Source: Bacteroidales bacterium (GTDB taxonomy: Bacteria > Bacteroidota > Bacteroidia > Bacteroidales > F082). From it: a stretch of DNA of 64,000 nt. The translations under genes and the position numbers were made by a program. Positions 1 through 64,000 of this stretch are shown piece by piece. How positions within the stretch are numbered: position 1 is the stretch's first letter; the number at the start of each line of letters is the position of its first letter. The DNA is taken from assembly GCA_015493525.1 (NCBI GenBank), contig WGCY01000015.1, positions 62,001 to 126,000 of the forward strand, read 5' to 3'. The notes below the pieces were generated by a model, which was given only the letters and a program-made list of their open reading frames with translations, searched no databases and had not been told where the DNA came from.

Positions 1-1897
1 CCACAATGTTATTTTCCATTTTCATGGCCTCCACCACAAGCAAAACGGTACCCCTTTTCACGTTGTCCCCGGGTTTAACGTTCACCTTAATCACCTTTCC
101 GGGCATGGGCGCAAAAAGGCTTCCTTTGTCAGTACCGCCCGAAGCAGCAGGGTCTTCCTTGCTGATTATCAACTCATCCGTTCGTTTTACCTCAAAGTTT
201 ATTCCTTCCAACGTAACGAAATGGCTGCCCTTTTCACCGGTTGAAACCACTGCTTTATAAAAGCGATGAAAGGTACGAAATTCTACTTTATTTTCTGCAA
301 TGGAATGCAGAAAAATATCGTAAACATTTTCGGCTGTCTGAAAAACAAAACTGTTTTTGGAAATCTTCAGCAGTTTTATGTCCAGTTCCTTTCCATCTAC
401 AACAAGCGGGATGTTCATCAGGTTTCGCCAATATCCCAGGGCTTCCCAAACATTTTTTGCCGAATGCACCTTATTGGCATTCAAATCATGCATCAAAAAA
501 GCCAATCCTGCTATTTCAGTGCCTGTCCGGGATTTGTCAGCCTGGATATTTTGAAGTATTTCATCCGTATGACGGTCGCAAAAACCGGTGGAGATTTGAT
601 TGTTTTTTAAGGCAGGATGTTGCAGCAAATACAACAGGTAAGTCATGTTGGTACTAATCCCGTGGACCTGATAATTTTTCAACGCCAAAATGCTTTTTTC
701 CAAAGCAACCGAGCGGTCTTCGCCCCAAACCACCAGCTTGCCCAGCATAGGGTCAAAGATACTCTGGACAGTACAAGGCCCGGAAATGCCGGAGTCAATA
801 CGGATACCGGTACCCTCAGGTTCCTCATACAGTGATATTTTTCCCGGGGCGGGGAGGAAGTTGTTCGATGGGTCTTCGGCATAAATCCTGCATTCAATGG
901 CATGACCTTTCTGTGTAAGGGATTCCTGTTTCAGGCGCAAAGGATTACCGGCAGCAATTAGTATCTGTTCTTCTACCAAATCAACACCCGTAACCATTTC
1001 GGTAACAGGATGCTCCACCTGGATACGGGTATTCATTTCGAGGAAATAGTAATTCAGCTCTTTGTCCACCAGAAACTCGATGGTCCCGGCACTGTTGTAT
1101 TTTGCCGCGCGGGCAATGCTCACGGCGGAAGCCCCCATTTTTTGACGTATTTCTTTCGTCAACGTGGGTGAAGGCGATTCTTCAACAATTTTTTGATAAC
1201 GCCGCTGAATGGTGCACTCGCGTTCAAAGAGGTGCACCACATTTCCGAAGTTGTCGCCCAGCACCTGAATTTCGATATGGCGGGGTTCCTCAATATATTT
1301 TTCGATATAAATGGTACCATCGCCAAAATAATTTTTGGCTTCACGCGAAGTGGATTCCAGCATCTCTTTTAGGTTGTCGCCTTCACGGACAATACGCATG
1401 CCTTTCCCGCCTCCGCCGGCAGCTGCTTTTACCAGCAGGGGAAAAGGAATTTCGTGCGCTTTTTTAAGTAGTTCTTTCGGGGTGCCGGTAACTCCCGCGG
1501 TCATGGGAATATTCAGCTTTTTCACAAAAGCACGGGCTTCTATTTTATTTCCCATAAGTCGGATAGCTTCCAGATGCGGACCGATAAAGGCGATACCGGA
1601 CTTCTTGCAGGCTTCCACAAGCAGGGGGCTTTCTGACAAAAAGCCATATCCGGGATGCAGGGCATCACAACCCGCCTCTTTGGCTACGGCCATTATTTTG
1701 TCCACATTCAGGTAAGTGTCGTTCAGCTCTTCTTTGCCAAGGCAATAGGCCTCATCAGCCATCTGTACGTGCAGGGCATCTTCATCAATTTCCGAATAAA
1801 CTGCCACCGTCTGAATGCCCAGCTTTCTCGCTGATTTTATCACACGAGCAGCAATTTCCCCACGGTTGGCAACGAGTATTTTTTTGAATATCTTCAT
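1..1897 (-). CDS. mccA: Methylcrotonyl-CoA carboxylase alpha (biotin carboxylase) subunit, 3' end beyond left edge
   Basis: This is the biotin-carrying subunit of an acyl-CoA carboxylase. It carboxylates its own biotin with ATP and bicarbonate, and the partner at 2891-4525 transfers the carboxyl group to the acyl-CoA. Reading the minus strand from the ATG at 1897 gives an N-terminal biotin-carboxylase domain (ILVANRGEIAARV), the ATP-grasp glycine loop GGGGKGMR near residue 161, the EMNTRIQVEHPVTE motif, and a C-terminal biotinyl domain with VEAMKMENN; the biotinylated Lys is about residue 626 (bases 20-22). The stop lies left of the window, so only the last few tens of residues are missing. 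The specific substrate is inferred from the neighbours: the carboxyltransferase has MCC-beta signatures and a methylglutaconyl-CoA-hydratase-like gene sits 13 bp upstream. A propionyl- or geranyl-CoA carboxylase is less likely. Confidence 0.9.
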   Translation of the reverse strand, partial: MKIFKKILVANRGEIAARVIKSARKLGIQTVAVYSEIDEDALHVQMADEAYCLGKEELNDTYLNVDKIMAVAKEAGCDALHPGYGFLSESPLLVEACKKSGIAFIGPHLEAIRLMGNKIEARAFVKKLNIPMTAGVTGTPKELLKKAHEIPFPLLVKAAAGGGGKGMRIVREGDNLKEMLESTSREAKNYFGDGTIYIEKYIEEPRHIEIQVLGDNFGNVVHLFERECTIQRRYQKIVEESPSPTLTKEIRQKMGASAVSIARAAKYNSAGTIEFLVDKELNYYFLEMNTRIQVEHPVTEMVTGVDLVEEQILIAAGNPLRLKQESLTQKGHAIECRIYAEDPSNNFLPAPGKISLYEEPEGTGIRIDSGISGPCTVQSIFDPMLGKLVVWGEDRSVALEKSILALKNYQVHGISTNMTYLLYLLQHPALKNNQISTGFCDRHTDEILQNIQADKSRTGTEIAGLAFLMHDLNANKVHSAKNVWEALGYWRNLMNIPLVVDGKELDIKLLKISKNSFVFQTAENVYDIFLHSIAENKVEFRTFHRFYKAVVSTGEKGSHFVTLEGINFEVKRTDELIISKEDPAASGGTDKGSLFAPMPGKVIKVNVKPGDNVKRGTVLLVVEAMKMENNIV

Positions 1898-1910
1898 AAC
1901 AATTTCAGTG

Positions 1911-2720
1911 TTATTTTTTTGGTTTTCGCCCGGTTACCCAATTGGGTTTTCTTTTTTCCAAAAATGCGGCCATCCCTTCCTGCCCTTCATCTGCCGCCCG
2001 CAGACGGGCAATCAGCTGGGATGTAAACGCAATATTTTTATTCAGGTTTTGATTTTGAACGACTTGCGTTATCAGCTTTTTGGTTTCTCTGACAGCAAGC
2101 GGGGCAGCCGTCATAATTTCATCTTTCAACGCCTGAACCTTTTCTTCCAGCTGTTCCTGCGGGACGGCATGGTTCACCAAATGCCATTTTTCGGCTTCTT
2201 TACCGTCAAAACGTTTCCCGGTAAGCATCAACTCACGGGCACCATATTCGCCAATTCTTTTCATCACGAAAGGGCCAATGGTTGAAGGAGAGATTCCCAG
2301 TTTCACTTCGCTGAACGCAAAACGTGTATCTTCAGTAGCTATCACCATGTCGCAGGCAGCCAGCAAGCCGTTGGCACCACCAAAAGCAGCACCATGAACC
2401 ACTGCCATCGTCGGTACGGGGCATTCATAAACCGAGCGAAACAGTGCTGCCAGCCGCTTTCCATCTTCCACATTCTCTTCAAACCCAAAAGCGGCAATAC
2501 CTTTCATATAATTCAGGTCGGCACCGGCACAAAAAGACTTTCCGTTGCCACGCAAAACAACCAGTCGCAGCAGTTTATCCGCATCGGCAATCCGGTTGAA
2601 AGCATCGGTCAGCTCATGAATCATCAGCTCGTTCATGGCATTGTGCACATCCGGTCGGTTCAGGATAATCTCCCGGATTCCGTTTTTCTGACTGACGAGT
2701 ATGGTTTTATATAATTTCAT
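1911..2720 (-). CDS. liuC: Enoyl-CoA hydratase/isomerase family, probably methylglutaconyl-CoA hydratase
   Basis: A 269-residue crotonase-family protein, the normal length. It shows the oxyanion-hole and active-site blocks FCAGADLNYMK and GAAFGGANGLLAACD, and the conserved FAFSEVKLGI segment. In leucine and isovalerate breakdown this enzyme hydrates 3-methylglutaconyl-CoA, the product of methylcrotonyl-CoA carboxylase, to HMG-CoA. The assignment within the large crotonase family rests mainly on context, because the gene lies between the two carboxylase subunits on the same strand, 13 bp from the alpha subunit. Start is the ATG at 2720. Confidence 0.82.
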   Translation of the reverse strand: MKLYKTILVSQKNGIREIILNRPDVHNAMNELMIHELTDAFNRIADADKLLRLVVLRGNGKSFCAGADLNYMKGIAAFGFEENVEDGKRLAALFRSVYECPVPTMAVVHGAAFGGANGLLAACDMVIATEDTRFAFSEVKLGISPSTIGPFVMKRIGEYGARELMLTGKRFDGKEAEKWHLVNHAVPQEQLEEKVQALKDEIMTAAPLAVRETKKLITQVVQNQNLNKNIAFTSQLIARLRAADEGQEGMAAFLEKRKPNWVTGRKPKK

Positions 2721-2749
2721 TTTGTCTCTTACCTTATTTTGTAGAGTTG

Positions 2750-2797
2750 GGGATTACAAATCCCTTTTCCCACTACATTCGGATTACAAATCCGAAT
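2750..2797. repeat. Two intergenic palindromes of the TT-NNN-AA type
   Basis: Two perfect inverted repeats lie side by side in the 170-bp gap inside the leucine operon: 2750-2764 (GGGATT-aca-AATCCC) and 2776-2797 (CATTCGGATT with its complement around aca). The centres are identical while the stems differ. They belong to the same class as the palindromes near 14.4, 15.0 and 48.1 kb. They could form hairpins in the operon mRNA. Confidence 0.8.
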
Positions 2798-2890
2798 GAG
2801 CAATAATATAATTTGAAATCCTATTTTACAATTTTACATACATTTTGTAAAATACTACTTTACACTTTTACATTTTTTCGTAACTATTTT

Positions 2891-4525
2891 TTACATCCTG
2901 AAAATTCCATACTGCTGCTCGGGATATTTTTTGTTCAGCGACATGGCTATTCCCATGGCCAGCATCTTGCGCGTATCCACCGGGTCGATGATACCGTCGT
3001 CCCAAAGACGTGAAGTACTGTATAACGCCGCCCCTTCGCGTTCGTATTTTTCGAGAATGGGCCGGCGCAACTTTTCCACCTCTTCCGGCGGCATCTCTTT
3101 GCCCATGGCTTTATACTGGTCTTTTTTGACTGTTTCCAATACGGTAGCCGCCTGCTCGCCACCCATGACCGAGATTTTGGCGTTGGGCCACATAAACAGC
3201 AGCCTTGGGTCGTAGGCGCGGCCTGCCATACCGTAATTTCCGGCACCAAACGAGCCACCGAAAATCACCGTGAACTTGGGAACGTTGGTATTGGCCACGG
3301 CATGTACCATTTTGGCACCATCGCGGGCAATGCCTTTGCGTTCAAACTCTTTGCCCACAATAAATCCTGTAATATTTTGCAAAAAGATAAGTGGAATCTT
3401 GCGGCTGGTACACAGCTCGATAAAATGGGTTACCTTCAGTGCCGACTCGGAAAACAACACGCCGTAATTGGCAATGATGCCCACCGGAAAACCCATAATC
3501 CGGGCAAAGCCGGTAACTACTGTCGTAGCGTATTTCGTTTTAAATTCCTGAAAACGGCTGCCATCCACCATGCGCATAATAATCTCCCGGGGATCGACCA
3601 TTTTTTTCAAATCCACCGGAGCAATGCCGTAAAGTTCTTCCGGGTCATACAGCGGCTCTTCGGGAGGTAATATATCCAATTCCTGCTTTTCGCGAAACGC
3701 CAGGTTTTCAAAGATATTACGGCAAATTTGAATGGCATGGGTATCGTTTTCGGCAAAATGGTCGGCTACCCCCGAAATGGAGGTATGTACTTCTGCCCCG
3801 CCCAGCTCTTCGGCAGTAACTTCTTCACCGGTAGCTGCTTTCACCAGTGGCGGGCCGCCCAGGAAAATGGTTCCCTGCTCTTTTACAATGATGGTTTCGT
3901 CGCTCATGGCCGGCACATAAGCACCTCCGGCAGTACACGACCCCATGACAATGGAAATTTGCGGAATGCCCAGTGCCGACATACGCGCCTGGTTGTAAAA
4001 AAACCGTCCGAAATGGTTGGCATCCGGGAAAACAGTATCCTGCTCAGGCAGAAAGGCACCGCCCGAATCGACCATGTAAACACAGGGCAGGTGGTTTTCC
4101 ATGGCAACCTGCTGTGCACGCAAATGTTTTTTAATGGTAAAACGCATGTACGTACCGCCTTTTACCGTGGCATCGTTGGCGATAATCACTGTTTCCTGTC
4201 CGTGAATCACCCCGATTCCGGTAACAATGCCGGCGGAAGGGAAAGCGTTTTCGTACTGATCGTAAGCGGCCAGCGGTGAAAGTTCCAGGAAAGGCGTTCC
4301 TGGATCCACCAGCAGGTTAATGCGCTCGCGGGCCAGCAACTTGCCACGCTCTTTGTGCCTTTTGACTGACTTTTCGGACCCCCCGCGGGTGGTGGTTTTC
4401 AGAATTTCTTTGTATTCATTCAACAGTTTTAAAAATGCCTCACGGTTGGCTTTAAACTCTTGCGAATGAACATCTATTTTCGTTTTTAACTGGTACAATG
4501 TTGTTGCGGTTAAGTGAATATTCAA
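2891..4525 (-). CDS. mccB: Methylcrotonyl-CoA carboxylase beta (carboxyltransferase) subunit
   Basis: A 544-residue carboxyltransferase, the usual length. It has both crotonase-like halves, with the [14 protein letters not shown] block typical of methylcrotonyl-CoA carboxylase beta chains, the acyl-CoA motif [16 protein letters not shown], and the C-terminal [18 protein letters not shown] block. It transfers CO2 from the biotinyl arm of the alpha subunit to 3-methylcrotonyl-CoA. The start is not an ATG: the frame opens with a TTG at 4525 and a second TTG lies at 4498. Homologues usually begin about 10 residues before the KTKIDVHS segment, which favours the downstream TTG. No Shine-Dalgarno sequence helps to decide. 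First gene of the three-gene operon. Confidence 0.92.
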
Positions 4526-4899
4526 TAACTATTGACGAACTTCTGACTTTCGGAATGCAAGTTTACGGAAAAATCCGGAGATGGCCGGGAATAAATTCCC
4601 GACCTGTTGGGAGGAGCCGTCCGCCTTTGGCGGACTACAAAATTTCGGTCCGTAGGTACGAACAGTTTTTCTTTCCAGAACTCTCCAAAAAGAAAAGATG
4701 TCGTCATTGCGAGGAAACAGGGTTGGAAAACAGCGAAAGCTGACGAAGCAATCTATTGATTTAAAGTATGCTCGGTATAAGATTGCTTCTTCGCCCCGGC
4801 GCATAGCCTGCCTCATGCTCATCGCAATGACGGGGTTTCTTATTATTGTACAGCCTCTGTTTGGTTGAGCCGGGGATTTCAATCCCTGGTAAACAAAGC
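4526..4899. other. 374-bp gap with interspersed inverted repeats
   Basis: No credible gene. From left to right it holds an imperfect palindrome at 4583-4604 (CGGGAAT/ATTCCCG arms), a perfect one at 4619-4635 (GTCCGCC-ttt-GGCGGAC), the larger inverted repeat at 4702-4832 listed separately, and a palindrome at 4870-4889 built on GGGATT/AATCCC. The leucine-operon promoter must lie here, but no TAnnTTTG box stands out. Confidence 0.6.
4702..4832. repeat. Interspersed inverted repeat (CGTCATTGCGA ... TCGCAATGACG element)
   Basis: An approximately 131-bp non-coding element with nested inverted arms: outer CGTCATTGCGA at 4702-4712 against TCGCAATGACG at 4822-4832, and inner GAAGCAATCT at 4745-4754 against AGATTGCTTC at 4780-4789. 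Elements with these same arm sequences occur dispersed in many unrelated bacterial genomes, which suggests a MITE- or REP-like mobile repeat rather than a local regulatory structure. No second copy is in the window. Confidence 0.85.
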
Positions 4900-6213
4900 T
4901 TATTTCGTTTCCCCCATCCATTTTTTCAGTGTGTCAATAGCCTGTTGTTTCATTGCGGGGGGCAGGTTGTTAATCCGGGTTCGGTGGCTGCCGTGTGGTT
5001 TCACCAGTTTTATCAGGTTGTTCTGGTAAGTCAGGTTTACCGAAGTGGAGCCCCATGGGTCGGCACCGCCCACCAGGAACATCATGTTGTGCGCCTTGTG
5101 GCGGATAAAACAATCGACGGAGTCCATTACCGACGGGTCAAAGCCCGGCCGGGTTCCTTTGGGAAGCGTAAAATTGAAATCGGGATTGTGCTTAAAAACC
5201 GTCCACTGCCTAAAGGGCGCAATGTTGTACCCGTACATGCCCATTTGTTTCATGGCTTCGTAAAAGAAAGGTTCAAATTGTTCAATTCCCTGGTCGGAAA
5301 CCCACGAAAAATCAGCCACCTTGTCCCAGTACTGCACAACTTTTTCCGGATTGTCAAACGTTTGGGGAATGGAATCGCATTGGGCCGTGCCCCATTGCCA
5401 AAAGGCAAAACGGTATTCGAAGACCATGATGTCGAAAGCTTTTTCCCAGCCCAGCCGGTTGTAGGTGTAGCCTTTTGCCTTGGCCTCTTTTTTAAAGTAG
5501 GGCAGGTATTTGTTGCGGTGGCTAATCAGCTCTTTCTGAAAATTGTAAATGGCCTGGCGGCATTTTTTGGTGCCGTCTTGGTCAAGGAACCTGTTAATGC
5601 GCCGGTCGGTGATGGAAAAATTCAGCGGTGCCACATAGGGTACGCTGGCTGTTACATCGTCCGGGTAAAAATAACGGTAAATCATGCAGGTCTGGCCGCC
5701 TTTGCTGATGCCGGTACTGAGCCACTTGCCGTGAAAAATGTGCTTGAGCATTTCCGCAACGGCATGGTCGTCGGCTGCCGCCTGTTGCACGGTAAGGTAA
5801 CGCCAGTCGAGGCTGTCGGGTGCCGAAGGCGGGAAAAACCGATGTTCCAGCACCACCTGGTTGGCATCCAAAATGGGACACAACTCATTGACATACTTCG
5901 GATTGGCAGCATAATTGGCCCAATAACCTTCGGTAACAAAAACCACCGATTTATCCAGCCCTTTACTGGAAAGAAAAATCCGCTGGGTAAAGGTTTTCCC
6001 GTGAGGATGGTTATGGTCCAATGGTTGTTTGAATTCGATGAGGTATTTTTCCGTAAAAAAACTGTCCACCGCCATTTTTTTGATGGTGATGGGATAGGTT
6101 TTGGCCAATTGTTCCAACTGTTGTTCAAGCTTACTTTGTCCGCTTACATTTATTGTCAAAAGCAGAAAAAGCACAGAGATAACCGTTGCCATTGACTTTG
6201 TTATTCGCTTCAT
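4900..6213 (-). CDS. Secreted S28/S37-type serine peptidase (aminopeptidase-like)
   Basis: A 437-residue exported alpha/beta-hydrolase. A signal peptide covers roughly residues 1-26 (ending VSG-Q). The nucleophile elbow is GISKGG with Ser170. Likely acid and histidine partners lie in the C-terminal GGADPWGS and PHGSHRTR blocks. The PLDHNHP segment and EHRFFPPSAP block match the Bacteroidota PS-10/S37 tripeptidyl-aminopeptidase-like group, which removes N-terminal peptides from proteins outside the cytoplasm. Start is the ATG at 6213, with a strong promoter match just upstream. It stands alone as a single transcription unit. Exact cleavage specificity cannot be read from sequence. Confidence 0.82.
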   Translation of the reverse strand: MKRITKSMATVISVLFLLLTINVSGQSKLEQQLEQLAKTYPITIKKMAVDSFFTEKYLIEFKQPLDHNHPHGKTFTQRIFLSSKGLDKSVVFVTEGYWANYAANPKYVNELCPILDANQVVLEHRFFPPSAPDSLDWRYLTVQQAAADDHAVAEMLKHIFHGKWLSTGISKGGQTCMIYRYFYPDDVTASVPYVAPLNFSITDRRINRFLDQDGTKKCRQAIYNFQKELISHRNKYLPYFKKEAKAKGYTYNRLGWEKAFDIMVFEYRFAFWQWGTAQCDSIPQTFDNPEKVVQYWDKVADFSWVSDQGIEQFEPFFYEAMKQMGMYGYNIAPFRQWTVFKHNPDFNFTLPKGTRPGFDPSVMDSVDCFIRHKAHNMMFLVGGADPWGSTSVNLTYQNNLIKLVKPHGSHRTRINNLPPAMKQQAIDTLKKWMGETK

Positions 6214-6226
6214 GCCTTTTTTTCTT

Positions 6227-6257
6227 CAAAAGTAGCACTTCCATGCCAAACTTCAAA
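6227..6257 (-). promoter_or_regulatory. Promoter for the S37 peptidase gene
   Basis: On the minus strand, TTTG (6257-6254) is followed after 19 nt by TACTTTTG (6234-6227). This fits the Bacteroidota consensus TTTG-N19/20-TAnnTTTG. The -7 box is 13 nt before the ATG at 6213, so the leader would be very short. Confidence 0.65.
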
Positions 6258-6408
6258 CGGTCTTTTTGTTCTTTTTTCTAAGGGAAACACGTAATTTCAT
6301 CCTTTTTCCTCAAACCGTTCCGGGCGTCCCCGCCCGGAAAAACAAACCACCCCCTTTTTTTTTGATAAAATTTATTTCGCCGAAAAAAATAATACAACTT
6401 TCATATTA

Positions 6409-6650
6409 ATAGCTTGTTGTGGTATAATGTTAAAACCTCCATATGTTAAAATCCGAAAAAAACCTTCAAAAATTTTGTTTTTTCGTTTTTTTTTTTTTTT
6501 CTTTTGCAAAAGAAACCGATCGAAAACCCGACCGTTTTGATAAACGGCCCCGCCTTTTTTGTCGGTTCCGACAACCAAAGCCAAAATGTAAGAAGTTGAA
6601 TGAATATTCAATAAAGGGAGAAAACTACCCCCTTAGATTGAAATAAGATA
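6409..6650. repeat. Diverged direct repeat, copy 1 (partner at 7943-8152)
   Basis: The segment aligns by eye with 7943-8152. Shared landmarks occur in the same order: ATATGTTAAA, CGAAAAAAACCTTCAAA, a T-rich run, TTTGCAAAAGAAA, AAGAAxTTGAATGAA, AAAGGGAGAAAA and TACCC. Identity looks like roughly 70-80 % with small indels. The two copies bracket the AT-rich gene pair at 6869-7731. They may be duplicated leader regions of related genes or scars of an insertion. Confidence 0.65.
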
Positions 6651-6868
6651 ACAATGCGAATGTATAACTGTATAACAAAGAAAGGAGGTAGTGTGGCAAA
6701 GATACAAAACTAAGCTAAACCAGCCTGTCTTGCAACGAAAAATGCAGAATACGGCACGCAGTGCATACCGCGAAAACAAAATGAGAAGACAGGGACGTTT
6801 CACCCATTAAATGAAACAGGTGGTTCCGAAAAACCTTAATAGAGTAGGGAAAATTAATTTTTTAAAAT

Positions 6869-7558
6869 ATGAAAACAAAATTATTAATTATAAGTGTTGT
6901 ATTGTTCTTTGGCACAGCAATTTTTGTTGGGTGTAATAAGAATGAAGAGGCTTCAACTCCTTGTCAATCAAAAAAGATTGGTATATCAAATGTTAGTGGT
7001 GCAAGTGCTACCGAACGTAATATTGCTATTCATTTTATTGAAAATAATAAAGAGTTAATATCGAAGTTTTTTAAAGGAAGTCACTGTTTTAAATCAGAAA
7101 AAGCTTATTCCTCTATTGAAGTAGTCAAATATTCTAATTTACATGGCAAAGCAATAATTATAAGGTATGATAATGTTACAAAAAAACCAAGGTTAAAGGA
7201 TCATGAGGTTTCTGATACTGCAAATGCTGTAATGTTACTCGTAAGTGATAGTAATGTCGTTTTGGGAAATATTGAATATAATAGGACTGTAAATGGAAAG
7301 TTTTATGAAGTCAAGACGCAAGCAAATGGTATTGATTGGTTTAAAGCTATAGCGAATAAGAAAACCAAAAAAATAATTAGTCTTAAATTTTACAATATGA
7401 AGTCTTCTTTATCGAAGAAAAAACCTACATTTGCTCAATGTGTAAAAACGGCACTTGATGCCTGTGGAGGTGATGGAGAATGTGCTTTTATGTGTGGTGC
7501 TGTTTTGGAAGATTGCCTTGCGGCAATAGCTTTGGCTTGTTTATATGTTTCAGCTTAA
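6869..7558 (+). CDS. Lipoprotein with a Cys-rich hydrophobic C-terminal tail, unknown function
   Basis: I do not recognise a named family. The 229-residue product has a lipoprotein signal peptide (lipobox FVGC, Cys22), a polar middle part rich in Lys and Ile, and a distinct tail of about 40 residues starting FAQCVKTALDACGG. Six cysteines fall in the tail, spaced C-x7-C-x5-C-x3-C-x6-C-x7-C, followed by an Ala/Leu-rich hydrophobic end. Such a pro-domain plus compact Cys-rich hydrophobic tail resembles the build of processed peptide bacteriocins (halocin C8-like or SdpC-like), but no sequence identity is claimed. The gene is much more AT-rich than its neighbours, and a tiny membrane-protein gene follows 11 bp downstream. 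Start is the ATG at 6869 after an AT-rich leader. Confidence 0.7.
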   Translation: MKTKLLIISVVLFFGTAIFVGCNKNEEASTPCQSKKIGISNVSGASATERNIAIHFIENNKELISKFFKGSHCFKSEKAYSSIEVVKYSNLHGKAIIIRYDNVTKKPRLKDHEVSDTANAVMLLVSDSNVVLGNIEYNRTVNGKFYEVKTQANGIDWFKAIANKKTKKIISLKFYNMKSSLSKKKPTFAQCVKTALDACGGDGECAFMCGAVLEDCLAAIALACLYVSA

Positions 7559-7569
7559 TTAATAATGTT

Positions 7570-7731
7570 ATGATGTATTACATATTAGGGAGTATTTTAA
7601 TTGCTCTATATTTAGTATTGATAATTTGGGCTTCTGTTGATATTCTGAGATCCAACAGAAACAAAAGTATGATTTTATTATTGCTTTTAGCTCCTATTGT
7701 AGGTCCGATTATCTATTTTCAGTCAAAATAA
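7570..7731 (+). CDS. Tiny two-helix membrane protein, PLDc_N-like
   Basis: A 53-residue protein with two predicted membrane helices (about residues 3-20 and 33-48) separated by the charged loop DILRSNRNKS, ending PIVGPIIYF. This matches the pattern of the short PLDc_N (phospholipase D nuclease N-terminal) domain found as stand-alone proteins. Such small proteins are found beside peptide-toxin genes, where an immunity role has been proposed. Two adjacent ATGs (7570 and 7573) could serve as start. It shares the AT-rich composition of the lipoprotein gene and is probably co-transcribed. The immunity idea is inference. Confidence 0.65.
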   Translation: MMYYILGSILIALYLVLIIWASVDILRSNRNKSMILLLLLAPIVGPIIYFQSK

Positions 7732-7758
7732 ACGGATTAATTTTTGTTGTTTTTATCT

Positions 7759-7790
7759 AACCAGTTCAGGTATGATTGCCTGAACTGGTT
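7759..7790 (+). terminator. Hairpin after the AT-rich gene pair
   Basis: A perfect 12-bp stem (AACCAGTTCAGG and its complement) with an 8-nt loop lies 28 bp after the stop at 7731. Only a weak T-rich run follows, so it may act as a terminator or simply as a 3' stabilising hairpin. Confidence 0.6.
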
Positions 7791-8195
7791 CCTGTTGTTT
7801 AAACAGATATCTCCTCCTAAAAGCCCAAAGAAATACCCCCTCCGTAAGTTATACCGTGAATTTTTAGGCAGGTTGGTTGATGGCGTAAGTATAATCATAA
7901 AAACTGTTCATTTTTGACGGTTTAACCTAAACAACCAACTAACAGCCTGTTATGATGTAATGATAAAATCCCTATATGTTAAATTCGAAAAAAAACCTTC
8001 AAAATTTTTGTTTTTATCATTTTTCTTCTTCTCTTTGCAAAAGAAATCGACAACGCCCCAACCACGCTGCTGATTGTATTGGCCAAAACCGAATTTTAAG
8101 AAATTGAATGAAATTCAATGAAGGGAGAAAAGTACCCTTTTGGTTGAAGTGAAATGTACACAAATAAAAATAAAAAATTAAAACCAAACCATTCT
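7791..8195. other. Gap between the AT-rich pair and a truncated gene
   Basis: About 400 bp without a gene. Its main content is the second copy of the direct repeat (7943-8152). Nothing else is recognisable; short open frames have no supporting features. Confidence 0.5.
7943..8152. repeat. Diverged direct repeat, copy 2 (partner at 6409-6650)
   Basis: Aligned counterpart of 6409-6650. It ends about 45 bp before the start of the truncated membrane-protein gene at 8196, whereas copy 1 ends about 220 bp before the lipoprotein start, so the copies do not share the same spacing to a gene. Confidence 0.65.
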
Positions 8196-8468
8196 ATGAA
8201 AAAAATGTTTTTATTGTTGCTCGTTTGCAGTTTTTCGGTAGTTTCCCTTGCGCAAACGGTAAAACCGATTCAGGTAACTCCCACTGCCAAAGCCAGTGTG
8301 GAAAAATCTATTTTCAGCATTCAGGCGGGGCCAATTGGAATCTGGATAAACAATGAAGCACGTTTGTCCCGTTCCCTGGTATTACGTGCCGAAATAGGCT
8401 ATGCTGCCCGGTTGTTGTGGGGTGCCGGGCAAGAGGAGGGTTTTCTGACGGCCCCTGTTTTCTTATAA
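8196..8468 (+). pseudogene. Truncated outer-membrane beta-barrel protein remnant
   Basis: A 90-residue frame with a clear signal peptide (MKKMFLLLLVC...SLAQ) followed by a first beta-barrel hairpin, IQAGPIGIWINNEARLSRS and LRAEIGYAARL, ending at APVFL and a TAA. Bacteroidota proteins with this N-terminus are normally about 200-250 residues and continue after a TAP-V-LEPRWYY-like block. The stop therefore removes most of the barrel and no continuation was found in other frames before 8587. I read it as a decayed gene; a very short functional protein cannot be excluded. Confidence 0.6.
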
Positions 8469-8558
8469 AAAAACGGCCGGCCATCTACGTAATCCCCGTA
8501 ATTTTTTTCTTTTGGACATCCTGTTTCACGGGTGTTTCTATTTTTGCTGTTAAAAATG

Positions 8559-8566
8559 TATCTTTG
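8559..8566 (+). promoter_or_regulatory. Candidate -7 box for the isocitrate dehydrogenase gene
   Basis: TATCTTTG matches TAnnTTTG and lies 20 nt before the ATG at 8587. The upstream -33 element is poor; the nearest TTTG is only 12 nt away. Confidence 0.4.
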
Positions 8567-8586
8567 TTGTTAAAAAACTGAATATT

Positions 8587-9783
8587 ATGTCAAAAAGAAA
8601 AATAGTTACGCTGCCCGGTGATGGTATCGGGAAAGCCGTGTTGGAGGCAGCCATCCGCGTGTTGGATGCCGCCGGGTTTGAAGCCGAATACATCGAGGGC
8701 GATATTGGATGGGAATTTTGGAAACACGAAGGGGACCCTTTGCCGGAACGCACGCTCAAGCTTCTTGAGGAGCACAAAATTGCCCTTTTCGGTGCTATCA
8801 CCTCCAAACCGAAAGATGCGGCCGCCGAAGAGCTGGACCCCGCTATGCGCGGAAAGGGACTGGTTTATTCTTCGCCCATTGTGGGGCTGCGCCAGCATTT
8901 TAACCTGGATATTTGCATGCGTCCCTGCCATACGTACAAAGGCAATCCGCTGAATTTTGTGCGCCGCGATGCCGATGGCGGCATGGAAGAACCCGAAGTG
9001 GACGTGGTCATCTTCCGGCAAAATACCGAAGGGCTGTACAGCGGCATTGAGTGGTCGGACCCACCGCAAAATGTGCATGATGCCTTTATGAGCCATCCGA
9101 AATTTGCCAAAAACTTCGGCAGTACGCCCAAAGAAGAACTTTCCATCTCGTCGCGTATTTTCACCAAAAAAGCCACCGGCCGGATTTTGCGGGCTGCTTT
9201 TGAACATGCCCGGAAATACGGGTACAAATCGGTGACGGTTTGTGAAAAGCCCAATGTGCTGCGCGAAACCTCCGGCATGATGTACAAAATGGCCATGGAG
9301 ATGCAGAAAAATGAATTTCCGGAAATCGAACTGTGGAACACCAACGTGGATGCCCAAATGATGTGGCTCACGAAAAACCCTGAAAATTACGGGGTTATCG
9401 TGGCCGGAAACCTGTTTGGCGACATTATTTCCGATGGTTTTGCCGGCCTGATTGGCGGATTGGGATTTGCCTGCTCGGCCCAGTACAACCCCGACAACGG
9501 CATCGGTGTTTTTGAACCTACCCATGGCTCGGCACCCAAGTATGCGGATTATCCTGTTTCCATCGTCAACCCGGTGGCCATGGTTGAATCGGCCTGTATG
9601 ATGCTCGATTTTATCGGTGAAAACGACAAAGCTGCTAAAATCCGGAAAGCCGTGGCCGCAGTGATTGCCGAAGGCAAAGTGCGTACTTACGATATGATGA
9701 AAATGCGCGGTAGCGCTGACGTGGTGAATGAAGGAGCCGCCTCTACGGACGAAATGGCCGATGCCATCATTGCTAGATTGTAA
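8587..9783 (+). CDS. icd: Isocitrate/isopropylmalate dehydrogenase family, likely isocitrate dehydrogenase
   Basis: A 398-residue beta-decarboxylating dehydrogenase. It opens with the typical IVTLPGDGIGKAV segment, has FRQNTEGLYSGIEW in the middle, and the signature GNLFGDIISDGFAGLIGGLG for metal and substrate binding followed by FEPTHGSAPKYA near the cofactor pocket. The enzyme oxidises and decarboxylates a 2-hydroxy acid with NAD(P)+. Isocitrate is the likelier substrate because the signature departs from the LeuB form (which has SDEAAMLTGSLG) and no leucine-biosynthesis genes are adjacent. Cofactor choice is not decided here. It is a single gene with its own candidate promoter. Confidence 0.8.
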   Translation: MSKRKIVTLPGDGIGKAVLEAAIRVLDAAGFEAEYIEGDIGWEFWKHEGDPLPERTLKLLEEHKIALFGAITSKPKDAAAEELDPAMRGKGLVYSSPIVGLRQHFNLDICMRPCHTYKGNPLNFVRRDADGGMEEPEVDVVIFRQNTEGLYSGIEWSDPPQNVHDAFMSHPKFAKNFGSTPKEELSISSRIFTKKATGRILRAAFEHARKYGYKSVTVCEKPNVLRETSGMMYKMAMEMQKNEFPEIELWNTNVDAQMMWLTKNPENYGVIVAGNLFGDIISDGFAGLIGGLGFACSAQYNPDNGIGVFEPTHGSAPKYADYPVSIVNPVAMVESACMMLDFIGENDKAAKIRKAVAAVIAEGKVRTYDMMKMRGSADVVNEGAASTDEMADAIIARL

Positions 9784-9828
9784 TTAACCATAATAATATG
9801 GAGATGCCCAAAAATACAGTAGTTTATA

Positions 9829-9933
9829 GTTCACGCAGAGTTCGCAGACGAAACGCAAAGAACGCAAAGTATTCAGTTTCCTTACTTTAACTTTGCGTAT
9901 TTTGCGCCAAATTTTTGCGTGCTTTGCGTGAAC
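9829..9933. repeat. Interspersed inverted repeat of the ACGCAAAG type, copy 1
   Basis: A 105-bp element with outer arms GTTCACGCAGAG (9829-9840) and CTTTGCGTGAAC (9922-9933), and inner repeats of ACGCAAAG on one side against CTTTGCGT on the other. A related element is at 28829-28936. The -33 box of the following gene falls inside it. Confidence 0.75.
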
Positions 9934-9943
9934 CTTACTTTTG
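9913..9943 (+). promoter_or_regulatory. Promoter for the HD-domain gene, partly inside a repeat
   Basis: TTTG (9913-9916), 19 nt, then TACTTTTG (9936-9943), 30 nt before the ATG at 9974. The -33 box lies within the inverted repeat and the -7 box just outside it. Confidence 0.6.
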
Positions 9944-9973
9944 GGATATTCCCGTTTTACAAAGAATTCCATT

Positions 9974-10525
9974 ATGAACAAAGAAGTTTTAAATCTCTGG
10001 CCTGAGCTCAAATGGATTCAAGACCAGGATCTTCGCGAAAAAACCGCCAGAACGTGGGAGCTGGCACTGGAACGGAGCGTGCTCACCGCCGATGACCTGG
10101 AACACATTCCCTTTACACTGTTGGTAGGCCCCGACCTGAAAGTTACTTTTATGGACCACAAACGGGCGGTGGTGCACATAGCCCGCGATGCCGGTGAAAA
10201 GGTCAATGCCATGTTTCACGGCGAACTGAAAGTGAACATGGATGTGCTGATTGCCGGCACCATTCTGGCCGATGTGGGAAAACTGCTGGAATACGAACTG
10301 GATAAAAACGGCAAAGCTGTTCAGGGTGCTTACGGCAAGTATTTGCGGCATCCGTTTTCAGGCGTGAGCCTGGCCGAAGAGGCCGGCGTCCCGCCGGAAG
10401 TGTGCCACATCATTGCGGCCCACGCCGGCGAAGGCAACATGGTGAAACGCACCACCGAAGCCTATATCGTGCACCACGTGGATTTTATGACTTTTCTGCC
10501 CTTTAAGGAACGGCTGGAGTTGTAG
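9974..10525 (+). CDS. HD-domain phosphohydrolase-like protein
   Basis: A 183-residue cytoplasmic protein. HD-superfamily metal-ligand blocks are visible: an early MDHKRAVVHIARDAG segment, ILADVGKLLEYE, RHPFSGVSLAEEAG, CHIIAAHAGEG and a terminal YIVHHVDF. This arrangement is that of small HD-domain hydrolases acting on nucleotides or phosphate esters; the substrate is unknown. The ATG at 9974 is preferred over upstream in-frame codons because a good promoter lies 30 nt before it. A monocistronic gene between two repeat-rich gaps. Confidence 0.72.
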   Translation: MNKEVLNLWPELKWIQDQDLREKTARTWELALERSVLTADDLEHIPFTLLVGPDLKVTFMDHKRAVVHIARDAGEKVNAMFHGELKVNMDVLIAGTILADVGKLLEYELDKNGKAVQGAYGKYLRHPFSGVSLAEEAGVPPEVCHIIAAHAGEGNMVKRTTEAYIVHHVDFMTFLPFKERLEL

Positions 10526-10533
10526 TTTCTTCT

Positions 10534-10650
10534 CCTTTCAGGTCGAACCAGACCTGAAAGGTGGTAAGACAGGTTGATATAACAAGCTATTATTTAACAT
10601 GTAAACCCTGAGCATCTCGACTTTTCAAGTCCTGATCGACTTGAAAAGTC
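10534..10650. repeat. Two perfect palindromes in tandem
   Basis: 10534-10561 has an 11-bp stem (CCTTTCAGGTC and its complement) around gaacca. 10619-10650 has a 13-bp stem (GACTTTTCAAGTC and its complement) around ctgatc. Stem sequences differ but both have six-base loops. The first hairpin may terminate the HD gene. A related stem (CCTTTCAGG) recurs at 48014-48045. Confidence 0.75.
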
Positions 10651-10679
10651 AAAGAGCATAACAAATTCGTTGTTTCTAA

Positions 10680-11726
10680 ATATTTCCCTTTGCCCGTTGC
10701 GCATGTTTCCGTACTTTTGTCTGCAACAGACAGTGCCATACCGACAAATCAGCTAAATGGGCCGCCAGTTTTGCTGCCAAATGGTGGGGAAAGAAATGGC
10801 CGCATACCTTTGGCGAAACGTTTGCCAAAGCCATAAAAGGCGACACGAATGCTGGCCACGGATTAATGCAAATCATTCACGACAGTACCACGGCCCCCAT
10901 CATCCGGGCGGCAGCCATAAAATATCTGGGGCAACAATCCGTTTCCGGCACCGCGCAAGCCCTCATCCGGCAGGAACTGAAAAATACCAATCCCATGGTG
11001 CGGAAAGAAGCGCTGGTTGCCTTTGTTCCCGTCAGCCAAAACGATTTGATTACGACATTGAGTCCCCTGCTAAAAGACACTACGCTGCTGGTGCGCATGA
11101 CGGCCACCCGCCGGCTTCTGCACAAAGGCATCGGCGAATACATTAAAGCCATGGATTATTCGGCCGATTTTGCCCCCAGCCGCCACAACCTCGGCGTGCT
11201 TTACATGAACCTGGGTCAGCTGAAAAAAGCGGAAGCCCAGTTCAGGGAAGCCCTGCGTATCGACAACAGATTTTATCCCGCTAAGGTGAACCTGGCACTG
11301 GTTTACAATAAAATGGGAGAAAACAAAAAAGCAGAAGTACTGTTGAAAGAGGTTACCCGAAACCATCCGGAACTAGCGGAATCTTTTTATTCGCTGGGGC
11401 TACTGGAAGCTGAAATGAAAAACTACCCCGCTTCGGCACATTACCTGCAACTGGCTTCGCAGAAGCTGCCCGACCGGCCACGGGTTTTCCTGAACCTCGC
11501 CAAAGTGCTCCAATACTTGCAACACCTGCCGGAAGCGGAAAAAGCTTACCAAAAAGCCTATCTGCTGGCCCCTGCCGAACCAAATTACCTCTCGGCACTC
11601 ATTGCCTTTTACCTGAAAACAGGCCAAAAGGCAAAAGCCGTTCATTACCTGAAATTATGGCTCAAAGCGCATCCCGATGACAGCGGGGCGAAAAAGCTGT
11701 TGCAAAAACTGAACGGCCAGATTTAA
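10680..11726 (+). pseudogene. 5'-truncated cytochrome c/TPR protein remnant
   Basis: From the ATG at 10866 the frame encodes 286 residues: HEAT-like repeats (about 1-95) followed by at least four tetratricopeptide repeats (about 95-280; e.g. HNLGVLYMNLGQLKKAEAQF and NYLSALIAFYLKTGQ). The same frame is open upstream to 10680 without an ATG and reads a haem-c motif CNRQCH at 10722-10739, then TDKSAKWA and WWGKKWPHTFGE. That is how the C-terminal third of Bacteroidota multihaem cytochrome/TPR proteins looks (a NACNxCHTDK haem site, then HEAT and TPR). All other haem motifs and the signal peptide are missing, and the upstream DNA is palindromic repeat. I read it as a truncated remnant, though a shortened TPR protein could still be made from 10866. 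Confidence 0.72.
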
Positions 11727-11730
11727 CTTG

Positions 11731-12758
11731 CTAGGCCTTGTGTCCCATGGTGCGGGCTGTTTTTTCAGCCACTTCATCCATCAGCTTATAGCGTTTCCGG
11801 TATTGCGAACGTTTTTGGGACTTAACTTCCGAAAGGGCTTTACGTTTGGAGATGACCGGTAGTTCAAACCATCCATCAGCCCCTTGCTGTCCGCCGGTTT
11901 CTTTCCAAAGGGCATCGTAATTGAAAGGAATGGCATGCCACCGTTGCAGGTGAATAGCATGTTTCCGGCGGTAAGCCTGAATTGCATCGCCCGCACCATA
12001 AACAGTCCCGCACCCCAGGTTGCGCACCATCTCCTGCAGGGCAAAAACAACGAAAGCTTTTGGCCGCAGGCCGTACATCAGTTTTTGGACTGTTTTAGAA
12101 AGATTTCCCATGTTTATTTCATGTCCCTGCACACAGCCAATGCGGCATGCCCATTGTTGCGGGGCCGTTTCTTCAAACGAAAAAGCAGCGGCCACAATCC
12201 GCCCGCCCAGAGCCTCAACATCAAAAGAGAGCACAAATTCGCCCTCTTTCCTGTACCTGTAATCGTACCCCAGTTTCAATGAACCCTGCTGGTCCCGGTT
12301 CATCTCAAATTTTGCCAGTTCAATCTCTTTTTTGGAGGAGAATGCCCGGAGAAGAATACCACTTTTTTCAAAAGTAAAACGGTAAGTATCGAGAATCACC
12401 TTGGTTTTGCGTCGGATATTCCATTTTATGACATATAAACGCGGAACGGCTTAATATAAAGCGTTGGCCGCTGCCGGGCTACCGGACGAAAACCGGATGA
12501 ATTGAAAAAAGCAAACCATCGGCGGGCAAAACCAGGGTGAAGCAAGGCGTGAAAAGCACTTTTCCACTGTTGTTTTTTGCGGTATTTTTCATTCTCATAA
12601 GAAAAAACCTTGTCGGCAAGCCGCCAGCCTTCTGCCGCCACCGAAAAAAGCGGAAAACTTTTACCGGAGCCCGTATCAAAAATATCCAGTTGCTCCAAAC
12701 GGGATGCTTCTGCAACTTTGTCCCTATCCCTATCCGTGTATTTTTTTCCCTCCTCCAT
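11731..12758 (-). pseudogene. Frameshifted DUF535 (VirK/YbjX) family gene
   Basis: Two minus-strand frames together make one DUF535 protein. The N-terminal part (ATG 12758 to the stop at 12426) contains SAFHALLHPGFARRWFAFF and ends PTLYIKPFRVYMS. The C-terminal part (12399 to 11731 in another frame) contains GRIVAAAFSFE, IGCVQGHE, GLRPKAFVVFALQEM and the terminal RSQYRKRYKLMDEV. Upstream of its first GTG the second frame stays open and reads YVIKWNIRRKTKVILDTY, which matches where the family continues after the KPFR block. The break is therefore a single frameshift near 12425-12440. DUF535 proteins are linked to envelope or virulence functions in Proteobacteria, but their biochemistry is unknown. 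The cause could be genuine inactivation or a sequencing indel. Confidence 0.75.
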
Positions 12759-13060
12759 CCGGTTATTTTAATTCCGGACAAATATACACTAATCTATACG
12801 TAAATTTAAAAAATACGGTGCCGGAAAAACATTCCGGGGCCATAAACCTTCACTTAACCGGTTTCAACCGGATATTACGCAAGTGCAGATAATCCCACAT
12901 TTCCTGCTTGCCGCCGCCGGTAAAAAATAGCAGGTTTAGTCCTTTTTCAGCTTGTTTTTTGCCTGTACTATTTTCCCCTGATTCTGAAATCAAGTCATTC
13001 CTTTTGCTCTCTTTGTGCCAGCCTTTGGGTTTCTTTGTGGTATTACCGAACCATCTGGTT
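12759..13060. other. 302-bp gap, nothing recognised
   Basis: No gene, clear promoter box or strong hairpin is visible. A short imperfect inverted repeat (CCGGAAA...TTCCGG) lies near 12821-12838. Confidence 0.5.
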
Positions 13061-13414
13061 TTAAATGTTTTTGTTTACCACGAGGGCAAAAAAATCATGA
13101 TCCAGCGGCAGGTAGCCCTGTTCGTAACAGAAATAATAGATTTTGCCTTCTTTGTTTTTGAACACGTGGGTGAAATACTTGAATTCAAAACCTTTGGCAA
13201 GTAACGTTTGTTTTTTAACTTTGGCTTTGCCGTGCGGATTTAATGCTTTGAGAATATGCCTGTTTTTGCGTAAACGATGGTTGATGTTACGCATGTAGGC
13301 CGTTTCATCTTTGTTGAGGCGGTTGTTATAAGTATTTCTACACTGGTCAGAACAGAACTTCTGGTCAATCCTGCCATGTAATTTTGCCCCGCACTCCAGG
13401 CAGTAACGTTCCAT
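13061..13414 (-). CDS. Small zinc-ribbon protein conserved in Bacteroidota, unknown function
   Basis: 117 residues. The N-terminus carries a CxxCG...CxxxC zinc-ribbon-like cluster (CLECGAKLHGRIDQKFCSDQC), followed by RNTYNNRLN and a basic helix, then a C-terminal region rich in Tyr and Phe with YYFCYEQGYLPL. Short proteins with this arrangement are widespread and conserved in Bacteroidota and have no assigned role; nucleic-acid binding is plausible from the zinc ribbon and basic residues. The ATG at 13414 is supported by a -7 box 17 nt upstream. Confidence 0.75.
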   Translation of the reverse strand: MERYCLECGAKLHGRIDQKFCSDQCRNTYNNRLNKDETAYMRNINHRLRKNRHILKALNPHGKAKVKKQTLLAKGFEFKYFTHVFKNKEGKIYYFCYEQGYLPLDHDFFALVVNKNI

Positions 13415-13430
13415 AACAGTTGAATTTCTT

Positions 13431-13438
13431 CAAAAGTA
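13431..13438 (-). promoter_or_regulatory. Candidate -7 box for the zinc-ribbon gene
   Basis: Minus-strand TACTTTTG, 17 nt before the ATG at 13414. No good -33 box is visible. Confidence 0.45.
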
Positions 13439-13446
13439 AGAAAATT

Positions 13447-14280
13447 TTATAAACCTGTGAGCTGTTTTGCGACCACACGGTTATCAAAAAACGTGGGAAT
13501 CAGGATGATTTTCCTTCCAGTGATAAACCCCAGGTCAGCGGCATTAACTTTTTGGCGGGTGGTATTGCTAAGGATTCTCTGCATTCCGTCCTGAGATACC
13601 AGACGGATTTCTCCCGACCAGTCAGAGACTACATATTTGCCATCTCCCAACGGGATTAAGCCGTCAATGCCGTGAGGTACACGGGCAAGGATTTCTATTT
13701 TCCCGGTTTGGGGATTGGCTTTCAGCAAATGACCGTGAGCACCGATAAGCAATTTCCCGTGTTCGGTGGTAAGTCCGTTGGCACCTTTTAGAAGTGGATC
13801 GCGACTCCAAACGTTAGGCTTTCCGTCCTTTAGGACAAAGATGACGCCCAAATCAGTATCAGTAACATAAATTTTTCCTTTCGGGCCAACGACTACATCA
13901 TTCAAAAACTTAGCACCGGGAAAGTCAATAAACCGAATGATTTTCCCATTATTGAGGTCTATCTCCGCCAGCCGGTCGATGTCTGAAACAAACAGCTTTT
14001 TTCCTTTGGTGGCCATGCCTTTGGGGGCATTCAGCCCGGTAGCCCAGCGCAGTTGGAGGATTTTGCCTGCGGCATCGAGGCGGGCAATAAACCCTTGACC
14101 GTTTTTTTCGGAGGGCTTGCCGCTGATGTTGGATACGTAAAGGGTTTTTGTTTTGGGATAATACAAAACCGATTCGGGGGTTTTGAGAACCCGGGGTGTG
14201 GCCCATACCGGTTGCAACGACTGGGCGGAAGCTGCAAGGGCAAACAACGTAATCGTAAAAAGGAGGCAAAAACGTTTCAT
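13447..14280 (-). CDS. Secreted SMP-30/NHL-type beta-propeller protein
   Basis: 277 residues with a signal peptide (about 1-19, ALAASAQ). The rest is a run of propeller blades with repeated motifs such as LYVSNISG, LFVSDIDRLAEID, KIYVTDTDLGVIF and YVVSDWSGEI. This is the SMP-30/gluconolactonase/strictosidine-synthase-like fold. Some family members are lactonases, others only bind ligands. The metal-binding residues cannot be assigned with confidence by eye, so no enzymatic role is claimed. Its stop at 13447 is 33 bp from the start of the zinc-ribbon gene. Confidence 0.75.
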   Translation of the reverse strand: MKRFCLLFTITLFALAASAQSLQPVWATPRVLKTPESVLYYPKTKTLYVSNISGKPSEKNGQGFIARLDAAGKILQLRWATGLNAPKGMATKGKKLFVSDIDRLAEIDLNNGKIIRFIDFPGAKFLNDVVVGPKGKIYVTDTDLGVIFVLKDGKPNVWSRDPLLKGANGLTTEHGKLLIGAHGHLLKANPQTGKIEILARVPHGIDGLIPLGDGKYVVSDWSGEIRLVSQDGMQRILSNTTRQKVNAADLGFITGRKIILIPTFFDNRVVAKQLTGL

Positions 14281-14385
14281 GATTTAATCGTTTAAAAATA
14301 AGCTGCGGGCTAAGGTAAGAAATTACCGGCTGCAAGACAAAGGATTTCTTCGGGCGGGGACGCCCGAAACGGTATGGAATGGAGA

Positions 14386-14482
14386 CTCGTCCGCGTCTGA
14401 AACGCGGACGTATTTATCTTTCACATTTGTAATGTATTGAGCTGTGGAAATACCTCTGCGTTACAAACGCGGAGGAGTTGTG
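14386..14482. repeat. 97-bp direct repeat, copy 1, containing two palindromes
   Basis: Nearly identical to 15023-15119: 4 differences in 97 positions, no indels. Each copy starts with a CGTCCGCGT...ACGCGGACG palindrome (14388-14410) and ends with a CCTC(T/C)GCGTT-aca-AACGCGGAGG palindrome (14453-14475), separated by 42 nt. A different palindrome (TTCGGGCG-ggga-CGCCCGAA) lies just outside at 14349-14368. Confidence 0.9.
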
Positions 14483-14488
14483 CATTTT

Positions 14489-14827
14489 TTACTTTTTATA
14501 TTTAATGGCGGTTACCCGCACAACAGTAATATCACCTTTGCCATAACAAGGGCTTCCGGATGGAATTTCATATTTGATAAAATAATCGTGTGGAAACTTC
14601 GTGTGGTCATCGAGTACGGTATTTTTTACCACATCCAAAGCCCGGAACTTTTTGCCGTTGGCGGTAAAATAATAGCCGCCACAACAGATACACATTCTTA
14701 AGTCAGAGCCTGTGAACGTAGCCCGTACCCAACCCGGTGGCGGGGTGTTTGGTTTGTTACAGGAAGCACTTAAAAGGAAAATGAGCAGAAAAGCCCAAAA
14801 CGTGAATCTCAGCATTTTTGTTTTCAT
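14489..14827 (-). CDS. Small lipoprotein with a CxCCGG motif, unknown function
   Basis: 112 residues. A lipoprotein signal peptide ends LLSASC (Cys22), followed by a Pro-rich linker and the motif MCICCGGYYF, then a compact domain with another Cys (SPCYGKG). Related short Bacteroidota lipoproteins share a CxCCGG block, which suggests metal binding or disulfides, but no function is known. The ATG at 14827 is preferred to the upstream one at 14866, because only from 14827 does the product start with a proper signal peptide. The gene sits between the two 97-bp direct repeats. Confidence 0.7.
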   Translation of the reverse strand: MKTKMLRFTFWAFLLIFLLSASCNKPNTPPPGWVRATFTGSDLRMCICCGGYYFTANGKKFRALDVVKNTVLDDHTKFPHDYFIKYEIPSGSPCYGKGDITVVRVTAIKYKK

Positions 14828-15296
14828 GACGTTATGGATATTAAACGGCCCTTGAACTACTTGCAAATATTATACCGGAATGAAAAAGAGCTGGAAAGCT
14901 GGTCGGGATTTGCCTGCCCGACCGTGTCATACAGGCGGGCAATCCCGACCTAAAGGACAAAAGGATTTATAATCCTTGTTTTCAATACATTCGGATTACA
15001 TCAACTTATGCCGGTACTTTCTCTCGTCCGCGTTTGAAACGCGGACGTATATATCTTTCACATTTGTAATGTATTGAGTTGTGGAAATACCTCCGCGTTA
15101 CAAACGCGGAGGAGTTGTGGTGAATTTGCGGTAACCGGGTGTGCGGCAATTCACGTGAGCATCCCGGTGTACTGAAACAGTATTAAATTCCCGGGACGCT
15201 CACGCCAGCACGCGTCCAAAACCCGGCGCAAGGCCGGCTCAGCGTTGAACGGTTATGATTATTTCCTTTGCTGATCTGGATTTGTAATCCCGACCG
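14828..15296. other. 469-bp gap filled with inverted and direct repeats
   Basis: No gene. In order: a long imperfect inverted repeat 14901-14950 (GGTCGGGATT... against ...AATCCCGACC), a palindrome 14961-14977 (AAGGATT-tat-AATCCTT), the second 97-bp repeat copy 15023-15119, and an inverted repeat 15154-15204 (CGTGAGCaTCCCGG against CCGGGACGCTCACG, one mismatch). Confidence 0.75.
15023..15119. repeat. 97-bp direct repeat, copy 2
   Basis: Partner of 14386-14482. The four differences include the first palindrome's loop, which here reads CGCGTT-tga-AACGCG, restoring the TT-NNN-AA centre that copy 1 lacks. Confidence 0.9.
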
Positions 15297-16643
15297 TTAC
15301 CGCTTGTTGGAACGGCGCCAAATGCGGAGCTTTTCGGCCTGTTTGATGAGTTCGTCGCGGAAATCGGGGTGGGCAATGCCGATGAGCTCTTCGGCACGCT
15401 GCCACGTGGGCTTGGGTTTGAGCCTGACGGCGCCGTACTCGGTGACGATGTAATCGACGAGCTGGCGCGGAATGGTGACAATGCTGTGCGGGGCCAGGGC
15501 GGCCATGATGCGCGATTCGAGCCTGCCTTCGCTGTTTTTATAGGTGGAATTGAGGCAGATAAAACTTTTTCCGTTTTTGGCCCACTGGCTGCCGAGTACA
15601 AAGTCGAACATGCCGCCGTTGCCCGAAACCTGGTACATACCGAGGCTTTCGCCGTTGACCTGCGCGTAGAGATCGACCTGCAGGGCGTTGTTGATGGAAA
15701 CAAAATTGTCAAGGCGGGCAATGACGCGCGGGTCGTTGGTGTAGTTGGCGGGATAGGAGGCCAGGCCGGCGTTTTGGTGAATAAAATCGTAAAGCCGCCG
15801 GCTGCCGAGGGCAAAGGTGTAGGGCACTTTGTGGCGGTCGATGGCTTTGCGGGAGCCGTTCATCACGCCGGATTCAATCATGTCGATGTAGGCATCGGAC
15901 AACATTTCGGTGTGACCGCCCAGATTTTTCAAACCGGATTGGGCAATGAGTTTGCCGACGGCGTTGGGGATACCCCCGATGCCCAGCTGGATAACGGATT
16001 CGTCCTGAATGAACGGCAGGATGTTTTCCGCAATTTTGATATCGGCTTCGGTGGGTTCGGCCGGGGGCATGGCCGCCAGCACCTGCTCGTTGGAAGCTTC
16101 GACCACAGCGGTGACCCGTGAAAGGTGCACCGACTCTTCGTTTCCGCCGTAAGCCACGGGCATGTTGGGATTGACCTCCACAATGACCACTTCAGACATT
16201 TCGATTTTGGCCATGGTTTCGGAATTTTGCAGCCCGAAGTTAAAATAGCCGTTTTGATCCATGGGGGCGGTTTGCAGCATGGTAACCTGCCGGCGGGGAC
16301 GGGCCATCCCTTCGCGGTAATAACGCGGGGCCAGGTGGTAAATGATGGGCGAATAAAAGCCCAGTCCATACTGTTTTTGCATCATCCGGTTGATTTTGCT
16401 GAAATGCCAGTCCATGTAAGTGAAAGTCTGCGGGTATTTAACGGTTTCGGGTACCGGCGGCACGGTGGTAACGGCATAGATGAGCACATCGTGCAGCTCG
16501 TTGTGGCGGTCGGCCAGTGCCTTGTCGCACAACACCGGTTTTCCGTTGAAAGCACCGTATTCGACCCGGTCGCCCGATTTTACCATTTTGACGGCTTCGG
16601 GGGCCGTCATAAGTTTTTGCTGATAATCTTTCTGTATGTCCAT
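15297..16643 (-). CDS. Acetyl-CoA hydrolase/CoA-transferase family protein (cat1/4-hydroxybutyrate CoA-transferase type)
   Basis: 448 residues, two linked family-I CoA-transferase domains. Visible blocks are QLGIGGIPNAVGK, GGHTEMLSDAYIDMIESG, ALGSRRLYDF and the C-terminal YQVSGNGGMFDFVLGS, the CoA-binding glycine-rich region seen in succinyl-CoA:acetate, butyryl-CoA:acetate and 4-hydroxybutyrate CoA-transferases. It swaps CoA between acyl-CoA and acetate or a similar acid in the cytoplasm; the acid pair is not decided. The frame extends to 16769, but the ATG at 16643 begins the conserved MDIQKDYQQKL start and follows a promoter box and palindrome. It stands alone between repeat-rich DNA and the divergent peroxiredoxin gene. 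Confidence 0.85.
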   Translation of the reverse strand: MDIQKDYQQKLMTAPEAVKMVKSGDRVEYGAFNGKPVLCDKALADRHNELHDVLIYAVTTVPPVPETVKYPQTFTYMDWHFSKINRMMQKQYGLGFYSPIIYHLAPRYYREGMARPRRQVTMLQTAPMDQNGYFNFGLQNSETMAKIEMSEVVIVEVNPNMPVAYGGNEESVHLSRVTAVVEASNEQVLAAMPPAEPTEADIKIAENILPFIQDESVIQLGIGGIPNAVGKLIAQSGLKNLGGHTEMLSDAYIDMIESGVMNGSRKAIDRHKVPYTFALGSRRLYDFIHQNAGLASYPANYTNDPRVIARLDNFVSINNALQVDLYAQVNGESLGMYQVSGNGGMFDFVLGSQWAKNGKSFICLNSTYKNSEGRLESRIMAALAPHSIVTIPRQLVDYIVTEYGAVRLKPKPTWQRAEELIGIAHPDFRDELIKQAEKLRIWRRSNKR

Positions 16644-16666
16644 TGTTCTTTGGTTTAAAAATATTT

Positions 16667-16696
16667 TATTACGCAGGCGTAATATCTGCAAATTTA
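16667..16696 (-). promoter_or_regulatory. Promoter -7 box with an overlapping-start palindromic operator candidate
   Basis: On the minus strand TAAATTTG (16696-16689) matches TAnnTTTG. Immediately downstream lies a perfect palindrome, TATTACGC-ag-GCGTAATA (16667-16684), about where transcription would start and 24 bp before the ATG at 16643. Position and symmetry suggest a repressor operator controlling the CoA-transferase gene. Confidence 0.5.
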
Positions 16697-16911
16697 AAAA
16701 AGGGCAGGAAAGGATGAACCGTTTATTGGAATTTTTAAGACGGCTTCCATCCTTGTAAAGTGTTAACAACTTTTGTACTAAAAAACGGATATGGTATATT
16801 AAATCTACCTAAAGGTTTGAAAATGATTTTTGTACAAGGTGCCTGCAGGGGTGAAAAATGATTTTTTCAGTTTATTTTCAGGGGTTTTCCCTCCTTATTT
16901 AAAATAATTCT
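16697..16911. other. Divergent intergenic region between CoA-transferase and peroxiredoxin genes
   Basis: Together with the flanking sites this makes a 310-bp gap. AT-rich, no gene. It should contain upstream elements for both divergent promoters. No OxyR-like or other known operator is recognised. Confidence 0.4.
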
Positions 16912-16919
16912 TAATTTTG
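16912..16919 (+). promoter_or_regulatory. Candidate -7 box for the peroxiredoxin gene
   Basis: TAATTTTG, 34 nt before the ATG at 16954, in an AT-rich leader. No good -33 TTTG at the standard distance. Confidence 0.45.
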
Positions 16920-16953
16920 CAGCAAACAAAATAATCATTAAAAACAGAACATC

Positions 16954-17586
16954 ATGTCAGTATTAGTTGGAAAAAAAGCCCCTTTGTTTGAGGCAACAGC
17001 CGTAGTGAACGGCGGCGAATTTGTGGAAAAATTTTCGCTTGAACAATATATCGGAAAAAAACACGTGGTTTTTTTCTTTTACCCTTTGGATTTTACCTTT
17101 GTGTGCCCCACGGAGATTTTGGCTTTCCAGGAAAAACTGGAAGAGTTTGAAAAAAGAAATGTGGCCGTAGTCGGCTGCTCCATCGACTCTCAGTTCTCTC
17201 ATTGGGCCTGGTTGAACACCAACAAAAATGATGGTGGAATCAAAGGGGTGAAATTCCCGTTGGTCTCGGACCTGTCCAAAACCATCGCCGAAAATTACGA
17301 TGTATTGGCCGGTGAGTATGATTACAACGAAGAAGGCGAAATGGAATTTCAAGGGGATGCCGTGGCTTATCGCGGATTGTTCCTGATTGATAAACAGGGC
17401 GTTGTGCGCCACCAGGTGGTAAACGACCTGCCGCTGGGCCGCAGCATTGACGAGGCCCTGCGTATGGTGGATGCGTTGCAGTTTTTTGAAGAGCACGGCG
17501 AAGTTTGCCCGGCCAACTGGAAACCCGGCGACGAAGCCATGGAAGCCACCCACGAAGGCGTTGCCCAGTATTTGAGCCACCACTAA
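16954..17586 (+). CDS. Typical 2-Cys peroxiredoxin (AhpC/Prx1 type)
   Basis: 210 residues. It reduces hydrogen peroxide, organic peroxides and peroxynitrite in the cytoplasm. The peroxidatic Cys51 is in FYPLDFTFVCPTE, and the resolving Cys185 is in GEVCPANW near the C-terminus, so this is a typical dimeric 2-Cys enzyme of usual length. The conserved active-site-shielding block DLPLGRSIDEALR is present. It is transcribed alone and followed by a strong terminator. Reduction by thioredoxin is likely because no ahpF is adjacent; a thioredoxin reductase gene is at 28971-29903. Confidence 0.96.
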   Translation: MSVLVGKKAPLFEATAVVNGGEFVEKFSLEQYIGKKHVVFFFYPLDFTFVCPTEILAFQEKLEEFEKRNVAVVGCSIDSQFSHWAWLNTNKNDGGIKGVKFPLVSDLSKTIAENYDVLAGEYDYNEEGEMEFQGDAVAYRGLFLIDKQGVVRHQVVNDLPLGRSIDEALRMVDALQFFEEHGEVCPANWKPGDEAMEATHEGVAQYLSHH

Positions 17587-17613
17587 GATTTCTTGCGGCC
17601 TGGTCGCAGGCCT

Positions 17614-17650
17614 AAAAAAAAGCTGCCTTTGAAAAAGGGCAGCTTTTTTT
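17614..17650 (+). terminator. Rho-independent terminator of the peroxiredoxin gene
   Basis: AAAAAAAGCTGCC paired with GGCAGCTTTTTTT around a short A/T loop, starting about 28 bp after the stop at 17586 and ending in a run of T. Confidence 0.92.
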
Positions 17651-17659
17651 ATGGGGTTC

Positions 17660-17763
17660 TTCGGGCGGGGATGCCCGAAACGGTTTGGTACAAGGATAGT
17701 GCAAGCAGATGTTTACGCCGGGATAGTTTCTCAGTATCGCTTCAGGCGGAAACGCCTGAAGCG
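17660..17763. repeat. Two palindromes with GNRA-like loops
   Basis: 17660-17679 is TTCGGGC...GCCCGAA around ggggat. 17738-17763 is an 11-bp perfect stem (CGCTTCAGGCG and its complement) closed by gaaa. The first shares its stem and following AACGG with 14349-14368. They are in the 399-bp gap between the peroxiredoxin and PfkB genes, which otherwise holds only the terminator and the promoter box. Confidence 0.75.
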
Positions 17764-17961
17764 TTTACAACTTTATTCCAAGGTTAATTATTTCATTTGC
17801 AATTATAAGTCGCATTTCTTAATTGAACTTACGATGAATCCAAAGCATTGTTCCAAAGATGCCATTTTCTTGCGTTGAAAGAAGGATGATGGGGCTATTA
17901 CGGATATCAAGAAGAAGAGAAAAAGGATGATTTTAGCTAAAATCTGATGAGAAATTTCCAG

Positions 17962-17969
17962 TACCTTTG
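17962..17969 (+). promoter_or_regulatory. Candidate -7 box for the PfkB kinase gene
   Basis: TACCTTTG followed by CCC, 16 nt before the ATG at 17986. The predicted transcript would start only about 10 nt before the start codon. Confidence 0.5.
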
Positions 17970-17985
17970 CCCAAAAATTAGAAAA

Positions 17986-18957
17986 ATGAAGATTATAGGA
18001 ATAGGAAACGCCCTTGTGGATGTATTGACACAACTTGAAAATGATAACCTGTTGAAAGAACTGGAGCTTCCACGTGGAAGTATGCAACTGGTAGATGCTG
18101 AACGTGCGGCACAGATACAACAAAAAAGCAAAGGCCTGAAAAAACAGATGGCTGCCGGCGGTTCGGCAGCCAATACCATCCACGGCCTGGCTAAGATGGG
18201 CATGAAAACGGCTTTTATCGGTTCCGTAGGGAAAGATGAAACCGGAAAGTTCTTTGAAAAAGATTTGAAAAACAGCGGCACAATCCCAATGCTTTTTTAT
18301 TCCGGCACTGCCTCGGGAATTTCCAATGTTATGATCTCTCCGGATGGTGAACGGACTTTAGGTACTTTCCTCGGAGCTGCGCTGGAACTTTCGGCAGATA
18401 TGTTGTCCAAAGACCACTTTGAAGGCTACGATATTCTGCATGTGGAAGGCTATCTCGTGCAAAACCACGAACTGCTCGAAACAATTCTCAAACTGGCAAA
18501 AGAAGCCGGGTTAAAAGTTTCCCTTGATCTCGCCAGCTACAATGTGGTAGAGGACAACCTGGATTTTTTACATGATATGGTAAACAAGTATGTGGATATT
18601 GTGTTTGCCAACGAAGAAGAAGCCAAAGCTTTTACAGGCAAAGAACCGGAAGGGGCTTTGAATGACATTGCTGCCGTTACTGACATAGCCGTGGTAAAAG
18701 TCGGCAGTAAAGGCTCCATGGTAAAACAGGGAGGGGCAACTACTTTTGTTTCGCCCATTAAAGCCCGTTTGGTGGATACTACCGGTGCCGGTGATTTGTA
18801 TGCTTCCGGTTTTCTTTATGGCCTGGCCAACAACCTTGGCATCCAAAAGGCCGGCTCCCTTGGCTCTTTACTCTCAGGCACAGTGATAGAGGTGGTCGGT
18901 GCTAAATTTGATGAGGCTAAATGGGAGGAGATACGGGCAAAAGCCAGAAACTTGTAA
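17986..18957 (+). CDS. PfkB-family carbohydrate/nucleoside kinase
   Basis: 323 residues from the ATG at 17986; the open frame extends 13 codons further up, but the promoter box lies inside that extension. The protein has the PfkB fold: N-terminal GIGNALVDVLTQ, the GGSAANTIHGLAKMG substrate block, and the C-terminal DTTGAGDLYASGF anion hole with catalytic Asp270. It is closest in build to the adenosine kinase-like Bacteroidota proteins, but the phosphorylated substrate (adenosine or a sugar) cannot be fixed from sequence. Confidence 0.85.
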   Translation: MKIIGIGNALVDVLTQLENDNLLKELELPRGSMQLVDAERAAQIQQKSKGLKKQMAAGGSAANTIHGLAKMGMKTAFIGSVGKDETGKFFEKDLKNSGTIPMLFYSGTASGISNVMISPDGERTLGTFLGAALELSADMLSKDHFEGYDILHVEGYLVQNHELLETILKLAKEAGLKVSLDLASYNVVEDNLDFLHDMVNKYVDIVFANEEEAKAFTGKEPEGALNDIAAVTDIAVVKVGSKGSMVKQGGATTFVSPIKARLVDTTGAGDLYASGFLYGLANNLGIQKAGSLGSLLSGTVIEVVGAKFDEAKWEEIRAKARNL

Positions 18958-18985
18958 AAAGCAATGTATTGTTGTGCGGAAGCCC

Positions 18986-19678
18986 TTATTTAAGATGAGC
19001 AAAATAATCTTCTTTTGAGATTTGCTCAAGGATGGCTTTCCCATCAAGGAAATTCTTTTGTTTTAATCTATTATACCAGATTTTTGCCCCGGAATAATTT
19101 TTCTGTCCTGCCAGCACTTTTATGATGTTGGCATATAAAAAGCCGTAAGGATAGGTGGGATTTCCATCTATGGCTTTTTTAAAACTCACAAAAGCTTTCT
19201 GAAGGTCGTTATGGTCAAAAGCTGCATAACCTTCGTTGATGGCCTCGTTTATTTTTGGATCGAGTATCAGCCCAAAAATAGAAAAGCAATGGTCTTTACA
19301 ATGCTCAATGACATCCACATAATGGAAGCTTGTATCCGGTTTCGGGAAGAAGAGTTTAAAGGTAAGCTTTTCGCCTTTCCATTTAAAGTGATACACATCG
19401 GGACAAACCGGAATACCCTCTGAGCGTATCATTTGAAGTTTCTTTTTGCTTTGGATATTTTGCAAATAAATATGCTTGCTGGCGCAAAAAAAACCGGAAG
19501 GCGATTGGTTTTCGATGGTGAGTTCTATGATGAATTCTTTGCCCTGTGAGGTAATCTCATTAACAAGAAAAGGATGGGTTGATACGGCAAAATTAGGTAC
19601 TTTGATGGTTTGTCCGGAAAGAGAAACGGCAGATACTACCATCAAAAAGGCCAAAAGACTACGAATTCCTTTTCTCAT
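18986..19678 (-). CDS. Exported protein with a C-terminal TPR-like helical region, unknown function
   Basis: 230 residues with a signal peptide (about 1-23, ending SLSGQ). The first part looks like an all-beta domain with several cysteines (FFCASKH, VCPDVYHF, EHCKDHC). The second half contains TPR-like helices (EGYAAFDHNDLQKAFVSFKKAIDGNPTYPYGFLY). No family is recognised. Its tail converges with the PfkB gene and its 5' side is separated from the porin gene by a terminator. Confidence 0.65.
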   Translation of the reverse strand: MRKGIRSLLAFLMVVSAVSLSGQTIKVPNFAVSTHPFLVNEITSQGKEFIIELTIENQSPSGFFCASKHIYLQNIQSKKKLQMIRSEGIPVCPDVYHFKWKGEKLTFKLFFPKPDTSFHYVDVIEHCKDHCFSIFGLILDPKINEAINEGYAAFDHNDLQKAFVSFKKAIDGNPTYPYGFLYANIIKVLAGQKNYSGAKIWYNRLKQKNFLDGKAILEQISKEDYFAHLK

Positions 19679-19705
19679 AATTCTTCTCCATTTAAATATT
19701 CAGAA

Positions 19706-19739
19706 AAAAAGCCACGAAACCTGTGCTCCGTGGCTTTTT
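19706..19739. terminator. Terminator downstream of the FadL-like gene
   Basis: AAAAAGCCACG and its complement CGTGGCTTTTT form an 11-bp stem with a 12-nt loop, symmetric enough to work on both strands. On the minus strand it follows the stop of 19762-21444. Confidence 0.8.
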
Positions 19740-19761
19740 AATGTTTAACAAATTTTGTTAA

Positions 19762-21444
19762 TTATTTACTTTTCTTTTTACCAATGGCAATATCAAGACC
19801 TACAGACATTGTCCAAAGGCTTTTTTCATACTTAGTATTGTAACCCACAGCAGTTCCGCCTACGTCAGCAGATCCGGGAACAGTCTGGCTTTGATATGTA
19901 ACATAATAAGCTCCATACTGTAAAGTGAGTGCATCGCTAAGTTTCCAGGCACCACCTGCACCTACCGTATTGGTTGTCAGGCTATAGCTGAAATCAGTTT
20001 GGTAAGAAGGATTTACACCGGTTTGGGCGTAAAGGTAACCACAACTCATAAGGAAATTTTTGCTTAGGTGAAATTCAGCACCGAAAGCATACTCCTGAAA
20101 ATGTTTGTTGATGTTCTTTTCTACATTGGCCCAGCCTGTTTTGTTATCCCAGTAGGTATGGAATCCACCCTGAAGTGAAACCACTTTACTCACATTGATT
20201 TTGGCACCCACGGAGAGCATAGCCGGCATATCGGCATTTTCTGTACCGCCATCGGGGAACATTTCAATGGGGCTGCCATCGGGATTCATGCCTATCACAA
20301 AGCCTTTCCCGACAGGAGTGGAGTTGGTCAGTGTCATTTTGGTTTTAAACTCATATTTAATACCGAAGTCCAGGTTATCATCCATGAAAGAAAGGTTAAC
20401 ACCAATAATCGGGGTAAACCCTGCTCCTGACTGGCTGACATCAATATCCTGATCACCCATTAATTTGGCACCACCATACATCTGTGCTGCTTGTTTGGCG
20501 TACCCTTCTGCCATAGTTGCAAACTTGGTGGAAGCATCATAATAGGTAGCCTGTATTTGAGAGAAATTCATGGCATCAATCTGGGCCTGTGTAAGTCCTA
20601 ACTGCAACAAAGCACCTGTCATAGTCTGCGCCTGCGCCTGAGTAATAGCACCACCTGCCAGGGCCTGTGAAATAGTTGCTCCGCCCAAACCGCCATCCAG
20701 CAACGGCTGAACCTGATTTCCGGCAGTTTTGTACAAACCTGAAGCTGCAGAAGCCTGTGTGGAACCGGCAGTCAGTTGGTCACCTACTCCGTTCATAAAA
20801 GCATCTGCTTTAACAACACCACTGGCCGTTTTTAGTTTAATATCCCTGATATGTCCGGTATAGGAATTTTTGGCCATCACATAACGCACACCTGCATATA
20901 CAGATACGTGATCTGAAATAGCATAGCTGACCCCTGCTTGTAAACCGTAATAAATAGAGGTCCCTTTGACTGCCATATCAACAGAATAGCCGGTAACGCC
21001 CAGACTGGAGAATGCGCCTACGAGAGAAGAAATGGGAACCTCAGCCATGGGGATACCTTTTGAGAAGTCGGCACTTCCACCACCACCAATGATGTTGAAG
21101 CCCAACGAGAATGCCCAGCGTTTTGTTTTATAGGCAACATAAAGACTGGGGAAAAGGGGAGCACTAACCGTACCTTTAAAAGTCTTATCATTAAGGTATG
21201 GGAAACTGTTGGTAATCGTCTGATTCTGAAAAATTGACTGATTACTGAAAGAAATATACAACCCATCATCGAGTTTGGTCAAACCTGCCGGATTGTAATA
21301 CACAGCATCAATACTGGTAGAAGCATCACGTACCAACATACGTGACCATGCTGCGCTTTGGTTGGTATTGGTTACCAGTCCGCCTGCAAAAGCAAGGTTT
21401 GCAACCAACAGCAAACTCATTAAAGAAATAGTAATTTTTTTCAT
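19762..21444 (-). CDS. OmpP1/FadL/TodX family outer-membrane transporter
   Basis: 560 residues. A signal peptide (about 1-20, LAFAGG) leads directly into the family N-terminus GGLVTNTNQSAAWSRMLVRDAS and the VYYNPAGLTKL block, which forms the hatch of FadL-type barrels. The C-terminus is a series of amphipathic strands, ending with a periplasmic or membrane SLDIAIGKKKSK. FadL relatives let hydrophobic molecules such as long-chain fatty acids cross the outer membrane. An Ala/Gln-rich insertion of about 100 residues (near 230-340) is unusual and may be an extracellular loop. Single gene with a downstream terminator. Confidence 0.88.
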   Translation of the reverse strand: MKKITISLMSLLLVANLAFAGGLVTNTNQSAAWSRMLVRDASTSIDAVYYNPAGLTKLDDGLYISFSNQSIFQNQTITNSFPYLNDKTFKGTVSAPLFPSLYVAYKTKRWAFSLGFNIIGGGGSADFSKGIPMAEVPISSLVGAFSSLGVTGYSVDMAVKGTSIYYGLQAGVSYAISDHVSVYAGVRYVMAKNSYTGHIRDIKLKTASGVVKADAFMNGVGDQLTAGSTQASAASGLYKTAGNQVQPLLDGGLGGATISQALAGGAITQAQAQTMTGALLQLGLTQAQIDAMNFSQIQATYYDASTKFATMAEGYAKQAAQMYGGAKLMGDQDIDVSQSGAGFTPIIGVNLSFMDDNLDFGIKYEFKTKMTLTNSTPVGKGFVIGMNPDGSPIEMFPDGGTENADMPAMLSVGAKINVSKVVSLQGGFHTYWDNKTGWANVEKNINKHFQEYAFGAEFHLSKNFLMSCGYLYAQTGVNPSYQTDFSYSLTTNTVGAGGAWKLSDALTLQYGAYYVTYQSQTVPGSADVGGTAVGYNTKYEKSLWTMSVGLDIAIGKKKSK

Positions 21445-21650
21445 AGGATGATAATTTAATTTGTTAATGTTATTTGAGGCTAATATAGAGAATATTAGTT
21501 CAAAAAATGCAAATTTTCCAAAAAAAAATAAACCAACTATTCAAAAAAATAAAAACAAACCAGTATACTCCCTTTATTAATTGTCTGGAATACAATAATT
21601 AAGCAGGCTTATTAATAACCCGACTAAACAAGATGCCATTTTCACATTTT

Positions 21651-24600
21651 TTAAGATTTCAACCATTTCCGGGCGTTTACAAAGGCTTCAAGCCAGGGGG
21701 TAGCTTCATCTTTTCTGTGCTTTGATGGGTAAAAAGGCCATTGCCAAGGGAAAACAGAACGTTCCAAATGAGGCATCATGGCCAAATGACGGCCGTTATT
21801 GGAACATACGGCAGCTGCTCCCCAGTCGGAGCCATTGGGATTGCCGGGGTATTGTTCGTAGCTGTAGGAAATGGGGATACGATATTTGTCCTGAAAATAA
21901 GGAAAGTTGAATTTTCCTTCACCATGTGCCACCCAGGCTGCCAGTCGCTGGCCCGCCAATGTCTTCAGCATGACAGACCTGTTTTCGTGGATATTTACAT
22001 TAACAAACCCGGACTCGAATTTTCCGGAATCATTTGTTACCATTTTCGGTTTTTCGGGATGCTCAGGGTAAACAAGCCCCAACTCCATCATCAGCTGGCA
22101 GCCATTACAGACACCAAGGCTAAGGGTGTCTTCTCTTTTGTAGAAATCATCCAGTGCTTTTTTGGCCTTTTTATTGTAGAGAAAAGCACCGGCCCACCCT
22201 TTGGCAGAGCCAAGTACATCCGAATTGGAAAAGCCACCCACAAAGACCACAAAGCCCACATCCGACAGATTTTCCCTGCCGGAAATCAAATCGGTCATAT
22301 GGACATCTTTTACTTGAAAACCAGCCAGATATAGGGCATAAGCCATTTCCCGGTCGCCGTTTACGCCTTTTTCACGAATGATGGCTGCCACAGGAGCTTT
22401 GTCCCTGTTTGTGTTTCCCACAAGGGCATTAATTTTTCCTGAAAAATTCCTCCGGAAATGAAATTGTAAGTCCTGACGTTTGAAATTCTTCAGCCGGGAT
22501 TGGGCTGCGGAAATCTCTGTTTGCTTTTGGTCAAAAAGAAAAGAGGTTTGGTACCAAATATCCCGGTAGTGGTTGATATCCAGCACAAAAGACTGATTTA
22601 AATGATGCAGCTTTAATTTTTGTTCTGATATAATTTCGCCCATAACATGGTAAGCAATGCCGGCAGCATCAAGAACTTCCTTCGTTGTTTTTTCATCTTC
22701 AACCTGAATTACAACGGCGGGGTTTTCGCTGAACATTAACCGTATGAGGTCTTTTTCTCCAAAAGTATCCATGCCGATTTCCATTCCATATTCGGTATTG
22801 GCGAAGTTCATCTCCAGGAGTGTGGTGATAAGGCCTCCGGCGGAGACATCATGGCCTGCCAGAATTTTTTCTTCGACAATCAACTGTTGTATGGTATCGA
22901 AAGTTTTTCGGAAATATACAGCATCCTTCATATCGGGACATTCCTGCCCCACTTTGTTCAGTGTTTGGGCAAAACTACTCCCGGCCAGGCCAAAAGGTGA
23001 GCGCGAAAAATCTACATAAAAAAGTTTTGTGCCGGCAATAGGATTTACTACCGGACTCAGGGTTTTTCGGATGTCCGAAACTTCAGCCATTGCGGAAATA
23101 ATGACTGTTCCCGGTGCATAAACCACCTTGTCATCGCCATATTTCTGCGTCATGGAAAGAGAATCTTTTCCCGTGGGGATGGGAATGCCCAGGGCTATGG
23201 CAAAATCACTGGCTGCCTTTACCGCTTCATAAAGCCGTGCGTTTTCTCCCGGGTTCCTTGCGGGCCACATCCAGTTGGCACTCAGCGATACGCCGCTTAA
23301 TCCGCCTTCAACGGGTGCCCAGACAAGATTGGTCAGTGCTTCGGCGATGGCCAGCCGCGATCCGGCTGTAGCGTCTGCCAAAGCAACGGCAGGCGCATGT
23401 CCCAATGCCGTGGCGATACCTTTTTCCCCCTGATAGTCCAACGCCATGACACCAAGATTGTTCAGCGGAAGCTGTAATGGCCCGGCACACTGCTGCATGG
23501 CCACACGTCCCGTTACCGACCGGTCCACTTTGTTGGTGAGCCAGTCTTTGGAAGCAACAGCCTCCAGATGTAAAACCCGGGTAAGATACTTCTCAAAAAG
23601 AGAAGTTTTGTAAGTTACCTTTTCAAATTTTCTGGTTTGGCTTGTGTCGTATAACACTGTCCGTGGAGGTTTTCCGAAAAGATATTCCAGCTTTAAATCC
23701 ACGGGACAAATCTTTTCGTTGTCATCTTCCACTACCAGCCTGTGATCATCTGTTACTTTTCCCACTTTGTAAAACGGTGCCCTTTCGCGGGAAGCCACTT
23801 TCTCCAGTAATGGGATGTCTTTTTCTTTGATAACCAGTCCCATGCGTTCCTGTGATTCGTTGCCGAGAATTTCTTTAAAAGACAATGTCGGGTCGCCCAA
23901 AGGCAATTTCCCCACCTTAATTACAGCACCCGTCTCTTCCACCAGTTCGGAGAGGCTGTTAAGGTGCCCGCCTGCACCATGGTCGTGAATGGATATGATG
24001 GGATTGTTTTCAGACTCTACCATAGCCCGGATGGCATTGGCTACCCGTTTTTGCATTTCCGGATTGGCACGTTGAACGGCATTCAATTCTGTTCCCTGTC
24101 CATACTGTCCGGTGGCAACCGATGAAACGGCTCCGCCACCCATGCCAATGCGGTAGTTATCGCCCCCCAGCACCACAACCACATCGCCCGGCTTAGGAAT
24201 TTCTTTCTGGCTGTCTTTTTGGTTGGCAAAGCCTACACCACCGGCCTGCATGATGACTTTGTCGTAAGCAAAAGTCTTTCCGTTTTCATCGTGTTCAAAC
24301 GTAAAAAGGCTGCCATTAATAAGCGGCTGGCCAAATTTGTTGCCAAAATCGGAAGCTCCGTTGGAGGCTTTCATAAGAATCTCATCCGGGGCATGATACC
24401 GCCAGGGACGTGAAAGAATCTTTTGTTCCCAGGGGTTTTCACTACTCAGGCGCGGGTAAGCGGTCATATAAACGGCTGTTCCGGCCAACGGCAGGCTGCC
24501 TTTGCCACCGGCCATACGGTCGCGAATCTCACCACCACTGCCGGTTGCCGCTCCGTTGAAAGGTTCCACGGTCGTCGGGAAATTATGTGTTTCCGCTTTG

Positions 24601-25331
24601 AGCGACAACACGGAAGAAATCTTCCGAACTTCAAAAAAGGCCGGTTTGTCCTGATGGGCAGGTGCAAATTGTTCAATTTCCGGCCCTGTTACAAAAGCTA
24701 CATTATCTTTGTAAGCCGAAACAATCTTTTCGGGATTTGCCCTTGAGGTTTTTTTTATCAGAGCGAACAAGCTCTCCGGCATCTCTTTTCCATCAATAAT
24801 AAAGCTGCCATTAAAAATTTTGTGACGGCAATGCTCGGAATTGATTTGCGCGAAACCGTAAACTTCCGAATCGGTCAGTTTCCGGTTAAGCTTTCTGCTC
24901 ACTTCTTCAAGATATTTCACTTCTTCTTTGCTCAGGGCCAGGCTTTCCTGTGCATTGTAAGCCGTAATATCATCGATATATTTTATGGGTTCGGGCTGCT
25001 GATGGATGGTGAGCGATTGCCGGTCAAGGCCTTCATACAGCTGTTGTAACATGGGATCGTAAGAAATACCGGTATTTTCAACTTTTTCAAATCGCTCTAT
25101 CCTCACAATGCCTTTGATTCCCATATTTTGCGTAATCTCAACCGCATTGGTACTCCAGGGGGTTATCATTTCCCGGCGGGGGCCCAGGAACAACCCTTTC
25201 TGAACCCTGATTTGACAAAGTTTTGTTTTACCAAAAAGCCAATTCAGCTTTTGATGGTCTTTTACCCAAAGTGCTGTATCGGCCTGTACAACAAAAAAAT
25301 GACATCTGTCGGAAGAATAGAGGTAAATCAT
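21651..25331 (-). CDS. purL: Phosphoribosylformylglycinamidine synthase, single-chain form
   Basis: 1226 residues, the long one-chain form. It makes FGAM from FGAR, ATP and glutamine in purine biosynthesis. The N-terminal PurS-like part is followed by the linker (YGFAQINSEHCRHKIFNG), two AIRS-like ATP-binding halves with KAETHNFPTTVEPFNGAATG and MGGGAVSS, and a C-terminal class-I glutamine amidotransferase domain with the nucleophile Cys in LGVCNGCQL and the histidine block WVAHGEGKF. Start is the ATG at 25331, 29 nt after a -7 box. Transcribed alone. Confidence 0.96.
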   Translation of the reverse strand: MIYLYSSDRCHFFVVQADTALWVKDHQKLNWLFGKTKLCQIRVQKGLFLGPRREMITPWSTNAVEITQNMGIKGIVRIERFEKVENTGISYDPMLQQLYEGLDRQSLTIHQQPEPIKYIDDITAYNAQESLALSKEEVKYLEEVSRKLNRKLTDSEVYGFAQINSEHCRHKIFNGSFIIDGKEMPESLFALIKKTSRANPEKIVSAYKDNVAFVTGPEIEQFAPAHQDKPAFFEVRKISSVLSLKAETHNFPTTVEPFNGAATGSGGEIRDRMAGGKGSLPLAGTAVYMTAYPRLSSENPWEQKILSRPWRYHAPDEILMKASNGASDFGNKFGQPLINGSLFTFEHDENGKTFAYDKVIMQAGGVGFANQKDSQKEIPKPGDVVVVLGGDNYRIGMGGGAVSSVATGQYGQGTELNAVQRANPEMQKRVANAIRAMVESENNPIISIHDHGAGGHLNSLSELVEETGAVIKVGKLPLGDPTLSFKEILGNESQERMGLVIKEKDIPLLEKVASRERAPFYKVGKVTDDHRLVVEDDNEKICPVDLKLEYLFGKPPRTVLYDTSQTRKFEKVTYKTSLFEKYLTRVLHLEAVASKDWLTNKVDRSVTGRVAMQQCAGPLQLPLNNLGVMALDYQGEKGIATALGHAPAVALADATAGSRLAIAEALTNLVWAPVEGGLSGVSLSANWMWPARNPGENARLYEAVKAASDFAIALGIPIPTGKDSLSMTQKYGDDKVVYAPGTVIISAMAEVSDIRKTLSPVVNPIAGTKLFYVDFSRSPFGLAGSSFAQTLNKVGQECPDMKDAVYFRKTFDTIQQLIVEEKILAGHDVSAGGLITTLLEMNFANTEYGMEIGMDTFGEKDLIRLMFSENPAVVIQVEDEKTTKEVLDAAGIAYHVMGEIISEQKLKLHHLNQSFVLDINHYRDIWYQTSFLFDQKQTEISAAQSRLKNFKRQDLQFHFRRNFSGKINALVGNTNRDKAPVAAIIREKGVNGDREMAYALYLAGFQVKDVHMTDLISGRENLSDVGFVVFVGGFSNSDVLGSAKGWAGAFLYNKKAKKALDDFYKREDTLSLGVCNGCQLMMELGLVYPEHPEKPKMVTNDSGKFESGFVNVNIHENRSVMLKTLAGQRLAAWVAHGEGKFNFPYFQDKYRIPISYSYEQYPGNPNGSDWGAAAVCSNNGRHLAMMPHLERSVFPWQWPFYPSKHRKDEATPWLEAFVNARKWLKS

Positions 25332-25359
25332 GTGGAGGAACTTTATGGGAATACACCGG

Positions 25360-25367
25360 CAAAGATA
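25360..25367 (-). promoter_or_regulatory. Candidate -7 box for purL
   Basis: Minus-strand TATCTTTG followed by CC, 28 nt before the purL ATG. The -33 element is poorly placed. No purine riboswitch is recognisable in this short leader. Confidence 0.45.
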
Positions 25368-25572
25368 GAAAATGCTTTGTGTATTTTAAAAATCAATGAA
25401 ATTATTTTACCCTGATTATGAGAATGAAAAAGCCATTCGGTAATAACACAAACAATTGAAAATCAGCATATAAATAATTGATACTTTTCCTAACAGCCAC
25501 AAAATAAGATATGGTATTTAGAAGAATTATAAAAAATCCATCAGGAAACGTATTCCGCATAAAAATTAGAAT

Positions 25573-25580
25573 TACTTTTG
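25573..25580 (+). promoter_or_regulatory. Candidate -7 box for the cold-shock gene
   Basis: TACTTTTG, 36 nt before the ATG at 25617, followed by a very AT-rich leader. The leader is much shorter than the long 5' UTR of enterobacterial cspA. Confidence 0.45.
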
Positions 25581-25616
25581 CACATTATTAATTATTTATT
25601 ATTATTTTATTACACA

Positions 25617-25808
25617 ATGAAAAAAGGAACAGTAAAATTCTTCAATGAGTCCAAAGGATTTGGGTTCATTATTGAAGAAGATTCCAAAAATGAGTACTTC
25701 GTACACATTTCAGGATTAATTGACAAAGTTCACGAAGGTGACGAAGTTGAATTTGACTTAAAAGAAGGTAGAAAAGGCTTGAATGCAACCGATGTTAAAG
25801 TAATTTAA
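25617..25808 (+). CDS. Cold-shock domain protein
   Basis: 63 residues, the classical CspA size. It binds single-stranded RNA and DNA and acts as an RNA chaperone. RNP1 (KGFGFI) and RNP2 (YFVHIS) are both intact, in the normal order after MKKGTVKFFNESKG. The ATG at 25617 is chosen because homologues begin exactly there; an upstream in-frame extension is AT-rich leader. Followed by a terminator. Confidence 0.95.
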   Translation: MKKGTVKFFNESKGFGFIIEEDSKNEYFVHISGLIDKVHEGDEVEFDLKEGRKGLNATDVKVI

Positions 25809-25836
25809 TATTTTAGCATTCATTTTTCTACTAATG

Positions 25837-25871
25837 AAAAAGGGGCCTGTCAGTGATGACGGGCTTTTTTT
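25837..25871 (+). terminator. Rho-independent terminator after the cold-shock gene
   Basis: AAAAAGGGGCCTGTC pairs, with one bulge or mismatch, with GACGGGCTTTTTTT around agtgat; it lies 28 bp after the stop at 25808. Confidence 0.85.
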
Positions 25872-25969
25872 ATGCCTGTATTGCACAAACGGAACAAGTA
25901 TTTGCCAGTATCTTGTGCAGCAATTTTAGTATTTTTGAACACTATCAGGGGAGATACGGATTTTGTTTT

Positions 25970-27847
25970 ATGACAAAAGAAAAAAAATCGCTGGAAGAAG
26001 TACATGCTTCCGTTGACACAGTAGGAAAAGCAGGTATTTACAGGAAACTGCTGGCGTTTATGGGGCCGGCATACCTTATCAGTGTGGGCTATATGGATCC
26101 GGGCAACTGGGCTACTGACATTGCCTGCGGCAGTGAATTTGGTTACCAGCTTATCTGGGTGTTGCTCATGTCGAATATCATGGCACTGTTGCTTCAAAGC
26201 CTGAGCGTCCGCCTCGGAGTGGTGCGTGGCCGCGATCTGGCACAGGCTTGTCGGGAAACTTATTCCAAATCCGTCAACTTCATTCTCTACATCCTTGCGG
26301 AGATAGCCATCATTGCCACCGACCTCGCCGAAGTGGTTGGAATGGCCATAGGGCTGCAATTACTTTTTCATATCCCCCTGCTTTGGGGTGTGTTGCTGAC
26401 TTTTGCTGACACCTTCATTTTGCTGTTTCTTATCAACAAAGGCATGCGTAAAATGGAGGCTTTCATCCTGGCTTTGGTGGGCATTATCGGGCTGGCTTTT
26501 TTTGTGGAAATGCTTTTTGCCAGGCCGGACATAACAGAGCTGGCAAGGGGGTTCATTCCTGCTATTCCCAACAGCAGCGCACTATACATCGCCATTGGCA
26601 TTATTGGTGCCACGGTCATGCCACATAACCTTTATCTGCATTCTTCTCTTGTACAAACCCGAAAATTCAAACGCACCCGTATGGATATCGGGGGAGCTTT
26701 GCGTTTCAATTTTTTTGATTCAATTTTTGCGCTGAACATAGCTTTTCTTGTTAATGCAGCCATTCTGATTCTTGCAGCGGCTACCTTTTACCAGGCAGGT
26801 ATGTTTCATGTAACCGAAATTCAGGATGCCTATAAGTTTCTGGCCCCGCTCCTCGGTACAAAATGGGCCGCCATACTCTTTGCTGTTGCATTAATTGCTG
26901 CCGGACAAAGCTCGACACTCACAGGCACACTCGCCGGACAAATTATTATGGAAGGGTTTATCAATTTTCGTATTCAGCCTTGGGCGCGACGTATAATTAC
27001 GCGGTCGCTGGCCATTATTCCGGCCATTTTAACACTGCTTTATTTTGGCGAAAGCTATACGGGTAAGCTGTTGGTCCTCAGCCAGGTTGTTTTAAGTATG
27101 CAACTGGGATTTGCCGTTATTCCGTTGATTCATTTTGTGAGCGACAAAACATCCATGGGTAAATTTGCCATAAAAACGCCCGTAAAAATTATTTCGTGGG
27201 CCATAGCCCTTGTTATTGTTGCGTTAAATGTTCAGCTTGTTATTGATGAAGTACAGCATTGGTTTGCCATCAGCCGGCATCCTGTTATTTTGGCCCTTAT
27301 CATAGTCCCTGTTATTGGGGCTTTGCTTGTTTTGTTAATTTACCTTTCCCTGTTGCCTGTGTTGCGGAAAATAAAAATCAGCAAAAGTGATTTTATTCAT
27401 TCCGGCATACCGGAATTAAAGCTGGTTTCCAAACCAATGTACACCAGGATTATGGTCGCCCTGGATTTTTCTACTGCCGATGCAGCTGTCATGCAACATG
27501 CCCTGGCCCTGGCCAATAATGAAACCAGTTTTCTGTTTGTACACATTGTGGAGAGTGCTGCTGCTTTGGTGTATGGCGATGAAACCGATGACCTGGAAGC
27601 AGAGGATGACAGCCAAAGGCTGAAAAAATTCGTCGATCAAATCAACGAAATGGGATTAAAAGCCGAAACACGGATAGGATATGGAAACCCGAAAGTATTG
27701 CTTCCTGAATTTGCCACCACTTTTGATGCCGACCTGCTGATTATGGGGGCGCACGGGCATGGATGGTTTAAGGATTTACTCTTTGGGACAACCATCGAAA
27801 AGGTAAGGCATAAGGTAAAGGTCCCGGTTTTAATAGTGCGGAAATAG
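25970..27847 (+). CDS. mntH: Nramp divalent-metal transporter fused to a UspA domain
   Basis: 625 residues from the ATG at 25970; the frame opens at 25853, but that stretch overlaps the preceding terminator and is not conserved-looking. Residues about 25-460 form the 11-helix Nramp transporter, with the metal-site motifs DPGNW (Asp43) and MPHN (Met217) and the GQSSTLTGTLAGQ block. Such proteins import Mn2+ or Fe2+ with protons. Residues about 485-625 are a universal-stress-protein domain (RIMVALDFSTAD; C-terminal MGAHGHGWFKDLLFGTTIEKVRHK is the ATP-binding signature). The fusion puts a nucleotide-sensing cytosolic domain on the transporter. It converges with a CDF efflux gene 7 bp away. Confidence 0.93.
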   Translation: MTKEKKSLEEVHASVDTVGKAGIYRKLLAFMGPAYLISVGYMDPGNWATDIACGSEFGYQLIWVLLMSNIMALLLQSLSVRLGVVRGRDLAQACRETYSKSVNFILYILAEIAIIATDLAEVVGMAIGLQLLFHIPLLWGVLLTFADTFILLFLINKGMRKMEAFILALVGIIGLAFFVEMLFARPDITELARGFIPAIPNSSALYIAIGIIGATVMPHNLYLHSSLVQTRKFKRTRMDIGGALRFNFFDSIFALNIAFLVNAAILILAAATFYQAGMFHVTEIQDAYKFLAPLLGTKWAAILFAVALIAAGQSSTLTGTLAGQIIMEGFINFRIQPWARRIITRSLAIIPAILTLLYFGESYTGKLLVLSQVVLSMQLGFAVIPLIHFVSDKTSMGKFAIKTPVKIISWAIALVIVALNVQLVIDEVQHWFAISRHPVILALIIVPVIGALLVLLIYLSLLPVLRKIKISKSDFIHSGIPELKLVSKPMYTRIMVALDFSTADAAVMQHALALANNETSFLFVHIVESAAALVYGDETDDLEAEDDSQRLKKFVDQINEMGLKAETRIGYGNPKVLLPEFATTFDADLLIMGAHGHGWFKDLLFGTTIEKVRHKVKVPVLIVRK

Positions 27848-27854
27848 TTTGTTT

Positions 27855-28778
27855 TTAAAGATTTTTCTCCGAGATTCCAAAGACTTCGCTGTCATCCACA
27901 TCTCCCTGAGGTTCAATATGGATGACAACATCATAAATGTTCTCGATGTTTTGCCTGATTTCCTTTTCAACTTCATGACTTTTGGCATGTGCTTCCTGCA
28001 ATGTTGTTTCACCCGCAAGCTCAATGTCCAGCGCAATAATATAAAGATAAGCCATTTTTCTTACCCGGATACGATGGGGATGCGAAACGCCCCCCACTTT
28101 GGTGCAGGCGGCAATAATTTTTTTATAAATCTCCGGATTGTCCACACCATCCATTAAATCCCTCCCCGATTCAATAAATATCTTTAAAGCCGTCAACATA
28201 ATCCAGCCGCTCACTGCGAAAGCCGTCAATACATCGAGAAGGGGCATTTTGAAAATAAATGTTGCCGTCAGCCCTATCAGCACCGACAAAGAAATCAGCA
28301 CATCGCTTTGCATATTTTTGGCATTGGCAATGAGCATGCTGCTTTGTTCAGATTTTCCGGCTTTTTTCAGGTAGAGTGCCAGTAGTTGTTTGCCAACAAT
28401 GGAGACCATGACAATGTAAACGGCTATGGTTTTGGGAATGGCACGGGGAACGGGATGAACAAGTTTGCCAAAAGTGGAAATGGCAAGCTGTGCCCCTGCA
28501 AAAAAGATGATAAATGCCAGGATTTTTGTCGCCAGCGTGTCCGCTTTATTGTAACCGAAAGGAAACTTCAGGTTGGGCGGACGGGCCACAATGTGTGCCG
28601 TGAAAAGTGTAATCAGCGATGTCAGGACATCTGAAGCAGAATCGATACCATCGGCTACTACCGCAAGGCTTCCGGCAAAAAGGCCGATACTGATTTTTAA
28701 AAGAGAAAGAAAAGCATTGGTAAAAATAGCCACTTTCGAGACTGCCACAATCCTTTTCTCTCTTTTGCCAAGTGCCAT
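27855..28778 (-). CDS. Cation diffusion facilitator (CDF) metal exporter
   Basis: 307 residues. Membrane helices cover about 10-200 and carry the first metal site in DGIDSASD (Asp43/Asp46/Asp50) and a second site block in NAKNMQSDVLIS. The C-terminal cytoplasmic domain (about 210-290) has the usual ferredoxin-like metallochaperone fold with IALDIELAGETTLQEAHAKSHEVE. CDF proteins export Zn2+, Mn2+, Fe2+ or Co2+ in exchange for protons. The DxxxD-type sites with Asn and Asp rather than His are more typical of Mn/Fe than Zn exporters (inference). It faces the Nramp importer tail to tail. Confidence 0.9.
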   Translation of the reverse strand: MALGKREKRIVAVSKVAIFTNAFLSLLKISIGLFAGSLAVVADGIDSASDVLTSLITLFTAHIVARPPNLKFPFGYNKADTLATKILAFIIFFAGAQLAISTFGKLVHPVPRAIPKTIAVYIVMVSIVGKQLLALYLKKAGKSEQSSMLIANAKNMQSDVLISLSVLIGLTATFIFKMPLLDVLTAFAVSGWIMLTALKIFIESGRDLMDGVDNPEIYKKIIAACTKVGGVSHPHRIRVRKMAYLYIIALDIELAGETTLQEAHAKSHEVEKEIRQNIENIYDVVIHIEPQGDVDDSEVFGISEKNL

Positions 28779-28791
28779 CGTCTTTTTAGGG

Positions 28792-28823
28792 CAAAGGTAA
28801 GGTTATTAGGGAAGCTGTCCAAA
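28792..28823 (-). promoter_or_regulatory. Promoter for the CDF exporter gene
   Basis: Minus-strand TTTG (28823-28820), 20 nt, then TACCTTTG (28799-28792), 13 nt before the ATG at 28778. An excellent match to the Bacteroidota consensus. Confidence 0.65.
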
Positions 28824-28828
28824 AAATG

Positions 28829-28936
28829 GGTTTCACGCAAAGTGCGCAAAACTTTAATGCAGAAAACGCAGAACTTAAATCATTATAGCAAAATGATTTA
28901 AGTTCTTTGCGGATTCGTTGCGCTTTTAGCGTAAAC
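28829..28936. repeat. Interspersed inverted repeat of the ACGCAAAG type, copy 2
   Basis: Outer arms read GGTTTCACGC... against ...GCGTAAACC. The core is a perfect 14-bp stem (28871-28884 with 28892-28905, GAACTTAAATCATT) and a 7-nt loop. The outer part shares CACGCAAAG/GCGCAAAA vocabulary with 9829-9933, while the inner stem is unrelated. Confidence 0.75.
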
Positions 28937-28970
28937 CTTCAAAAACTATTTTCTTGAACACCCCCATTTT

Positions 28971-29903
28971 CTATCCCAGAAAACGTTCCGCTTCAATGGC
29001 GGCCATGGCACCGGTTCCGGCAGCCGTAATTGCCTGACGGAAATGTTTGTCCTGCACATCGCCGGCAGCAAAAATACCGGGAACGTTGGTGGCTGTGGAA
29101 TCAGGTTGGGTAACGAGGTATCCCGTTTCGTCCATGTCTAATTTTCCAAAGAAAAGATCGGTGTTGGGTTTGTGGCCAATGGCAACAAAGAACCCTTCAA
29201 TGTCGATTTTTTTCTCTTCCCCGGTCTTGTTGTTCACCAGCACAGCACCATTAAGTGCTTTGGTAAATCCCTGTTCTACGCCTACAATTTCTTTCACTTC
29301 GTGGTTCCACAGCACTTCAATATTGTCCGTATTAAGCACTTTATTCTGCATGGCTTTTGAAGCACGCAATTGGTCGCGGCGGTGGATCAGATAGACTTTA
29401 CGGCACAAGTTGGCAAGATAGGTTGCTTCTTCGGCAGCGGTGTCACCGCCACCTACAACGGCCACATCTTTGCCTTTGTAAAAGAAACCATCGCAGGTAG
29501 CACACGCAGAAACGCCGCCGCCTTTGAATTTCTGTTCCGATTCCAGTCCAAGATATTTTGCCGTGGCACCGGTCGCGACAATGACAGTCTCTGCCAATAA
29601 TTCAGTTCCATCATCGATTTTTACCCTGAAAGGCCGTTCTGAAGTATCAATTTCCGAAACCATCCCCCAGCGGATATCTGCGCCGAAACGCTCGGCCTGT
29701 TTTTGCAGGTCTTCCATCATTTTAGGGCCTTCGACGCCCTCCGGATAACCGGGGAAATTATCTATTTCGGTAGTGGTGGTAAGCTGTCCGCCGGGTTCCA
29801 TGCCCTGGTAAACGATGGGTTTCAGGTCAGCACGTGAAGCGTAAATAGCAGCAGTATATCCGGCAGGGCCGGAGCCTATAATCAAACATTTGGTTGTTTC
29901 CAT
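28971..29903 (-). CDS. trxB: Thioredoxin reductase
   Basis: 310 residues, standard low-Mr form. It transfers electrons from NADPH through FAD to thioredoxin. FAD motif GSGPAGYTAAIYASRA at the N-terminus, redox pair in CATC (Cys134/Cys137), NADPH motif VVGGGDTAAEEATYL, and the C-terminal FAD block GIFAAGDVQDKHFRQAITAAGTG are all intact. It may support the 2-Cys peroxiredoxin at 16954-17586. Single gene. Confidence 0.96.
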   Translation of the reverse strand: METTKCLIIGSGPAGYTAAIYASRADLKPIVYQGMEPGGQLTTTTEIDNFPGYPEGVEGPKMMEDLQKQAERFGADIRWGMVSEIDTSERPFRVKIDDGTELLAETVIVATGATAKYLGLESEQKFKGGGVSACATCDGFFYKGKDVAVVGGGDTAAEEATYLANLCRKVYLIHRRDQLRASKAMQNKVLNTDNIEVLWNHEVKEIVGVEQGFTKALNGAVLVNNKTGEEKKIDIEGFFVAIGHKPNTDLFFGKLDMDETGYLVTQPDSTATNVPGIFAAGDVQDKHFRQAITAAGTGAMAAIEAERFLG

Positions 29904-30027
29904 GTAATTATATTTTTAGAATTCTTTTATTGAGTTTTTAACATATCAAATCAAATGCCAAAAGTCCATTTCGCAAAAACCGCACTCCTTTTGGCAGATG
30001 AAAGAACAAACAGGTAGCATTAAACCG

Positions 30028-30378
30028 CTAACCTTCCAGTTCAATGCTCACGAAATCCATTTTGCCGCCAAGAGGCGGATTGAGTTTCCTGATTTTCAGC
30101 CGTGCATGTTCTACCTGTGGGAATTGGGCTTTTACCTTTTCCAGTATGCGGCGGCCCACATGCTCCAACAGCTTTGATTTGACGGCCATCTCTGCTTTCA
30201 AAACCTGATAAACTTCCTGATAATTAACGGTATCGTTCAGATTGTCTGTCTGTTCGGCCTTGGTAGTATCTACTTCAAGAAACAGATCGCAATGAAATTT
30301 GGTACCGATGACCTGTTCCTCTTTGAAACAGCCATGGTAGGCAAAAAATTCCATTCCTTCTATGGATATAATGGACAT
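30028..30378 (-). CDS. folB: Dihydroneopterin aldolase
   Basis: 116 residues from the ATG at 30378; the longer frame begins with a TTG at 30396. It converts dihydroneopterin to hydroxymethyl-dihydropterin in folate synthesis. Family blocks: IEGMEFFAYHGCFKEEQVIG with the conserved YHG, the NDTVNYQEVYQ segment, LLEHVGRRI and the terminal KLNPPLGGKMDFVSIEL. It follows gltX by 24 bp on the same strand and is probably co-transcribed with it. Confidence 0.93.
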   Translation of the reverse strand: MSIISIEGMEFFAYHGCFKEEQVIGTKFHCDLFLEVDTTKAEQTDNLNDTVNYQEVYQVLKAEMAVKSKLLEHVGRRILEKVKAQFPQVEHARLKIRKLNPPLGGKMDFVSIELEG

Positions 30379-30402
30379 ATTCTTTTGTTTTTGCAAAACA
30401 GG

Positions 30403-31932
30403 TTATTCTTTTCTTCCCAGTTCGTGTAATCCCGTTTCCAAACGGCGAAGTGTTTCTTCCCGGCCAATCAGGGCAATGATATCGAACAAATGCGGCCCTT
30501 TCAGCGCACCGACTATTAACAGCCGGAAAGCATTCAGCACAACGCCCATGCCGTATTCATTCTCCTCCATCCATTTTTTTACAATGGCTTCCGTATTTTC
30601 CGAAGAAAAATTATCTATACCGGCCAGCAAAACTTTTAATGCTGACATTTGGTTATAAGAATCTTGTTTCCAGCGTTTTTTCACTGCTTTGGCATCGTAC
30701 GATGCGGGTGCCCTGAAGAAGAAATCGGACTGTTCCCACAGTTCATGCACAAAATGTGCCCGCTCTTTTACCAGCCCCACCACTTTTTCGACATAGCCGA
30801 TGTCGGCCATAACGCCCTCTTTTTCAATAAAAGGAAGAAACAGCCCGGCAAGTTCTTTGTTGTCCGTTTTCAGCATATACTGGTGGTTGAACCATTTGGC
30901 TTTTTCCGGATCAAAACGGGAACCCGATTTTCCCACCCTGTCAATGGAAAAAGCCTCTGCCATTTCCTCGAGGCTGAAAATTTCGCGTTCATCGCCCGGG
31001 TTCCATCCTAGCAGGGCCAGCATATTGATAAAGGCATCCGGGAAATAACCGTCTTCGCGATAGCCACGCGAAGTTTCTCCTGTCTTGGGGTCTGTCCACT
31101 GAAGCGGAAAAACAGGAAAACCCATCCGGTCGCCATCCCGCTTGCTCAGTTTGCCCTTTCCATCGGGCTTGAGCAACAGCGGCAGATGGGCAAACTGCGG
31201 TGCTTCCCACCCAAACGCTTCATAAAGCAAAATATGCAGCGGTAACGAAGGCAGCCACTCCTCGCCCCGGATTACATGGCTTATCTTCATCAAATGGTCA
31301 TCCACAATGTTTGCCAAATGGTAAGTAGGCATGCCATCTGACTTAAACAACACCTTGTCGTCCAATACATTGGAATGAACTGTAACCTCTCCACGGATTA
31401 AATCATCCATTCGGACAATCCGGTCTTCGGGCATCTTGAAACGCACCACAAAAGGCGTGTTTGTTTCCAGTAATTTTTGTGTTTCAGCTTCGGATAAAAC
31501 CAATGAATTTTTCAGCTGTTTTCGTTCGGCAGCATTGTAAGTAAAGGTCTTTTTTCCTGCTTCATATTTTTTACGCAGGGCTGTCAGCTCTTCTGCCGTA
31601 TCGAAAGCATAATAAGCCTGGCCGGAAGTGATCAGCTGTTCGGCATATTGGCGGTAAATGGCTTTGCGTTCCGACTGCTTGTAAGGCCCGAAATCACCAC
31701 CTTTGGTAACCCCTTCGTCAAATTGAATCCCGCACCAGCGGAAAGCTTCGATGATATAATCCTCGGCACCGGCAACAAACCGTGTCTGATCCGTATCCTC
31801 TATGCGCAGGATAAATTTCCCGCCCTGTTTCTTGGCAAAAAGATAATTGTACAAAGCCGTCCTGACACCGCCGATATGCAACGGCCCTGTAGGACTGGGC
31901 GCAAAACGCACCCGGATTTCACGGTTACTCAT
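30403..31932 (-). CDS. gltX: Glutamyl-tRNA synthetase
   Basis: 509 residues from the ATG at 31932. Class-I synthetase with the HIGH motif in SPTGPLHIGGVRT, the KMSKS motif as KLSKRDGDR and a C-terminal anticodon-binding helical domain. It charges tRNA-Glu, and possibly tRNA-Gln if the amidotransferase route is used. The ATG at 31932 is preferred over an upstream one at 31986, which would lie inside the divergent promoter palindrome and beyond the comB start. Confidence 0.96.
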   Translation of the reverse strand: MSNREIRVRFAPSPTGPLHIGGVRTALYNYLFAKKQGGKFILRIEDTDQTRFVAGAEDYIIEAFRWCGIQFDEGVTKGGDFGPYKQSERKAIYRQYAEQLITSGQAYYAFDTAEELTALRKKYEAGKKTFTYNAAERKQLKNSLVLSEAETQKLLETNTPFVVRFKMPEDRIVRMDDLIRGEVTVHSNVLDDKVLFKSDGMPTYHLANIVDDHLMKISHVIRGEEWLPSLPLHILLYEAFGWEAPQFAHLPLLLKPDGKGKLSKRDGDRMGFPVFPLQWTDPKTGETSRGYREDGYFPDAFINMLALLGWNPGDEREIFSLEEMAEAFSIDRVGKSGSRFDPEKAKWFNHQYMLKTDNKELAGLFLPFIEKEGVMADIGYVEKVVGLVKERAHFVHELWEQSDFFFRAPASYDAKAVKKRWKQDSYNQMSALKVLLAGIDNFSSENTEAIVKKWMEENEYGMGVVLNAFRLLIVGALKGPHLFDIIALIGREETLRRLETGLHELGRKE

Positions 31933-31947
31933 CTGTTTTTGTTTTGA

Positions 31948-31984
31948 GGGGCAAAAATACACAAAAAGCCTGTATTTTTGCCCC
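31948..31984. promoter_or_regulatory. Symmetric divergent promoter between gltX and comB
   Basis: A perfect 14-bp inverted repeat, GGGGCAAAAATACA (31948-31961) and TGTATTTTTGCCCC (31971-31984), with a 9-nt spacer. Each arm contains a TATTTTTG -7 box on its own outgoing strand (minus 31959-31952, plus 31973-31980). The plus-strand box ends only 4 nt before the comB ATG at 31985, so a comB transcript would be leaderless or nearly so. On the minus strand the gltX ATG is 19 nt further on. Confidence 0.6.
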
Positions 31985-32698
31985 ATGAAAATTGATGTTG
32001 TCCCTTATGCTTCGGCCATCCGTCCCGATTTGATCCAAAACCGCCATGTGGTTGTAATCGATGTGCTCCGGGCTTCTTCCGTGATGGTTACGGCACTGGC
32101 CCATGGTGCCAAAGCGTTTGTTCCGGTCAGGACGGTGGAAGAGGCCGGACAAAAAGCACGGGAGTTTTCCAAAGAAGAAATATTGCTGTGTGGCGAACGG
32201 GATACGCGGGTTATTGATGGCTTTCATTTGGGAAATTCGCCCCAGGCCTATACCCGGCAGAAAGTGGAGGGCAAAACGCTCATTTACACCACCTCCAATG
32301 GTACACAGGCTTTGAATAACTTGTCCGGGGCAAAAGAAGTTTTTGTCGGTTCTTTTCTGAATATGAAATCCCTGGTTTCCCGGTTTTTAAAGCTAAATGA
32401 TGCGGTCCTTGTCTGTTCCGGGACCAACAATAATTTTTCGATGGATGATGCCATGTGTGCCGCACTGTTTATAGACGAAATAATGAAAGTAAAGCCGGTT
32501 GGCCTTTCCGATTTTTCCCTCACATTACTAAAGGCTTTTCAAAAAGATAAAGGAAACCTGTCGGTACTTTTGAAAGATTGCTATCATTTGAACCTGTTGA
32601 AGAACAATGGATTCGGTAGTGATGTGGCCTACTGTTTACAGAAAGATATCCTTTCCGTTCTTCCCCGAATGAAAAATGGGAAGATTGTACCGGGATAA
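31985..32698 (+). CDS. comB: 2-phosphosulfolactate phosphatase family (ComB-like)
   Basis: 237 residues from the ATG at 31985. The family signature is clear: VVVIDVLRASSVMVTAL near the N-terminus, GERD...GFHLGNSP, and the TTSNGTQAL block. In methanogens ComB removes phosphate from 2-phosphosulfolactate on the coenzyme M route; bacterial homologues are widespread and their substrate is often unproven. No other sulfolactate genes are nearby, so the physiological role here is open. Followed by a long hairpin at 32700-32751. Confidence 0.85.
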   Translation: MKIDVVPYASAIRPDLIQNRHVVVIDVLRASSVMVTALAHGAKAFVPVRTVEEAGQKAREFSKEEILLCGERDTRVIDGFHLGNSPQAYTRQKVEGKTLIYTTSNGTQALNNLSGAKEVFVGSFLNMKSLVSRFLKLNDAVLVCSGTNNNFSMDDAMCAALFIDEIMKVKPVGLSDFSLTLLKAFQKDKGNLSVLLKDCYHLNLLKNNGFGSDVAYCLQKDILSVLPRMKNGKIVPG

Positions 32699-32699
32699 T

Positions 32700-32751
32700 A
32701 AACGGACAACCACTCACTTCATTTTCAAAATTTGGATGAGTTGTCCGTTTT
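32700..32751 (+). terminator. Long hairpin downstream of comB
   Basis: AAACGGACAACCACTCA pairs with TGAGTTGTCCGTTT with one unpaired position; the loop is A/T-rich. It begins 2 bp after the stop codon. Only a short T run follows. Confidence 0.6.
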
Positions 32752-32813
32752 CGAACAATTGTTGTAATAATACGTACATAATAAATAATGTTAAAAAGAG
32801 TTTCACCCGGCAC

Positions 32814-32841
32814 TTTGGTATAAATTAGACAGTTATATTTG
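32814..32841 (+). promoter_or_regulatory. Promoter for the TolC/adaptor operon
   Basis: TTTG (32814-32817), 16 nt, then TATATTTG (32834-32841). The ATG at 32925 is 83 nt downstream, giving a longer leader than usual in this window. Spacing is slightly short of the consensus. Confidence 0.5.
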
Positions 32842-32924
32842 TGGCACGTTTTGTGATAAGCTCTTATTTCAAATCAGCTAACCGGTGTATTCCCTGAACG
32901 GGGACACCCAAAAGATATGAATTC

Positions 32925-34331
32925 ATGAAAAAAAAGATTATTTTTCTCATTCCCTTATTCGGGCTGTTGATTATTGGAATGAGTGTTTCGGCCCAGCAAC
33001 CGTGGTCGCTGGAGAAATGTATCAATTATGCCTACGAAAATAATTTGCAGATAAAGCAAAGCAAGCTGGGTGCCGAATCATCCAAAGAAAGCCTGGTGCA
33101 AAGCAAATGGAAATTTCTGCCCTCTTTCAATGCCAGTGTTTCGCAAAATACCGGCTGGGGAAGGTCTATCGACATGGCCACCTACCGGTACACAAACAAA
33201 AAGACAAATCAGGCTTACGGTTCGGTAAGTGCCAACCTGACGCTTTTCAACGGACTGCAAAACATAAATAACCTGAGAGAAAAGCAGTTTGAATATCTTG
33301 CAAAAAAATATAATTCGGAGAAAATTCGTGATAATATCGCATTGAACATTGCAGCAAGTTATTTGCAGATTTTGTTCAATATTGAGCAGGTAAACAATGC
33401 CAAAAGACAGGTGGAAATAAGCAAAAAGCAGATTGACCGCACAAAAAAAGAGACGGAGGCGGGAACTGTGGCACGAGGAAACCTGTTAGATATTGAGGCT
33501 CAGGGGGCCAACGACCAGGTTAACCTTGTCAAGGCACAAAACAAGCTCATGCTGGCTTATCTCGACCTTATGCAACTGCTCGACATAAAGGGTGATACGG
33601 TATTCGATATTGAGAAGCCCAACCTCATTATTGCACAAAAGCCCCATTTGCTTCCCATTCAGTCTATTTACAACCAGGCACTCGGCATCAGGCCGGAGAT
33701 TAAAAGTGCGGAGTACACGGTGAAAGCCGCCAACCGGACGCTGGCCATGGCAAAAGGAAGGCGAAGCCCCACGCTGAGCCTGAACTCTTCGTATGGCAAT
33801 AATTACTCTGACCAAATCAGGTTGAGCAACAACCCGACAGATCCCGGATTTAACGAAACCAAGCCTTTTTGGGACCAGCTGAGGGACAACCGGAATGTTA
33901 CCCTGGGGTTCAGGCTCACCATTCCCATTTTGAACGGTTTTCAGGTCTCCACCAACATAAAACAATCAAAGATTTCATTGGAAAATGCCAACCTAAGCCT
34001 GAAAATAGAAAAGAATAACCTGCGGAAGAGTATCGAGCAGGCTTATGCCGATGCGTTAGCAGCTTACCAAACCTATATTGCCCGTGAAAAATCAGTGGCA
34101 TCCCTGAAAGAATCTTTTAAATATGCCCAGGAGAAATTAAATGTGGGGATGTTGAGTTCTACGGATTACGACGTGGCAAAGGTGAAGCTCTTCAATGCGG
34201 AATCCGACATCATTGCTGCGAAATATGATTACATCTTCAAGACGAAAATCCTTGATTTCTATCTTGGCCGCAGCCTGACGCTGAAAGACGTCTCCAGACA
34301 GGGGACTTTACCCTCGGGGAACATAAAATAG
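32925..34331 (+). CDS. TolC-family outer-membrane efflux protein
   Basis: 468 residues. A signal peptide (about 1-23, VSAQQ) is followed by SLEKCINYAYENNLQIKQSKL, the family N-terminus, and then the two OEP repeats of long helices with a beta-strand pair (e.g. GASYGNNYS and LTIPILNGFQV). It would form the trimeric channel of a tripartite export system across the periplasm and outer membrane. The periplasmic adaptor gene follows 52 bp downstream. Confidence 0.93.
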   Translation: MKKKIIFLIPLFGLLIIGMSVSAQQPWSLEKCINYAYENNLQIKQSKLGAESSKESLVQSKWKFLPSFNASVSQNTGWGRSIDMATYRYTNKKTNQAYGSVSANLTLFNGLQNINNLREKQFEYLAKKYNSEKIRDNIALNIAASYLQILFNIEQVNNAKRQVEISKKQIDRTKKETEAGTVARGNLLDIEAQGANDQVNLVKAQNKLMLAYLDLMQLLDIKGDTVFDIEKPNLIIAQKPHLLPIQSIYNQALGIRPEIKSAEYTVKAANRTLAMAKGRRSPTLSLNSSYGNNYSDQIRLSNNPTDPGFNETKPFWDQLRDNRNVTLGFRLTIPILNGFQVSTNIKQSKISLENANLSLKIEKNNLRKSIEQAYADALAAYQTYIAREKSVASLKESFKYAQEKLNVGMLSSTDYDVAKVKLFNAESDIIAAKYDYIFKTKILDFYLGRSLTLKDVSRQGTLPSGNIK

Positions 34332-34383
34332 TTTGCGGAATACCCAAAGAATATGACTACATTAGCACCCTAAAAATAGTGAA

Positions 34384-35739
34384 ATGTCAAAATCGCGAAA
34401 GAAATTAATCTGGTATATCATTGGTGCGGTTGTGCTGGTGGTAATGGTCGCTTTGGCTGTGAAGAAAGGCAAATCTTCAGAAGCACAAAAAGTTGCTGTT
34501 GAAAAAGTTACGAGGCGAAATATTATTGAAACCGTCTCTGCCAACGGTAAAATTCAGCCGGCCAAAGATGTGAAAATCAGCCCTTATATTTCAGGCGAAG
34601 TTGTCCAGCTTTACGTCAAAGAAGGTGATTTTGTGAAAAAAGGGCAGAAGCTGGCGAAAATTGACCCTAAAATTTATATCTCCAGTTACCAGCAGGCAGA
34701 AGCTGCCGTAAAAACCACAGAGGCTAACCAGGCCAATTCAAAAGCCCGTCTGGCACAGTCGCAGGCACAATACACAAAAAGCAAACTCGACTTTGCCCGG
34801 AGCGAAAAACTTTGGAAAAAACAGGTTATTTCCGATGCAGACTACGATGCTGCCCGCTCGGCGTACCTTGTGGCCAAAGCAGAGGTAAAAGCAGCCGAAG
34901 AGAGTTACAAGGCCAGCCGGTTTCAGGTTAAAAGTGCCATGGCCAAGCTGAGCGAAGCAGAGGAAAACCTGAACCGGACCACCATTTATGCACCGAACGA
35001 TGGGACTGTTTCCAAGCTGAGCGTACAGGTGGGCGAACGCGTTACCGGTGCTTCACAGTTTTCGGCAGGAACAGAAATCATGCGCATTGCCAATCTGGAT
35101 GTGATGGAGGTAAACGTAGAAGTGAATGAAAATGACATTGTTCAGGTCGCCATGAACGACACCGCCCTGATTGAGGTGGATGCTTATCTGAACCGCAAAT
35201 TTAAAGGCATTGTAACCGAGATAGCCACTTCGGCCAATACCACCGGCGTAAGTGCCGACCAGGTTACCAATTTTGATGTGAAAATCAGAATGCTGAAATC
35301 TTCCTATGCCGATCTTATCCGCCCCAAAAACCCTATCCCATCGCCCTTCAGGCCCGGAATGTCTGCAACCGTTGAGATACAAACCAAACGGGCCGATAAT
35401 GTGCTTGCCGTTCCCATCCAGGCAGTTACAACGAGGGCCGACTCCACCGGACGCATGCGGTCAGCCCTTGAAAAAAGAGAAGAGAAGAAAGCGAAAAAAA
35501 GTACACAATTACAGAAAAAAACAAAAGAGTACGTCTTTCTGTATGAAAAAGGCATCGCCAAACTTCAGGAAGTGAAAACCGGTATTCAGGACAACATGTA
35601 TATCGAAATAAAAAAAGGTTTAAAAGAGGGCCGGGAGGTGATTACCGCACCTTACAGGCTTGTGTCCAAAACATTAAAAAACGGCGACAAAGTAAAAAAA
35701 GTGAACAAAAAAGCGTTGTTTGTCGTGAAGAAAAAATAA
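34384..35739 (+). CDS. HlyD/MacA-type periplasmic adaptor protein
   Basis: 451 residues. An N-terminal membrane anchor (about 10-26), a biotinyl-lipoyl-like half (VKISPYISGEVVQLYVKEGDFVKKGQKLAKID), a long coiled-coil hairpin (about 95-190, Ala/Gln-rich), the second lipoyl half (IYAPNDGTVSKLSVQVGERV), then beta-barrel and membrane-proximal domains. It links an inner-membrane pump to the TolC channel. No ABC or RND pump gene follows: the next gene is tsaB, 14 bp downstream. A Lys/Arg-rich stretch (about 355-380) before the last domain is unusual. Confidence 0.9.
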   Translation: MSKSRKKLIWYIIGAVVLVVMVALAVKKGKSSEAQKVAVEKVTRRNIIETVSANGKIQPAKDVKISPYISGEVVQLYVKEGDFVKKGQKLAKIDPKIYISSYQQAEAAVKTTEANQANSKARLAQSQAQYTKSKLDFARSEKLWKKQVISDADYDAARSAYLVAKAEVKAAEESYKASRFQVKSAMAKLSEAEENLNRTTIYAPNDGTVSKLSVQVGERVTGASQFSAGTEIMRIANLDVMEVNVEVNENDIVQVAMNDTALIEVDAYLNRKFKGIVTEIATSANTTGVSADQVTNFDVKIRMLKSSYADLIRPKNPIPSPFRPGMSATVEIQTKRADNVLAVPIQAVTTRADSTGRMRSALEKREEKKAKKSTQLQKKTKEYVFLYEKGIAKLQEVKTGIQDNMYIEIKKGLKEGREVITAPYRLVSKTLKNGDKVKKVNKKALFVVKKK

Positions 35740-35752
35740 CGGGGAAAAGGAT

Positions 35753-36469
35753 TTGGGAAAGATACTAAACATTGAAACTTCCACACGGGTTTGCTCTGTG
35801 GCACTGTCTGTGGACGGAAAAACCGTGGCCCTGCAAGAGACAGATACAGAAAGCTCGCATGCACGGCAGATTACAGTTTTTGCCGAGCAGATTATGTACC
35901 AGTCAGGCCTGAATTTTCAGGATTTGGATGCCATTGCCGTGAGCAAAGGCCCTGGTTCTTACACGGGTTTGCGCATTGGTGTTTCCACGGCCAAAGGGTT
36001 CTGCTATTCGCTCGACAAGCCATTAATTTCTGTTGGCTCCCTCGAATCGCTGGCCGGTGGGATGGTCCTGAAGCTGGCTACTGAAGGAAAAAATCCCGAT
36101 AATTTTCTTTTCTGTCCCATGATTGATGCCCGTCGTATGGAAGTTTATACGGCAATTTACGACAGCCGGCTTCACGAAGTGAAAAAGGTGGCGGCAGAAA
36201 TTATTGATGAGCATTCTTTTGCCGATTATTTCAAACGGAAGAAGCCGCTGGTTTTTATGGGCGATGGAGCTGCAAAATGTAAAGAGGTATTGGGCAAAGC
36301 TTCTCCCTATGCAATTTTCCGGGAAGCGTTTCTGGCTTCAGCAACTTATATGGCCCCCCTGGCAGAAGAGAAATTTAAAACCGGGGATTTTGAAGATACG
36401 GCTTACTTCGAGCCTTATTACCTGAAAGACTTTGTTGCCGGCATCCCGCACGTGAAAGGATTGAGATAA
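35753..36469 (+). CDS. tsaB: tRNA threonylcarbamoyladenosine biosynthesis protein TsaB
   Basis: 238 residues. It works with TsaD and TsaE to place the t6A modification on tRNAs reading ANN codons. ASKHA-fold N-terminal blocks ILNIETSTRVCSVAL and the signature SKGPGSYTGLRIGVSTAKG are intact. Translation starts at a TTG (35753); no in-frame ATG precedes the conserved MGKILNIETS start. Only 14 bp separate it from the adaptor gene, so co-transcription with the efflux genes is likely. Confidence 0.93.
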   Translation: MGKILNIETSTRVCSVALSVDGKTVALQETDTESSHARQITVFAEQIMYQSGLNFQDLDAIAVSKGPGSYTGLRIGVSTAKGFCYSLDKPLISVGSLESLAGGMVLKLATEGKNPDNFLFCPMIDARRMEVYTAIYDSRLHEVKKVAAEIIDEHSFADYFKRKKPLVFMGDGAAKCKEVLGKASPYAIFREAFLASATYMAPLAEEKFKTGDFEDTAYFEPYYLKDFVAGIPHVKGLR

Positions 36470-36569
36470 AACGCTTTGTATGAATATCACTATCTCGTAT
36501 AATATTGTAAATTAGCATACTGCTGTATGATAGCTTTAAAAGTTATTTGAAAAACCAGGCCAAAGAAAC

Positions 36570-38186
36570 ATGAGCTTCATAAAACGTAATTCTTACGCAA
36601 TATTTCTGCTTATCAGCATCCTGCTTATCGCTTTTTCGTTTAACCAACTCAGCCTGTGGGATCAGGATGAAGCAGCTTATGCGGGTTTTGCCCAAAAAAT
36701 GTTGGAGACAGGCAATTGGCTGGTACCGGATTATATGTGGTCCTTCATTCATCGTAAAACGCCCTTACATTTCTGGGATATTGCCATCAGTTACACAATA
36801 TTTGGCATAAATGAGTTTGCCGTTCGTTTTCCCTCCACCTTATCGGTTATATTTACTTATCTGACCATCTATTTTTGGGGTGGCCGTTTGTTTGGCCGCC
36901 GGGTTTCGTTGGTTGCGGCGGCGGTTCTCAGCACTACTTTATTTGTCCCCAGCCTGGGGAAGATATCGGTAACCGATGGTACCCTGCTCCTGTTTACCAC
37001 CTTAAGTGCTTTTTCCATTTTGCAGGTGCTGGCAAATAAAAGCCGGAAAGCTGTTTTCGTTTTTTGGCTTTCCTTTGCCCTGGCATTGATGACCAAAGGC
37101 CCACCGATTATTATTTTCACTTCGGTATTCGTTTTTATCCTTTTTGTTTTTCATCCGCAGAGGAAGAACCTGTTGCGGCTTCGCCCCTGGTTTTTTCTCC
37201 CGTTGGCCCTTGCCCCATTGGTAATCTGGGGCTATCTGGCATGGAAAAGCGATGGAGGGGTATTTGTCAAATGGCTTGTCGATTGGTACATCCTAAAACG
37301 GATAAACGGCAGTGTCCTTGGCCAGACCGGTCCTCCGGGAACGCATCTGCTCTTTACTTTTGTCTTTTTCATTCCCTATTTTATGTTTTTGCCAAAAGCC
37401 TTTTGGAATGGCATTAGCGGGTTGTGGAACGATAAAGGAAACCGTTTTTTGCTGGGTGCATGGTTTGTTGCCGCCTGGCTGATCTGGGAGTTCTCGCCCA
37501 GTAAGTTGCCCGCCTATACTGTGGCTGCCCAGGTGCCTTTGGCCATACTGGTTGCCATGGTGGCGTTAAAGTATCTGGAGGAAAATACAAGGCCCAAAAA
37601 GTTGCTGATAGTGCTGCATTTTATTCTTATGATGCTGATTACCATAGGCCTTACCGTGGCAGCTTTCGTTTTAAAAATGGATGTGGTGCTGAAATCCTCC
37701 TTTATTGTTCTGGCTGTTTTGATGTTTATCGGGATGTGGGTATTTCTAAAAAAACTGTACACCCGGAATTTTATAAAAATACTCATTGGCATAAACCTTT
37801 TGTTTCAGTTTTTCCTTTGGATTGTACTGATGCCGCAAATTGATAAGTATAAAAATAGCACAAAATTGGTCGGTGAGTATATTGCCCAACATGCGCATAA
37901 AGGTTCGGCAGTTGTGATTGGCAATGTAAAAGGGCATCCGCCAAGTTTGATTTATTATACAAGTTTCAGCTCTGATAAAATAAGCGAAAATCAAAATATG
38001 AAGGAGCTTATCGCTGCTTACGAAAGCCCACGGCCCACGGTTTTGATTTTAACGCATGGGCAGTCAAAGTCTTTGCTTGGGAAACATCCGGATGCACGGG
38101 TGCAATCGTTTAGTTCATTTTTTGTAGACCGAAAAGGGAAAGCCGGTTACTATGTCGTGTTGAACCAAGCTGCCAGGGCAAAGTGA
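36570..38186 (+). CDS. GT39-type glycosyltransferase (ArnT/PMT-like membrane protein)
   Basis: 538 residues with about 12 predicted membrane helices. The N-terminal periplasmic catalytic loop has the family acidic motif LWDQDEAAYAGFAQKMLETG, followed by FIHRKTPLHFWDIAISYTIFG, typical of ArnT-like lipid-linked sugar transferases that act on the outer face of the inner membrane. The acceptor (lipid A, protein or another glycan) is unknown. The soluble C-terminal part (about 440-538) is short. A 100-bp gap separates it from tsaB. Confidence 0.88.
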   Translation: MSFIKRNSYAIFLLISILLIAFSFNQLSLWDQDEAAYAGFAQKMLETGNWLVPDYMWSFIHRKTPLHFWDIAISYTIFGINEFAVRFPSTLSVIFTYLTIYFWGGRLFGRRVSLVAAAVLSTTLFVPSLGKISVTDGTLLLFTTLSAFSILQVLANKSRKAVFVFWLSFALALMTKGPPIIIFTSVFVFILFVFHPQRKNLLRLRPWFFLPLALAPLVIWGYLAWKSDGGVFVKWLVDWYILKRINGSVLGQTGPPGTHLLFTFVFFIPYFMFLPKAFWNGISGLWNDKGNRFLLGAWFVAAWLIWEFSPSKLPAYTVAAQVPLAILVAMVALKYLEENTRPKKLLIVLHFILMMLITIGLTVAAFVLKMDVVLKSSFIVLAVLMFIGMWVFLKKLYTRNFIKILIGINLLFQFFLWIVLMPQIDKYKNSTKLVGEYIAQHAHKGSAVVIGNVKGHPPSLIYYTSFSSDKISENQNMKELIAAYESPRPTVLILTHGQSKSLLGKHPDARVQSFSSFFVDRKGKAGYYVVLNQAARAK

Positions 38187-38234
38187 TGGCTGCAAAGCCC
38201 AATCTTTGAAGAAAGAAACCTTTGAAATAACCTG

Positions 38235-38266
38235 TTGTCCGGTTTTCCACCGATATTGTATTTTTG
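38235..38266 (+). promoter_or_regulatory. Promoter for the MBL/dus pair
   Basis: TTG (38235-38237), 21 nt, then TATTTTTG (38259-38266), 21 nt before the ATG at 38288. Confidence 0.5.
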
Positions 38267-38287
38267 CCTTTCCAAAAGAAAAATGCC

Positions 38288-38938
38288 ATGCTTACGATAA
38301 AGAAATTTGTTTTTAATCCTTTTCAGCTGAATGCTTACATTGTGTACGATGAAAACGGCGACTGCCTCCTTTTCGATACGGCTGTTTCCACCGATGCCGA
38401 GATGCAACAACTCGAAGGTTTCATTGCTGAGAATAAATTAAAGCCCATCCTGTTGGTGAATACCCACAGCCATATCGACCATATTATCGGGAACCGTAAA
38501 GTGGCGGAACGCTATCATCTGAAACTGGCTGCGCATCGCGGGGGACAAGGGTTTATCGACCGGGCTGCTGACAGTGCCGCCCGCTTTGGGCTCCCGTTTG
38601 ATGGGGCAAAAGAAATTGATGTTCCGCTGGACGAAGGCGATACATTGACTTTGGGAAATCATACTTTGCAGGTTTTTTATACCCCCGGCCATGCCGATGG
38701 AAGTCTTTGCTTTTATGCGGAACCGGAAGGTTTTGTACTAACGGGGGATGTGCTTTTCAACCAAAGCATTGGCCGTACCGATTTGCCCACAGGCAATTAC
38801 GATATCCTGCAAAAGAGCATCTGGGAGAAATTGTTCGTGCTTCCTGACGAAACAGTAGTTTATCCCGGTCATGGCCCCAACACCGGTATTGGCGTTGAAA
38901 AAAAGACCAACCCTTTTGTGGCCATTGGCATGGAATAG
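38288..38938 (+). CDS. Metallo-beta-lactamase-fold hydrolase (glyoxalase II-like)
   Basis: 216 residues from the ATG at 38288. The di-metal site motif is THSHIDH (His60, His62, Asp64, His65), with further ligands in TPGHADGS and GDVLF, and the final YPGHGPNTGIG block. This is the pattern of hydroxyacylglutathione hydrolase-like enzymes; in Bacteroidota the thiol substrate is not established. The stop codon is immediately followed by the ATG of the dus gene. Confidence 0.9.
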   Translation: MLTIKKFVFNPFQLNAYIVYDENGDCLLFDTAVSTDAEMQQLEGFIAENKLKPILLVNTHSHIDHIIGNRKVAERYHLKLAAHRGGQGFIDRAADSAARFGLPFDGAKEIDVPLDEGDTLTLGNHTLQVFYTPGHADGSLCFYAEPEGFVLTGDVLFNQSIGRTDLPTGNYDILQKSIWEKLFVLPDETVVYPGHGPNTGIGVEKKTNPFVAIGME

Positions 38939-39922
38939 ATGGAACCGCAAACCGGACAGAGAATATATATTGCTCCTTTTCAGGGAATTACGACTGCTGT
39001 CTTCCGGGAGGTTTACACCCGCCATTTTTCGGGTACCGATAAGCTGTTTACCGCTTTTTTCAACGGTATCCATAACGAGAAAAGTTTACGCTCAAAACAA
39101 AGGGAAATAGAGAAAACCTGCCACCATGGTATCCCTGTTGTGCCGCAGATTTTAAGCAAAGATGCAGGGGAGATATTGCTTTTCGGAAAACAATGTTATG
39201 ATTTGGGCTTCAATGAAATCAATTGGAACCTGGGATGCCCTTTCCCGCGGGTTGCCCGTAAAAAGAGGGGCTCCGGTTTGTTGCCCTATCCTGAAGAAAT
39301 AACGGAGATACTCACAAAAATATTTCCTGCACTTCCCCTGAAATTGTCGGTCAAATGCAGGCTCGGTTATAACAGCAACGATGAAATCCTGAAGCTTATA
39401 CCTGTTTTCAACCGGTTTCCGCTTTCGGAAATCATTGTACATGCCCGCCTGGGCAGGCAGATGTACAAAGGCAGTGTCCAAACAGGGGCTTTCCGTGAAG
39501 CTTTGCATTTGTCCGCACACAAAATGGTTTACAACGGTGATATTTTCACACCGGAAGGTTTTCAGGCTTTTCAACAGCAGTTTCCGGAGGTAAACCGTTG
39601 GATGCTGGGCCGCGGGCTGCTGGCCGATCCGTTTTTGCCTGAACTGATCCGGGGAATTTCCCCATCAGCACAACCGCTGCTTGTTATCAGGAAATATGTG
39701 GACGACCTTTATTTCGCTTATCGGAAAGCGTTTAATGACAACCTGCGTGCAATCAGTGTGATGAAAGAATTCTGGAGCTATCTTTCCCTCTCTTTTGACC
39801 GTCCGGAACGCGTTTTTAATAAAATAAAGAAGAGCACCGCTTTTGATGGTTACGAGGATGCGGTGAATTTTGCGCTAAGCCATTATGTCTGGCAGGGAAA
39901 AGGGGGCGAAAAATTTCTTTGA
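38939..39922 (+). CDS. tRNA-dihydrouridine synthase family protein
   Basis: 327 residues. It reduces uridine to dihydrouridine in tRNA with FMN and NADPH. The FMN-barrel start IYIAPFQGITTAVFR, the catalytic Cys100 in NLGCPFP, the Lys-containing SVKCRLGY, the HARLGRQMYKG block and YNGDIFTPEG/GRGLLADPF are visible. The product is of the short Bacteroidota Dus type; which U is modified cannot be told. It starts directly at the end of the MBL gene. Confidence 0.9.
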   Translation: MEPQTGQRIYIAPFQGITTAVFREVYTRHFSGTDKLFTAFFNGIHNEKSLRSKQREIEKTCHHGIPVVPQILSKDAGEILLFGKQCYDLGFNEINWNLGCPFPRVARKKRGSGLLPYPEEITEILTKIFPALPLKLSVKCRLGYNSNDEILKLIPVFNRFPLSEIIVHARLGRQMYKGSVQTGAFREALHLSAHKMVYNGDIFTPEGFQAFQQQFPEVNRWMLGRGLLADPFLPELIRGISPSAQPLLVIRKYVDDLYFAYRKAFNDNLRAISVMKEFWSYLSLSFDRPERVFNKIKKSTAFDGYEDAVNFALSHYVWQGKGGEKFL

Positions 39923-39996
39923 GCCGGGAAATTCCTGTTTACCGACAAAACCCTGTCGTTCACCGATTTTTATTTCCCCTGTTTTGCCAACCCTCC

Positions 39997-40004
39997 TATA
40001 TTTG
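39997..40004 (+). promoter_or_regulatory. Candidate -7 box for the LiaF-like/LytSR operon
   Basis: TATATTTG, 23 nt before the ATG at 40028. A TTTG lies only 10 nt upstream, so the -33 element is uncertain. Confidence 0.4.
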
Positions 40005-40027
40005 CAGTAAATTTAAAGCAGAAAGAA

Positions 40028-40750
40028 ATGGAAAACTATTCCGACAGATCACATAGCACCCAAAACAGCAAGCTGGCCATCGGCGGCCTGCTGATTTTTA
40101 TCGGTGCCCTTTTAATGCTCTCTAACCTCGATTTTTTTAATGTTGACATGGGATACTATATTTTCTCGTGGAAAAGCATCCTGATTTATATCGGGGTAGT
40201 CATGCTGGTTGCCAGGCCCAACAAAATTACAGCCTATATTTTAATCGGTGTCGGTGCCTTCTTCTGGCTGCCTGATATTTTCGGATATTATATTCGGTTT
40301 AAAGATATTTTTTGGCCGCTCATCTTCATAGGGCTGGGGTTTGTCCTGATTTACAGGCAACGTCCGCATCATATTGAATATGATGAGAATGGTCATCCGA
40401 AAGAGGGCAGCAACGGCTATTTGAACGATGTTTCGCTGTTTGGCGGGGGAGTGAAGATAATACAGTCCAAAAATTTCAAAGGCGGCAATATTACCGCGGT
40501 TATGGGTGGCTCCGAATTCGATTTACGGCATGTGGAGTTTGCTTCCAAAACGGCTGTCATTGATGTTTTTACTTTGTTTGGCGGTACCAAGTTTATCGTT
40601 CCCGAAAACTGGGCGGTTCAATCGGATGCCATCTCTGTTTTGGGCGGATTTACCGATAAACGGGCGGTAAGTATAAATGCTTCCGAAGATAAGGTTCTGA
40701 TTATTAAGGGACTTGTTATGCTGGGTGGCGTTGAAGTAAAGAGTTTCTAA
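40028..40750 (+). CDS. LiaF-like membrane protein (LiaI/LiaF-type transmembrane region plus C-terminal LiaF domain)
   Basis: 240 residues. Four membrane helices (about 18-115: IGGLLIFIGALLML, ILIYIGVVMLVA, ITAYILIGVGAFFWLPD, LIFIGLGFVLIY) are followed by a beta-helical domain of LiaF/DUF2154 type (SLFGGGVKIIQSKNFKGG, TAVMGGSEFDL, TLFGGTKFIVPENW, VLGGFTDKR, MLGGVEVKSF) with the repeated GG turn. In Firmicutes LiaF restrains the cell-wall stress kinase LiaS. Here it is the first gene of an operon ending in a LytS/LytR-type pair, which suggests a similar envelope-stress sensor role (inference). Confidence 0.85.
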   Translation: MENYSDRSHSTQNSKLAIGGLLIFIGALLMLSNLDFFNVDMGYYIFSWKSILIYIGVVMLVARPNKITAYILIGVGAFFWLPDIFGYYIRFKDIFWPLIFIGLGFVLIYRQRPHHIEYDENGHPKEGSNGYLNDVSLFGGGVKIIQSKNFKGGNITAVMGGSEFDLRHVEFASKTAVIDVFTLFGGTKFIVPENWAVQSDAISVLGGFTDKRAVSINASEDKVLIIKGLVMLGGVEVKSF

Positions 40751-40767
40751 TCTTAAACAAACTGACA

Positions 40768-40986
40768 ATGAAATCAAAAGTGGCAACATATCTGCTCTGG
40801 TTCTTTTTAGGCTTCCTGTCTGCCCATCGCTTTTATCTTGGGAAATACGGAAGTGGTATCCTGTATCTTTTGACCGGCCAGCTTTTTGGCATTGGATGGA
40901 TTATTGATCTGTTTCTGATCAACGGTTGGGTGGAACGGTACAATCTGGAAAAGCGGGTGAGCAAGATAGAGACAATATGGGTGTAA
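40768..40986 (+). CDS. TM2-domain protein
   Basis: 72 residues with the TM2 pattern: LLWFFLGFLSAHRFYLGKYGSGILYLLTGQ, a short turn, then IGWIIDLFLI. The SAHRFYLGK loop between helices is diagnostic. The function of TM2 proteins is unknown. It lies 17 bp after the LiaF-like gene and 30 bp before the kinase gene, so it belongs to that operon. Confidence 0.88.
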   Translation: MKSKVATYLLWFFLGFLSAHRFYLGKYGSGILYLLTGQLFGIGWIIDLFLINGWVERYNLEKRVSKIETIWV

Positions 40987-41016
40987 GCCTTTTTACAAAA
41001 AGAAAAATACAGCAAA

Positions 41017-42069
41017 ATGTTGTTTAACCCGGTATCGAAAAACAAAAGTTATTTTTTAAGTTATCTGGCTGTCTGGATACTGATTATAGCTGTTCATACA
41101 CTGGTTCTCAATTTTTTCTACGGGGTTAGCGGGACAGAAAGCCTGACCGATTCACTGGTCTTTAACCTTATTTTCATGGTTGCCGGCTACAGCTTGTGGT
41201 ACGTCATCCGGTTCAATTTGAAAGAGAAGCCCTCTTTTTTCGATTTGCTTTTCAACCACCTGCTCATCGCCCTTGTAGTCATTTCCCTTTGGCTGTTGCT
41301 GGGCTATTTCTCCATGCGTGGATTTTACGGCGGCGATGAGGCTTACATGGACTTTTTAAGAAACTCCCTTGCCTGGAGGGCCGTCATCGGGCTGTTTTAT
41401 TATCTGCTTTTTGTGATGTTTTACTACCTGATTCTGTATTATGATGACCTACAGGAAAAGCTGAAGACGGAAAGTAAGTTGCAAAACCTGGTAACCAAAG
41501 CGGAGCTGGAAACGTTAAAATCACAAATTAACCCTCATTTTTTGTTCAACAGCCTGAACTCCATCAGCTCACTCACCATTACAAGCCCCGAAAAAGCGCA
41601 GGAAATGGTCATTAAACTTTCCGATTTTCTTCGCTACTCGTTAAGCCACGACAAAAATGAAAAAACCAGCCTGCAAAAGGAATTCGAGAACCTGAAACGT
41701 TATCTGGAAATTGAAAAAGTGCGTTTTGGGAAGCGGCTGAATTTTGTTTACAGCATCCCCGAGAGCTGTTATAGCCAGCAGATTCCCAACATGATCCTGC
41801 AACCTCTCATCGAAAACTCCATAAAACACGGCGTTTATAACAGCTCCGATGAGGTACAGGTGGAGATTTCCTGTAAAGAGGAAAATGATTATCTTGTCAT
41901 CGAAATCAGCAACGATTACGACCCGGAAGTGAAGAAACCCAAAGGGGAAGGCATTGGACTGAAAAATATTAAGAAACGGCTGCAATTGATTTATCATCGG
42001 ACCGATTTGCTGGAGACTGTGGCAGACAAGATGGTTTTCAAAGCTGTTTTACGGTTACCAAAAAATTAA
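41017..42069 (+). CDS. LytS-type sensor histidine kinase
   Basis: 350 residues. Four membrane helices occupy about residues 14-142. The kinase domain begins at about 150 with a short coiled coil, and the phospho-acceptor His174 is in SQINPHFLFNSLNS, the His_kinase (LytS/YehU) family motif. An HATPase domain follows with LIENSIKHGVYN (N box) and GEGIGLKNIKKRL (G box). The membrane part resembles the small sensor domains of Bacteroidota LytS kinases, so the signal is probably membrane-derived. The regulator gene follows 17 bp later. Confidence 0.93.
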   Translation: MLFNPVSKNKSYFLSYLAVWILIIAVHTLVLNFFYGVSGTESLTDSLVFNLIFMVAGYSLWYVIRFNLKEKPSFFDLLFNHLLIALVVISLWLLLGYFSMRGFYGGDEAYMDFLRNSLAWRAVIGLFYYLLFVMFYYLILYYDDLQEKLKTESKLQNLVTKAELETLKSQINPHFLFNSLNSISSLTITSPEKAQEMVIKLSDFLRYSLSHDKNEKTSLQKEFENLKRYLEIEKVRFGKRLNFVYSIPESCYSQQIPNMILQPLIENSIKHGVYNSSDEVQVEISCKEENDYLVIEISNDYDPEVKKPKGEGIGLKNIKKRLQLIYHRTDLLETVADKMVFKAVLRLPKN

Positions 42070-42086
42070 ACAAACGGAAGTAACTC

Positions 42087-42842
42087 ATGAACAATAAAAT
42101 ATTTGCCCTGATCATTGAAGATGAACAACCGGCCCGCGATTTACTGAAAGCTTACTTGCAGCCTCACAGCGAAATAGAACTGGTGGCCGAGTGTGAAAAC
42201 GGCTTTGAAGGCATAAAAGCCATTACCGAATATCGTCCCGATTTGATTTTTCTCGATATTCAGATGCCCAAGCTCACCGGTTTTGAAATGCTGGAGCTGC
42301 TGGACGAATACCCGGAAATCATTTTCACGACAGCCTATGACGAATTTGCCCTGCGTGCTTTTGAGCTGAATGCTGTGGATTATCTTATGAAACCGTTTTC
42401 CAAAACACGTTTCGATCAGGCACTGGAAAAAGTCTTTACCCGCCTAAAAAACAAATCGCATTCAAATCATGCTTTGGAAAAACTGAAGGGGCAGGTTCAA
42501 GAGTCATCCGGGCCACAGGAGCGATTTTTTGTAAGAACAGGAAGCCGTATTGATGTGATTCCCGTGGACGAAATCAGGCACGTGGAAGCACAAGACGATT
42601 ACGTGGAATTTCACACTTCAAAAGGCCGGTTTCTGAAAAAAGAGACCATGACACAATTAGAAAAGCAACTCCCGCCGGAACAATTTCTCAGAGTTCACCG
42701 TTCACACATTATCCGCCTCGACCAAATGGAAAAACTGGAAAAATACGGCAAAGAAAGCTACATGGTCATCCTGAAAGATGGTACCCAAGTGCAGGTGAGC
42801 AAAAGCCGTATCAAAAGCCTGAAAGAAAAACTCGGGATTTAA
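42087..42842 (+). CDS. LytTR-family response regulator
   Basis: 251 residues. Receiver domain with acidic pocket IIEDEQ and phospho-acceptor Asp57 in LIFLDIQMP, the conserved Thr in FTTAYD and Lys in MKPF. A linker (about 118-150) leads into a LytTR DNA-binding domain (DEIRHVEAQDDYVEFHT...RVHRSHIIRLDQ). It is the output partner of the LytS-like kinase. The last 4 bp overlap the 3' end of the opposite-strand polyprenyl synthase gene. Confidence 0.94.
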   Translation: MNNKIFALIIEDEQPARDLLKAYLQPHSEIELVAECENGFEGIKAITEYRPDLIFLDIQMPKLTGFEMLELLDEYPEIIFTTAYDEFALRAFELNAVDYLMKPFSKTRFDQALEKVFTRLKNKSHSNHALEKLKGQVQESSGPQERFFVRTGSRIDVIPVDEIRHVEAQDDYVEFHTSKGRFLKKETMTQLEKQLPPEQFLRVHRSHIIRLDQMEKLEKYGKESYMVILKDGTQVQVSKSRIKSLKEKLGI

Positions 42843-43825
42843 AAATTCCTTTTATAAATTGACTCGGCCAGCTCAAACAACCGCCGGCTTTGCGCATGCC
42901 CGATAGATAGTTTCTTCAGCGAATCAAGTGCCTCATCATAATACCTCTCCATAATGGCAAACGTATCTTTGTGCACATTCAGTTGCTCATAAATGGCCTT
43001 CATAGCCTCAATTTTTTTCTCCTCCTCTTTTTCTTCAAAAATATCGAAGATTTCCCGACGCTGTGCTTCATCGGCTTTGGTCAGTGAAAGGCAAAGCAGG
43101 TAGGTCTTTTTGTTTTGCAGAATATCGCCGCCAATCCGCTTGCCAAATGTTTTCTGGTCGCCGAAAGTATCGAGATAATCATCTTTAATCTGGAAAGCCA
43201 ACCCCAGCTTTTCGCCAAAATTATAAATATGTTTCTGGTCTTCAGGAGAAGCATTTCCAATAATGGCCCCCATGTGCAGGGCTGCGGCCAGCAAAACAGA
43301 CGTCTTCAGTCGAATCATATTCAGGTACTCATCCAAGGTAACTTCGGGAATATCCTCAAAGTCAACATCATACTGTTCCCCCTCAATAACTTCGGCAGCT
43401 ACTTTCTCAAAAGCGGTAAGCAGGGCAAAATGCTTGTCACGGGGTGCTTTGTTCAGTAAATGAATGGCATGAAGCAACATGGCATCGCCCGTAAGAATGG
43501 CTTTGTTCACGCCGAAAGCCTTGTGCACCGTTGTTTCGTTTCTCCGGATATCCGCTTTGTCAATAATATCGTCATGAACCAGTGTAAAGTTATGGTAAGT
43601 CTCGATGGCGCAAGCCGTATCCAGTGCTTTCGCGATGTCTTCACCGAAAGCTTCGCAGGCCGTCAGCAGCAACACGGGGCGAATGCGTTTGGCCTTCATT
43701 TTCATTATTTGCAACGCCGGTTTGTACAACACTTCCGGGAAACTTTCGTAACCTTTGGTAAAAAGATAATCTTCAAAAATGGCTTTTAGTTCGTCATTCG
43801 AATGCCTTTGGTTTGTTGTTGTCAT
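42839..43825 (-). CDS. Polyprenyl (geranylgeranyl/farnesyl-type) diphosphate synthase
   Basis: 328 residues, trans-prenyl chain elongation enzyme. The first aspartate-rich motif is DDIID (Asp85-Asp89) and the second is KDDYLDTFGD. It condenses isopentenyl diphosphate onto allylic diphosphates to supply quinone tails or undecaprenyl precursors; product length is not decided by eye. It is the last gene of the mevalonate operon, 10 bp after the mevalonate kinase gene. Confidence 0.92.
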   Translation of the reverse strand: MTTTNQRHSNDELKAIFEDYLFTKGYESFPEVLYKPALQIMKMKAKRIRPVLLLTACEAFGEDIAKALDTACAIETYHNFTLVHDDIIDKADIRRNETTVHKAFGVNKAILTGDAMLLHAIHLLNKAPRDKHFALLTAFEKVAAEVIEGEQYDVDFEDIPEVTLDEYLNMIRLKTSVLLAAALHMGAIIGNASPEDQKHIYNFGEKLGLAFQIKDDYLDTFGDQKTFGKRIGGDILQNKKTYLLCLSLTKADEAQRREIFDIFEEKEEEKKIEAMKAIYEQLNVHKDTFAIMERYYDEALDSLKKLSIGHAQSRRLFELAESIYKRNF

Positions 43826-43835
43826 TGTTTTTTCT

Positions 43836-44777
43836 TTAGAATTGCTGAACTATTTTTATGGGGAATGCCTTTAAAATATTTTTTGTCTGCTCAAAATCGG
43901 AAGTAAATCCGAGCATCATTCCGCCCCCGCCCGAGCCACAAAGTTTTAGGAAATATTTCCCGGTTTTCCAGCCTTTTTCCCAAACAGGCAGTACTTTTTC
44001 TGGAATCATGGGTTGGAAATATTGCCGTGTAAAAGCGGACAGTTTTTCCACACAGGGAAACAACGCCTCCGTGTCTCCCAAAAGGTAAGCCCGGATACAC
44101 TGTTGGTTGAGCGGAACGAGTTCCGATTTAATTTTATCAAGAAAATCAGCCTTTTCACACTGGTTTACAAAATAATTTACCAGCGGTTGTGTTTCGCCGG
44201 TGGTACCTGTATCCAGCAGGAACATCGCCCCGCCGGTATCTGATGTAAATTGCGGTAAGTCAACCACCTCCAATTTATTCTCTCCCTTGACCATCACCGC
44301 CTTTTGCAAATAACAAATCAGGGGGTCCAACCCGGAACTTTTCCCGTGAAACCACGATTCCATGGCCGCCATGATTTGTTTCAAAGCAACAAGCTTATCG
44401 TTGGAAAGGGCCGCCCCGACCGGAATTTTATTCATCCCGTAACGCTCATAAACAGCAGCCACCAACGACCCCGAACTCCCCAGCCCGTATCCCAACGGGA
44501 TGTTGCTTTCAAACACAAGCCCGTTGGCAATATCCTTTTCCAATCCCGGAATATCTAATTTACCTTGAAAGTCTGCCTTCCGCGAAAGTTCGTGCAGGTA
44601 CCCGGCATATTTCTTTAAATGGCTGTTGGAGTCAAACCCGGAAAGGCCGTTTGTCTTACCAAAGGCAAAAGCACCATGCAGGTCGTTGTAGGGAATGCTC
44701 AACGCCGGCGAACCTGCCATGAGGGCATATTCGCCAAAAAGCAATATCTTGGAATAGAAATTTTCGCGTTGCGGCAT
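43836..44777 (-). CDS. mvk: GHMP kinase, probably mevalonate kinase
   Basis: 313 residues. GHMP blocks: N-terminal KILLFGEYALMAGSPALSIP, the ATP-binding PLGYGLGSSGSLVAAV, and the C-terminal LCGSGGGGMMLGF. It phosphorylates mevalonate, or possibly phosphomevalonate, in isopentenyl diphosphate synthesis. Mevalonate kinase is preferred because of the GEYALMAG start; a separate phosphomevalonate kinase is not in the window. It begins 2 bp after the end of the decarboxylase gene. Confidence 0.82.
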   Translation of the reverse strand: MPQRENFYSKILLFGEYALMAGSPALSIPYNDLHGAFAFGKTNGLSGFDSNSHLKKYAGYLHELSRKADFQGKLDIPGLEKDIANGLVFESNIPLGYGLGSSGSLVAAVYERYGMNKIPVGAALSNDKLVALKQIMAAMESWFHGKSSGLDPLICYLQKAVMVKGENKLEVVDLPQFTSDTGGAMFLLDTGTTGETQPLVNYFVNQCEKADFLDKIKSELVPLNQQCIRAYLLGDTEALFPCVEKLSAFTRQYFQPMIPEKVLPVWEKGWKTGKYFLKLCGSGGGGMMLGFTSDFEQTKNILKAFPIKIVQQF

Positions 44778-44779
44778 GG

Positions 44780-45874
44780 CTACAAGATTTTCTCCGGACC
44801 TTTTCCCACTTCATCGTCAATAAATCCCAACGGGCTCAGGAAAGAAACCAGCTCATCCTCAATAAATTGCTTTACCTCCACTTTTATGGCGGCCGGATAA
44901 AGCATGTGCACATTGGGGCCGGCATCCAGCGTAAAGCTTACCGGTAACCCTGTCTTTTCGCGAAAAGCAAAAATCCGTTGGATAATTTGCAGCGTGTTGG
45001 GCTTCATCAACAGAAAATAAGGCTGTGAAGTCATCATCATGGCGTGCAGCGTAAGTGCTTCCGACTCGGTGATACGGATAAAAGTCGTGGTGTCGCCGTC
45101 GCGCATGGCTTGTAAAAGTTCCGATAAATTTTCGTGTGCCTGTTTAAACCGTTCTCCCGCATAAGGATTGCTGTTCATCAAGCCATGTCCCACGCGGCTG
45201 GAGACTTTTTTCTCCCCGGCATCCACCAGCAAAATGGTATCCTGATAATCGCTGAAAATTTCATGTATCCGGTCGTTTACCGGAAAGCCATAGAAATCGG
45301 AAGTCCCGGGTTCATTTTTCGTTTCACCCCAAATGACCACTCCGCCATAAACCGACCGACTGGCACTTCCGGAACCTAACCGTGCCATGTAGGAAGCCTT
45401 GCGGCGAAAATCCTCATCGTTTTGCAACGTGCCGAAAAACTGTCGTTCCATATCGCACAAAACCATGGCCAGTACACTCATGCCGGAAGCCGAAGAGGCG
45501 ATACCGGCAGAATGGGGAAAAGTATTTTTGGAACGGATGACGAATCTCAGCTGGTTTACAAAAGGAAAAATCGCTGACAGGCTTTGAAAGAATTTTGCCG
45601 TCTTTTCTTCAAAGGCCGGGTTTCGTTGTCCATCAAAATAAAATTCCATTTCCGGTTTCCCGGAAGAAGCCGGCGAATAACTCACTTCCGTTTCCGAATA
45701 GGAGTTGCTCAGGGTGAAGCTAATGGATGGGTTCTGCGGTATCTGCACCGGTTTTTTCCCCCAATATTTCACGAGGGCGATATTGGATGGACTGCGCCAG
45801 CCTGTCTTTCCGGAAGGAATTTCAGTATCTGCAAATTTTAAATCAATATTTTGATAATGAGGCTCTACGTTCAC
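44780..45874 (-). CDS. mvaD: Diphosphomevalonate decarboxylase
   Basis: 364 residues. The signature WRSPSNIALVKYWGKK, the PSISFTLS block, the GHMP glycine loop PHSAGIASSASGMSVLA and the C-terminal LDAGPNVHMLY are all present. It converts mevalonate diphosphate to isopentenyl diphosphate. Translation starts at a GTG (45874); no upstream ATG is in frame. It heads the mvaD-mvk-polyprenyl synthase operon, diverging from a TonB receptor gene with 124 bp between them. No TAnnTTTG box for this operon is evident. Confidence 0.95.
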   Translation of the reverse strand: MNVEPHYQNIDLKFADTEIPSGKTGWRSPSNIALVKYWGKKPVQIPQNPSISFTLSNSYSETEVSYSPASSGKPEMEFYFDGQRNPAFEEKTAKFFQSLSAIFPFVNQLRFVIRSKNTFPHSAGIASSASGMSVLAMVLCDMERQFFGTLQNDEDFRRKASYMARLGSGSASRSVYGGVVIWGETKNEPGTSDFYGFPVNDRIHEIFSDYQDTILLVDAGEKKVSSRVGHGLMNSNPYAGERFKQAHENLSELLQAMRDGDTTTFIRITESEALTLHAMMMTSQPYFLLMKPNTLQIIQRIFAFREKTGLPVSFTLDAGPNVHMLYPAAIKVEVKQFIEDELVSFLSPLGFIDDEVGKGPEKIL

Positions 45875-45970
45875 GGTTTTGTTGTATAAATAATTATTCT
45901 CGACAAGGGCTGGATGGCCAGCCTAATGTGTGGCCAAAATTAAAAAAAATACCGGTATTCACACTTTTTA

Positions 45971-45978
45971 TAGTTTTG
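45971..45978 (+). promoter_or_regulatory. Candidate -7 box for the TonB-receptor gene
   Basis: TAGTTTTG, 20 nt before the ATG at 45999. No clear -33 box. The 124-bp gap is too short for a cobalamin riboswitch and shows none of its conserved B12 box. Confidence 0.4.
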
Positions 45979-45998
45979 CATTTTCTTATCGGGAAAGC

Positions 45999-48011
45999 AT
46001 GGAGAAAGCAAATTGGAAAAAGGTTTTATTTTTCTTTTTATCGGTTATTTTGCCATTGGGACTTTTGGCCCAAAAGGATACTGTGTTGTTGAGCGAAATC
46101 CGGGTTTCGGCAGTATCTAATCCTGTGGTACTGAGAAAGATTCCCCGCAGGGTGGAGATAATTCCCCACAGTGAGATAAAAAATATTCCTGCCAACAGCC
46201 TGGATGGCTTGCTGGAACAGGCCGGAGGCCTCGATTTGCGGCAGCGTGGCACTTTTGGCATGCAGGCCGATTTGAACCTTGCCGGCGGGTCTTTCGACCA
46301 GGCACTGATTATGATCAACGGTATTCCGGTAAACGACCCGCAGACCGGCCATCATAATCTGGACCAGCCCCTGAACCTGAATGATGTGGAAAAAGTCGAG
46401 ATTGTCCGTGGCCCGTCTGCCCGATGGTTTGGGCCGAATGCTTTTTCAGGTGCCATCAACATTATTACCAAAAAAGAACCCGGGGACAACCTTACTTTCG
46501 GTGTCCGTGCCGGGCAGTATGGTTTGTTCTCTTCTTCTTTGTTGGCCGGCTACCATACCGGACGGGTCATTAACCAGACTTCCGTCAGCGGAAGCCGCTC
46601 CAATGGATACCGGATAAATACGGATTTCAAAAACCTGGGTATTTCACACCAATCGTTTCTTTCGGTGGGCAATACAAGCCTGAACCTGCAACTGGGTTAT
46701 GCAGACAAAGCCTTTGGTGCCAACAGTTTCTATACGGCCAGGTATCCCGACCAGTTTGAAAGAATTAAAGTTATGTCTGCCGGTTTGGGTATCCGAAATG
46801 ACAGGAAAAGTAAAATACAATACGGTGGAAATATCCACTGGCGGAGGCTTTACGACCGGTTTGAGCTTTTCAGGGAAGGCAATGACTGGTACCAAAAACA
46901 GGGCGACTGGTTTGTGAAAGGTACGGATAGTGCCGGATTTCGTACGCCGGCAGGATTTTATCCCTATCAGGGGCCAAATTTTCATCGAACGGATGTGGCA
47001 GGAGCAGAGGGAAGTGTGGGGTTTTCCTCTGTTTTGGGAAGAACGGCCGCCGGTATTTCGTTGCGGTACGAAAAAATTCTCAGCAATGTGTTGGGAGAAC
47101 CTATGGCAGATACCCTGTTTTCCTCCATCGACAAAGAGGCATTTTATGACCATAAAAAAGAGAGGCTGCAAACCAACGTTTTTCTTAACCAGTTTTATCA
47201 GAAACAAAATTTCTCCGTCTCGGCGGGGGTAAATGTATTTTACAATGCAGCGTACGGTTTCCTGTTTTCTCCCGGTTTGGATATCTCCTGGTTTGTAACA
47301 AAAAAGCTGAAAACCTATTTTTCGGCAAATCGTGGTATCCGGTTGCCTACGTTTACCGATCTCTATTATACAGGCCCGGATCATGTGAGCAATCCGCAGC
47401 TGAAACCGGAAACATCTTATGGTTTTAGCACAGGGGCCCAATATTTCCTGAAAAGGTTCACTTTTTCGGCTTCTTTGTCCTACAGGCTTGGCCATAACCT
47501 CATTGACTGGGTAAAGAAAAGTCCGGACGCCAAATGGGAGAGCCTGAACCTGACCCGAATGAATACGTTGGGGGCCGGTTTCTCGCTGGCTTACCTTCCG
47601 GCCCGGGCCAATAAAAAAATTGTGAAAGCCGTGAGGCTGAACTATCATTATCTGTATTCCGCTAAAAGTGCTTCGGGATATGTCTCACTCTATGCCCTCG
47701 ATTATCTTCGCCATAACCTGAGTATTTATTTACAACATGCTGTTTTCGGAAACCTGACCGCCGGTTGGACTTTTTCCATTCAAAAACGTAACGGAGATTA
47801 TTTTGACTACGAACAAAACAAAAAAGCACCTTACAGTACGGTTTTTCTTTTAAATTTGAAAATCCGGTACAAATTGCCCCGTTTTACTTTTTTTGTTCAG
47901 GCCGACAACTTATTGGACCAGACTTACCGCGATATTGGCAGTGTGGTCATGCCGGGTATCTGGGTTACCGGTGGCGTTCAATACCATGTTTCCCTGAAGA
48001 AGAAAGAATGA
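45999..48011 (+). CDS. TonB-dependent outer-membrane receptor (BtuB/CirA-like)
   Basis: 670 residues from the ATG at 45999; the frame opens 23 codons earlier, but 45999 yields a proper signal peptide (KKVLFFFLSVILPLGLLAQ). The TonB box region (DTVLLSEIRVSA) and plug domain (GLLEQAGGLDLRQRG, LIMINGIPVNDPQTGH, VEIVRGPSARWFGPNAFSGAINIIT) lead into a 22-strand barrel ending GGVQYHVSLKK. There is no CarboxypepD-like N-terminal extension, unlike SusC. Such receptors import vitamin B12, siderophores or nickel with TonB; the ligand is unknown. Confidence 0.92.
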   Translation: MEKANWKKVLFFFLSVILPLGLLAQKDTVLLSEIRVSAVSNPVVLRKIPRRVEIIPHSEIKNIPANSLDGLLEQAGGLDLRQRGTFGMQADLNLAGGSFDQALIMINGIPVNDPQTGHHNLDQPLNLNDVEKVEIVRGPSARWFGPNAFSGAINIITKKEPGDNLTFGVRAGQYGLFSSSLLAGYHTGRVINQTSVSGSRSNGYRINTDFKNLGISHQSFLSVGNTSLNLQLGYADKAFGANSFYTARYPDQFERIKVMSAGLGIRNDRKSKIQYGGNIHWRRLYDRFELFREGNDWYQKQGDWFVKGTDSAGFRTPAGFYPYQGPNFHRTDVAGAEGSVGFSSVLGRTAAGISLRYEKILSNVLGEPMADTLFSSIDKEAFYDHKKERLQTNVFLNQFYQKQNFSVSAGVNVFYNAAYGFLFSPGLDISWFVTKKLKTYFSANRGIRLPTFTDLYYTGPDHVSNPQLKPETSYGFSTGAQYFLKRFTFSASLSYRLGHNLIDWVKKSPDAKWESLNLTRMNTLGAGFSLAYLPARANKKIVKAVRLNYHYLYSAKSASGYVSLYALDYLRHNLSIYLQHAVFGNLTAGWTFSIQKRNGDYFDYEQNKKAPYSTVFLLNLKIRYKLPRFTFFVQADNLLDQTYRDIGSVVMPGIWVTGGVQYHVSLKKKE

Positions 48012-48013
48012 TT

Positions 48014-48222
48014 AACCTTTCAGGTGGTCTTGCTCCTGAAAGGTTGGAAAAGTTGAATCATGGAATTGTTCAAGCGTCAGCATAGACTTCTTCTGCCGCT
48101 CTTCAGGGTTTGCAACCCTGAAATATTAACTCTTGGCTCTTCCGGATTTGCAATCCGGAAGTTTGTAAAGGTGGATTTAAAATCCACATCCCTTGGTAGG
48201 GTCGGGATTACAAATCCCGACC
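48014..48222. repeat. Cluster of five palindromes with different stems
   Basis: In 209 bp: 48014-48045 (AACCTTTCAGG stem, 10-nt loop), 48102-48122 (TTCAGGGTT-tgc-AACCCTGAA), 48139-48161 (CTTCCGGATT-tgc-AATCCGGAAG), 48171-48187 (GTGGATT-taa-AATCCAC) and 48200-48222 (GGTCGGGATT-aca-AATCCCGACC). All are perfect. The last four share the TT-NNN-AA centre, yet no two stems are alike. They lie between the convergent ends of the TonB receptor and amylase genes. Confidence 0.88.
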
Positions 48223-48249
48223 AGCAAAGACCGGTAAATAAATTTGTAT

Positions 48250-51081
48250 TTACCGGATCATCAGCTTTTTCACCAGTCGTCCATTTTTTGTATTGAGCAT
48301 GAGGAAATAAAGTCCGTTGTTAATACCGGAAAGTCCGAAATGCATTTGGTTTATGCCCTTACTTAAGTCCCCTTTGTAAAGAGTACGTACCTGCCTGCCG
48401 GTTAGGTCAAAGAGAGAAATTTCGCCGGTGGACGGTTGCTGCATGTTCCATCTTACATCGATCCCGGATGAGGCCGGATTGGGAAAAACAGAAAAGCTTT
48501 TTAGGGCATTGTTCTGCTCTTTTTGCGGAACACCGAGGATAAAATCGGGTTTTTTCAAACGTACCGAAGTGTATAGATGATATTCACCGGGTTTCATGGT
48601 CATTTGAAAATCGTTGCCCGTACCGGTAACATTCAGCGAATCGCCGCTGAAATAATCATACCACCAGCCTGTTTTTTGAAAATAGGGATGAACGTCCAGG
48701 GCTTTCACATCGAAGTTGCCCAAAATGGTAACATCCATATCCGCACTGTTCAACTGAATCCTTTTGAAAAGCCCGTTTCCCAGCTCCAGATAATAGTTTG
48801 TTGTACGGAAAACCGGTTGGGCCTCTTTCAGGTGAATCAAAGCTGACCAGACCCCGTACAGGTGTTTCCGGTTGGAATTGTCGTAATAGTCCCACAAAAT
48901 GGGCTTGGGATGCGTACGGCAACCGCCGTTGTCATCGATGGTCCCGTTTTCACACTGGTTGATGGAAATATCATAACCCAGTTCCCCAAATTGCCATATC
49001 ATCTTGGGGCCCGGGATGGTGAAGAAAAATGTACCGGCCATTTCCATGCGTTTCAAGGCCGTGGGAATATTTTTGATATTGTATGCACCGGCAGCGTTGC
49101 CATATTTTTCATTCTTAAACATGAGGCGTTCTTCATCGTGGCTTTCCATGTAGCCCATGACCCCGGCAGGATTGGTATATCCCCGTTTTTTGTACGATAT
49201 CCACGAGAAATCCGAATTGTCGTTGTAGCCCATAGTGGCCTGGTTGTAGTTGGTATTGCCATTTCCCCAAACGGACATTCCGGCATCGGTCAAAACCTTC
49301 TCTTCACTGTTTTCCGTAAAGTGTTCCAGAATCACATAAGCATTCTTTTTGTAGGACCAGATGTGGCTGGCCATACGTTTCAAAACGTCAATACGCGACT
49401 GATCATAAGCCCATCCATCGCCGGGTTTGTTGGTAAAGCCTTTGGTGAAATCAAACCGGAAACCATCCACGTGGTATTGTGATATCCAATAGTGGTTTAC
49501 GCTGTCCACAAACTGTTTGGTGGCAGGCTTCTCGTGGTTAAAATCACTTCCCCAGTGGTAAGTGGGATTGGGTGGCTCTTCGTTAAACCAGGGGCTGTTT
49601 GCCGCGGGCCGGTTTTTGGCTGCATCCCAGTACATCATAACGAGAGGGCAGGAGTTGTAGGCATGGTTGAGGACCATGTCCATAATGACGGCGATGCCAT
49701 TGGCGTGGCAGGAATCCACAAATGCTTTAAATGTATTTTTCGGTCCATAGTATTTGTCCACGGCAAAATAGTAATTCGGATTATATCCCCAGCTCAGGTT
49801 TCCTTCAAATTCACTTACGGGCATGAGTTCGATGGCGTTAATTCCCAGCCGTTTAAGGTAACCAAGCGTGTCAATGATGTCGTCAAAAGTGTGCCCTTTT
49901 GTAAAATCACGCACCAGCAGTTCGTAAACGACGAGGTCTTGCTTGTTCGGGGCCTGAAATTTGGAGGTTTTCCATGAATAGGGCGTTTGGCCCGTTTGCA
50001 GGACAGAGGCAATACCCGTTGTCTTTCCCTTGGGGTAGGCTATCAGGTCGGGATAGGTTTTTGCGCTGATATACTGGTCGTTCCATGGGTCGCTTACTTT
50101 GTCGGCATACGGGTCGCCAATGCGAATGGTGCCGTCAATCAGGTATTGAAAGACATACTCTTTTTTGGGCGTTAACCCTTTTATCTCTACCCAAAACCGG
50201 TTGCTGTCGGGGGTCATGTTCATGGCCCATTTATCGCCCACCTCCCAGTTGCTGAAGTCGCCAATGGCAAATATATGATGCTTGTGAGGGGCAAAAAGGC
50301 TCAAAACTACCGTGCTGTCGTTGATGTAATTAATTCCATCCCTGACACCGGCAGGCAATGCGGCAACATTGGCGGGTTTGTTCACGTAAAAATAGACAGA
50401 ATCATAAACAATTTTACTATTTTGTACGGCTTTGGCAATAATCCAGTGTTTACCGTAGGCTTTGGCTATAATTGTATCGGAAAACGAGGAAGTTGTATCG
50501 GCTGTCAGCAGTTGGTTGTCGAGGTACAGGAAGGTGGAATCGGCATAGGTACTGCTTCCTTTTACGTAAACTGTGTCGTTTAAGTCCACAATATCCGGAT
50601 GTTGTGCCGGAAGCGTGATTTGCACGTTTGTACCGGCTTCATATACATCATAAAAAATATCGCCGCCATCGGCCTTTTTTCCGGTTTTCGAGCCATCGGA
50701 AGAACGAAAGACAAAGGCCATTTTCAGGATTTTCTCTCCGGCAGGGACACCATAGTACGCCCTGATAGAGGGTGTTATCTTTAGCTGCCAAAGGTTATCG
50801 CCGATTTTGGTCATTTTACAGGCGGGAATGTTTTGTGTCCATCCGGCCTTCACATATTTCCAGTCGGAAGGCTGGGTGCTTTTGTCCGTGATGACCCCTG
50901 TGTGGGCATACACATCTCCGGTATAATCTTTCAGCCCTCCGCTGCCCAGGGCTGCATTAAAGGTAATGGTAACCGCATCGGAGGCGGTGGGGAAAGCCGG
51001 ATTGGCAGTAATGAGCTGAGCGTAAGTTTCGCCGAAGCCCAAAAGCAGGAGGAACAGTCCCAAGGTAATTTTCTTAATCAT
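48250..51081 (-). CDS. Secreted GH13 alpha-amylase-family enzyme with T9SS sorting domain
   Basis: 943 residues from the ATG at 51081; the earlier in-frame start (51120) lacks a signal-like sequence, whereas from 51081 MIKKITLGLFLLLLGFGETYAQ is a good signal peptide. Two N-terminal beta-domains (about 20-260) resemble carbohydrate-binding modules, then an early-set/CBM48-like domain (about 270-360) and the GH13 barrel. The catalytic triad is Asp544 (VDGFRFDF), Glu586 (VILEHF) and Asp649 (MESHDEER). The last about 80 residues form a T9SS type-A sorting domain (FSVFPNPASSG ... GLYFLML). It should cut alpha-1,4-glucans outside the cell and feed the SusCDE system at 58502-64000. Confidence 0.93.
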   Translation of the reverse strand: MIKKITLGLFLLLLGFGETYAQLITANPAFPTASDAVTITFNAALGSGGLKDYTGDVYAHTGVITDKSTQPSDWKYVKAGWTQNIPACKMTKIGDNLWQLKITPSIRAYYGVPAGEKILKMAFVFRSSDGSKTGKKADGGDIFYDVYEAGTNVQITLPAQHPDIVDLNDTVYVKGSSTYADSTFLYLDNQLLTADTTSSFSDTIIAKAYGKHWIIAKAVQNSKIVYDSVYFYVNKPANVAALPAGVRDGINYINDSTVVLSLFAPHKHHIFAIGDFSNWEVGDKWAMNMTPDSNRFWVEIKGLTPKKEYVFQYLIDGTIRIGDPYADKVSDPWNDQYISAKTYPDLIAYPKGKTTGIASVLQTGQTPYSWKTSKFQAPNKQDLVVYELLVRDFTKGHTFDDIIDTLGYLKRLGINAIELMPVSEFEGNLSWGYNPNYYFAVDKYYGPKNTFKAFVDSCHANGIAVIMDMVLNHAYNSCPLVMMYWDAAKNRPAANSPWFNEEPPNPTYHWGSDFNHEKPATKQFVDSVNHYWISQYHVDGFRFDFTKGFTNKPGDGWAYDQSRIDVLKRMASHIWSYKKNAYVILEHFTENSEEKVLTDAGMSVWGNGNTNYNQATMGYNDNSDFSWISYKKRGYTNPAGVMGYMESHDEERLMFKNEKYGNAAGAYNIKNIPTALKRMEMAGTFFFTIPGPKMIWQFGELGYDISINQCENGTIDDNGGCRTHPKPILWDYYDNSNRKHLYGVWSALIHLKEAQPVFRTTNYYLELGNGLFKRIQLNSADMDVTILGNFDVKALDVHPYFQKTGWWYDYFSGDSLNVTGTGNDFQMTMKPGEYHLYTSVRLKKPDFILGVPQKEQNNALKSFSVFPNPASSGIDVRWNMQQPSTGEISLFDLTGRQVRTLYKGDLSKGINQMHFGLSGINNGLYFLMLNTKNGRLVKKLMIR

Positions 51082-51117
51082 AACGGATAGTGTTTTCTGA
51101 TTGATACATGAAGAGAA

Positions 51118-51125
51118 CAAAAGTA
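51118..51125 (-). promoter_or_regulatory. Candidate -7 box for the GH13 gene
   Basis: Minus-strand TACTTTTG, 36 nt before the ATG at 51081. No good -33 match. Confidence 0.4.
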
Positions 51126-51556
51126 TTTAAAAAAGAGGTACGGAAATGTTAAATTGGCATGGGTTCCCTAAAACCGGGCAAAAACCATTTGTATGTTAGG
51201 CCATGCCAGGATTATTTTCCGCATTACAAACGTTTGAGGCATTATAAACTTTTCGTGAAAACAATGTTGGATTGTAAAAAGTATTGTTTTGGCTATCCTG
51301 CCGGGCTGCCGGAAGTTTTTTTTGCCTTGCGAATATTCGTTATTTTCATTTTTTATCCCTTCGATGGTTTATCGGTGCAGGATGGCATCCTTTGGCCCAT
51401 TCGTTTTTTTCTGTTCCGGGGCCGGAAGGCGGCCTCGCCGTTTCAGGTTTTTTTTGCCGAAAAAAAAGCCCAAATGCCCAATTTCAAACGTTTGCAGCAC
51501 AAAAGAAGTCCGTGCTGTTTGATTTACCTAAATAGGTAAAAAAATACAGGAACCTA
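51126..51556. other. Long intergenic stretch between divergent secreted-protein genes
   Basis: About 430 bp of a 559-bp gap. Open frames on the plus strand here (the longest about 126 codons) have an odd, Phe/Lys/Arg-rich composition and no motif, so no gene is called. A repeated word CAAACGTTTG occurs near 51228 and 51487. Confidence 0.5.
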
Positions 51557-51587
51557 TTGATGTTTTTGAAAAAAGAAACTATCTTTG
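51557..51587 (+). promoter_or_regulatory. Promoter for the first T9SS mosaic gene
   Basis: TTG (51557-51559), 20 nt, then TATCTTTG (51580-51587), followed by an A-rich leader of 53 nt to the ATG at 51641. Confidence 0.5.
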
Positions 51588-51640
51588 AAAAAAAAACTGA
51601 TAATAAACTAAAGGAAATAATAATTAAAAATTTTTGACAT

Positions 51641-53935
51641 ATGAAAAAGGTCCTATTAATTTTTTTATTGAATGTATTATTGTTGTCTTCAAATGATGTA
51701 TTTGCTTGGAATACATTAAAATTACATTTATGGAACGGGTTAAACCCTACAAATGATCCGGCCTTACTGTATAAAGGTAAAGGCTATATTAATTATTATA
51801 TTGCAAATTCCAGCGTTACGGGCACAGCAAATTTTTTAATGTTTGAAGATGGCTGGGGTGCTAAATGGGGAGAAAGTGGAGCAACTGTAAATTCAATTGG
51901 TGTTTTAGATTACAATGGCGTTGATGGCTCTGTTACCGTTAAAAATGGCTATTATTATACCTTCAATTTTCCTTCAAATCCGACAGCAGATGATAATAAT
52001 AACTATGCAATATTAGAAACAAGCTCTGCTCCCGTTACAATTAATGGGGTTAGTCAAAGTCCAAATGCAAATTTGGTGTCTGATAATGATAATGTTGCAA
52101 TAACAATAACAACTAGTGCAGCTCCTTGTTCAGAGGAACATTTCTATGTTTGCTATTCCACAGATAACTGGAGTAGTTTCTCATTAGCATCTGTATCAAT
52201 TCCAAGTGGTTCAACAATAGGTACAGCAACAATACCAGCTCAAAGTGCGGGAACTAATTTATCTTACTATGTTTTTTCATCAACTATTTCTACGCTTTCA
52301 ACTTTTACAAATAGTAATATAGATTTATACACTATTTATTATAATGATAACAACGGCCCCAATTATTCCTATACGGTGAAATACGGGACAACCCAATCCG
52401 GAAACTGGGCTGACGATGCTACATGGAAGGCGGGAGCCGTCCCCGGAAACGACAAAGATGTGATAATCGGGCATGACGTAACGGTTAAAAATAACGTTGG
52501 TTCACCTGCCACATGCAAAGATTTAACCATCAATTCCGGAAAGTCCTTAACGATTGATGCTGGTGATGCCCTGACGGTAACGGGCAATTTGATTATTGAC
52601 GGGACCCTGACGGTAAAAGATGGTAATTATTCCACCTCCAGCAACGGCTCGCTTATTGTCAACGGGACCATTACAGGGAATGCTACCCTGTTGCGCTACA
52701 TTCCTAAATTTTCCTCTGTAACTGCATCAGACGGTTGGTATGAAATCGGATGTCCTGTTACTTCGCTCGTTGTTTCGGGTACCGATTGGGATCCAACGGG
52801 TACCCCTCACAACGACCTATATTATTGGGGCGAAACACAAAACAAATGGAAGAATTATAGGAACAATACATTTGATTTTTCGCCGCAAAAAGGTTACCTT
52901 GTGGCCAATGAGACAAACATAAGACATGTTTTCACCGGAGTGCCTAATACGGAAAGCTTTACGATACAAGACCTTTCATACACTCCGGGGCCGGGGAATG
53001 GGGATGGCTGGCATTTACTGGGAAACCCTTATCCATCGGCACTTAAATGGGGGACTACCAACTGGCACCTGAGCAATGTGGCCGGTACGGCCAAAGTGTG
53101 GAATGAAAGCAAAGGAAATTATGACGATGTTACTTCCGGACATATTTTCTATTCTATTGTTGGCTTCTTTGTACAGGTTACCTCCGGTACCAATTCGCTG
53201 ACTATTCCTGCCGCTGACCGTATGCATTCTGCTATTTATGTTAAAAGTGCTACGGCAACAAACCCCAAAGAGACCTTAACCTTTAAGGTTTCCAACGATG
53301 CCAACGGTTATTACGACGTCAGTACGCTCGGCTTTAAAGCCCATGCCACCGAAGGTTTTGATATGGCTTTCGACTCACACAAGCTGTTCAGCATAGTAAA
53401 AACAGCCCCCTCGCTGTGGACAAAGAGCGATGCACAGGATTTCTCCACAAACTACCTGCCCGAAACCACCACCGCTTACGATGTGCCCTTGCACTTTAAG
53501 CCCGGTGTAAGCACGGTTTATCATTTGACCATCAAAGGGGCCGATAGTTTTGACAACACAGGGCTGGTACTCGAAGACCTGAAAACCGGAGAAAAGATAG
53601 ACTTAAGCCATACCGGCAGTTACGATTTCAGTGCAGAGACAGGCGATGACGTAAACCGTTTCGTCCTGCACATCAACGGCGTAACCGCCGTTCCCAACGT
53701 AAACGAAACCGATGGCATTCAGGTATTTTCGTATGGCAACACGGTCTATCTCCACGGGCAGCACATGCTCAACGGAAAAGTCTCCATTTTCAACACGCTG
53801 GGGCAAAAAGTGTATGATGGTTTGTTAAACGGTGCTGCCAAACAGCAAATCCGGGTCAACCAGCACGAAGGCATCTACTTTGTACGGGTGGAAGAAAACA
53901 ACTACGTGTTTACCAAAAAAGTGTTTATTCAATAA
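51641..53935 (+). CDS. T9SS-sorted secreted protein, mosaic, starch-locus associated
   Basis: 764 residues. Signal peptide about 1-22 (SSNDVFAW). Residues about 25-235 hold a carbohydrate-binding-like beta region and an Ig-like domain (APVTINGVSQSPN ... NYSYTVK); about 238-330 is a parallel-beta segment (GNWADDATWKAGAVPGNDKDVII, DLTINSGKSLTI); about 350-540 is a domain with WYEIGCPVTS and GWHLLGNPYPSALKWG; the C-terminal about 75 residues are a T9SS type-A sorting domain (VSIFNTLGQKVYDG, GIYFVRVEE). No enzyme motif is recognised. The first 700 bp are clearly AT-richer than the rest. The 3' part is almost identical to the second mosaic gene at 54214-57219. Confidence 0.8.
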   Translation: MKKVLLIFLLNVLLLSSNDVFAWNTLKLHLWNGLNPTNDPALLYKGKGYINYYIANSSVTGTANFLMFEDGWGAKWGESGATVNSIGVLDYNGVDGSVTVKNGYYYTFNFPSNPTADDNNNYAILETSSAPVTINGVSQSPNANLVSDNDNVAITITTSAAPCSEEHFYVCYSTDNWSSFSLASVSIPSGSTIGTATIPAQSAGTNLSYYVFSSTISTLSTFTNSNIDLYTIYYNDNNGPNYSYTVKYGTTQSGNWADDATWKAGAVPGNDKDVIIGHDVTVKNNVGSPATCKDLTINSGKSLTIDAGDALTVTGNLIIDGTLTVKDGNYSTSSNGSLIVNGTITGNATLLRYIPKFSSVTASDGWYEIGCPVTSLVVSGTDWDPTGTPHNDLYYWGETQNKWKNYRNNTFDFSPQKGYLVANETNIRHVFTGVPNTESFTIQDLSYTPGPGNGDGWHLLGNPYPSALKWGTTNWHLSNVAGTAKVWNESKGNYDDVTSGHIFYSIVGFFVQVTSGTNSLTIPAADRMHSAIYVKSATATNPKETLTFKVSNDANGYYDVSTLGFKAHATEGFDMAFDSHKLFSIVKTAPSLWTKSDAQDFSTNYLPETTTAYDVPLHFKPGVSTVYHLTIKGADSFDNTGLVLEDLKTGEKIDLSHTGSYDFSAETGDDVNRFVLHINGVTAVPNVNETDGIQVFSYGNTVYLHGQHMLNGKVSIFNTLGQKVYDGLLNGAAKQQIRVNQHEGIYFVRVEENNYVFTKKVFIQ
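52354..52464. repeat. High-identity block shared with 55623-55733
   Basis: 111 bp, gap-free, about 93 % identical by eye to 55623-55733. It begins abruptly at the codons for the NYSYTVKYGTTQSGNW segment; upstream the two genes are alike only at protein level. Confidence 0.8.
53243..53861. repeat. 619-bp near-identical block, copy 1 (partner 56530-57148)
   Basis: Gap-free alignment over 619 bp with roughly 20 differences (about 97 %). It covers the penultimate domain and most of the T9SS sorting domain. The last codons after it (NQHEGIYFVRVEENNYVFTKK against NRKGIYFVRVEETGHVFIHK) diverge again. Confidence 0.9.
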
Positions 53936-53962
53936 AATTGTAACATAAAAAATAAGATAAAA

Positions 53963-54181
53963 ATGAAAAAGTTTCTCATCATATTCAGTTTGGCCTTCGG
54001 GCTTATGTTTTGGAGCAACAACACTTTTGCACAGGCATTTCCGCCTCCACATCATGGCTCTACCGGAGACCAGGGCAGCGGGGCACCCATTGGGACGGGA
54101 GTTGTTATTCTCCTCGGCCTAGGGGCTGCCTATGGCGGGAAAAAATTGTATGACGGGGGAAAAAACACCCCGAATGATTAG
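53963..54181 (+). CDS. Small exported protein with a PID-CTERM-like C-terminus
   Basis: 72 residues: a signal peptide (about 1-23, NNTFAQ), a short His/Pro/Gly-rich segment, then GAPIGTGVVILLGLGAAYGGKKLYD, i.e. a motif API-G, one hydrophobic helix and a Lys-containing end. This resembles the small Bacteroidota proteins with a PID-type C-terminal sorting signal (normally APID-GG-helix-GxKK), here with Gly in place of Asp. The gene is wedged between the two T9SS mosaic genes (27 bp after the first stop, 32 bp before the second start) and is probably co-transcribed with them. Its role is unknown. Confidence 0.75.
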   Translation: MKKFLIIFSLAFGLMFWSNNTFAQAFPPPHHGSTGDQGSGAPIGTGVVILLGLGAAYGGKKLYDGGKNTPND

Positions 54182-54213
54182 GTGTCATTTTGGTATTTTC
54201 TGGAGGACTGGTT

Positions 54214-57200
54214 ATGAAAACATTTTTTATCTATCTACTGATTCTTTCTGAAACATTTGTTTTTGGGGTATCCCGTTTGTCCGGACAAAGTCAGGCGAAC
54301 ATGTACCTCAGCGGAGATATGAATAGCTGGCAGGCTTCAGCGATGCATTACCGCCCGCTTGGTACGCCAAGCTGGAGTATTACCGTTCAGGCCACTGCCG
54401 ATAATTCTGCTTCCGGATTTAAGTTCAGAAATTCTACTGACAGCTGGGACCATCTGTGGGGTGCATCCTCTGATCCGGTGGGTACACAGGGAGTAAGTAT
54501 CAACACGGAATATACTGCCTATTCAGGTGGCGGAAACGGTTCGTTTAACCAGTCCAGTGGCAACTATTATACATTTATCTGGAAAGATGTGGCCAACGGG
54601 AATGACAGCAAAGGCTACGTTATGGAAACGAGTGCCCAACCGGTTACCATCGATGCTGTCAGCCAGCAACCGGGGAAAAATGATGTTTCGGAGAACGATG
54701 CTGTTGTGGTAACCATTACCACAAGCTCCGCACCGTGTGCCGAAGAACATATTTATCTTCGCTATTTTGTGAACGGCTGGCAAAACCAACATGTTGTTGC
54801 GTTTAGTTTTTCCGGAACTACTGGTACTGCTACTATTCCAAAACAGACCAATAAGGCATCCGTGAATTATTATGTGTTCTCTACCACGGTTTCCGGCCTG
54901 ACTTCCGGTTCGGCTGTCAATTTTGATTTGTTGACGATAAACTACAACAATAACGGCGGGCCTAATTACACCTATACGGTTAAAAGGCAGGGAAGTATGT
55001 ATTGGAGTGGCGACATGAATTCGTGGGGTGCCCGGCTTATGGCTTACCGTCCGCTTGGAACGCCAAGCTGGATAACCACAATACACGCATCCGGAGCTGT
55101 TTCCTCCTCAGGGTTTAAATTCAGGGATTCGGATGCCAATTGGGTCCATAGCTGGGGAAGGGGAGATAATGTGAATTTTGACGAAAATACTACCTGGTAT
55201 AGCGGTGGTGATAATGGTACTTTTTCCCAGTCCGATGGGAAATATTACACATTCACGTGGGAAGATGTAAGCGATGCATCGGATAGTCATGGCTATGTCA
55301 TGGAAACGGGTGCCCAGCCGGTTACCATAGATGTCGTCAGCCAGCAGCCTGTTGCAGAGGACGTTTCGGACAATGATGCCGTAACGGTTACTGTTACCAC
55401 CAGTGCTGCACCGTGTACCGAAGAAAAGGTTTATGTGCGGTATTCAACGGATGGCTGGCATAATTCGGCCATTATTCCGGTGAGCTTTACCGGCTCGGCA
55501 GGAACGGCCAGCATTCCGGTTCAGAATGCCGAAACGGCAGTGAGCTACTATGTGTTTTCCACAACGGTTTCCAATCCCGCGAGCGATTATGACCTGTTAA
55601 CCATTAATTACAATAACAATGGCGGCCCCAATTATTCCTATACGGTGAAATATGGGACAACCCAATCCGGAAACTGGTCTGACGCTGCTACATGGAAAGC
55701 CGGAGCTGTCCCCGGAAACGACAAAGATGTGATTATCAGGCATTCGGTTACGGTTACAAATACTATTTCTGCTCCTGCCGAATGTAATGATTTGACCATT
55801 AATGCAGGAGCTTCACTTGCTATTGATGTTGGTGATGGCCTGACAGTGAATGGTGATTTGACTAATTCTGCCAGTGCCTCCGGCTTGGTTGTTCATTCCG
55901 ATGCTACCGGTAACGGTTCCCTCATTGTAGGCGGTACATTTTCAGGAAACGTCACAGTAAAACGATACATTAAAAAATTCACTACTGACGATGTAACTGC
56001 ATCCGGTAACGGATGGCATGAAATCGGCTGTCCGGTAACGAGCATGCCGATAGCAAATACCGACTGGGACCCTACAGCAACGGGAACGAAAAATGATCTC
56101 TATTACTGGAGTGAAGCCGAAAATAAATGGAAAAATTACCGGACCACTGTTTTTGACTTTACGGATGACAAAGGTTACCTCGTGGCCAATGATGCTGACC
56201 TGACACATAATTTTATTGGAACACTGAATACTTCTGATATTTCAATATCGAATCTTAGCTACACTGCCGGAGAGGGAAACGGCTGGCACCTGCTGGGCAA
56301 TCCCTTTTCCAGTGCCTTAAAATGGGGAACTACCAACTGGAACTTAAACAATGTAGATGGTGTTGCCAAAGTATGGAACGAAAGCGGTGGAAATTACAAC
56401 GATGTGACCGTAGACGGAGATAACAAGGTTATCCCCTCCACCAACGGTTTTTTCATCCAGGTTACTTCCGGCACCAACTCACTGACCATTCCCGCCGCCG
56501 ACCGTGTGCACGATGCCACCAATAACCATAAAAGTGTTACGGCAACAAGCCCCAAAGAGACCTTAACCTTTAAGGTTTCCAACGATGCCAACGGTTATTA
56601 CGACATCAGTACGCTCGGCTTTAAAGCCCATGCCACCGAAGGTTTTGATATGGCTTTCGACTCGCACAAGCTGTTCAGCATCGTAAAAACAGCCCCTTCG
56701 TTGTGGACAAAGAGCGATGCACAGGATTTCTCCACAAACTACCTGCCCGAAACCACCACCGCTTACGATGTGCCCTTGCACTTTAAGCCCGGTGTAAGCA
56801 CGGTTTATCATTTGACCATCAAAGGGGCCGACAGTTTTGACAACACAGGGCTGGTGCTCGAAGACCTGAAAACCGGAGAAAAGATAGACTTAAGCAACAC
56901 CGGCAGTTACGATTTCAGTGCTAACAAAGGCGATGACGTAAACCGTTTCGTCCTGCACATCAACGGCGTTACGGCCGTTCCCAACGTAAACGAAACCGAT
57001 GGCATTCAGGTATTTTCGTATGGCAACACGGTCTATCTCCACGGACAGCACATGCTCAACGGAAAAGTCTCCATTTTCAACACGCTGGGGCAAAAAGTGT
57101 ATGATGGTTTGTTAAACGGTGCTGCCAAACAGCAAATCCGGGTCAACCGGAAGGGTATCTACTTTGTGAGGGTGGAGGAAACAGGCCATGTTTTTATACA

Positions 57201-57219
57201 TAAGGTATTCATAAGATAA
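54214..57219 (+). CDS. T9SS-sorted secreted protein with duplicated carbohydrate-binding-like modules
   Basis: 1001 residues from the ATG at 54214; this start is backed by a GGAGG ribosome-binding site at 54202-54206 and a signal peptide (FIYLLILSETFVFGVSRLSGQ). Two tandem modules of about 220-230 residues (about 28-258 and 259-477) each begin MYLSGDMNSW or MYWSGDMNSW followed by YRPLGTPSW and SGFKFR, a pattern like starch-binding SusE/SusF or CBM-type domains, and end in an Ig-like part (VTITTSSAPCAEEHIYLRY). Then come the same parallel-beta segment, GWHEIGCPVTS/GWHLLGNPFSSALKWG domain and T9SS type-A tail as in 51641-53935. Probably a cell-surface glycan-binding protein of the amylase/sus region. 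Confidence 0.85.
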   Translation: MKTFFIYLLILSETFVFGVSRLSGQSQANMYLSGDMNSWQASAMHYRPLGTPSWSITVQATADNSASGFKFRNSTDSWDHLWGASSDPVGTQGVSINTEYTAYSGGGNGSFNQSSGNYYTFIWKDVANGNDSKGYVMETSAQPVTIDAVSQQPGKNDVSENDAVVVTITTSSAPCAEEHIYLRYFVNGWQNQHVVAFSFSGTTGTATIPKQTNKASVNYYVFSTTVSGLTSGSAVNFDLLTINYNNNGGPNYTYTVKRQGSMYWSGDMNSWGARLMAYRPLGTPSWITTIHASGAVSSSGFKFRDSDANWVHSWGRGDNVNFDENTTWYSGGDNGTFSQSDGKYYTFTWEDVSDASDSHGYVMETGAQPVTIDVVSQQPVAEDVSDNDAVTVTVTTSAAPCTEEKVYVRYSTDGWHNSAIIPVSFTGSAGTASIPVQNAETAVSYYVFSTTVSNPASDYDLLTINYNNNGGPNYSYTVKYGTTQSGNWSDAATWKAGAVPGNDKDVIIRHSVTVTNTISAPAECNDLTINAGASLAIDVGDGLTVNGDLTNSASASGLVVHSDATGNGSLIVGGTFSGNVTVKRYIKKFTTDDVTASGNGWHEIGCPVTSMPIANTDWDPTATGTKNDLYYWSEAENKWKNYRTTVFDFTDDKGYLVANDADLTHNFIGTLNTSDISISNLSYTAGEGNGWHLLGNPFSSALKWGTTNWNLNNVDGVAKVWNESGGNYNDVTVDGDNKVIPSTNGFFIQVTSGTNSLTIPAADRVHDATNNHKSVTATSPKETLTFKVSNDANGYYDISTLGFKAHATEGFDMAFDSHKLFSIVKTAPSLWTKSDAQDFSTNYLPETTTAYDVPLHFKPGVSTVYHLTIKGADSFDNTGLVLEDLKTGEKIDLSNTGSYDFSANKGDDVNRFVLHINGVTAVPNVNETDGIQVFSYGNTVYLHGQHMLNGKVSIFNTLGQKVYDGLLNGAAKQQIRVNRKGIYFVRVEETGHVFIHKVFIR
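55623..55733. repeat. High-identity block shared with 52354-52464
   Basis: Partner of the 111-bp block in the first mosaic gene; same reading frame and domain position. Confidence 0.8.
56530..57148. repeat. 619-bp near-identical block, copy 2 (partner 53243-53861)
   Basis: Equal in length to copy 1, with no indel. The differences are mostly synonymous, apart from a short cluster around the SNTGSYDFSANKG segment (SHTGSYDFSAETG in copy 1). Confidence 0.9.
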
Positions 57220-57290
57220 TAACCTGAGACAGGCCCTTTCTATCGCTAATCGTTGGCAAGTCTTATCTCAAATTCAGGTTATTACTGTAT

Positions 57291-57334
57291 CATAAAAAAA
57301 GCTGTCCGTCAATTGGCGGACAGCTTTTTTTATG
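57291..57334. terminator. Bidirectional terminator between convergent genes
   Basis: A perfect palindrome: CATAAAAAAAGCTGTCCG and its complement around tcaattgg, with A and T runs on both sides. It serves the T9SS gene on the plus strand and the 57350-58312 gene on the minus strand. Confidence 0.93.
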
Positions 57335-57349
57335 AATACCGATTGTAAT

Positions 57350-58312
57350 TTATCGTTTAATAAACTTCATGGATTTAACGATACCATTGTCCCCAAAGGC
57401 GGAAACAACATAAAAACCACTGTTTAAATCACCGGTTTGTATGGTTACCTTTTTCCCGGTAACTTCACGGATAACGCGAACCCGTTGTCCGGTAATATTG
57501 AAAATTTCGATGCGGTTTGCATTTTCCAGATTGTCAATGTAAAGCACGTTGTGTACCGGATTGGGATAAAGGTTAAAGTTGGGTTGTACGGCATTGATTG
57601 TACGAATACCGGTGAATCCCATATCGCCCCATACCGTGTTCAAAGTGTCAGGACCTGTGATGGAATCTTTCCGGTTGTCGCCACCATCCCACTCGCCATT
57701 ATCCCAACTGGCTGTACTGTCAAAAACCAGGAAGTTTTTGTATTGGATATTGGCACCTTTGTATAACCACAGATTGAGTGTAAACGCGGTGGTATCTTTA
57801 TTGGGAGTACATTTCAGGGGTGCCAGCGAACCAGGCATGGCCCAGGCTTTTCCTATTCCGAAATCCCCGGCCAGGAAAACCGATATTTTATTGGTTCTAA
57901 TGCTGTCGGCAATGGAGTCCGTGCGTACCTTGAAAACAACCAAAACCGGTGTGTCGCCAAATTTGTCTTTTAATGCGGTGTTGCCATCAATAAGTGCCCT
58001 GCGGTTGGGGTCACCATCCCATTCGCCATCGTTCCAGGAAGGACCGTAAAAATATTTGTACTGGATCAGTCCATTAGATACCCCGTGAACGGTTAACGTG
58101 TACCTGGTTGAATCAGTGTTGGGAGCCATCATTAAAGTATCCACTCCGGGCTCATGCCATCCGGCAAAGTCACCGGTAATATACATGGTATCAGTTTTGG
58201 GATTGAAAGTAGTATCACCTTTTACACTCACGTTAAAGGTAACATCCCCTGTTTGGGCAAATAATCCTGCCATCAAAAAGAAGGCAAAGGCACTAAGTAG
58301 AATTTTTTTCAT
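57350..58312 (-). CDS. T9SS-sorted protein with two carbohydrate-binding-like domains
   Basis: 320 residues. Signal peptide about 1-19 (MAGLFAQ). Two related beta-domains follow: about 25-125 (MYITGDFAGWHEPG ... YKYFYGPSWNDGEWDGDPNRR) and about 130-235 (VFLAGDFGIGKAWAMPG ... YKNFLVFDSTASWDNGEWDGGDNRK). The duplicated N/D-GEWDGxxNR motif suggests starch-binding-type modules. The tail is a T9SS type-A domain (FNLYPNPVHNVLYI ... GFYVVSAFGDNG). It has its own promoter and is separated from susE by a terminator. Likely a secreted glycan-binding accessory of the sus operon. Confidence 0.82.
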   Translation of the reverse strand: MKKILLSAFAFFLMAGLFAQTGDVTFNVSVKGDTTFNPKTDTMYITGDFAGWHEPGVDTLMMAPNTDSTRYTLTVHGVSNGLIQYKYFYGPSWNDGEWDGDPNRRALIDGNTALKDKFGDTPVLVVFKVRTDSIADSIRTNKISVFLAGDFGIGKAWAMPGSLAPLKCTPNKDTTAFTLNLWLYKGANIQYKNFLVFDSTASWDNGEWDGGDNRKDSITGPDTLNTVWGDMGFTGIRTINAVQPNFNLYPNPVHNVLYIDNLENANRIEIFNITGQRVRVIREVTGKKVTIQTGDLNSGFYVVSAFGDNGIVKSMKFIKR

Positions 58313-58365
58313 AACATTTTAATTTAAGATGAATAAATAATTTTAATTTTAGGTTCTGTTTTTCG

Positions 58366-58396
58366 CAAAGTTACTATAATCTTACTTTAAAATCAA
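58366..58396 (-). promoter_or_regulatory. Promoter for the 57350-58312 gene
   Basis: Minus-strand TTG (58396-58394), 20 nt, then TAACTTTG (58373-58366); the ATG at 58312 is 53 nt downstream, with an AT-rich leader. Confidence 0.65.
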
Positions 58397-58443
58397 CAGG
58401 CTGGTAAATTTTAACATAATTTTAACCTTTCTCTTTACCAGCG

Positions 58444-58496
58444 AAAAAGTTTCCACAGGCAGTATTTTCTTCACTGCCTGTGGAAATCTTTTTTTA
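58444..58496 (-). terminator. Terminator of the sus operon
   Basis: TTTCCACAGGCAGT pairs with ACTGCCTGTGGAAA around a 9-nt loop, flanked by A and T runs, 6 bp after the susE stop. It separates susCDE from the downstream T9SS gene. Confidence 0.9.
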
Positions 58497-58501
58497 ATTG
58501 A

Positions 58502-59566
58502 TTAGTTTTTAATTAATTTATATTTATAAACCGTGTGGCTCAAATCTAAAACGACCGTGTAATTTCCAGCTTTGGGAACGGCAATATTTGTGTTGCTTCC
58601 TTCCTGTAGCTTTCCATCATTTTTATCACTGCCGTAATTTAATGCCCAACTACCGTTGGCCCTGAATTTTATGCTGTTGGCTGTTAAGTCCAGGGTAACG
58701 GTCCAAACATGGTTGGCCACATCGTACGTCATGGGCGTATCGGTATCCCAACCGCCGGGCGTGGCATCGCCAATCAACCCCCAGGTGGTTTTCAGGTAAC
58801 TCCAGGTCAAAGCCTGCGTGTCCACATTGAGCTTATAGTAGCCGCTTTCGGGCACTTCCAGGTTGTTGCTCAGCCCGTTTTCGGTGGTGAGTTTGCCGGG
58901 CCCGGCACTGCCATAATTGGTGTGGTTCCAGTCGCGGGCACTGGTAAATTTAAACTGAATAGGCGTGGTGGCCGAATTCATATAAATGTACCCTTCGTAA
59001 GAGCCATCGCTGTTCAACGAGCCGATAGAATCAGCGGTGGCCGGACTCCAGTTCTGATAGGATCCCGGGACATACAATTGCGGATAAACAATCGGGATAT
59101 AGAACGGGGTAACATTCACGTTCATGGTATTGGAGAAAGCCGTATCCACCTGGCTGTTGATAATGGCAATGACACGGAAGGAAACATCCAACGGATTGGG
59201 AATTTCCGGGTCATCTTCCAGCAACAGAATTTGGTTGTTCAGGTCATTTATGTTTATTTTCAGGGTGTCTTTGCTTTTGGCATGGCCAACGGGCAAAGCA
59301 TTTTGAAAATTATTGCCTTTCCGGTCAACCTGTACGTAGTAGTCAACGGCAGTATTAAAGCCGTATTGAGCGGATGACCAGGCGAAGAGTATGGTACTGT
59401 CTTTGTTTTCATTGGTGAAAACCATGGTACTGCCATCTGCCGGACTGGTCATTTTCGGTGCTGTAATGGCAGCCGGGTCAAGGACAACCTCAGTGCCTGA
59501 TTTTTCGCAGGAATAAAAGCCCAGTAACAGTGCCAGGGCCATAAATATTATTGATATCTTTTTCAT
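58502..59566 (-). CDS. susE: SusE/SusF-type surface starch-binding lipoprotein
   Basis: 354 residues from the ATG at 59566 (a TTG three codons upstream is less likely). Lipobox FYSC with Cys20. An N-terminal SusE domain (about 30-150, with TSPADGSTMVFTNENKDSTILFAWS and YYVQVDRKGNNF) is followed by two starch-binding-type repeats (about 165-255, YVPGSYQNWSP; about 260-354, WGLIGDATPGGWDTDTPM ... IKFRANGSWALNYG). It would bind starch at the cell surface next to SusC/SusD. It lies 19 bp after susD and is the last gene before the terminator. Confidence 0.92.
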   Translation of the reverse strand: MKKISIIFMALALLLGFYSCEKSGTEVVLDPAAITAPKMTSPADGSTMVFTNENKDSTILFAWSSAQYGFNTAVDYYVQVDRKGNNFQNALPVGHAKSKDTLKININDLNNQILLLEDDPEIPNPLDVSFRVIAIINSQVDTAFSNTMNVNVTPFYIPIVYPQLYVPGSYQNWSPATADSIGSLNSDGSYEGYIYMNSATTPIQFKFTSARDWNHTNYGSAGPGKLTTENGLSNNLEVPESGYYKLNVDTQALTWSYLKTTWGLIGDATPGGWDTDTPMTYDVANHVWTVTLDLTANSIKFRANGSWALNYGSDKNDGKLQEGSNTNIAVPKAGNYTVVLDLSHTVYKYKLIKN

Positions 59567-59585
59567 TTGATTCAATTTTAGAGGA

Positions 59586-61178
59586 TTAATAACCAGTATT
59601 TTGTGTTAAATTGGGATTGGCAGTAACATCTGATGCCGGAAGAGGATAAAGGTTATAATGGCTGTCGGTGGCCGTACCTTCTTTTACGCCGCCTTTCCAA
59701 GGCCACAGGTAGCTGCTACTGGTAAATTTCCCAAAGCGGATAAGGTCTGTTCTCCTTTGGGCTTCCCAATATAACTCACGTGCCCTTTCATTTAGGATGA
59801 AATCCAATGTTAAATCGTTGGCCGTGATGTCGCCGGAATTGTTTCCGTAAGCCCTTTCGCGCAACTTGTTAATATAACTTACAGCAGTGGCCATGTCTCC
59901 GCCTGTACCGCCTCTTACAACAGCTTCGGCGTACATTAAATATACATCGGCCAACCTGAACAACGGGAAATCGGTATCAGGGAAAGTCAGGTCGGAACCG
60001 GGATTTCCGGTGGAGGTAATGTTTTTAAATTTGGTAACGGCATAACCATCGGTAAATTTACCCACATCGTTGATTTCCAGCTTTTGGCCATCTGTAAAAA
60101 ACATGGCCCGGCTGTCTTTGGCACCTGTTGCATCGGGAAATTTATTAACAAGGGCACTGGTGGTACGTGTTCCTGCCCATCCGCCATCAATACCATAGTC
60201 GGAAGGGGTCATTTTTCCACCTACGGCAGCATGGATTATGAAAGTGGTCCCGCCCCAGGTCTGGGTATGAATACCATCAAAGTTAATGGAAAAAATCTCC
60301 TCGTCATTATTCAGGTTATTGTCGGCAAGAAACAAATTTGCATATTTTGGTTTCAGCGAATAGCCGGCATTTATCACCTTTTTACAATAAGTGATACAGT
60401 CGGTGTTCCTTTCCTGTCCGGTGAAGACTTTGGCATTCAGGTAAAGTTTGGCCAAAAGGGTCCAGTCGGCAGCTTTATCAGCACGTCCGTATTCATTTTG
60501 ACGGGCATCGATTAGGTTGGGTTCAATGGCTTTCAGTTCCGACTCAATGTATTTAAACAGGTCGGCACGTGAAATTTGTTTTGGAAAAAAAGCACCTACC
60601 GGATCATTTTCCGTAACAAAGGGAACATTTCCAAACTCGTCAATGGCATGGTAGTAACTTAGCGCACGCATAAAACGGGCTTCGGCACGGTAATGGACAA
60701 TTTTGGCTTTCAGCGCATCATCCACACCACGTTCTTTGAGCTTGGCATCGGTAGTCTGGCGCAGGAACTCATTACAAAGGCCGATTTGATAAAATACACG
60801 GTAGTAAAAAGCACTTATAAAAACATCGCTGCTTCCCCATGACTGGTTATGGAAGTCTTTTACCGTTTGGTCGTTCCACGAAATAACTGCCTCATCGGTG
60901 GGCAGTTCTTCGAGGTACCACAAACCACGCAGGTACTCACCAAAGCCTTCGTCAATACCGCTGATATCGGAATTTCCGGCAGGCCCTTGCTGGCCTGACA
61001 AAGCCAATCCGGCATAAATTTTGGCCAAAGCTTCTTTGTAAGCAGCAGGATTATCGAAAACTGTTGCTGAAGTAATACTTTTTGGATCCAGTGGCACGGT
61101 ATTCAGGTCTTTGGTACATGAAGCCAGTATGAAGACCAGTCCTGCCAGTAGAATGATTTTGTTATATAATTTATACAT
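59586..61178 (-). CDS. susD: SusD/RagB-family nutrient-binding lipoprotein
   Basis: 530 residues. Lipobox ILASC (Cys21), then CTKDLNTVPLDP, the standard SusD start. TPR-like helices follow in YRAEARFMRALSYYHAIDEFGNVPF, the C-terminal signature DFILNERARELYWEAQRRTDLIRFGKF is present, and the end reads LYPLPASDVTANPNLTQNTGY. It caps the SusC barrel and captures the glycan. The stop is 19 bp from the susE ATG and its start is 19 bp after susC. Confidence 0.96.
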   Translation of the reverse strand: MYKLYNKIILLAGLVFILASCTKDLNTVPLDPKSITSATVFDNPAAYKEALAKIYAGLALSGQQGPAGNSDISGIDEGFGEYLRGLWYLEELPTDEAVISWNDQTVKDFHNQSWGSSDVFISAFYYRVFYQIGLCNEFLRQTTDAKLKERGVDDALKAKIVHYRAEARFMRALSYYHAIDEFGNVPFVTENDPVGAFFPKQISRADLFKYIESELKAIEPNLIDARQNEYGRADKAADWTLLAKLYLNAKVFTGQERNTDCITYCKKVINAGYSLKPKYANLFLADNNLNNDEEIFSINFDGIHTQTWGGTTFIIHAAVGGKMTPSDYGIDGGWAGTRTTSALVNKFPDATGAKDSRAMFFTDGQKLEINDVGKFTDGYAVTKFKNITSTGNPGSDLTFPDTDFPLFRLADVYLMYAEAVVRGGTGGDMATAVSYINKLRERAYGNNSGDITANDLTLDFILNERARELYWEAQRRTDLIRFGKFTSSSYLWPWKGGVKEGTATDSHYNLYPLPASDVTANPNLTQNTGY

Positions 61179-61197
61179 AGTCTTTAATTTTTATCGG

Positions 61198-64000
61198 TTA
61201 GAATTGCAGGTTTACACCAAAAACATAAGTGGTCGGTCTCGGATAGATGTTGTTGTCAATCCCGTTGAAAACTTCGGGATCCAATCCTTTGTATTTGGTA
61301 ATCACAAAGGCATTGTTTACGGTAAATGACAGACTCAGGTTAACCGGGTTCTTGTCGCTTTTGTTCATGTTTTGGAACGTATAGCTCAAAGCGATGTTGT
61401 CCATCCTGAAGAAGGAGGCATTCTGAATGTAATAATCGGAAAGGTATTGCGGGTTCATAAAACCGGCTTCCGATACATCTGAGGTAACGTTACTCAGGTA
61501 GGGCCCTTCGGGGCGGTACAAACGGTCGTAAACACCATTCATGGAGCTGACGTTGTTATAGACATAGTTGCCAAAATTGGCACGGCCGGCGAAAGAGAAA
61601 TCCCAGTTTTTATAACTCAAATCAGTGGTAATACCAAAATAGAATTTCGGGGCCGGGTCTTCATAATGGTAACGGTCGTTGTCATTGATTTGGCCATCGC
61701 CATTCCGGTCAACGTACAAACCTTCAATGGGTTTACCGTTTTTATCATAAACCTGTTGGTAAACGTAAAACGAATAAGCAGGATAACCTACGCTGTGCAT
61801 TTGTATCGTATTGCCAACACCTCCCGAAATGCCTCCGGTAGCTATGCCGAGATAATTCGGATCGCTGGTGGCCGTTAGTTTGGTAATTTTGTTGGTATTG
61901 GCCGATGCGTTAAAGCCCAGCGACCATTTAATATTTTTTTTGGCGATAATCACCGAATTAATGGAAAATTCAAAACCTTTGTTCTCCAGGTCGCCAATGT
62001 TGGTCGTCAGGTAATTGGTCAGGTTAGAACCTGCCGGCACAGGAATGTAGTTAAGCAGGTTTTTGGTTTTCCTGTAATAGTAATCAAACGAACCGTAAAT
62101 ACGGCCATCCAGAAATCCATAATCCAAACCGGCATTGTACGTAGTGGTTTCTTCCCATTTAATATAAGGGTTGTATCCTTCAGGGCGAAGCGTGGGGTAA
62201 AAAACATTGCCCATTTGGTAATAAGCTGCTGCATTTTGGCTAAGCGTATATTTAGGAAGGTAAGGATAATCTCCTTTGTTGATATCCTGCTGTCCGGTAA
62301 TACCGTAACCCAACCGGAGTTTTAATTGAGAAATAACCTTTGAATTTTTCAACCACGGTTCTTCATTAATACGCCATGCAAAAGCTGCCGATGGGAAAAG
62401 TCCCCAGCGGTTACCGGGTGCAAACCGGGAGGTGCCGTCATTACGTAAAGTGAAGGTGAACAAATATTTGCTTTTGTAAGAATAATTGAAACGCCCGAAA
62501 AACGAAACAAGGTAATATTCTGTGGGAAAATTAAAGGTATCGACCAATGTGGTATGGTGATAATTGCCGTTCACAGAGTAATCCCTTCTCCAGAAATGCT
62601 GCCACGAGTAACCCACCATGCCGTTGAAGTTGCTGTTTTTAACGTCTTTGTTATAAGCCAGATAGAAATTCAACAAATCGTTTTTCTTTTGCTGGGAGTA
62701 AGTGTTGTTTGTACCACCAAAATTTAAAGCGTCAAATGTCCAGGAAGTATAATAAGGTACAACCGTGCTGCCATTGCTTTTTGAATGGTCCATGGCCAGG
62801 TTGAGATGGGCACTTAATTCCGGAACACCGTGAAATTTATAATCCAGTTTTAAATTACCAATCACACCACTCACATTGGAATGGTTGTTTGTAAGGTCCA
62901 ACAGGGCAACAGGGTTGGTGGTGGCCAGTTTAACGGGCGTTCCATCGGGCTGCGTAAGCGTGTAATATCCACCGTAGTCGGTGTTCGTATAACTGATGCT
63001 TCCATCAAGATGGTGGACTGTAATGTCATAAACAGAATCGGAATAGACCGGTTGTGTGGGGTCCATGGCAATGGCGGCCCCAATGGCACCATGGTCGGCG
63101 AACCGGTTTTTAACAAAAGTGCCCTGTACGTTCAGGGTAACTTTCAAATCACCTTTAAAGAAACTGGGGGTCAATGAAGTAGCAATGGTTGTCCGCTTCA
63201 TGTTATCGGTTTTTAATATCCCATTGTTATTGGAATAACCGACTGAAACACGGTAAGGCATTGTTTTGGTAGCATCGGTAAGACTAATGTGATGATCCAT
63301 ACCGAAAGCATTCTTGAATATCTGACTTTGCCAGTCTGTTTGGCTGTGCCCCAAAAGGCCCAGCACATCATTTTGTCCGGCATAGCGTTGCTTTACCATA
63401 TTGGTAAAATCATCCGCATTCAATACAGGTACTGTCTTGCCCACAGTGTAAGAGGAAAAGTTGGCTGAATAATTTACCCGCATTGGCTGACCAGCTGTTC
63501 CGTGCTTGGTGGTAATAATGATAACCCCGTTGGAAGCCCTGGAACCGTAAATGGCAGTGGCAGAAGCATCTTTCAATACGGTAAAGGTGGCGATATCAGC
63601 AGGATTGATGTTGTTGAGAGGGTTTCTCATACCGGCAATACTACTGTTAGAAAGCGGTACCCCATCCACCACAATCAAAGGGTCGTTGCTGGCCGAAAGG
63701 GAAGACCCGCCGCGGATACGAATAGTTGCCCCGCTTCCGGGTGCCCCACCGTTGGTGGTAATTTGTACACCGGCTACTTTTCCGGCAAGCAGGTCGGTCG
63801 GAGAAGTAATGGCTCCTTTGTTAAAACTTTTGGAACTGATGGCCGTTACCGACCCTGTAGCATCTTTTTTCTTTACCGAACCATAACCGATAACCACCAA
63901 CTCGTTGAGGTTGGCAGCCGATGGTTTCAGCTTGATGTTTAGGGTAGAATTGGGCTTTACAGGTACCTCCTGTGTTTCGTAACCCACATAGGAAAAAATC
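61198..64000 (-). CDS. susC: SusC/RagA-family TonB-linked outer-membrane transporter, 5' end beyond right edge
   Basis: At least 934 residues are in the window; the frame stays open to the right edge (…IFSYVGYETQEVPV), so the signal peptide and most of the CarboxypepD-like N-terminal domain are outside. Visible parts: the end of that domain, the NELVVIGYGSVKKKDATGSV TonB-box region, the plug (LAGKVAGVQITTNGGAPGSGATIRIRGGSSLSASNDPLIVVDGVPL, NPADIATFTVLKDASATAIYGSRASNGVIIITTK) and a complete barrel ending YVFGVNLQF. It imports glycan fragments with TonB energy. With SusD, SusE and a GH13 amylase nearby, starch-derived maltodextrins are the probable substrate. Confidence 0.96.
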   Translation of the reverse strand, partial: IFSYVGYETQEVPVKPNSTLNIKLKPSAANLNELVVIGYGSVKKKDATGSVTAISSKSFNKGAITSPTDLLAGKVAGVQITTNGGAPGSGATIRIRGGSSLSASNDPLIVVDGVPLSNSSIAGMRNPLNNINPADIATFTVLKDASATAIYGSRASNGVIIITTKHGTAGQPMRVNYSANFSSYTVGKTVPVLNADDFTNMVKQRYAGQNDVLGLLGHSQTDWQSQIFKNAFGMDHHISLTDATKTMPYRVSVGYSNNNGILKTDNMKRTTIATSLTPSFFKGDLKVTLNVQGTFVKNRFADHGAIGAAIAMDPTQPVYSDSVYDITVHHLDGSISYTNTDYGGYYTLTQPDGTPVKLATTNPVALLDLTNNHSNVSGVIGNLKLDYKFHGVPELSAHLNLAMDHSKSNGSTVVPYYTSWTFDALNFGGTNNTYSQQKKNDLLNFYLAYNKDVKNSNFNGMVGYSWQHFWRRDYSVNGNYHHTTLVDTFNFPTEYYLVSFFGRFNYSYKSKYLFTFTLRNDGTSRFAPGNRWGLFPSAAFAWRINEEPWLKNSKVISQLKLRLGYGITGQQDINKGDYPYLPKYTLSQNAAAYYQMGNVFYPTLRPEGYNPYIKWEETTTYNAGLDYGFLDGRIYGSFDYYYRKTKNLLNYIPVPAGSNLTNYLTTNIGDLENKGFEFSINSVIIAKKNIKWSLGFNASANTNKITKLTATSDPNYLGIATGGISGGVGNTIQMHSVGYPAYSFYVYQQVYDKNGKPIEGLYVDRNGDGQINDNDRYHYEDPAPKFYFGITTDLSYKNWDFSFAGRANFGNYVYNNVSSMNGVYDRLYRPEGPYLSNVTSDVSEAGFMNPQYLSDYYIQNASFFRMDNIALSYTFQNMNKSDKNPVNLSLSFTVNNAFVITKYKGLDPEVFNGIDNNIYPRPTTYVFGVNLQF

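Follow-up and report, generated by a model that had tools for sequence, protein, structure and literature searches.

The closest described systems to the palindromes of this locus are REP elements and their RAYT proteins (TnpAREP), relatives of the HUH/Y1 single-strand transposases. In two REPtrons whose REPs are perfect palindromes, a mismatch in the stem seriously lowered or nearly abolished cleavage, swaps of the stem sequence had a modest effect, and the loop bases were crucial; the same main text reports that in E. coli an unpaired stem bulge is required and the loop sequence is not selected (PMC8266576). The main text of a 2018 survey describes a TnpAREP subclass, 2.6, mostly from Bacteroidetes, whose genes lie beside 'atypical secondary structures' that lack GT[AG]G, have copies elsewhere in the genome and required manual inspection (Quentin et al. 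2018, PMC6006769). CGTC repeats, reported from Bacteroidetes among five phyla, are defined in the main text of PMC3733652 by a terminal CGTC, TGTC or CCTC tag, a stem of 8-9 bp with A/T first pairs, and a loop of 4-5 nt.

The palindromes considered here lie in a window of 64,000 nucleotides (C15:62001-126000) from a Bacteroidales genome of 2.85 Mb in 53 contigs. They are very probably REP elements of Bacteroidota RAYT systems, often arranged in REPIN-like units. As described in its main text, the group 3 REP/TnpAREP system (PMC8266576) shares with them a RAYT flanked by its own REPs, a short perfect hairpin with a 5' foot and characteristic loop bases, and dispersed copies; it differs in that the foot here is GCT (GCT, GTT and others in relatives) instead of GTAG, the apex is TT-TGY-AA, and the stem is mostly 10 bp. 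Subclass 2.6 is alike in being mostly from Bacteroidetes, in the non-GT[AG]G structures flanking its genes and in their dispersed copies, whereas those structures are called weaker and the stems here are strong, perfect and 10 bp long, a comparison made by description only (PMC6006769). REPINs, as outlined in the main text of PMC3116915, are likewise inverted REP doublets dispersed as a unit, but in this genome's sample a third, untagged middle palindrome is present (11/15 pairs) and the ends have different stems. From the main-text account of the GTAG and CGTC families (PMC3733652), the combination of foot and stem-loop, the subfamilies with complementary stem changes and the dimers are familiar; the absence of GTAG, the pairing of CGTC, CCTC or TGTC within the stem (CGCGTT subfamily) and loops of 3 rather than 4-5 nt are not.

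The association between RAYT genes and hairpins is thus partly known, because PMC6006769, in its main text, notes the atypical structures of subclass 2.6. What is new here, set against the main-text description of that survey, is the foot and loop syntax, the three-hairpin unit and the covariation. The syntax was not found in the main texts of open-access papers, and a literal motif search matched 11 papers, all on unrelated subjects as judged by title and abstract opening.

Palindromes in the window

A TT-NNN-AA centre is present at all ten palindromes listed by an earlier note on this DNA (the one placed at 15096 occupies 15090-15112). Six are perfect with a stem of at least 8 bp (2776, 15025, 15090, 48102, 48139 and 48200); of the rest, 2750, 14961 and 48171 are shorter and 14453 has one mismatch. 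The four said to fall within 121 bp at 48.1 kb are indeed there and comprise one unit and a single REP. The elements of the window are as follows.

2750-2764, no strand: middle-type palindrome GGGATTACAAATCCC without a foot, a half unit with the REP at 2776
2776-2801, minus: REP CATTCGGATT, foot GCT; not found at this site in G002, G003 or G011
14385-14410, plus: CGCGTT-subfamily REP with an ACT foot; one side of its collar is altered (GTCTGAAAC)
14453-14478, minus: CGCGTT-subfamily REP, foot ACT, 7/8 outer pairs
14898-14950, plus: REP GGTCGGGATT, its loop enlarged to 30 nt where G011 and G003 have 3 nt
14961-14977, no strand: middle palindrome AAGGATTTATAATCCTT
14988-15000, minus: remnant of a right REP, reduced to a single arm; the REP is intact in G011
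15022-15047, plus: left REP of a 94-bp unit, CGTCCGCGTT with a TCT foot
15060-15072, no strand: weak middle palindrome ACATTTGTAATGT
15090-15115, minus: REP CCTCCGCGTT, foot ACT, right end of the 94-bp unit starting at 15022
15270-15295, plus: decayed REP GATCTGGATT, foot GCT, 6/8 outer pairs
48098-48123, plus: single REP with a GCT foot, a TGC loop and the stem CTTCAGGGTT/AACCCTGAA(A)
48136-48161, plus: left end of a 90-bp unit, a REP with a GCT foot, a TGC loop and the stem CTTCCGGATT/AATCCGGAAG; G011 orthologue CTTCCGGGTT/AACCCGGAAG
48171-48187, no strand: middle palindrome GTGGATTTAAAATCCAC without a foot, identical in the orthologous G011 unit
48200-48225, minus: right REP of the 48136-48225 unit, stem GGTCGGGATT, with its AGC foot facing outward; in tag orientation the loop reads TGT

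Rfam yielded no match to any hairpin; its sole match is a DUF805b RNA at 6817-6850 of the window, which exceeds the gathering score. Other repeated structures also occur. A second hairpin family with a 4-nt loop is found at 6318-6339, 14349-14368 and 17738-17763 of the window and at L005:2211-2232, with stems like TTCGGGCG/CGCCCGAA or TTCAGGCG/CGCCTGAA in which both arms vary; one pattern for it has 6 matches in the 814-kb sample described below. A repeated palindrome, CTTTCAGGTC-(short loop)-GACCTGAAAG, lies at 10534-10561 of the window and also in L038, L019, L020, L025 and L030, making six copies in that sample that are possibly terminators.

Anatomy and abundance

In its own orientation an element consists of a GCT foot, a 10-bp stem ending in TT, the loop TGY, AA and the second arm. 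Foot and loop alone predict stem pairing, since at least 6 of 8 outer pairs form at 39 of 48 GCT-N8-TTTGYAA sites (all 8 at 25), selected without use of the outer right arm, compared with 0 of 22 sites carrying the permuted feet GTC, CGT or TCG. A control with permuted centres gave 0 sites and is hence uninformative. The CGCGTT subfamily has a looser foot, NCT, and 14 of 61 NCT sites (G excluded) reach at least 6 pairs. No GT[AG]G tetranucleotide is seen at the foot, which in this genome is GCT or NCT. CGTC, CCTC or TGTC opens some CGCGTT-subfamily stems, within the paired stem; in CGTC REPs the tag is terminal and the loop 4-5 nt, while here it is paired and the loop is 3 nt. A search for expanded loops returned 18 candidates, 7 of which were judged REPs with loops of 22-30 nt (permuted feet, 0-5 candidates each), and five of the seven share a nearly identical 22-nt insert. 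This insert replaces the 3-nt loop at L026:5139, L026:5866, L008:9903, L012:1550-1594 (minus) and L015:14162-14206 (minus), and the L012 copy is conserved in the congener G011.

A scan against a dinucleotide-shuffled background, which the earlier note had proposed for the whole genome, gave a clear excess in a sample. In 814,501 bp drawn from 41 stretches including the window (29% of the genome), 37 perfect palindromes combine a 3-nt loop with a stem of exactly 10 bp (2.2 per shuffle), and 58 with a stem of at least 8 bp have TT..AA collars against 4.0 per shuffle (five shuffles); at the latter stem length all non-TT inner dinucleotides total 19. Over the whole genome, GGNTTTNNAANCC has 133+139 matches and its reversed pattern 32+33 (272 vs 65), GCTN6GATTTGYAATC has 64 and its reversal 0, and two further patterns give 106 against 2 and 72 against 0.

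Stems and units

The two arms change together, as had been claimed: among 56 copies preselected for at least 6 pairs, a copy's own arms pair at 7.55 of 8 outer positions and arms swapped between copies at 4.85 (sd 0.18). The companion claim that stems differ in almost every copy fails genome-wide, where only 19 left arms occur among 64 copies, six of them accounting for 47; the commonest left 6-mers are CATTCG (14), GGTCGG (12) and CCTCCG (8). Stem covariation is real, yet built of recurring subfamilies, the very outcome that the note had named as speaking against its proposal. The idea of free random stems was rejected because the stems recur.

Neighbouring REPs no more than 140 bp apart form 26 pairs (overlaps counted). 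Their feet point outward in 17, inward in 3 and in one direction in 6, so the inverted doublet by which REPINs are recognised is over-represented as a unit. Twelve of the 17 outward pairs span 83-102 bp, and a middle TT-NNN-AA palindrome of at least 5 bp without a foot is present in 11 of the 15 that do not overlap. One unit, L019:17352-17441, measures 90 bp foot to foot, and G011 and G003 contain matches to it of up to 93% identity. The two ends differ in stem in 15/15 non-overlapping pairs of this genome's sample. Obligate heteromeric ends were considered on that account and not upheld; they are only suggestive because, when ends are re-paired at random within subfamilies, 5.8% of the trials likewise contain no alike pair, and because at several RAYT loci elsewhere the hairpins on the two sides have identical stems.

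Association with RAYT genes

A PF01797 search of the genome identified five places. Two are full-length RAYT genes, on C14 (RAYT A, L004:1453-1998) and C49, that score 100 and 94.5 bits against NCBIfam NF047646 (cut-off 80); two of the remaining three were tested and are IS200-type, and a third RAYT match, on C47, is partial. Both full-length genes have hairpins on either side, GGATT-type at one and mainly CGCGTT-type at the other. A PDB sequence search with RAYT A gave no match at E<=1. As a separate observation, an IS200-type transposase gene in L001 has two different repeated hairpins on both sides in a REP-like layout (1279-1300, 1379-1398, 1956-1979 and 2054-2073).

Among relatives, 32 of 60 genomes contain a RAYT homologue, and hairpins of the same geometry were seen at 13 of 30 fetched RAYT loci, two of them with other collars. 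A wider set was formed from the best 80 of at least 552 homologues from named genomes (Pontibacter and Adhaeribacter strains included), nearly all labelled Bacteroidota and two Chlorobiota. At 66 of these 80 loci a hairpin with a 3-nt loop and a stem of at least 8 bp lies within 600 bp of the RAYT, and at 14 there is none. Hairpin density is 2.05/kb near the genes (188 in 91.8 kb) versus 0.07/kb beyond 900 bp (6 in 86.8 kb); the loop is TGC or TGT in 152 of the 188, the inner dinucleotide TT in 161 and the stem 10 bp in 118. When sites are chosen by foot and apex only, those with a GCT foot number 104 close to these RAYTs (86 with at least 7/8 pairs) and 3 far away, and those with a GTT foot 23 (22) and 3. 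Other feet are also well paired near them, namely GTC at 8 of 12 sites, which had been meant as a permuted control, GGT at 5 of 6 and GAT at 2 of 3; the control feet TCG, CGT and TGC have no sites and CTG is paired at 0 of 2. The GCT foot is accordingly not universal among relatives, just as the CGCGTT subfamily uses NCT here. Within 78 stop-free proteins of the set, the HUH histidines H59/H61 and Y144 are 99-100% conserved. Outer-stem distance grows with RAYT divergence at 40 of the loci (rho -0.38, 0/999 permutations), although such a Mantel correlation of stem with RAYT identity can reflect shared descent.

Of 395 genomes of the phylum, 121 contain the stem core GGATTTGYAATCC, mostly in one or few copies. 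In 28 hand-picked genomes, a RAYT match (E<=0.001) accompanies four or more copies in 11 of 13 cases and the lack of any copy in 6 of 15 (Fisher p 0.024); one of the six matches is weak, and two of the 13 genomes rich in GGATTTGYAATCC have no RAYT match.

Comparison with congeners

At the 48.1 kb site the unit is present in G011, where both arms of the left stem are altered (A-T to G-C) and the loop is expanded; G002 and G003 have no element. The REP at 2776 is absent from G002 and G003, and a REP scan of the corresponding, longer interval in G011 found none. The L019 double unit is absent from G002 and in G003 is reduced to hairpins, in one of which the left arm of one REP is joined to the right arm of the other. 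A collapsed hairpin of this kind, with outer mismatches, lies at about 740-840 of L100 in G003. Conversely, G011 has a unit with a broken right REP at a site where this genome lacks one. An element missing from a congener could have been deleted there instead of never having inserted; the comparison showed no target duplication and no direct excision or insertion.

Both flanks of 13 of 37 REP clusters fall within the fetched G011 stretches. Twelve hairpins, chosen by eye from alignments with the congener, were judged orthologous: 7 have identical stems, 4 changed on one arm (3 to a G.T wobble) and 1 on both. Left out were the RAYT-flanking hairpins of L026, which are rearranged; L037, chance-like with 5/8 pairs; three hairpins whose orthology is unclear, namely 14453 and 15022 of the CGCGTT type and the decayed 15270; the right REP at 14.9 kb, which has lost an arm; and 2776, which is absent. 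The L038 site, once taken as a two-arm change, was dropped as its hairpins are not alignable. Because so many of the twelve are unchanged or altered on one arm, mostly by wobble, the pattern favours slow compensatory drift together with subfamily diversity over the copying of one arm from its partner.

Origin of the hairpins

Their position relative to genes invites the reading that the hairpins are intergenic terminators or mRNA-stabilising structures, selected as RNA and close to RAYT genes only incidentally. Depending on the minimum ORF length, 17, 15, 8 or 2 of 56 hairpins lie inside called ORFs. With the 80-, 100- and 200-aa gene sets there are 0 in divergent gaps, and convergent gaps hold 17/39, 20/41 and 13/43 of the intergenic hairpins; the tolerance of G.T wobbles fits an RNA as well. 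The convergent-gap enrichment nevertheless hinges on the gene caller, because the 150-aa set puts 7/48 in divergent gaps, and a terminator has no need for a fixed foot and an oriented loop, nor for an enrichment of about 30-fold beside RAYT genes (best 80 of at least 552). As a primary explanation it is unlikely, while a secondary RNA role may have followed insertion.

The earlier note had offered a choice between a selected hairpin and a replication mechanism that copies one arm from the other; acting as a template switch, this would give each copy a private perfect stem. Joint change of the arms agrees with such copying, as does the left REP at 48.1 kb, both arms of which are changed relative to the G011 orthologue. 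Against this, six left arms supply most of the copies, and the orthologous hairpins look like stepwise drift; the conserved hairpin holds, whereas arm-copying is disfavoured by the orthologue comparison and is quite improbable. That the palindromes arose by chance or form the fixed operator of a DNA-binding protein is scarcely credible, with palindromic symmetry the one thing found in favour: chance is contradicted by the excess at 10 bp, and the outer stem lacks the sequence conservation expected of an operator.

The preferred explanation thus remains REP elements of a RAYT system, by which the hairpins were probably spread. The note had regarded them as unlike ordinary REPs; its changing stems are real, yet the elements are REP-like because RAYT genes are flanked by them. 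A typical unit, about 90 bp in all, runs from a foot and REP through a short linker, an untagged middle palindrome and another short linker to an inverted REP and foot. In single-stranded DNA each REP is predicted to fold into a 10-bp hairpin with a 3-nt loop, of which the RAYT may recognise the TT-TGY-AA apex and the 5' foot, GCT in this genome and GCT, GTT or one of several others in relatives. It would require a paired stem of fixed length and little of its outer sequence. The REP pair could then be cleaved and copied or moved to new sites. Stems would drift by compensatory steps, often via G.T wobbles, because pairing would be selected and sequence not, giving rise to subfamilies that track their own RAYT. 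By analogy with the published REPtrons, a fixed foot and loop on a free paired stem would be the trace expected of an enzyme of the perfect-palindrome type; the bulge requirement in E. coli, as given in the main text of PMC8266576, is on the same analogy the opposite of a perfect-stem rule and counts against this explanation. Also weighing against it are the RAYT loci that lack such hairpins, the varied feet, the genomes in which GGATTTGYAATCC and a RAYT match do not go together, and the hairpins that fall inside called ORFs.

A broader proposal is possible, if rather doubtful: that one RAYT clade, spread over the phylum, recognises nothing but the TTTGYAA apex and a short foot (GCT here, differing from RAYT to RAYT) on a 10-bp hairpin with a free outer stem, that the mobile unit is a three-hairpin REPIN whose ends are kept different, and that through stem drift each RAYT comes to have REPs of its own.

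Implications for Bacteroidota

For the RAYT-linked repeats of Bacteroidota, the elements supply a concrete candidate syntax of recognition. About two hundred stem-covarying hairpins with a largely fixed loop can be compared with biochemistry on what TnpAREP reads, and the spread of REPs becomes a testable question in this phylum.
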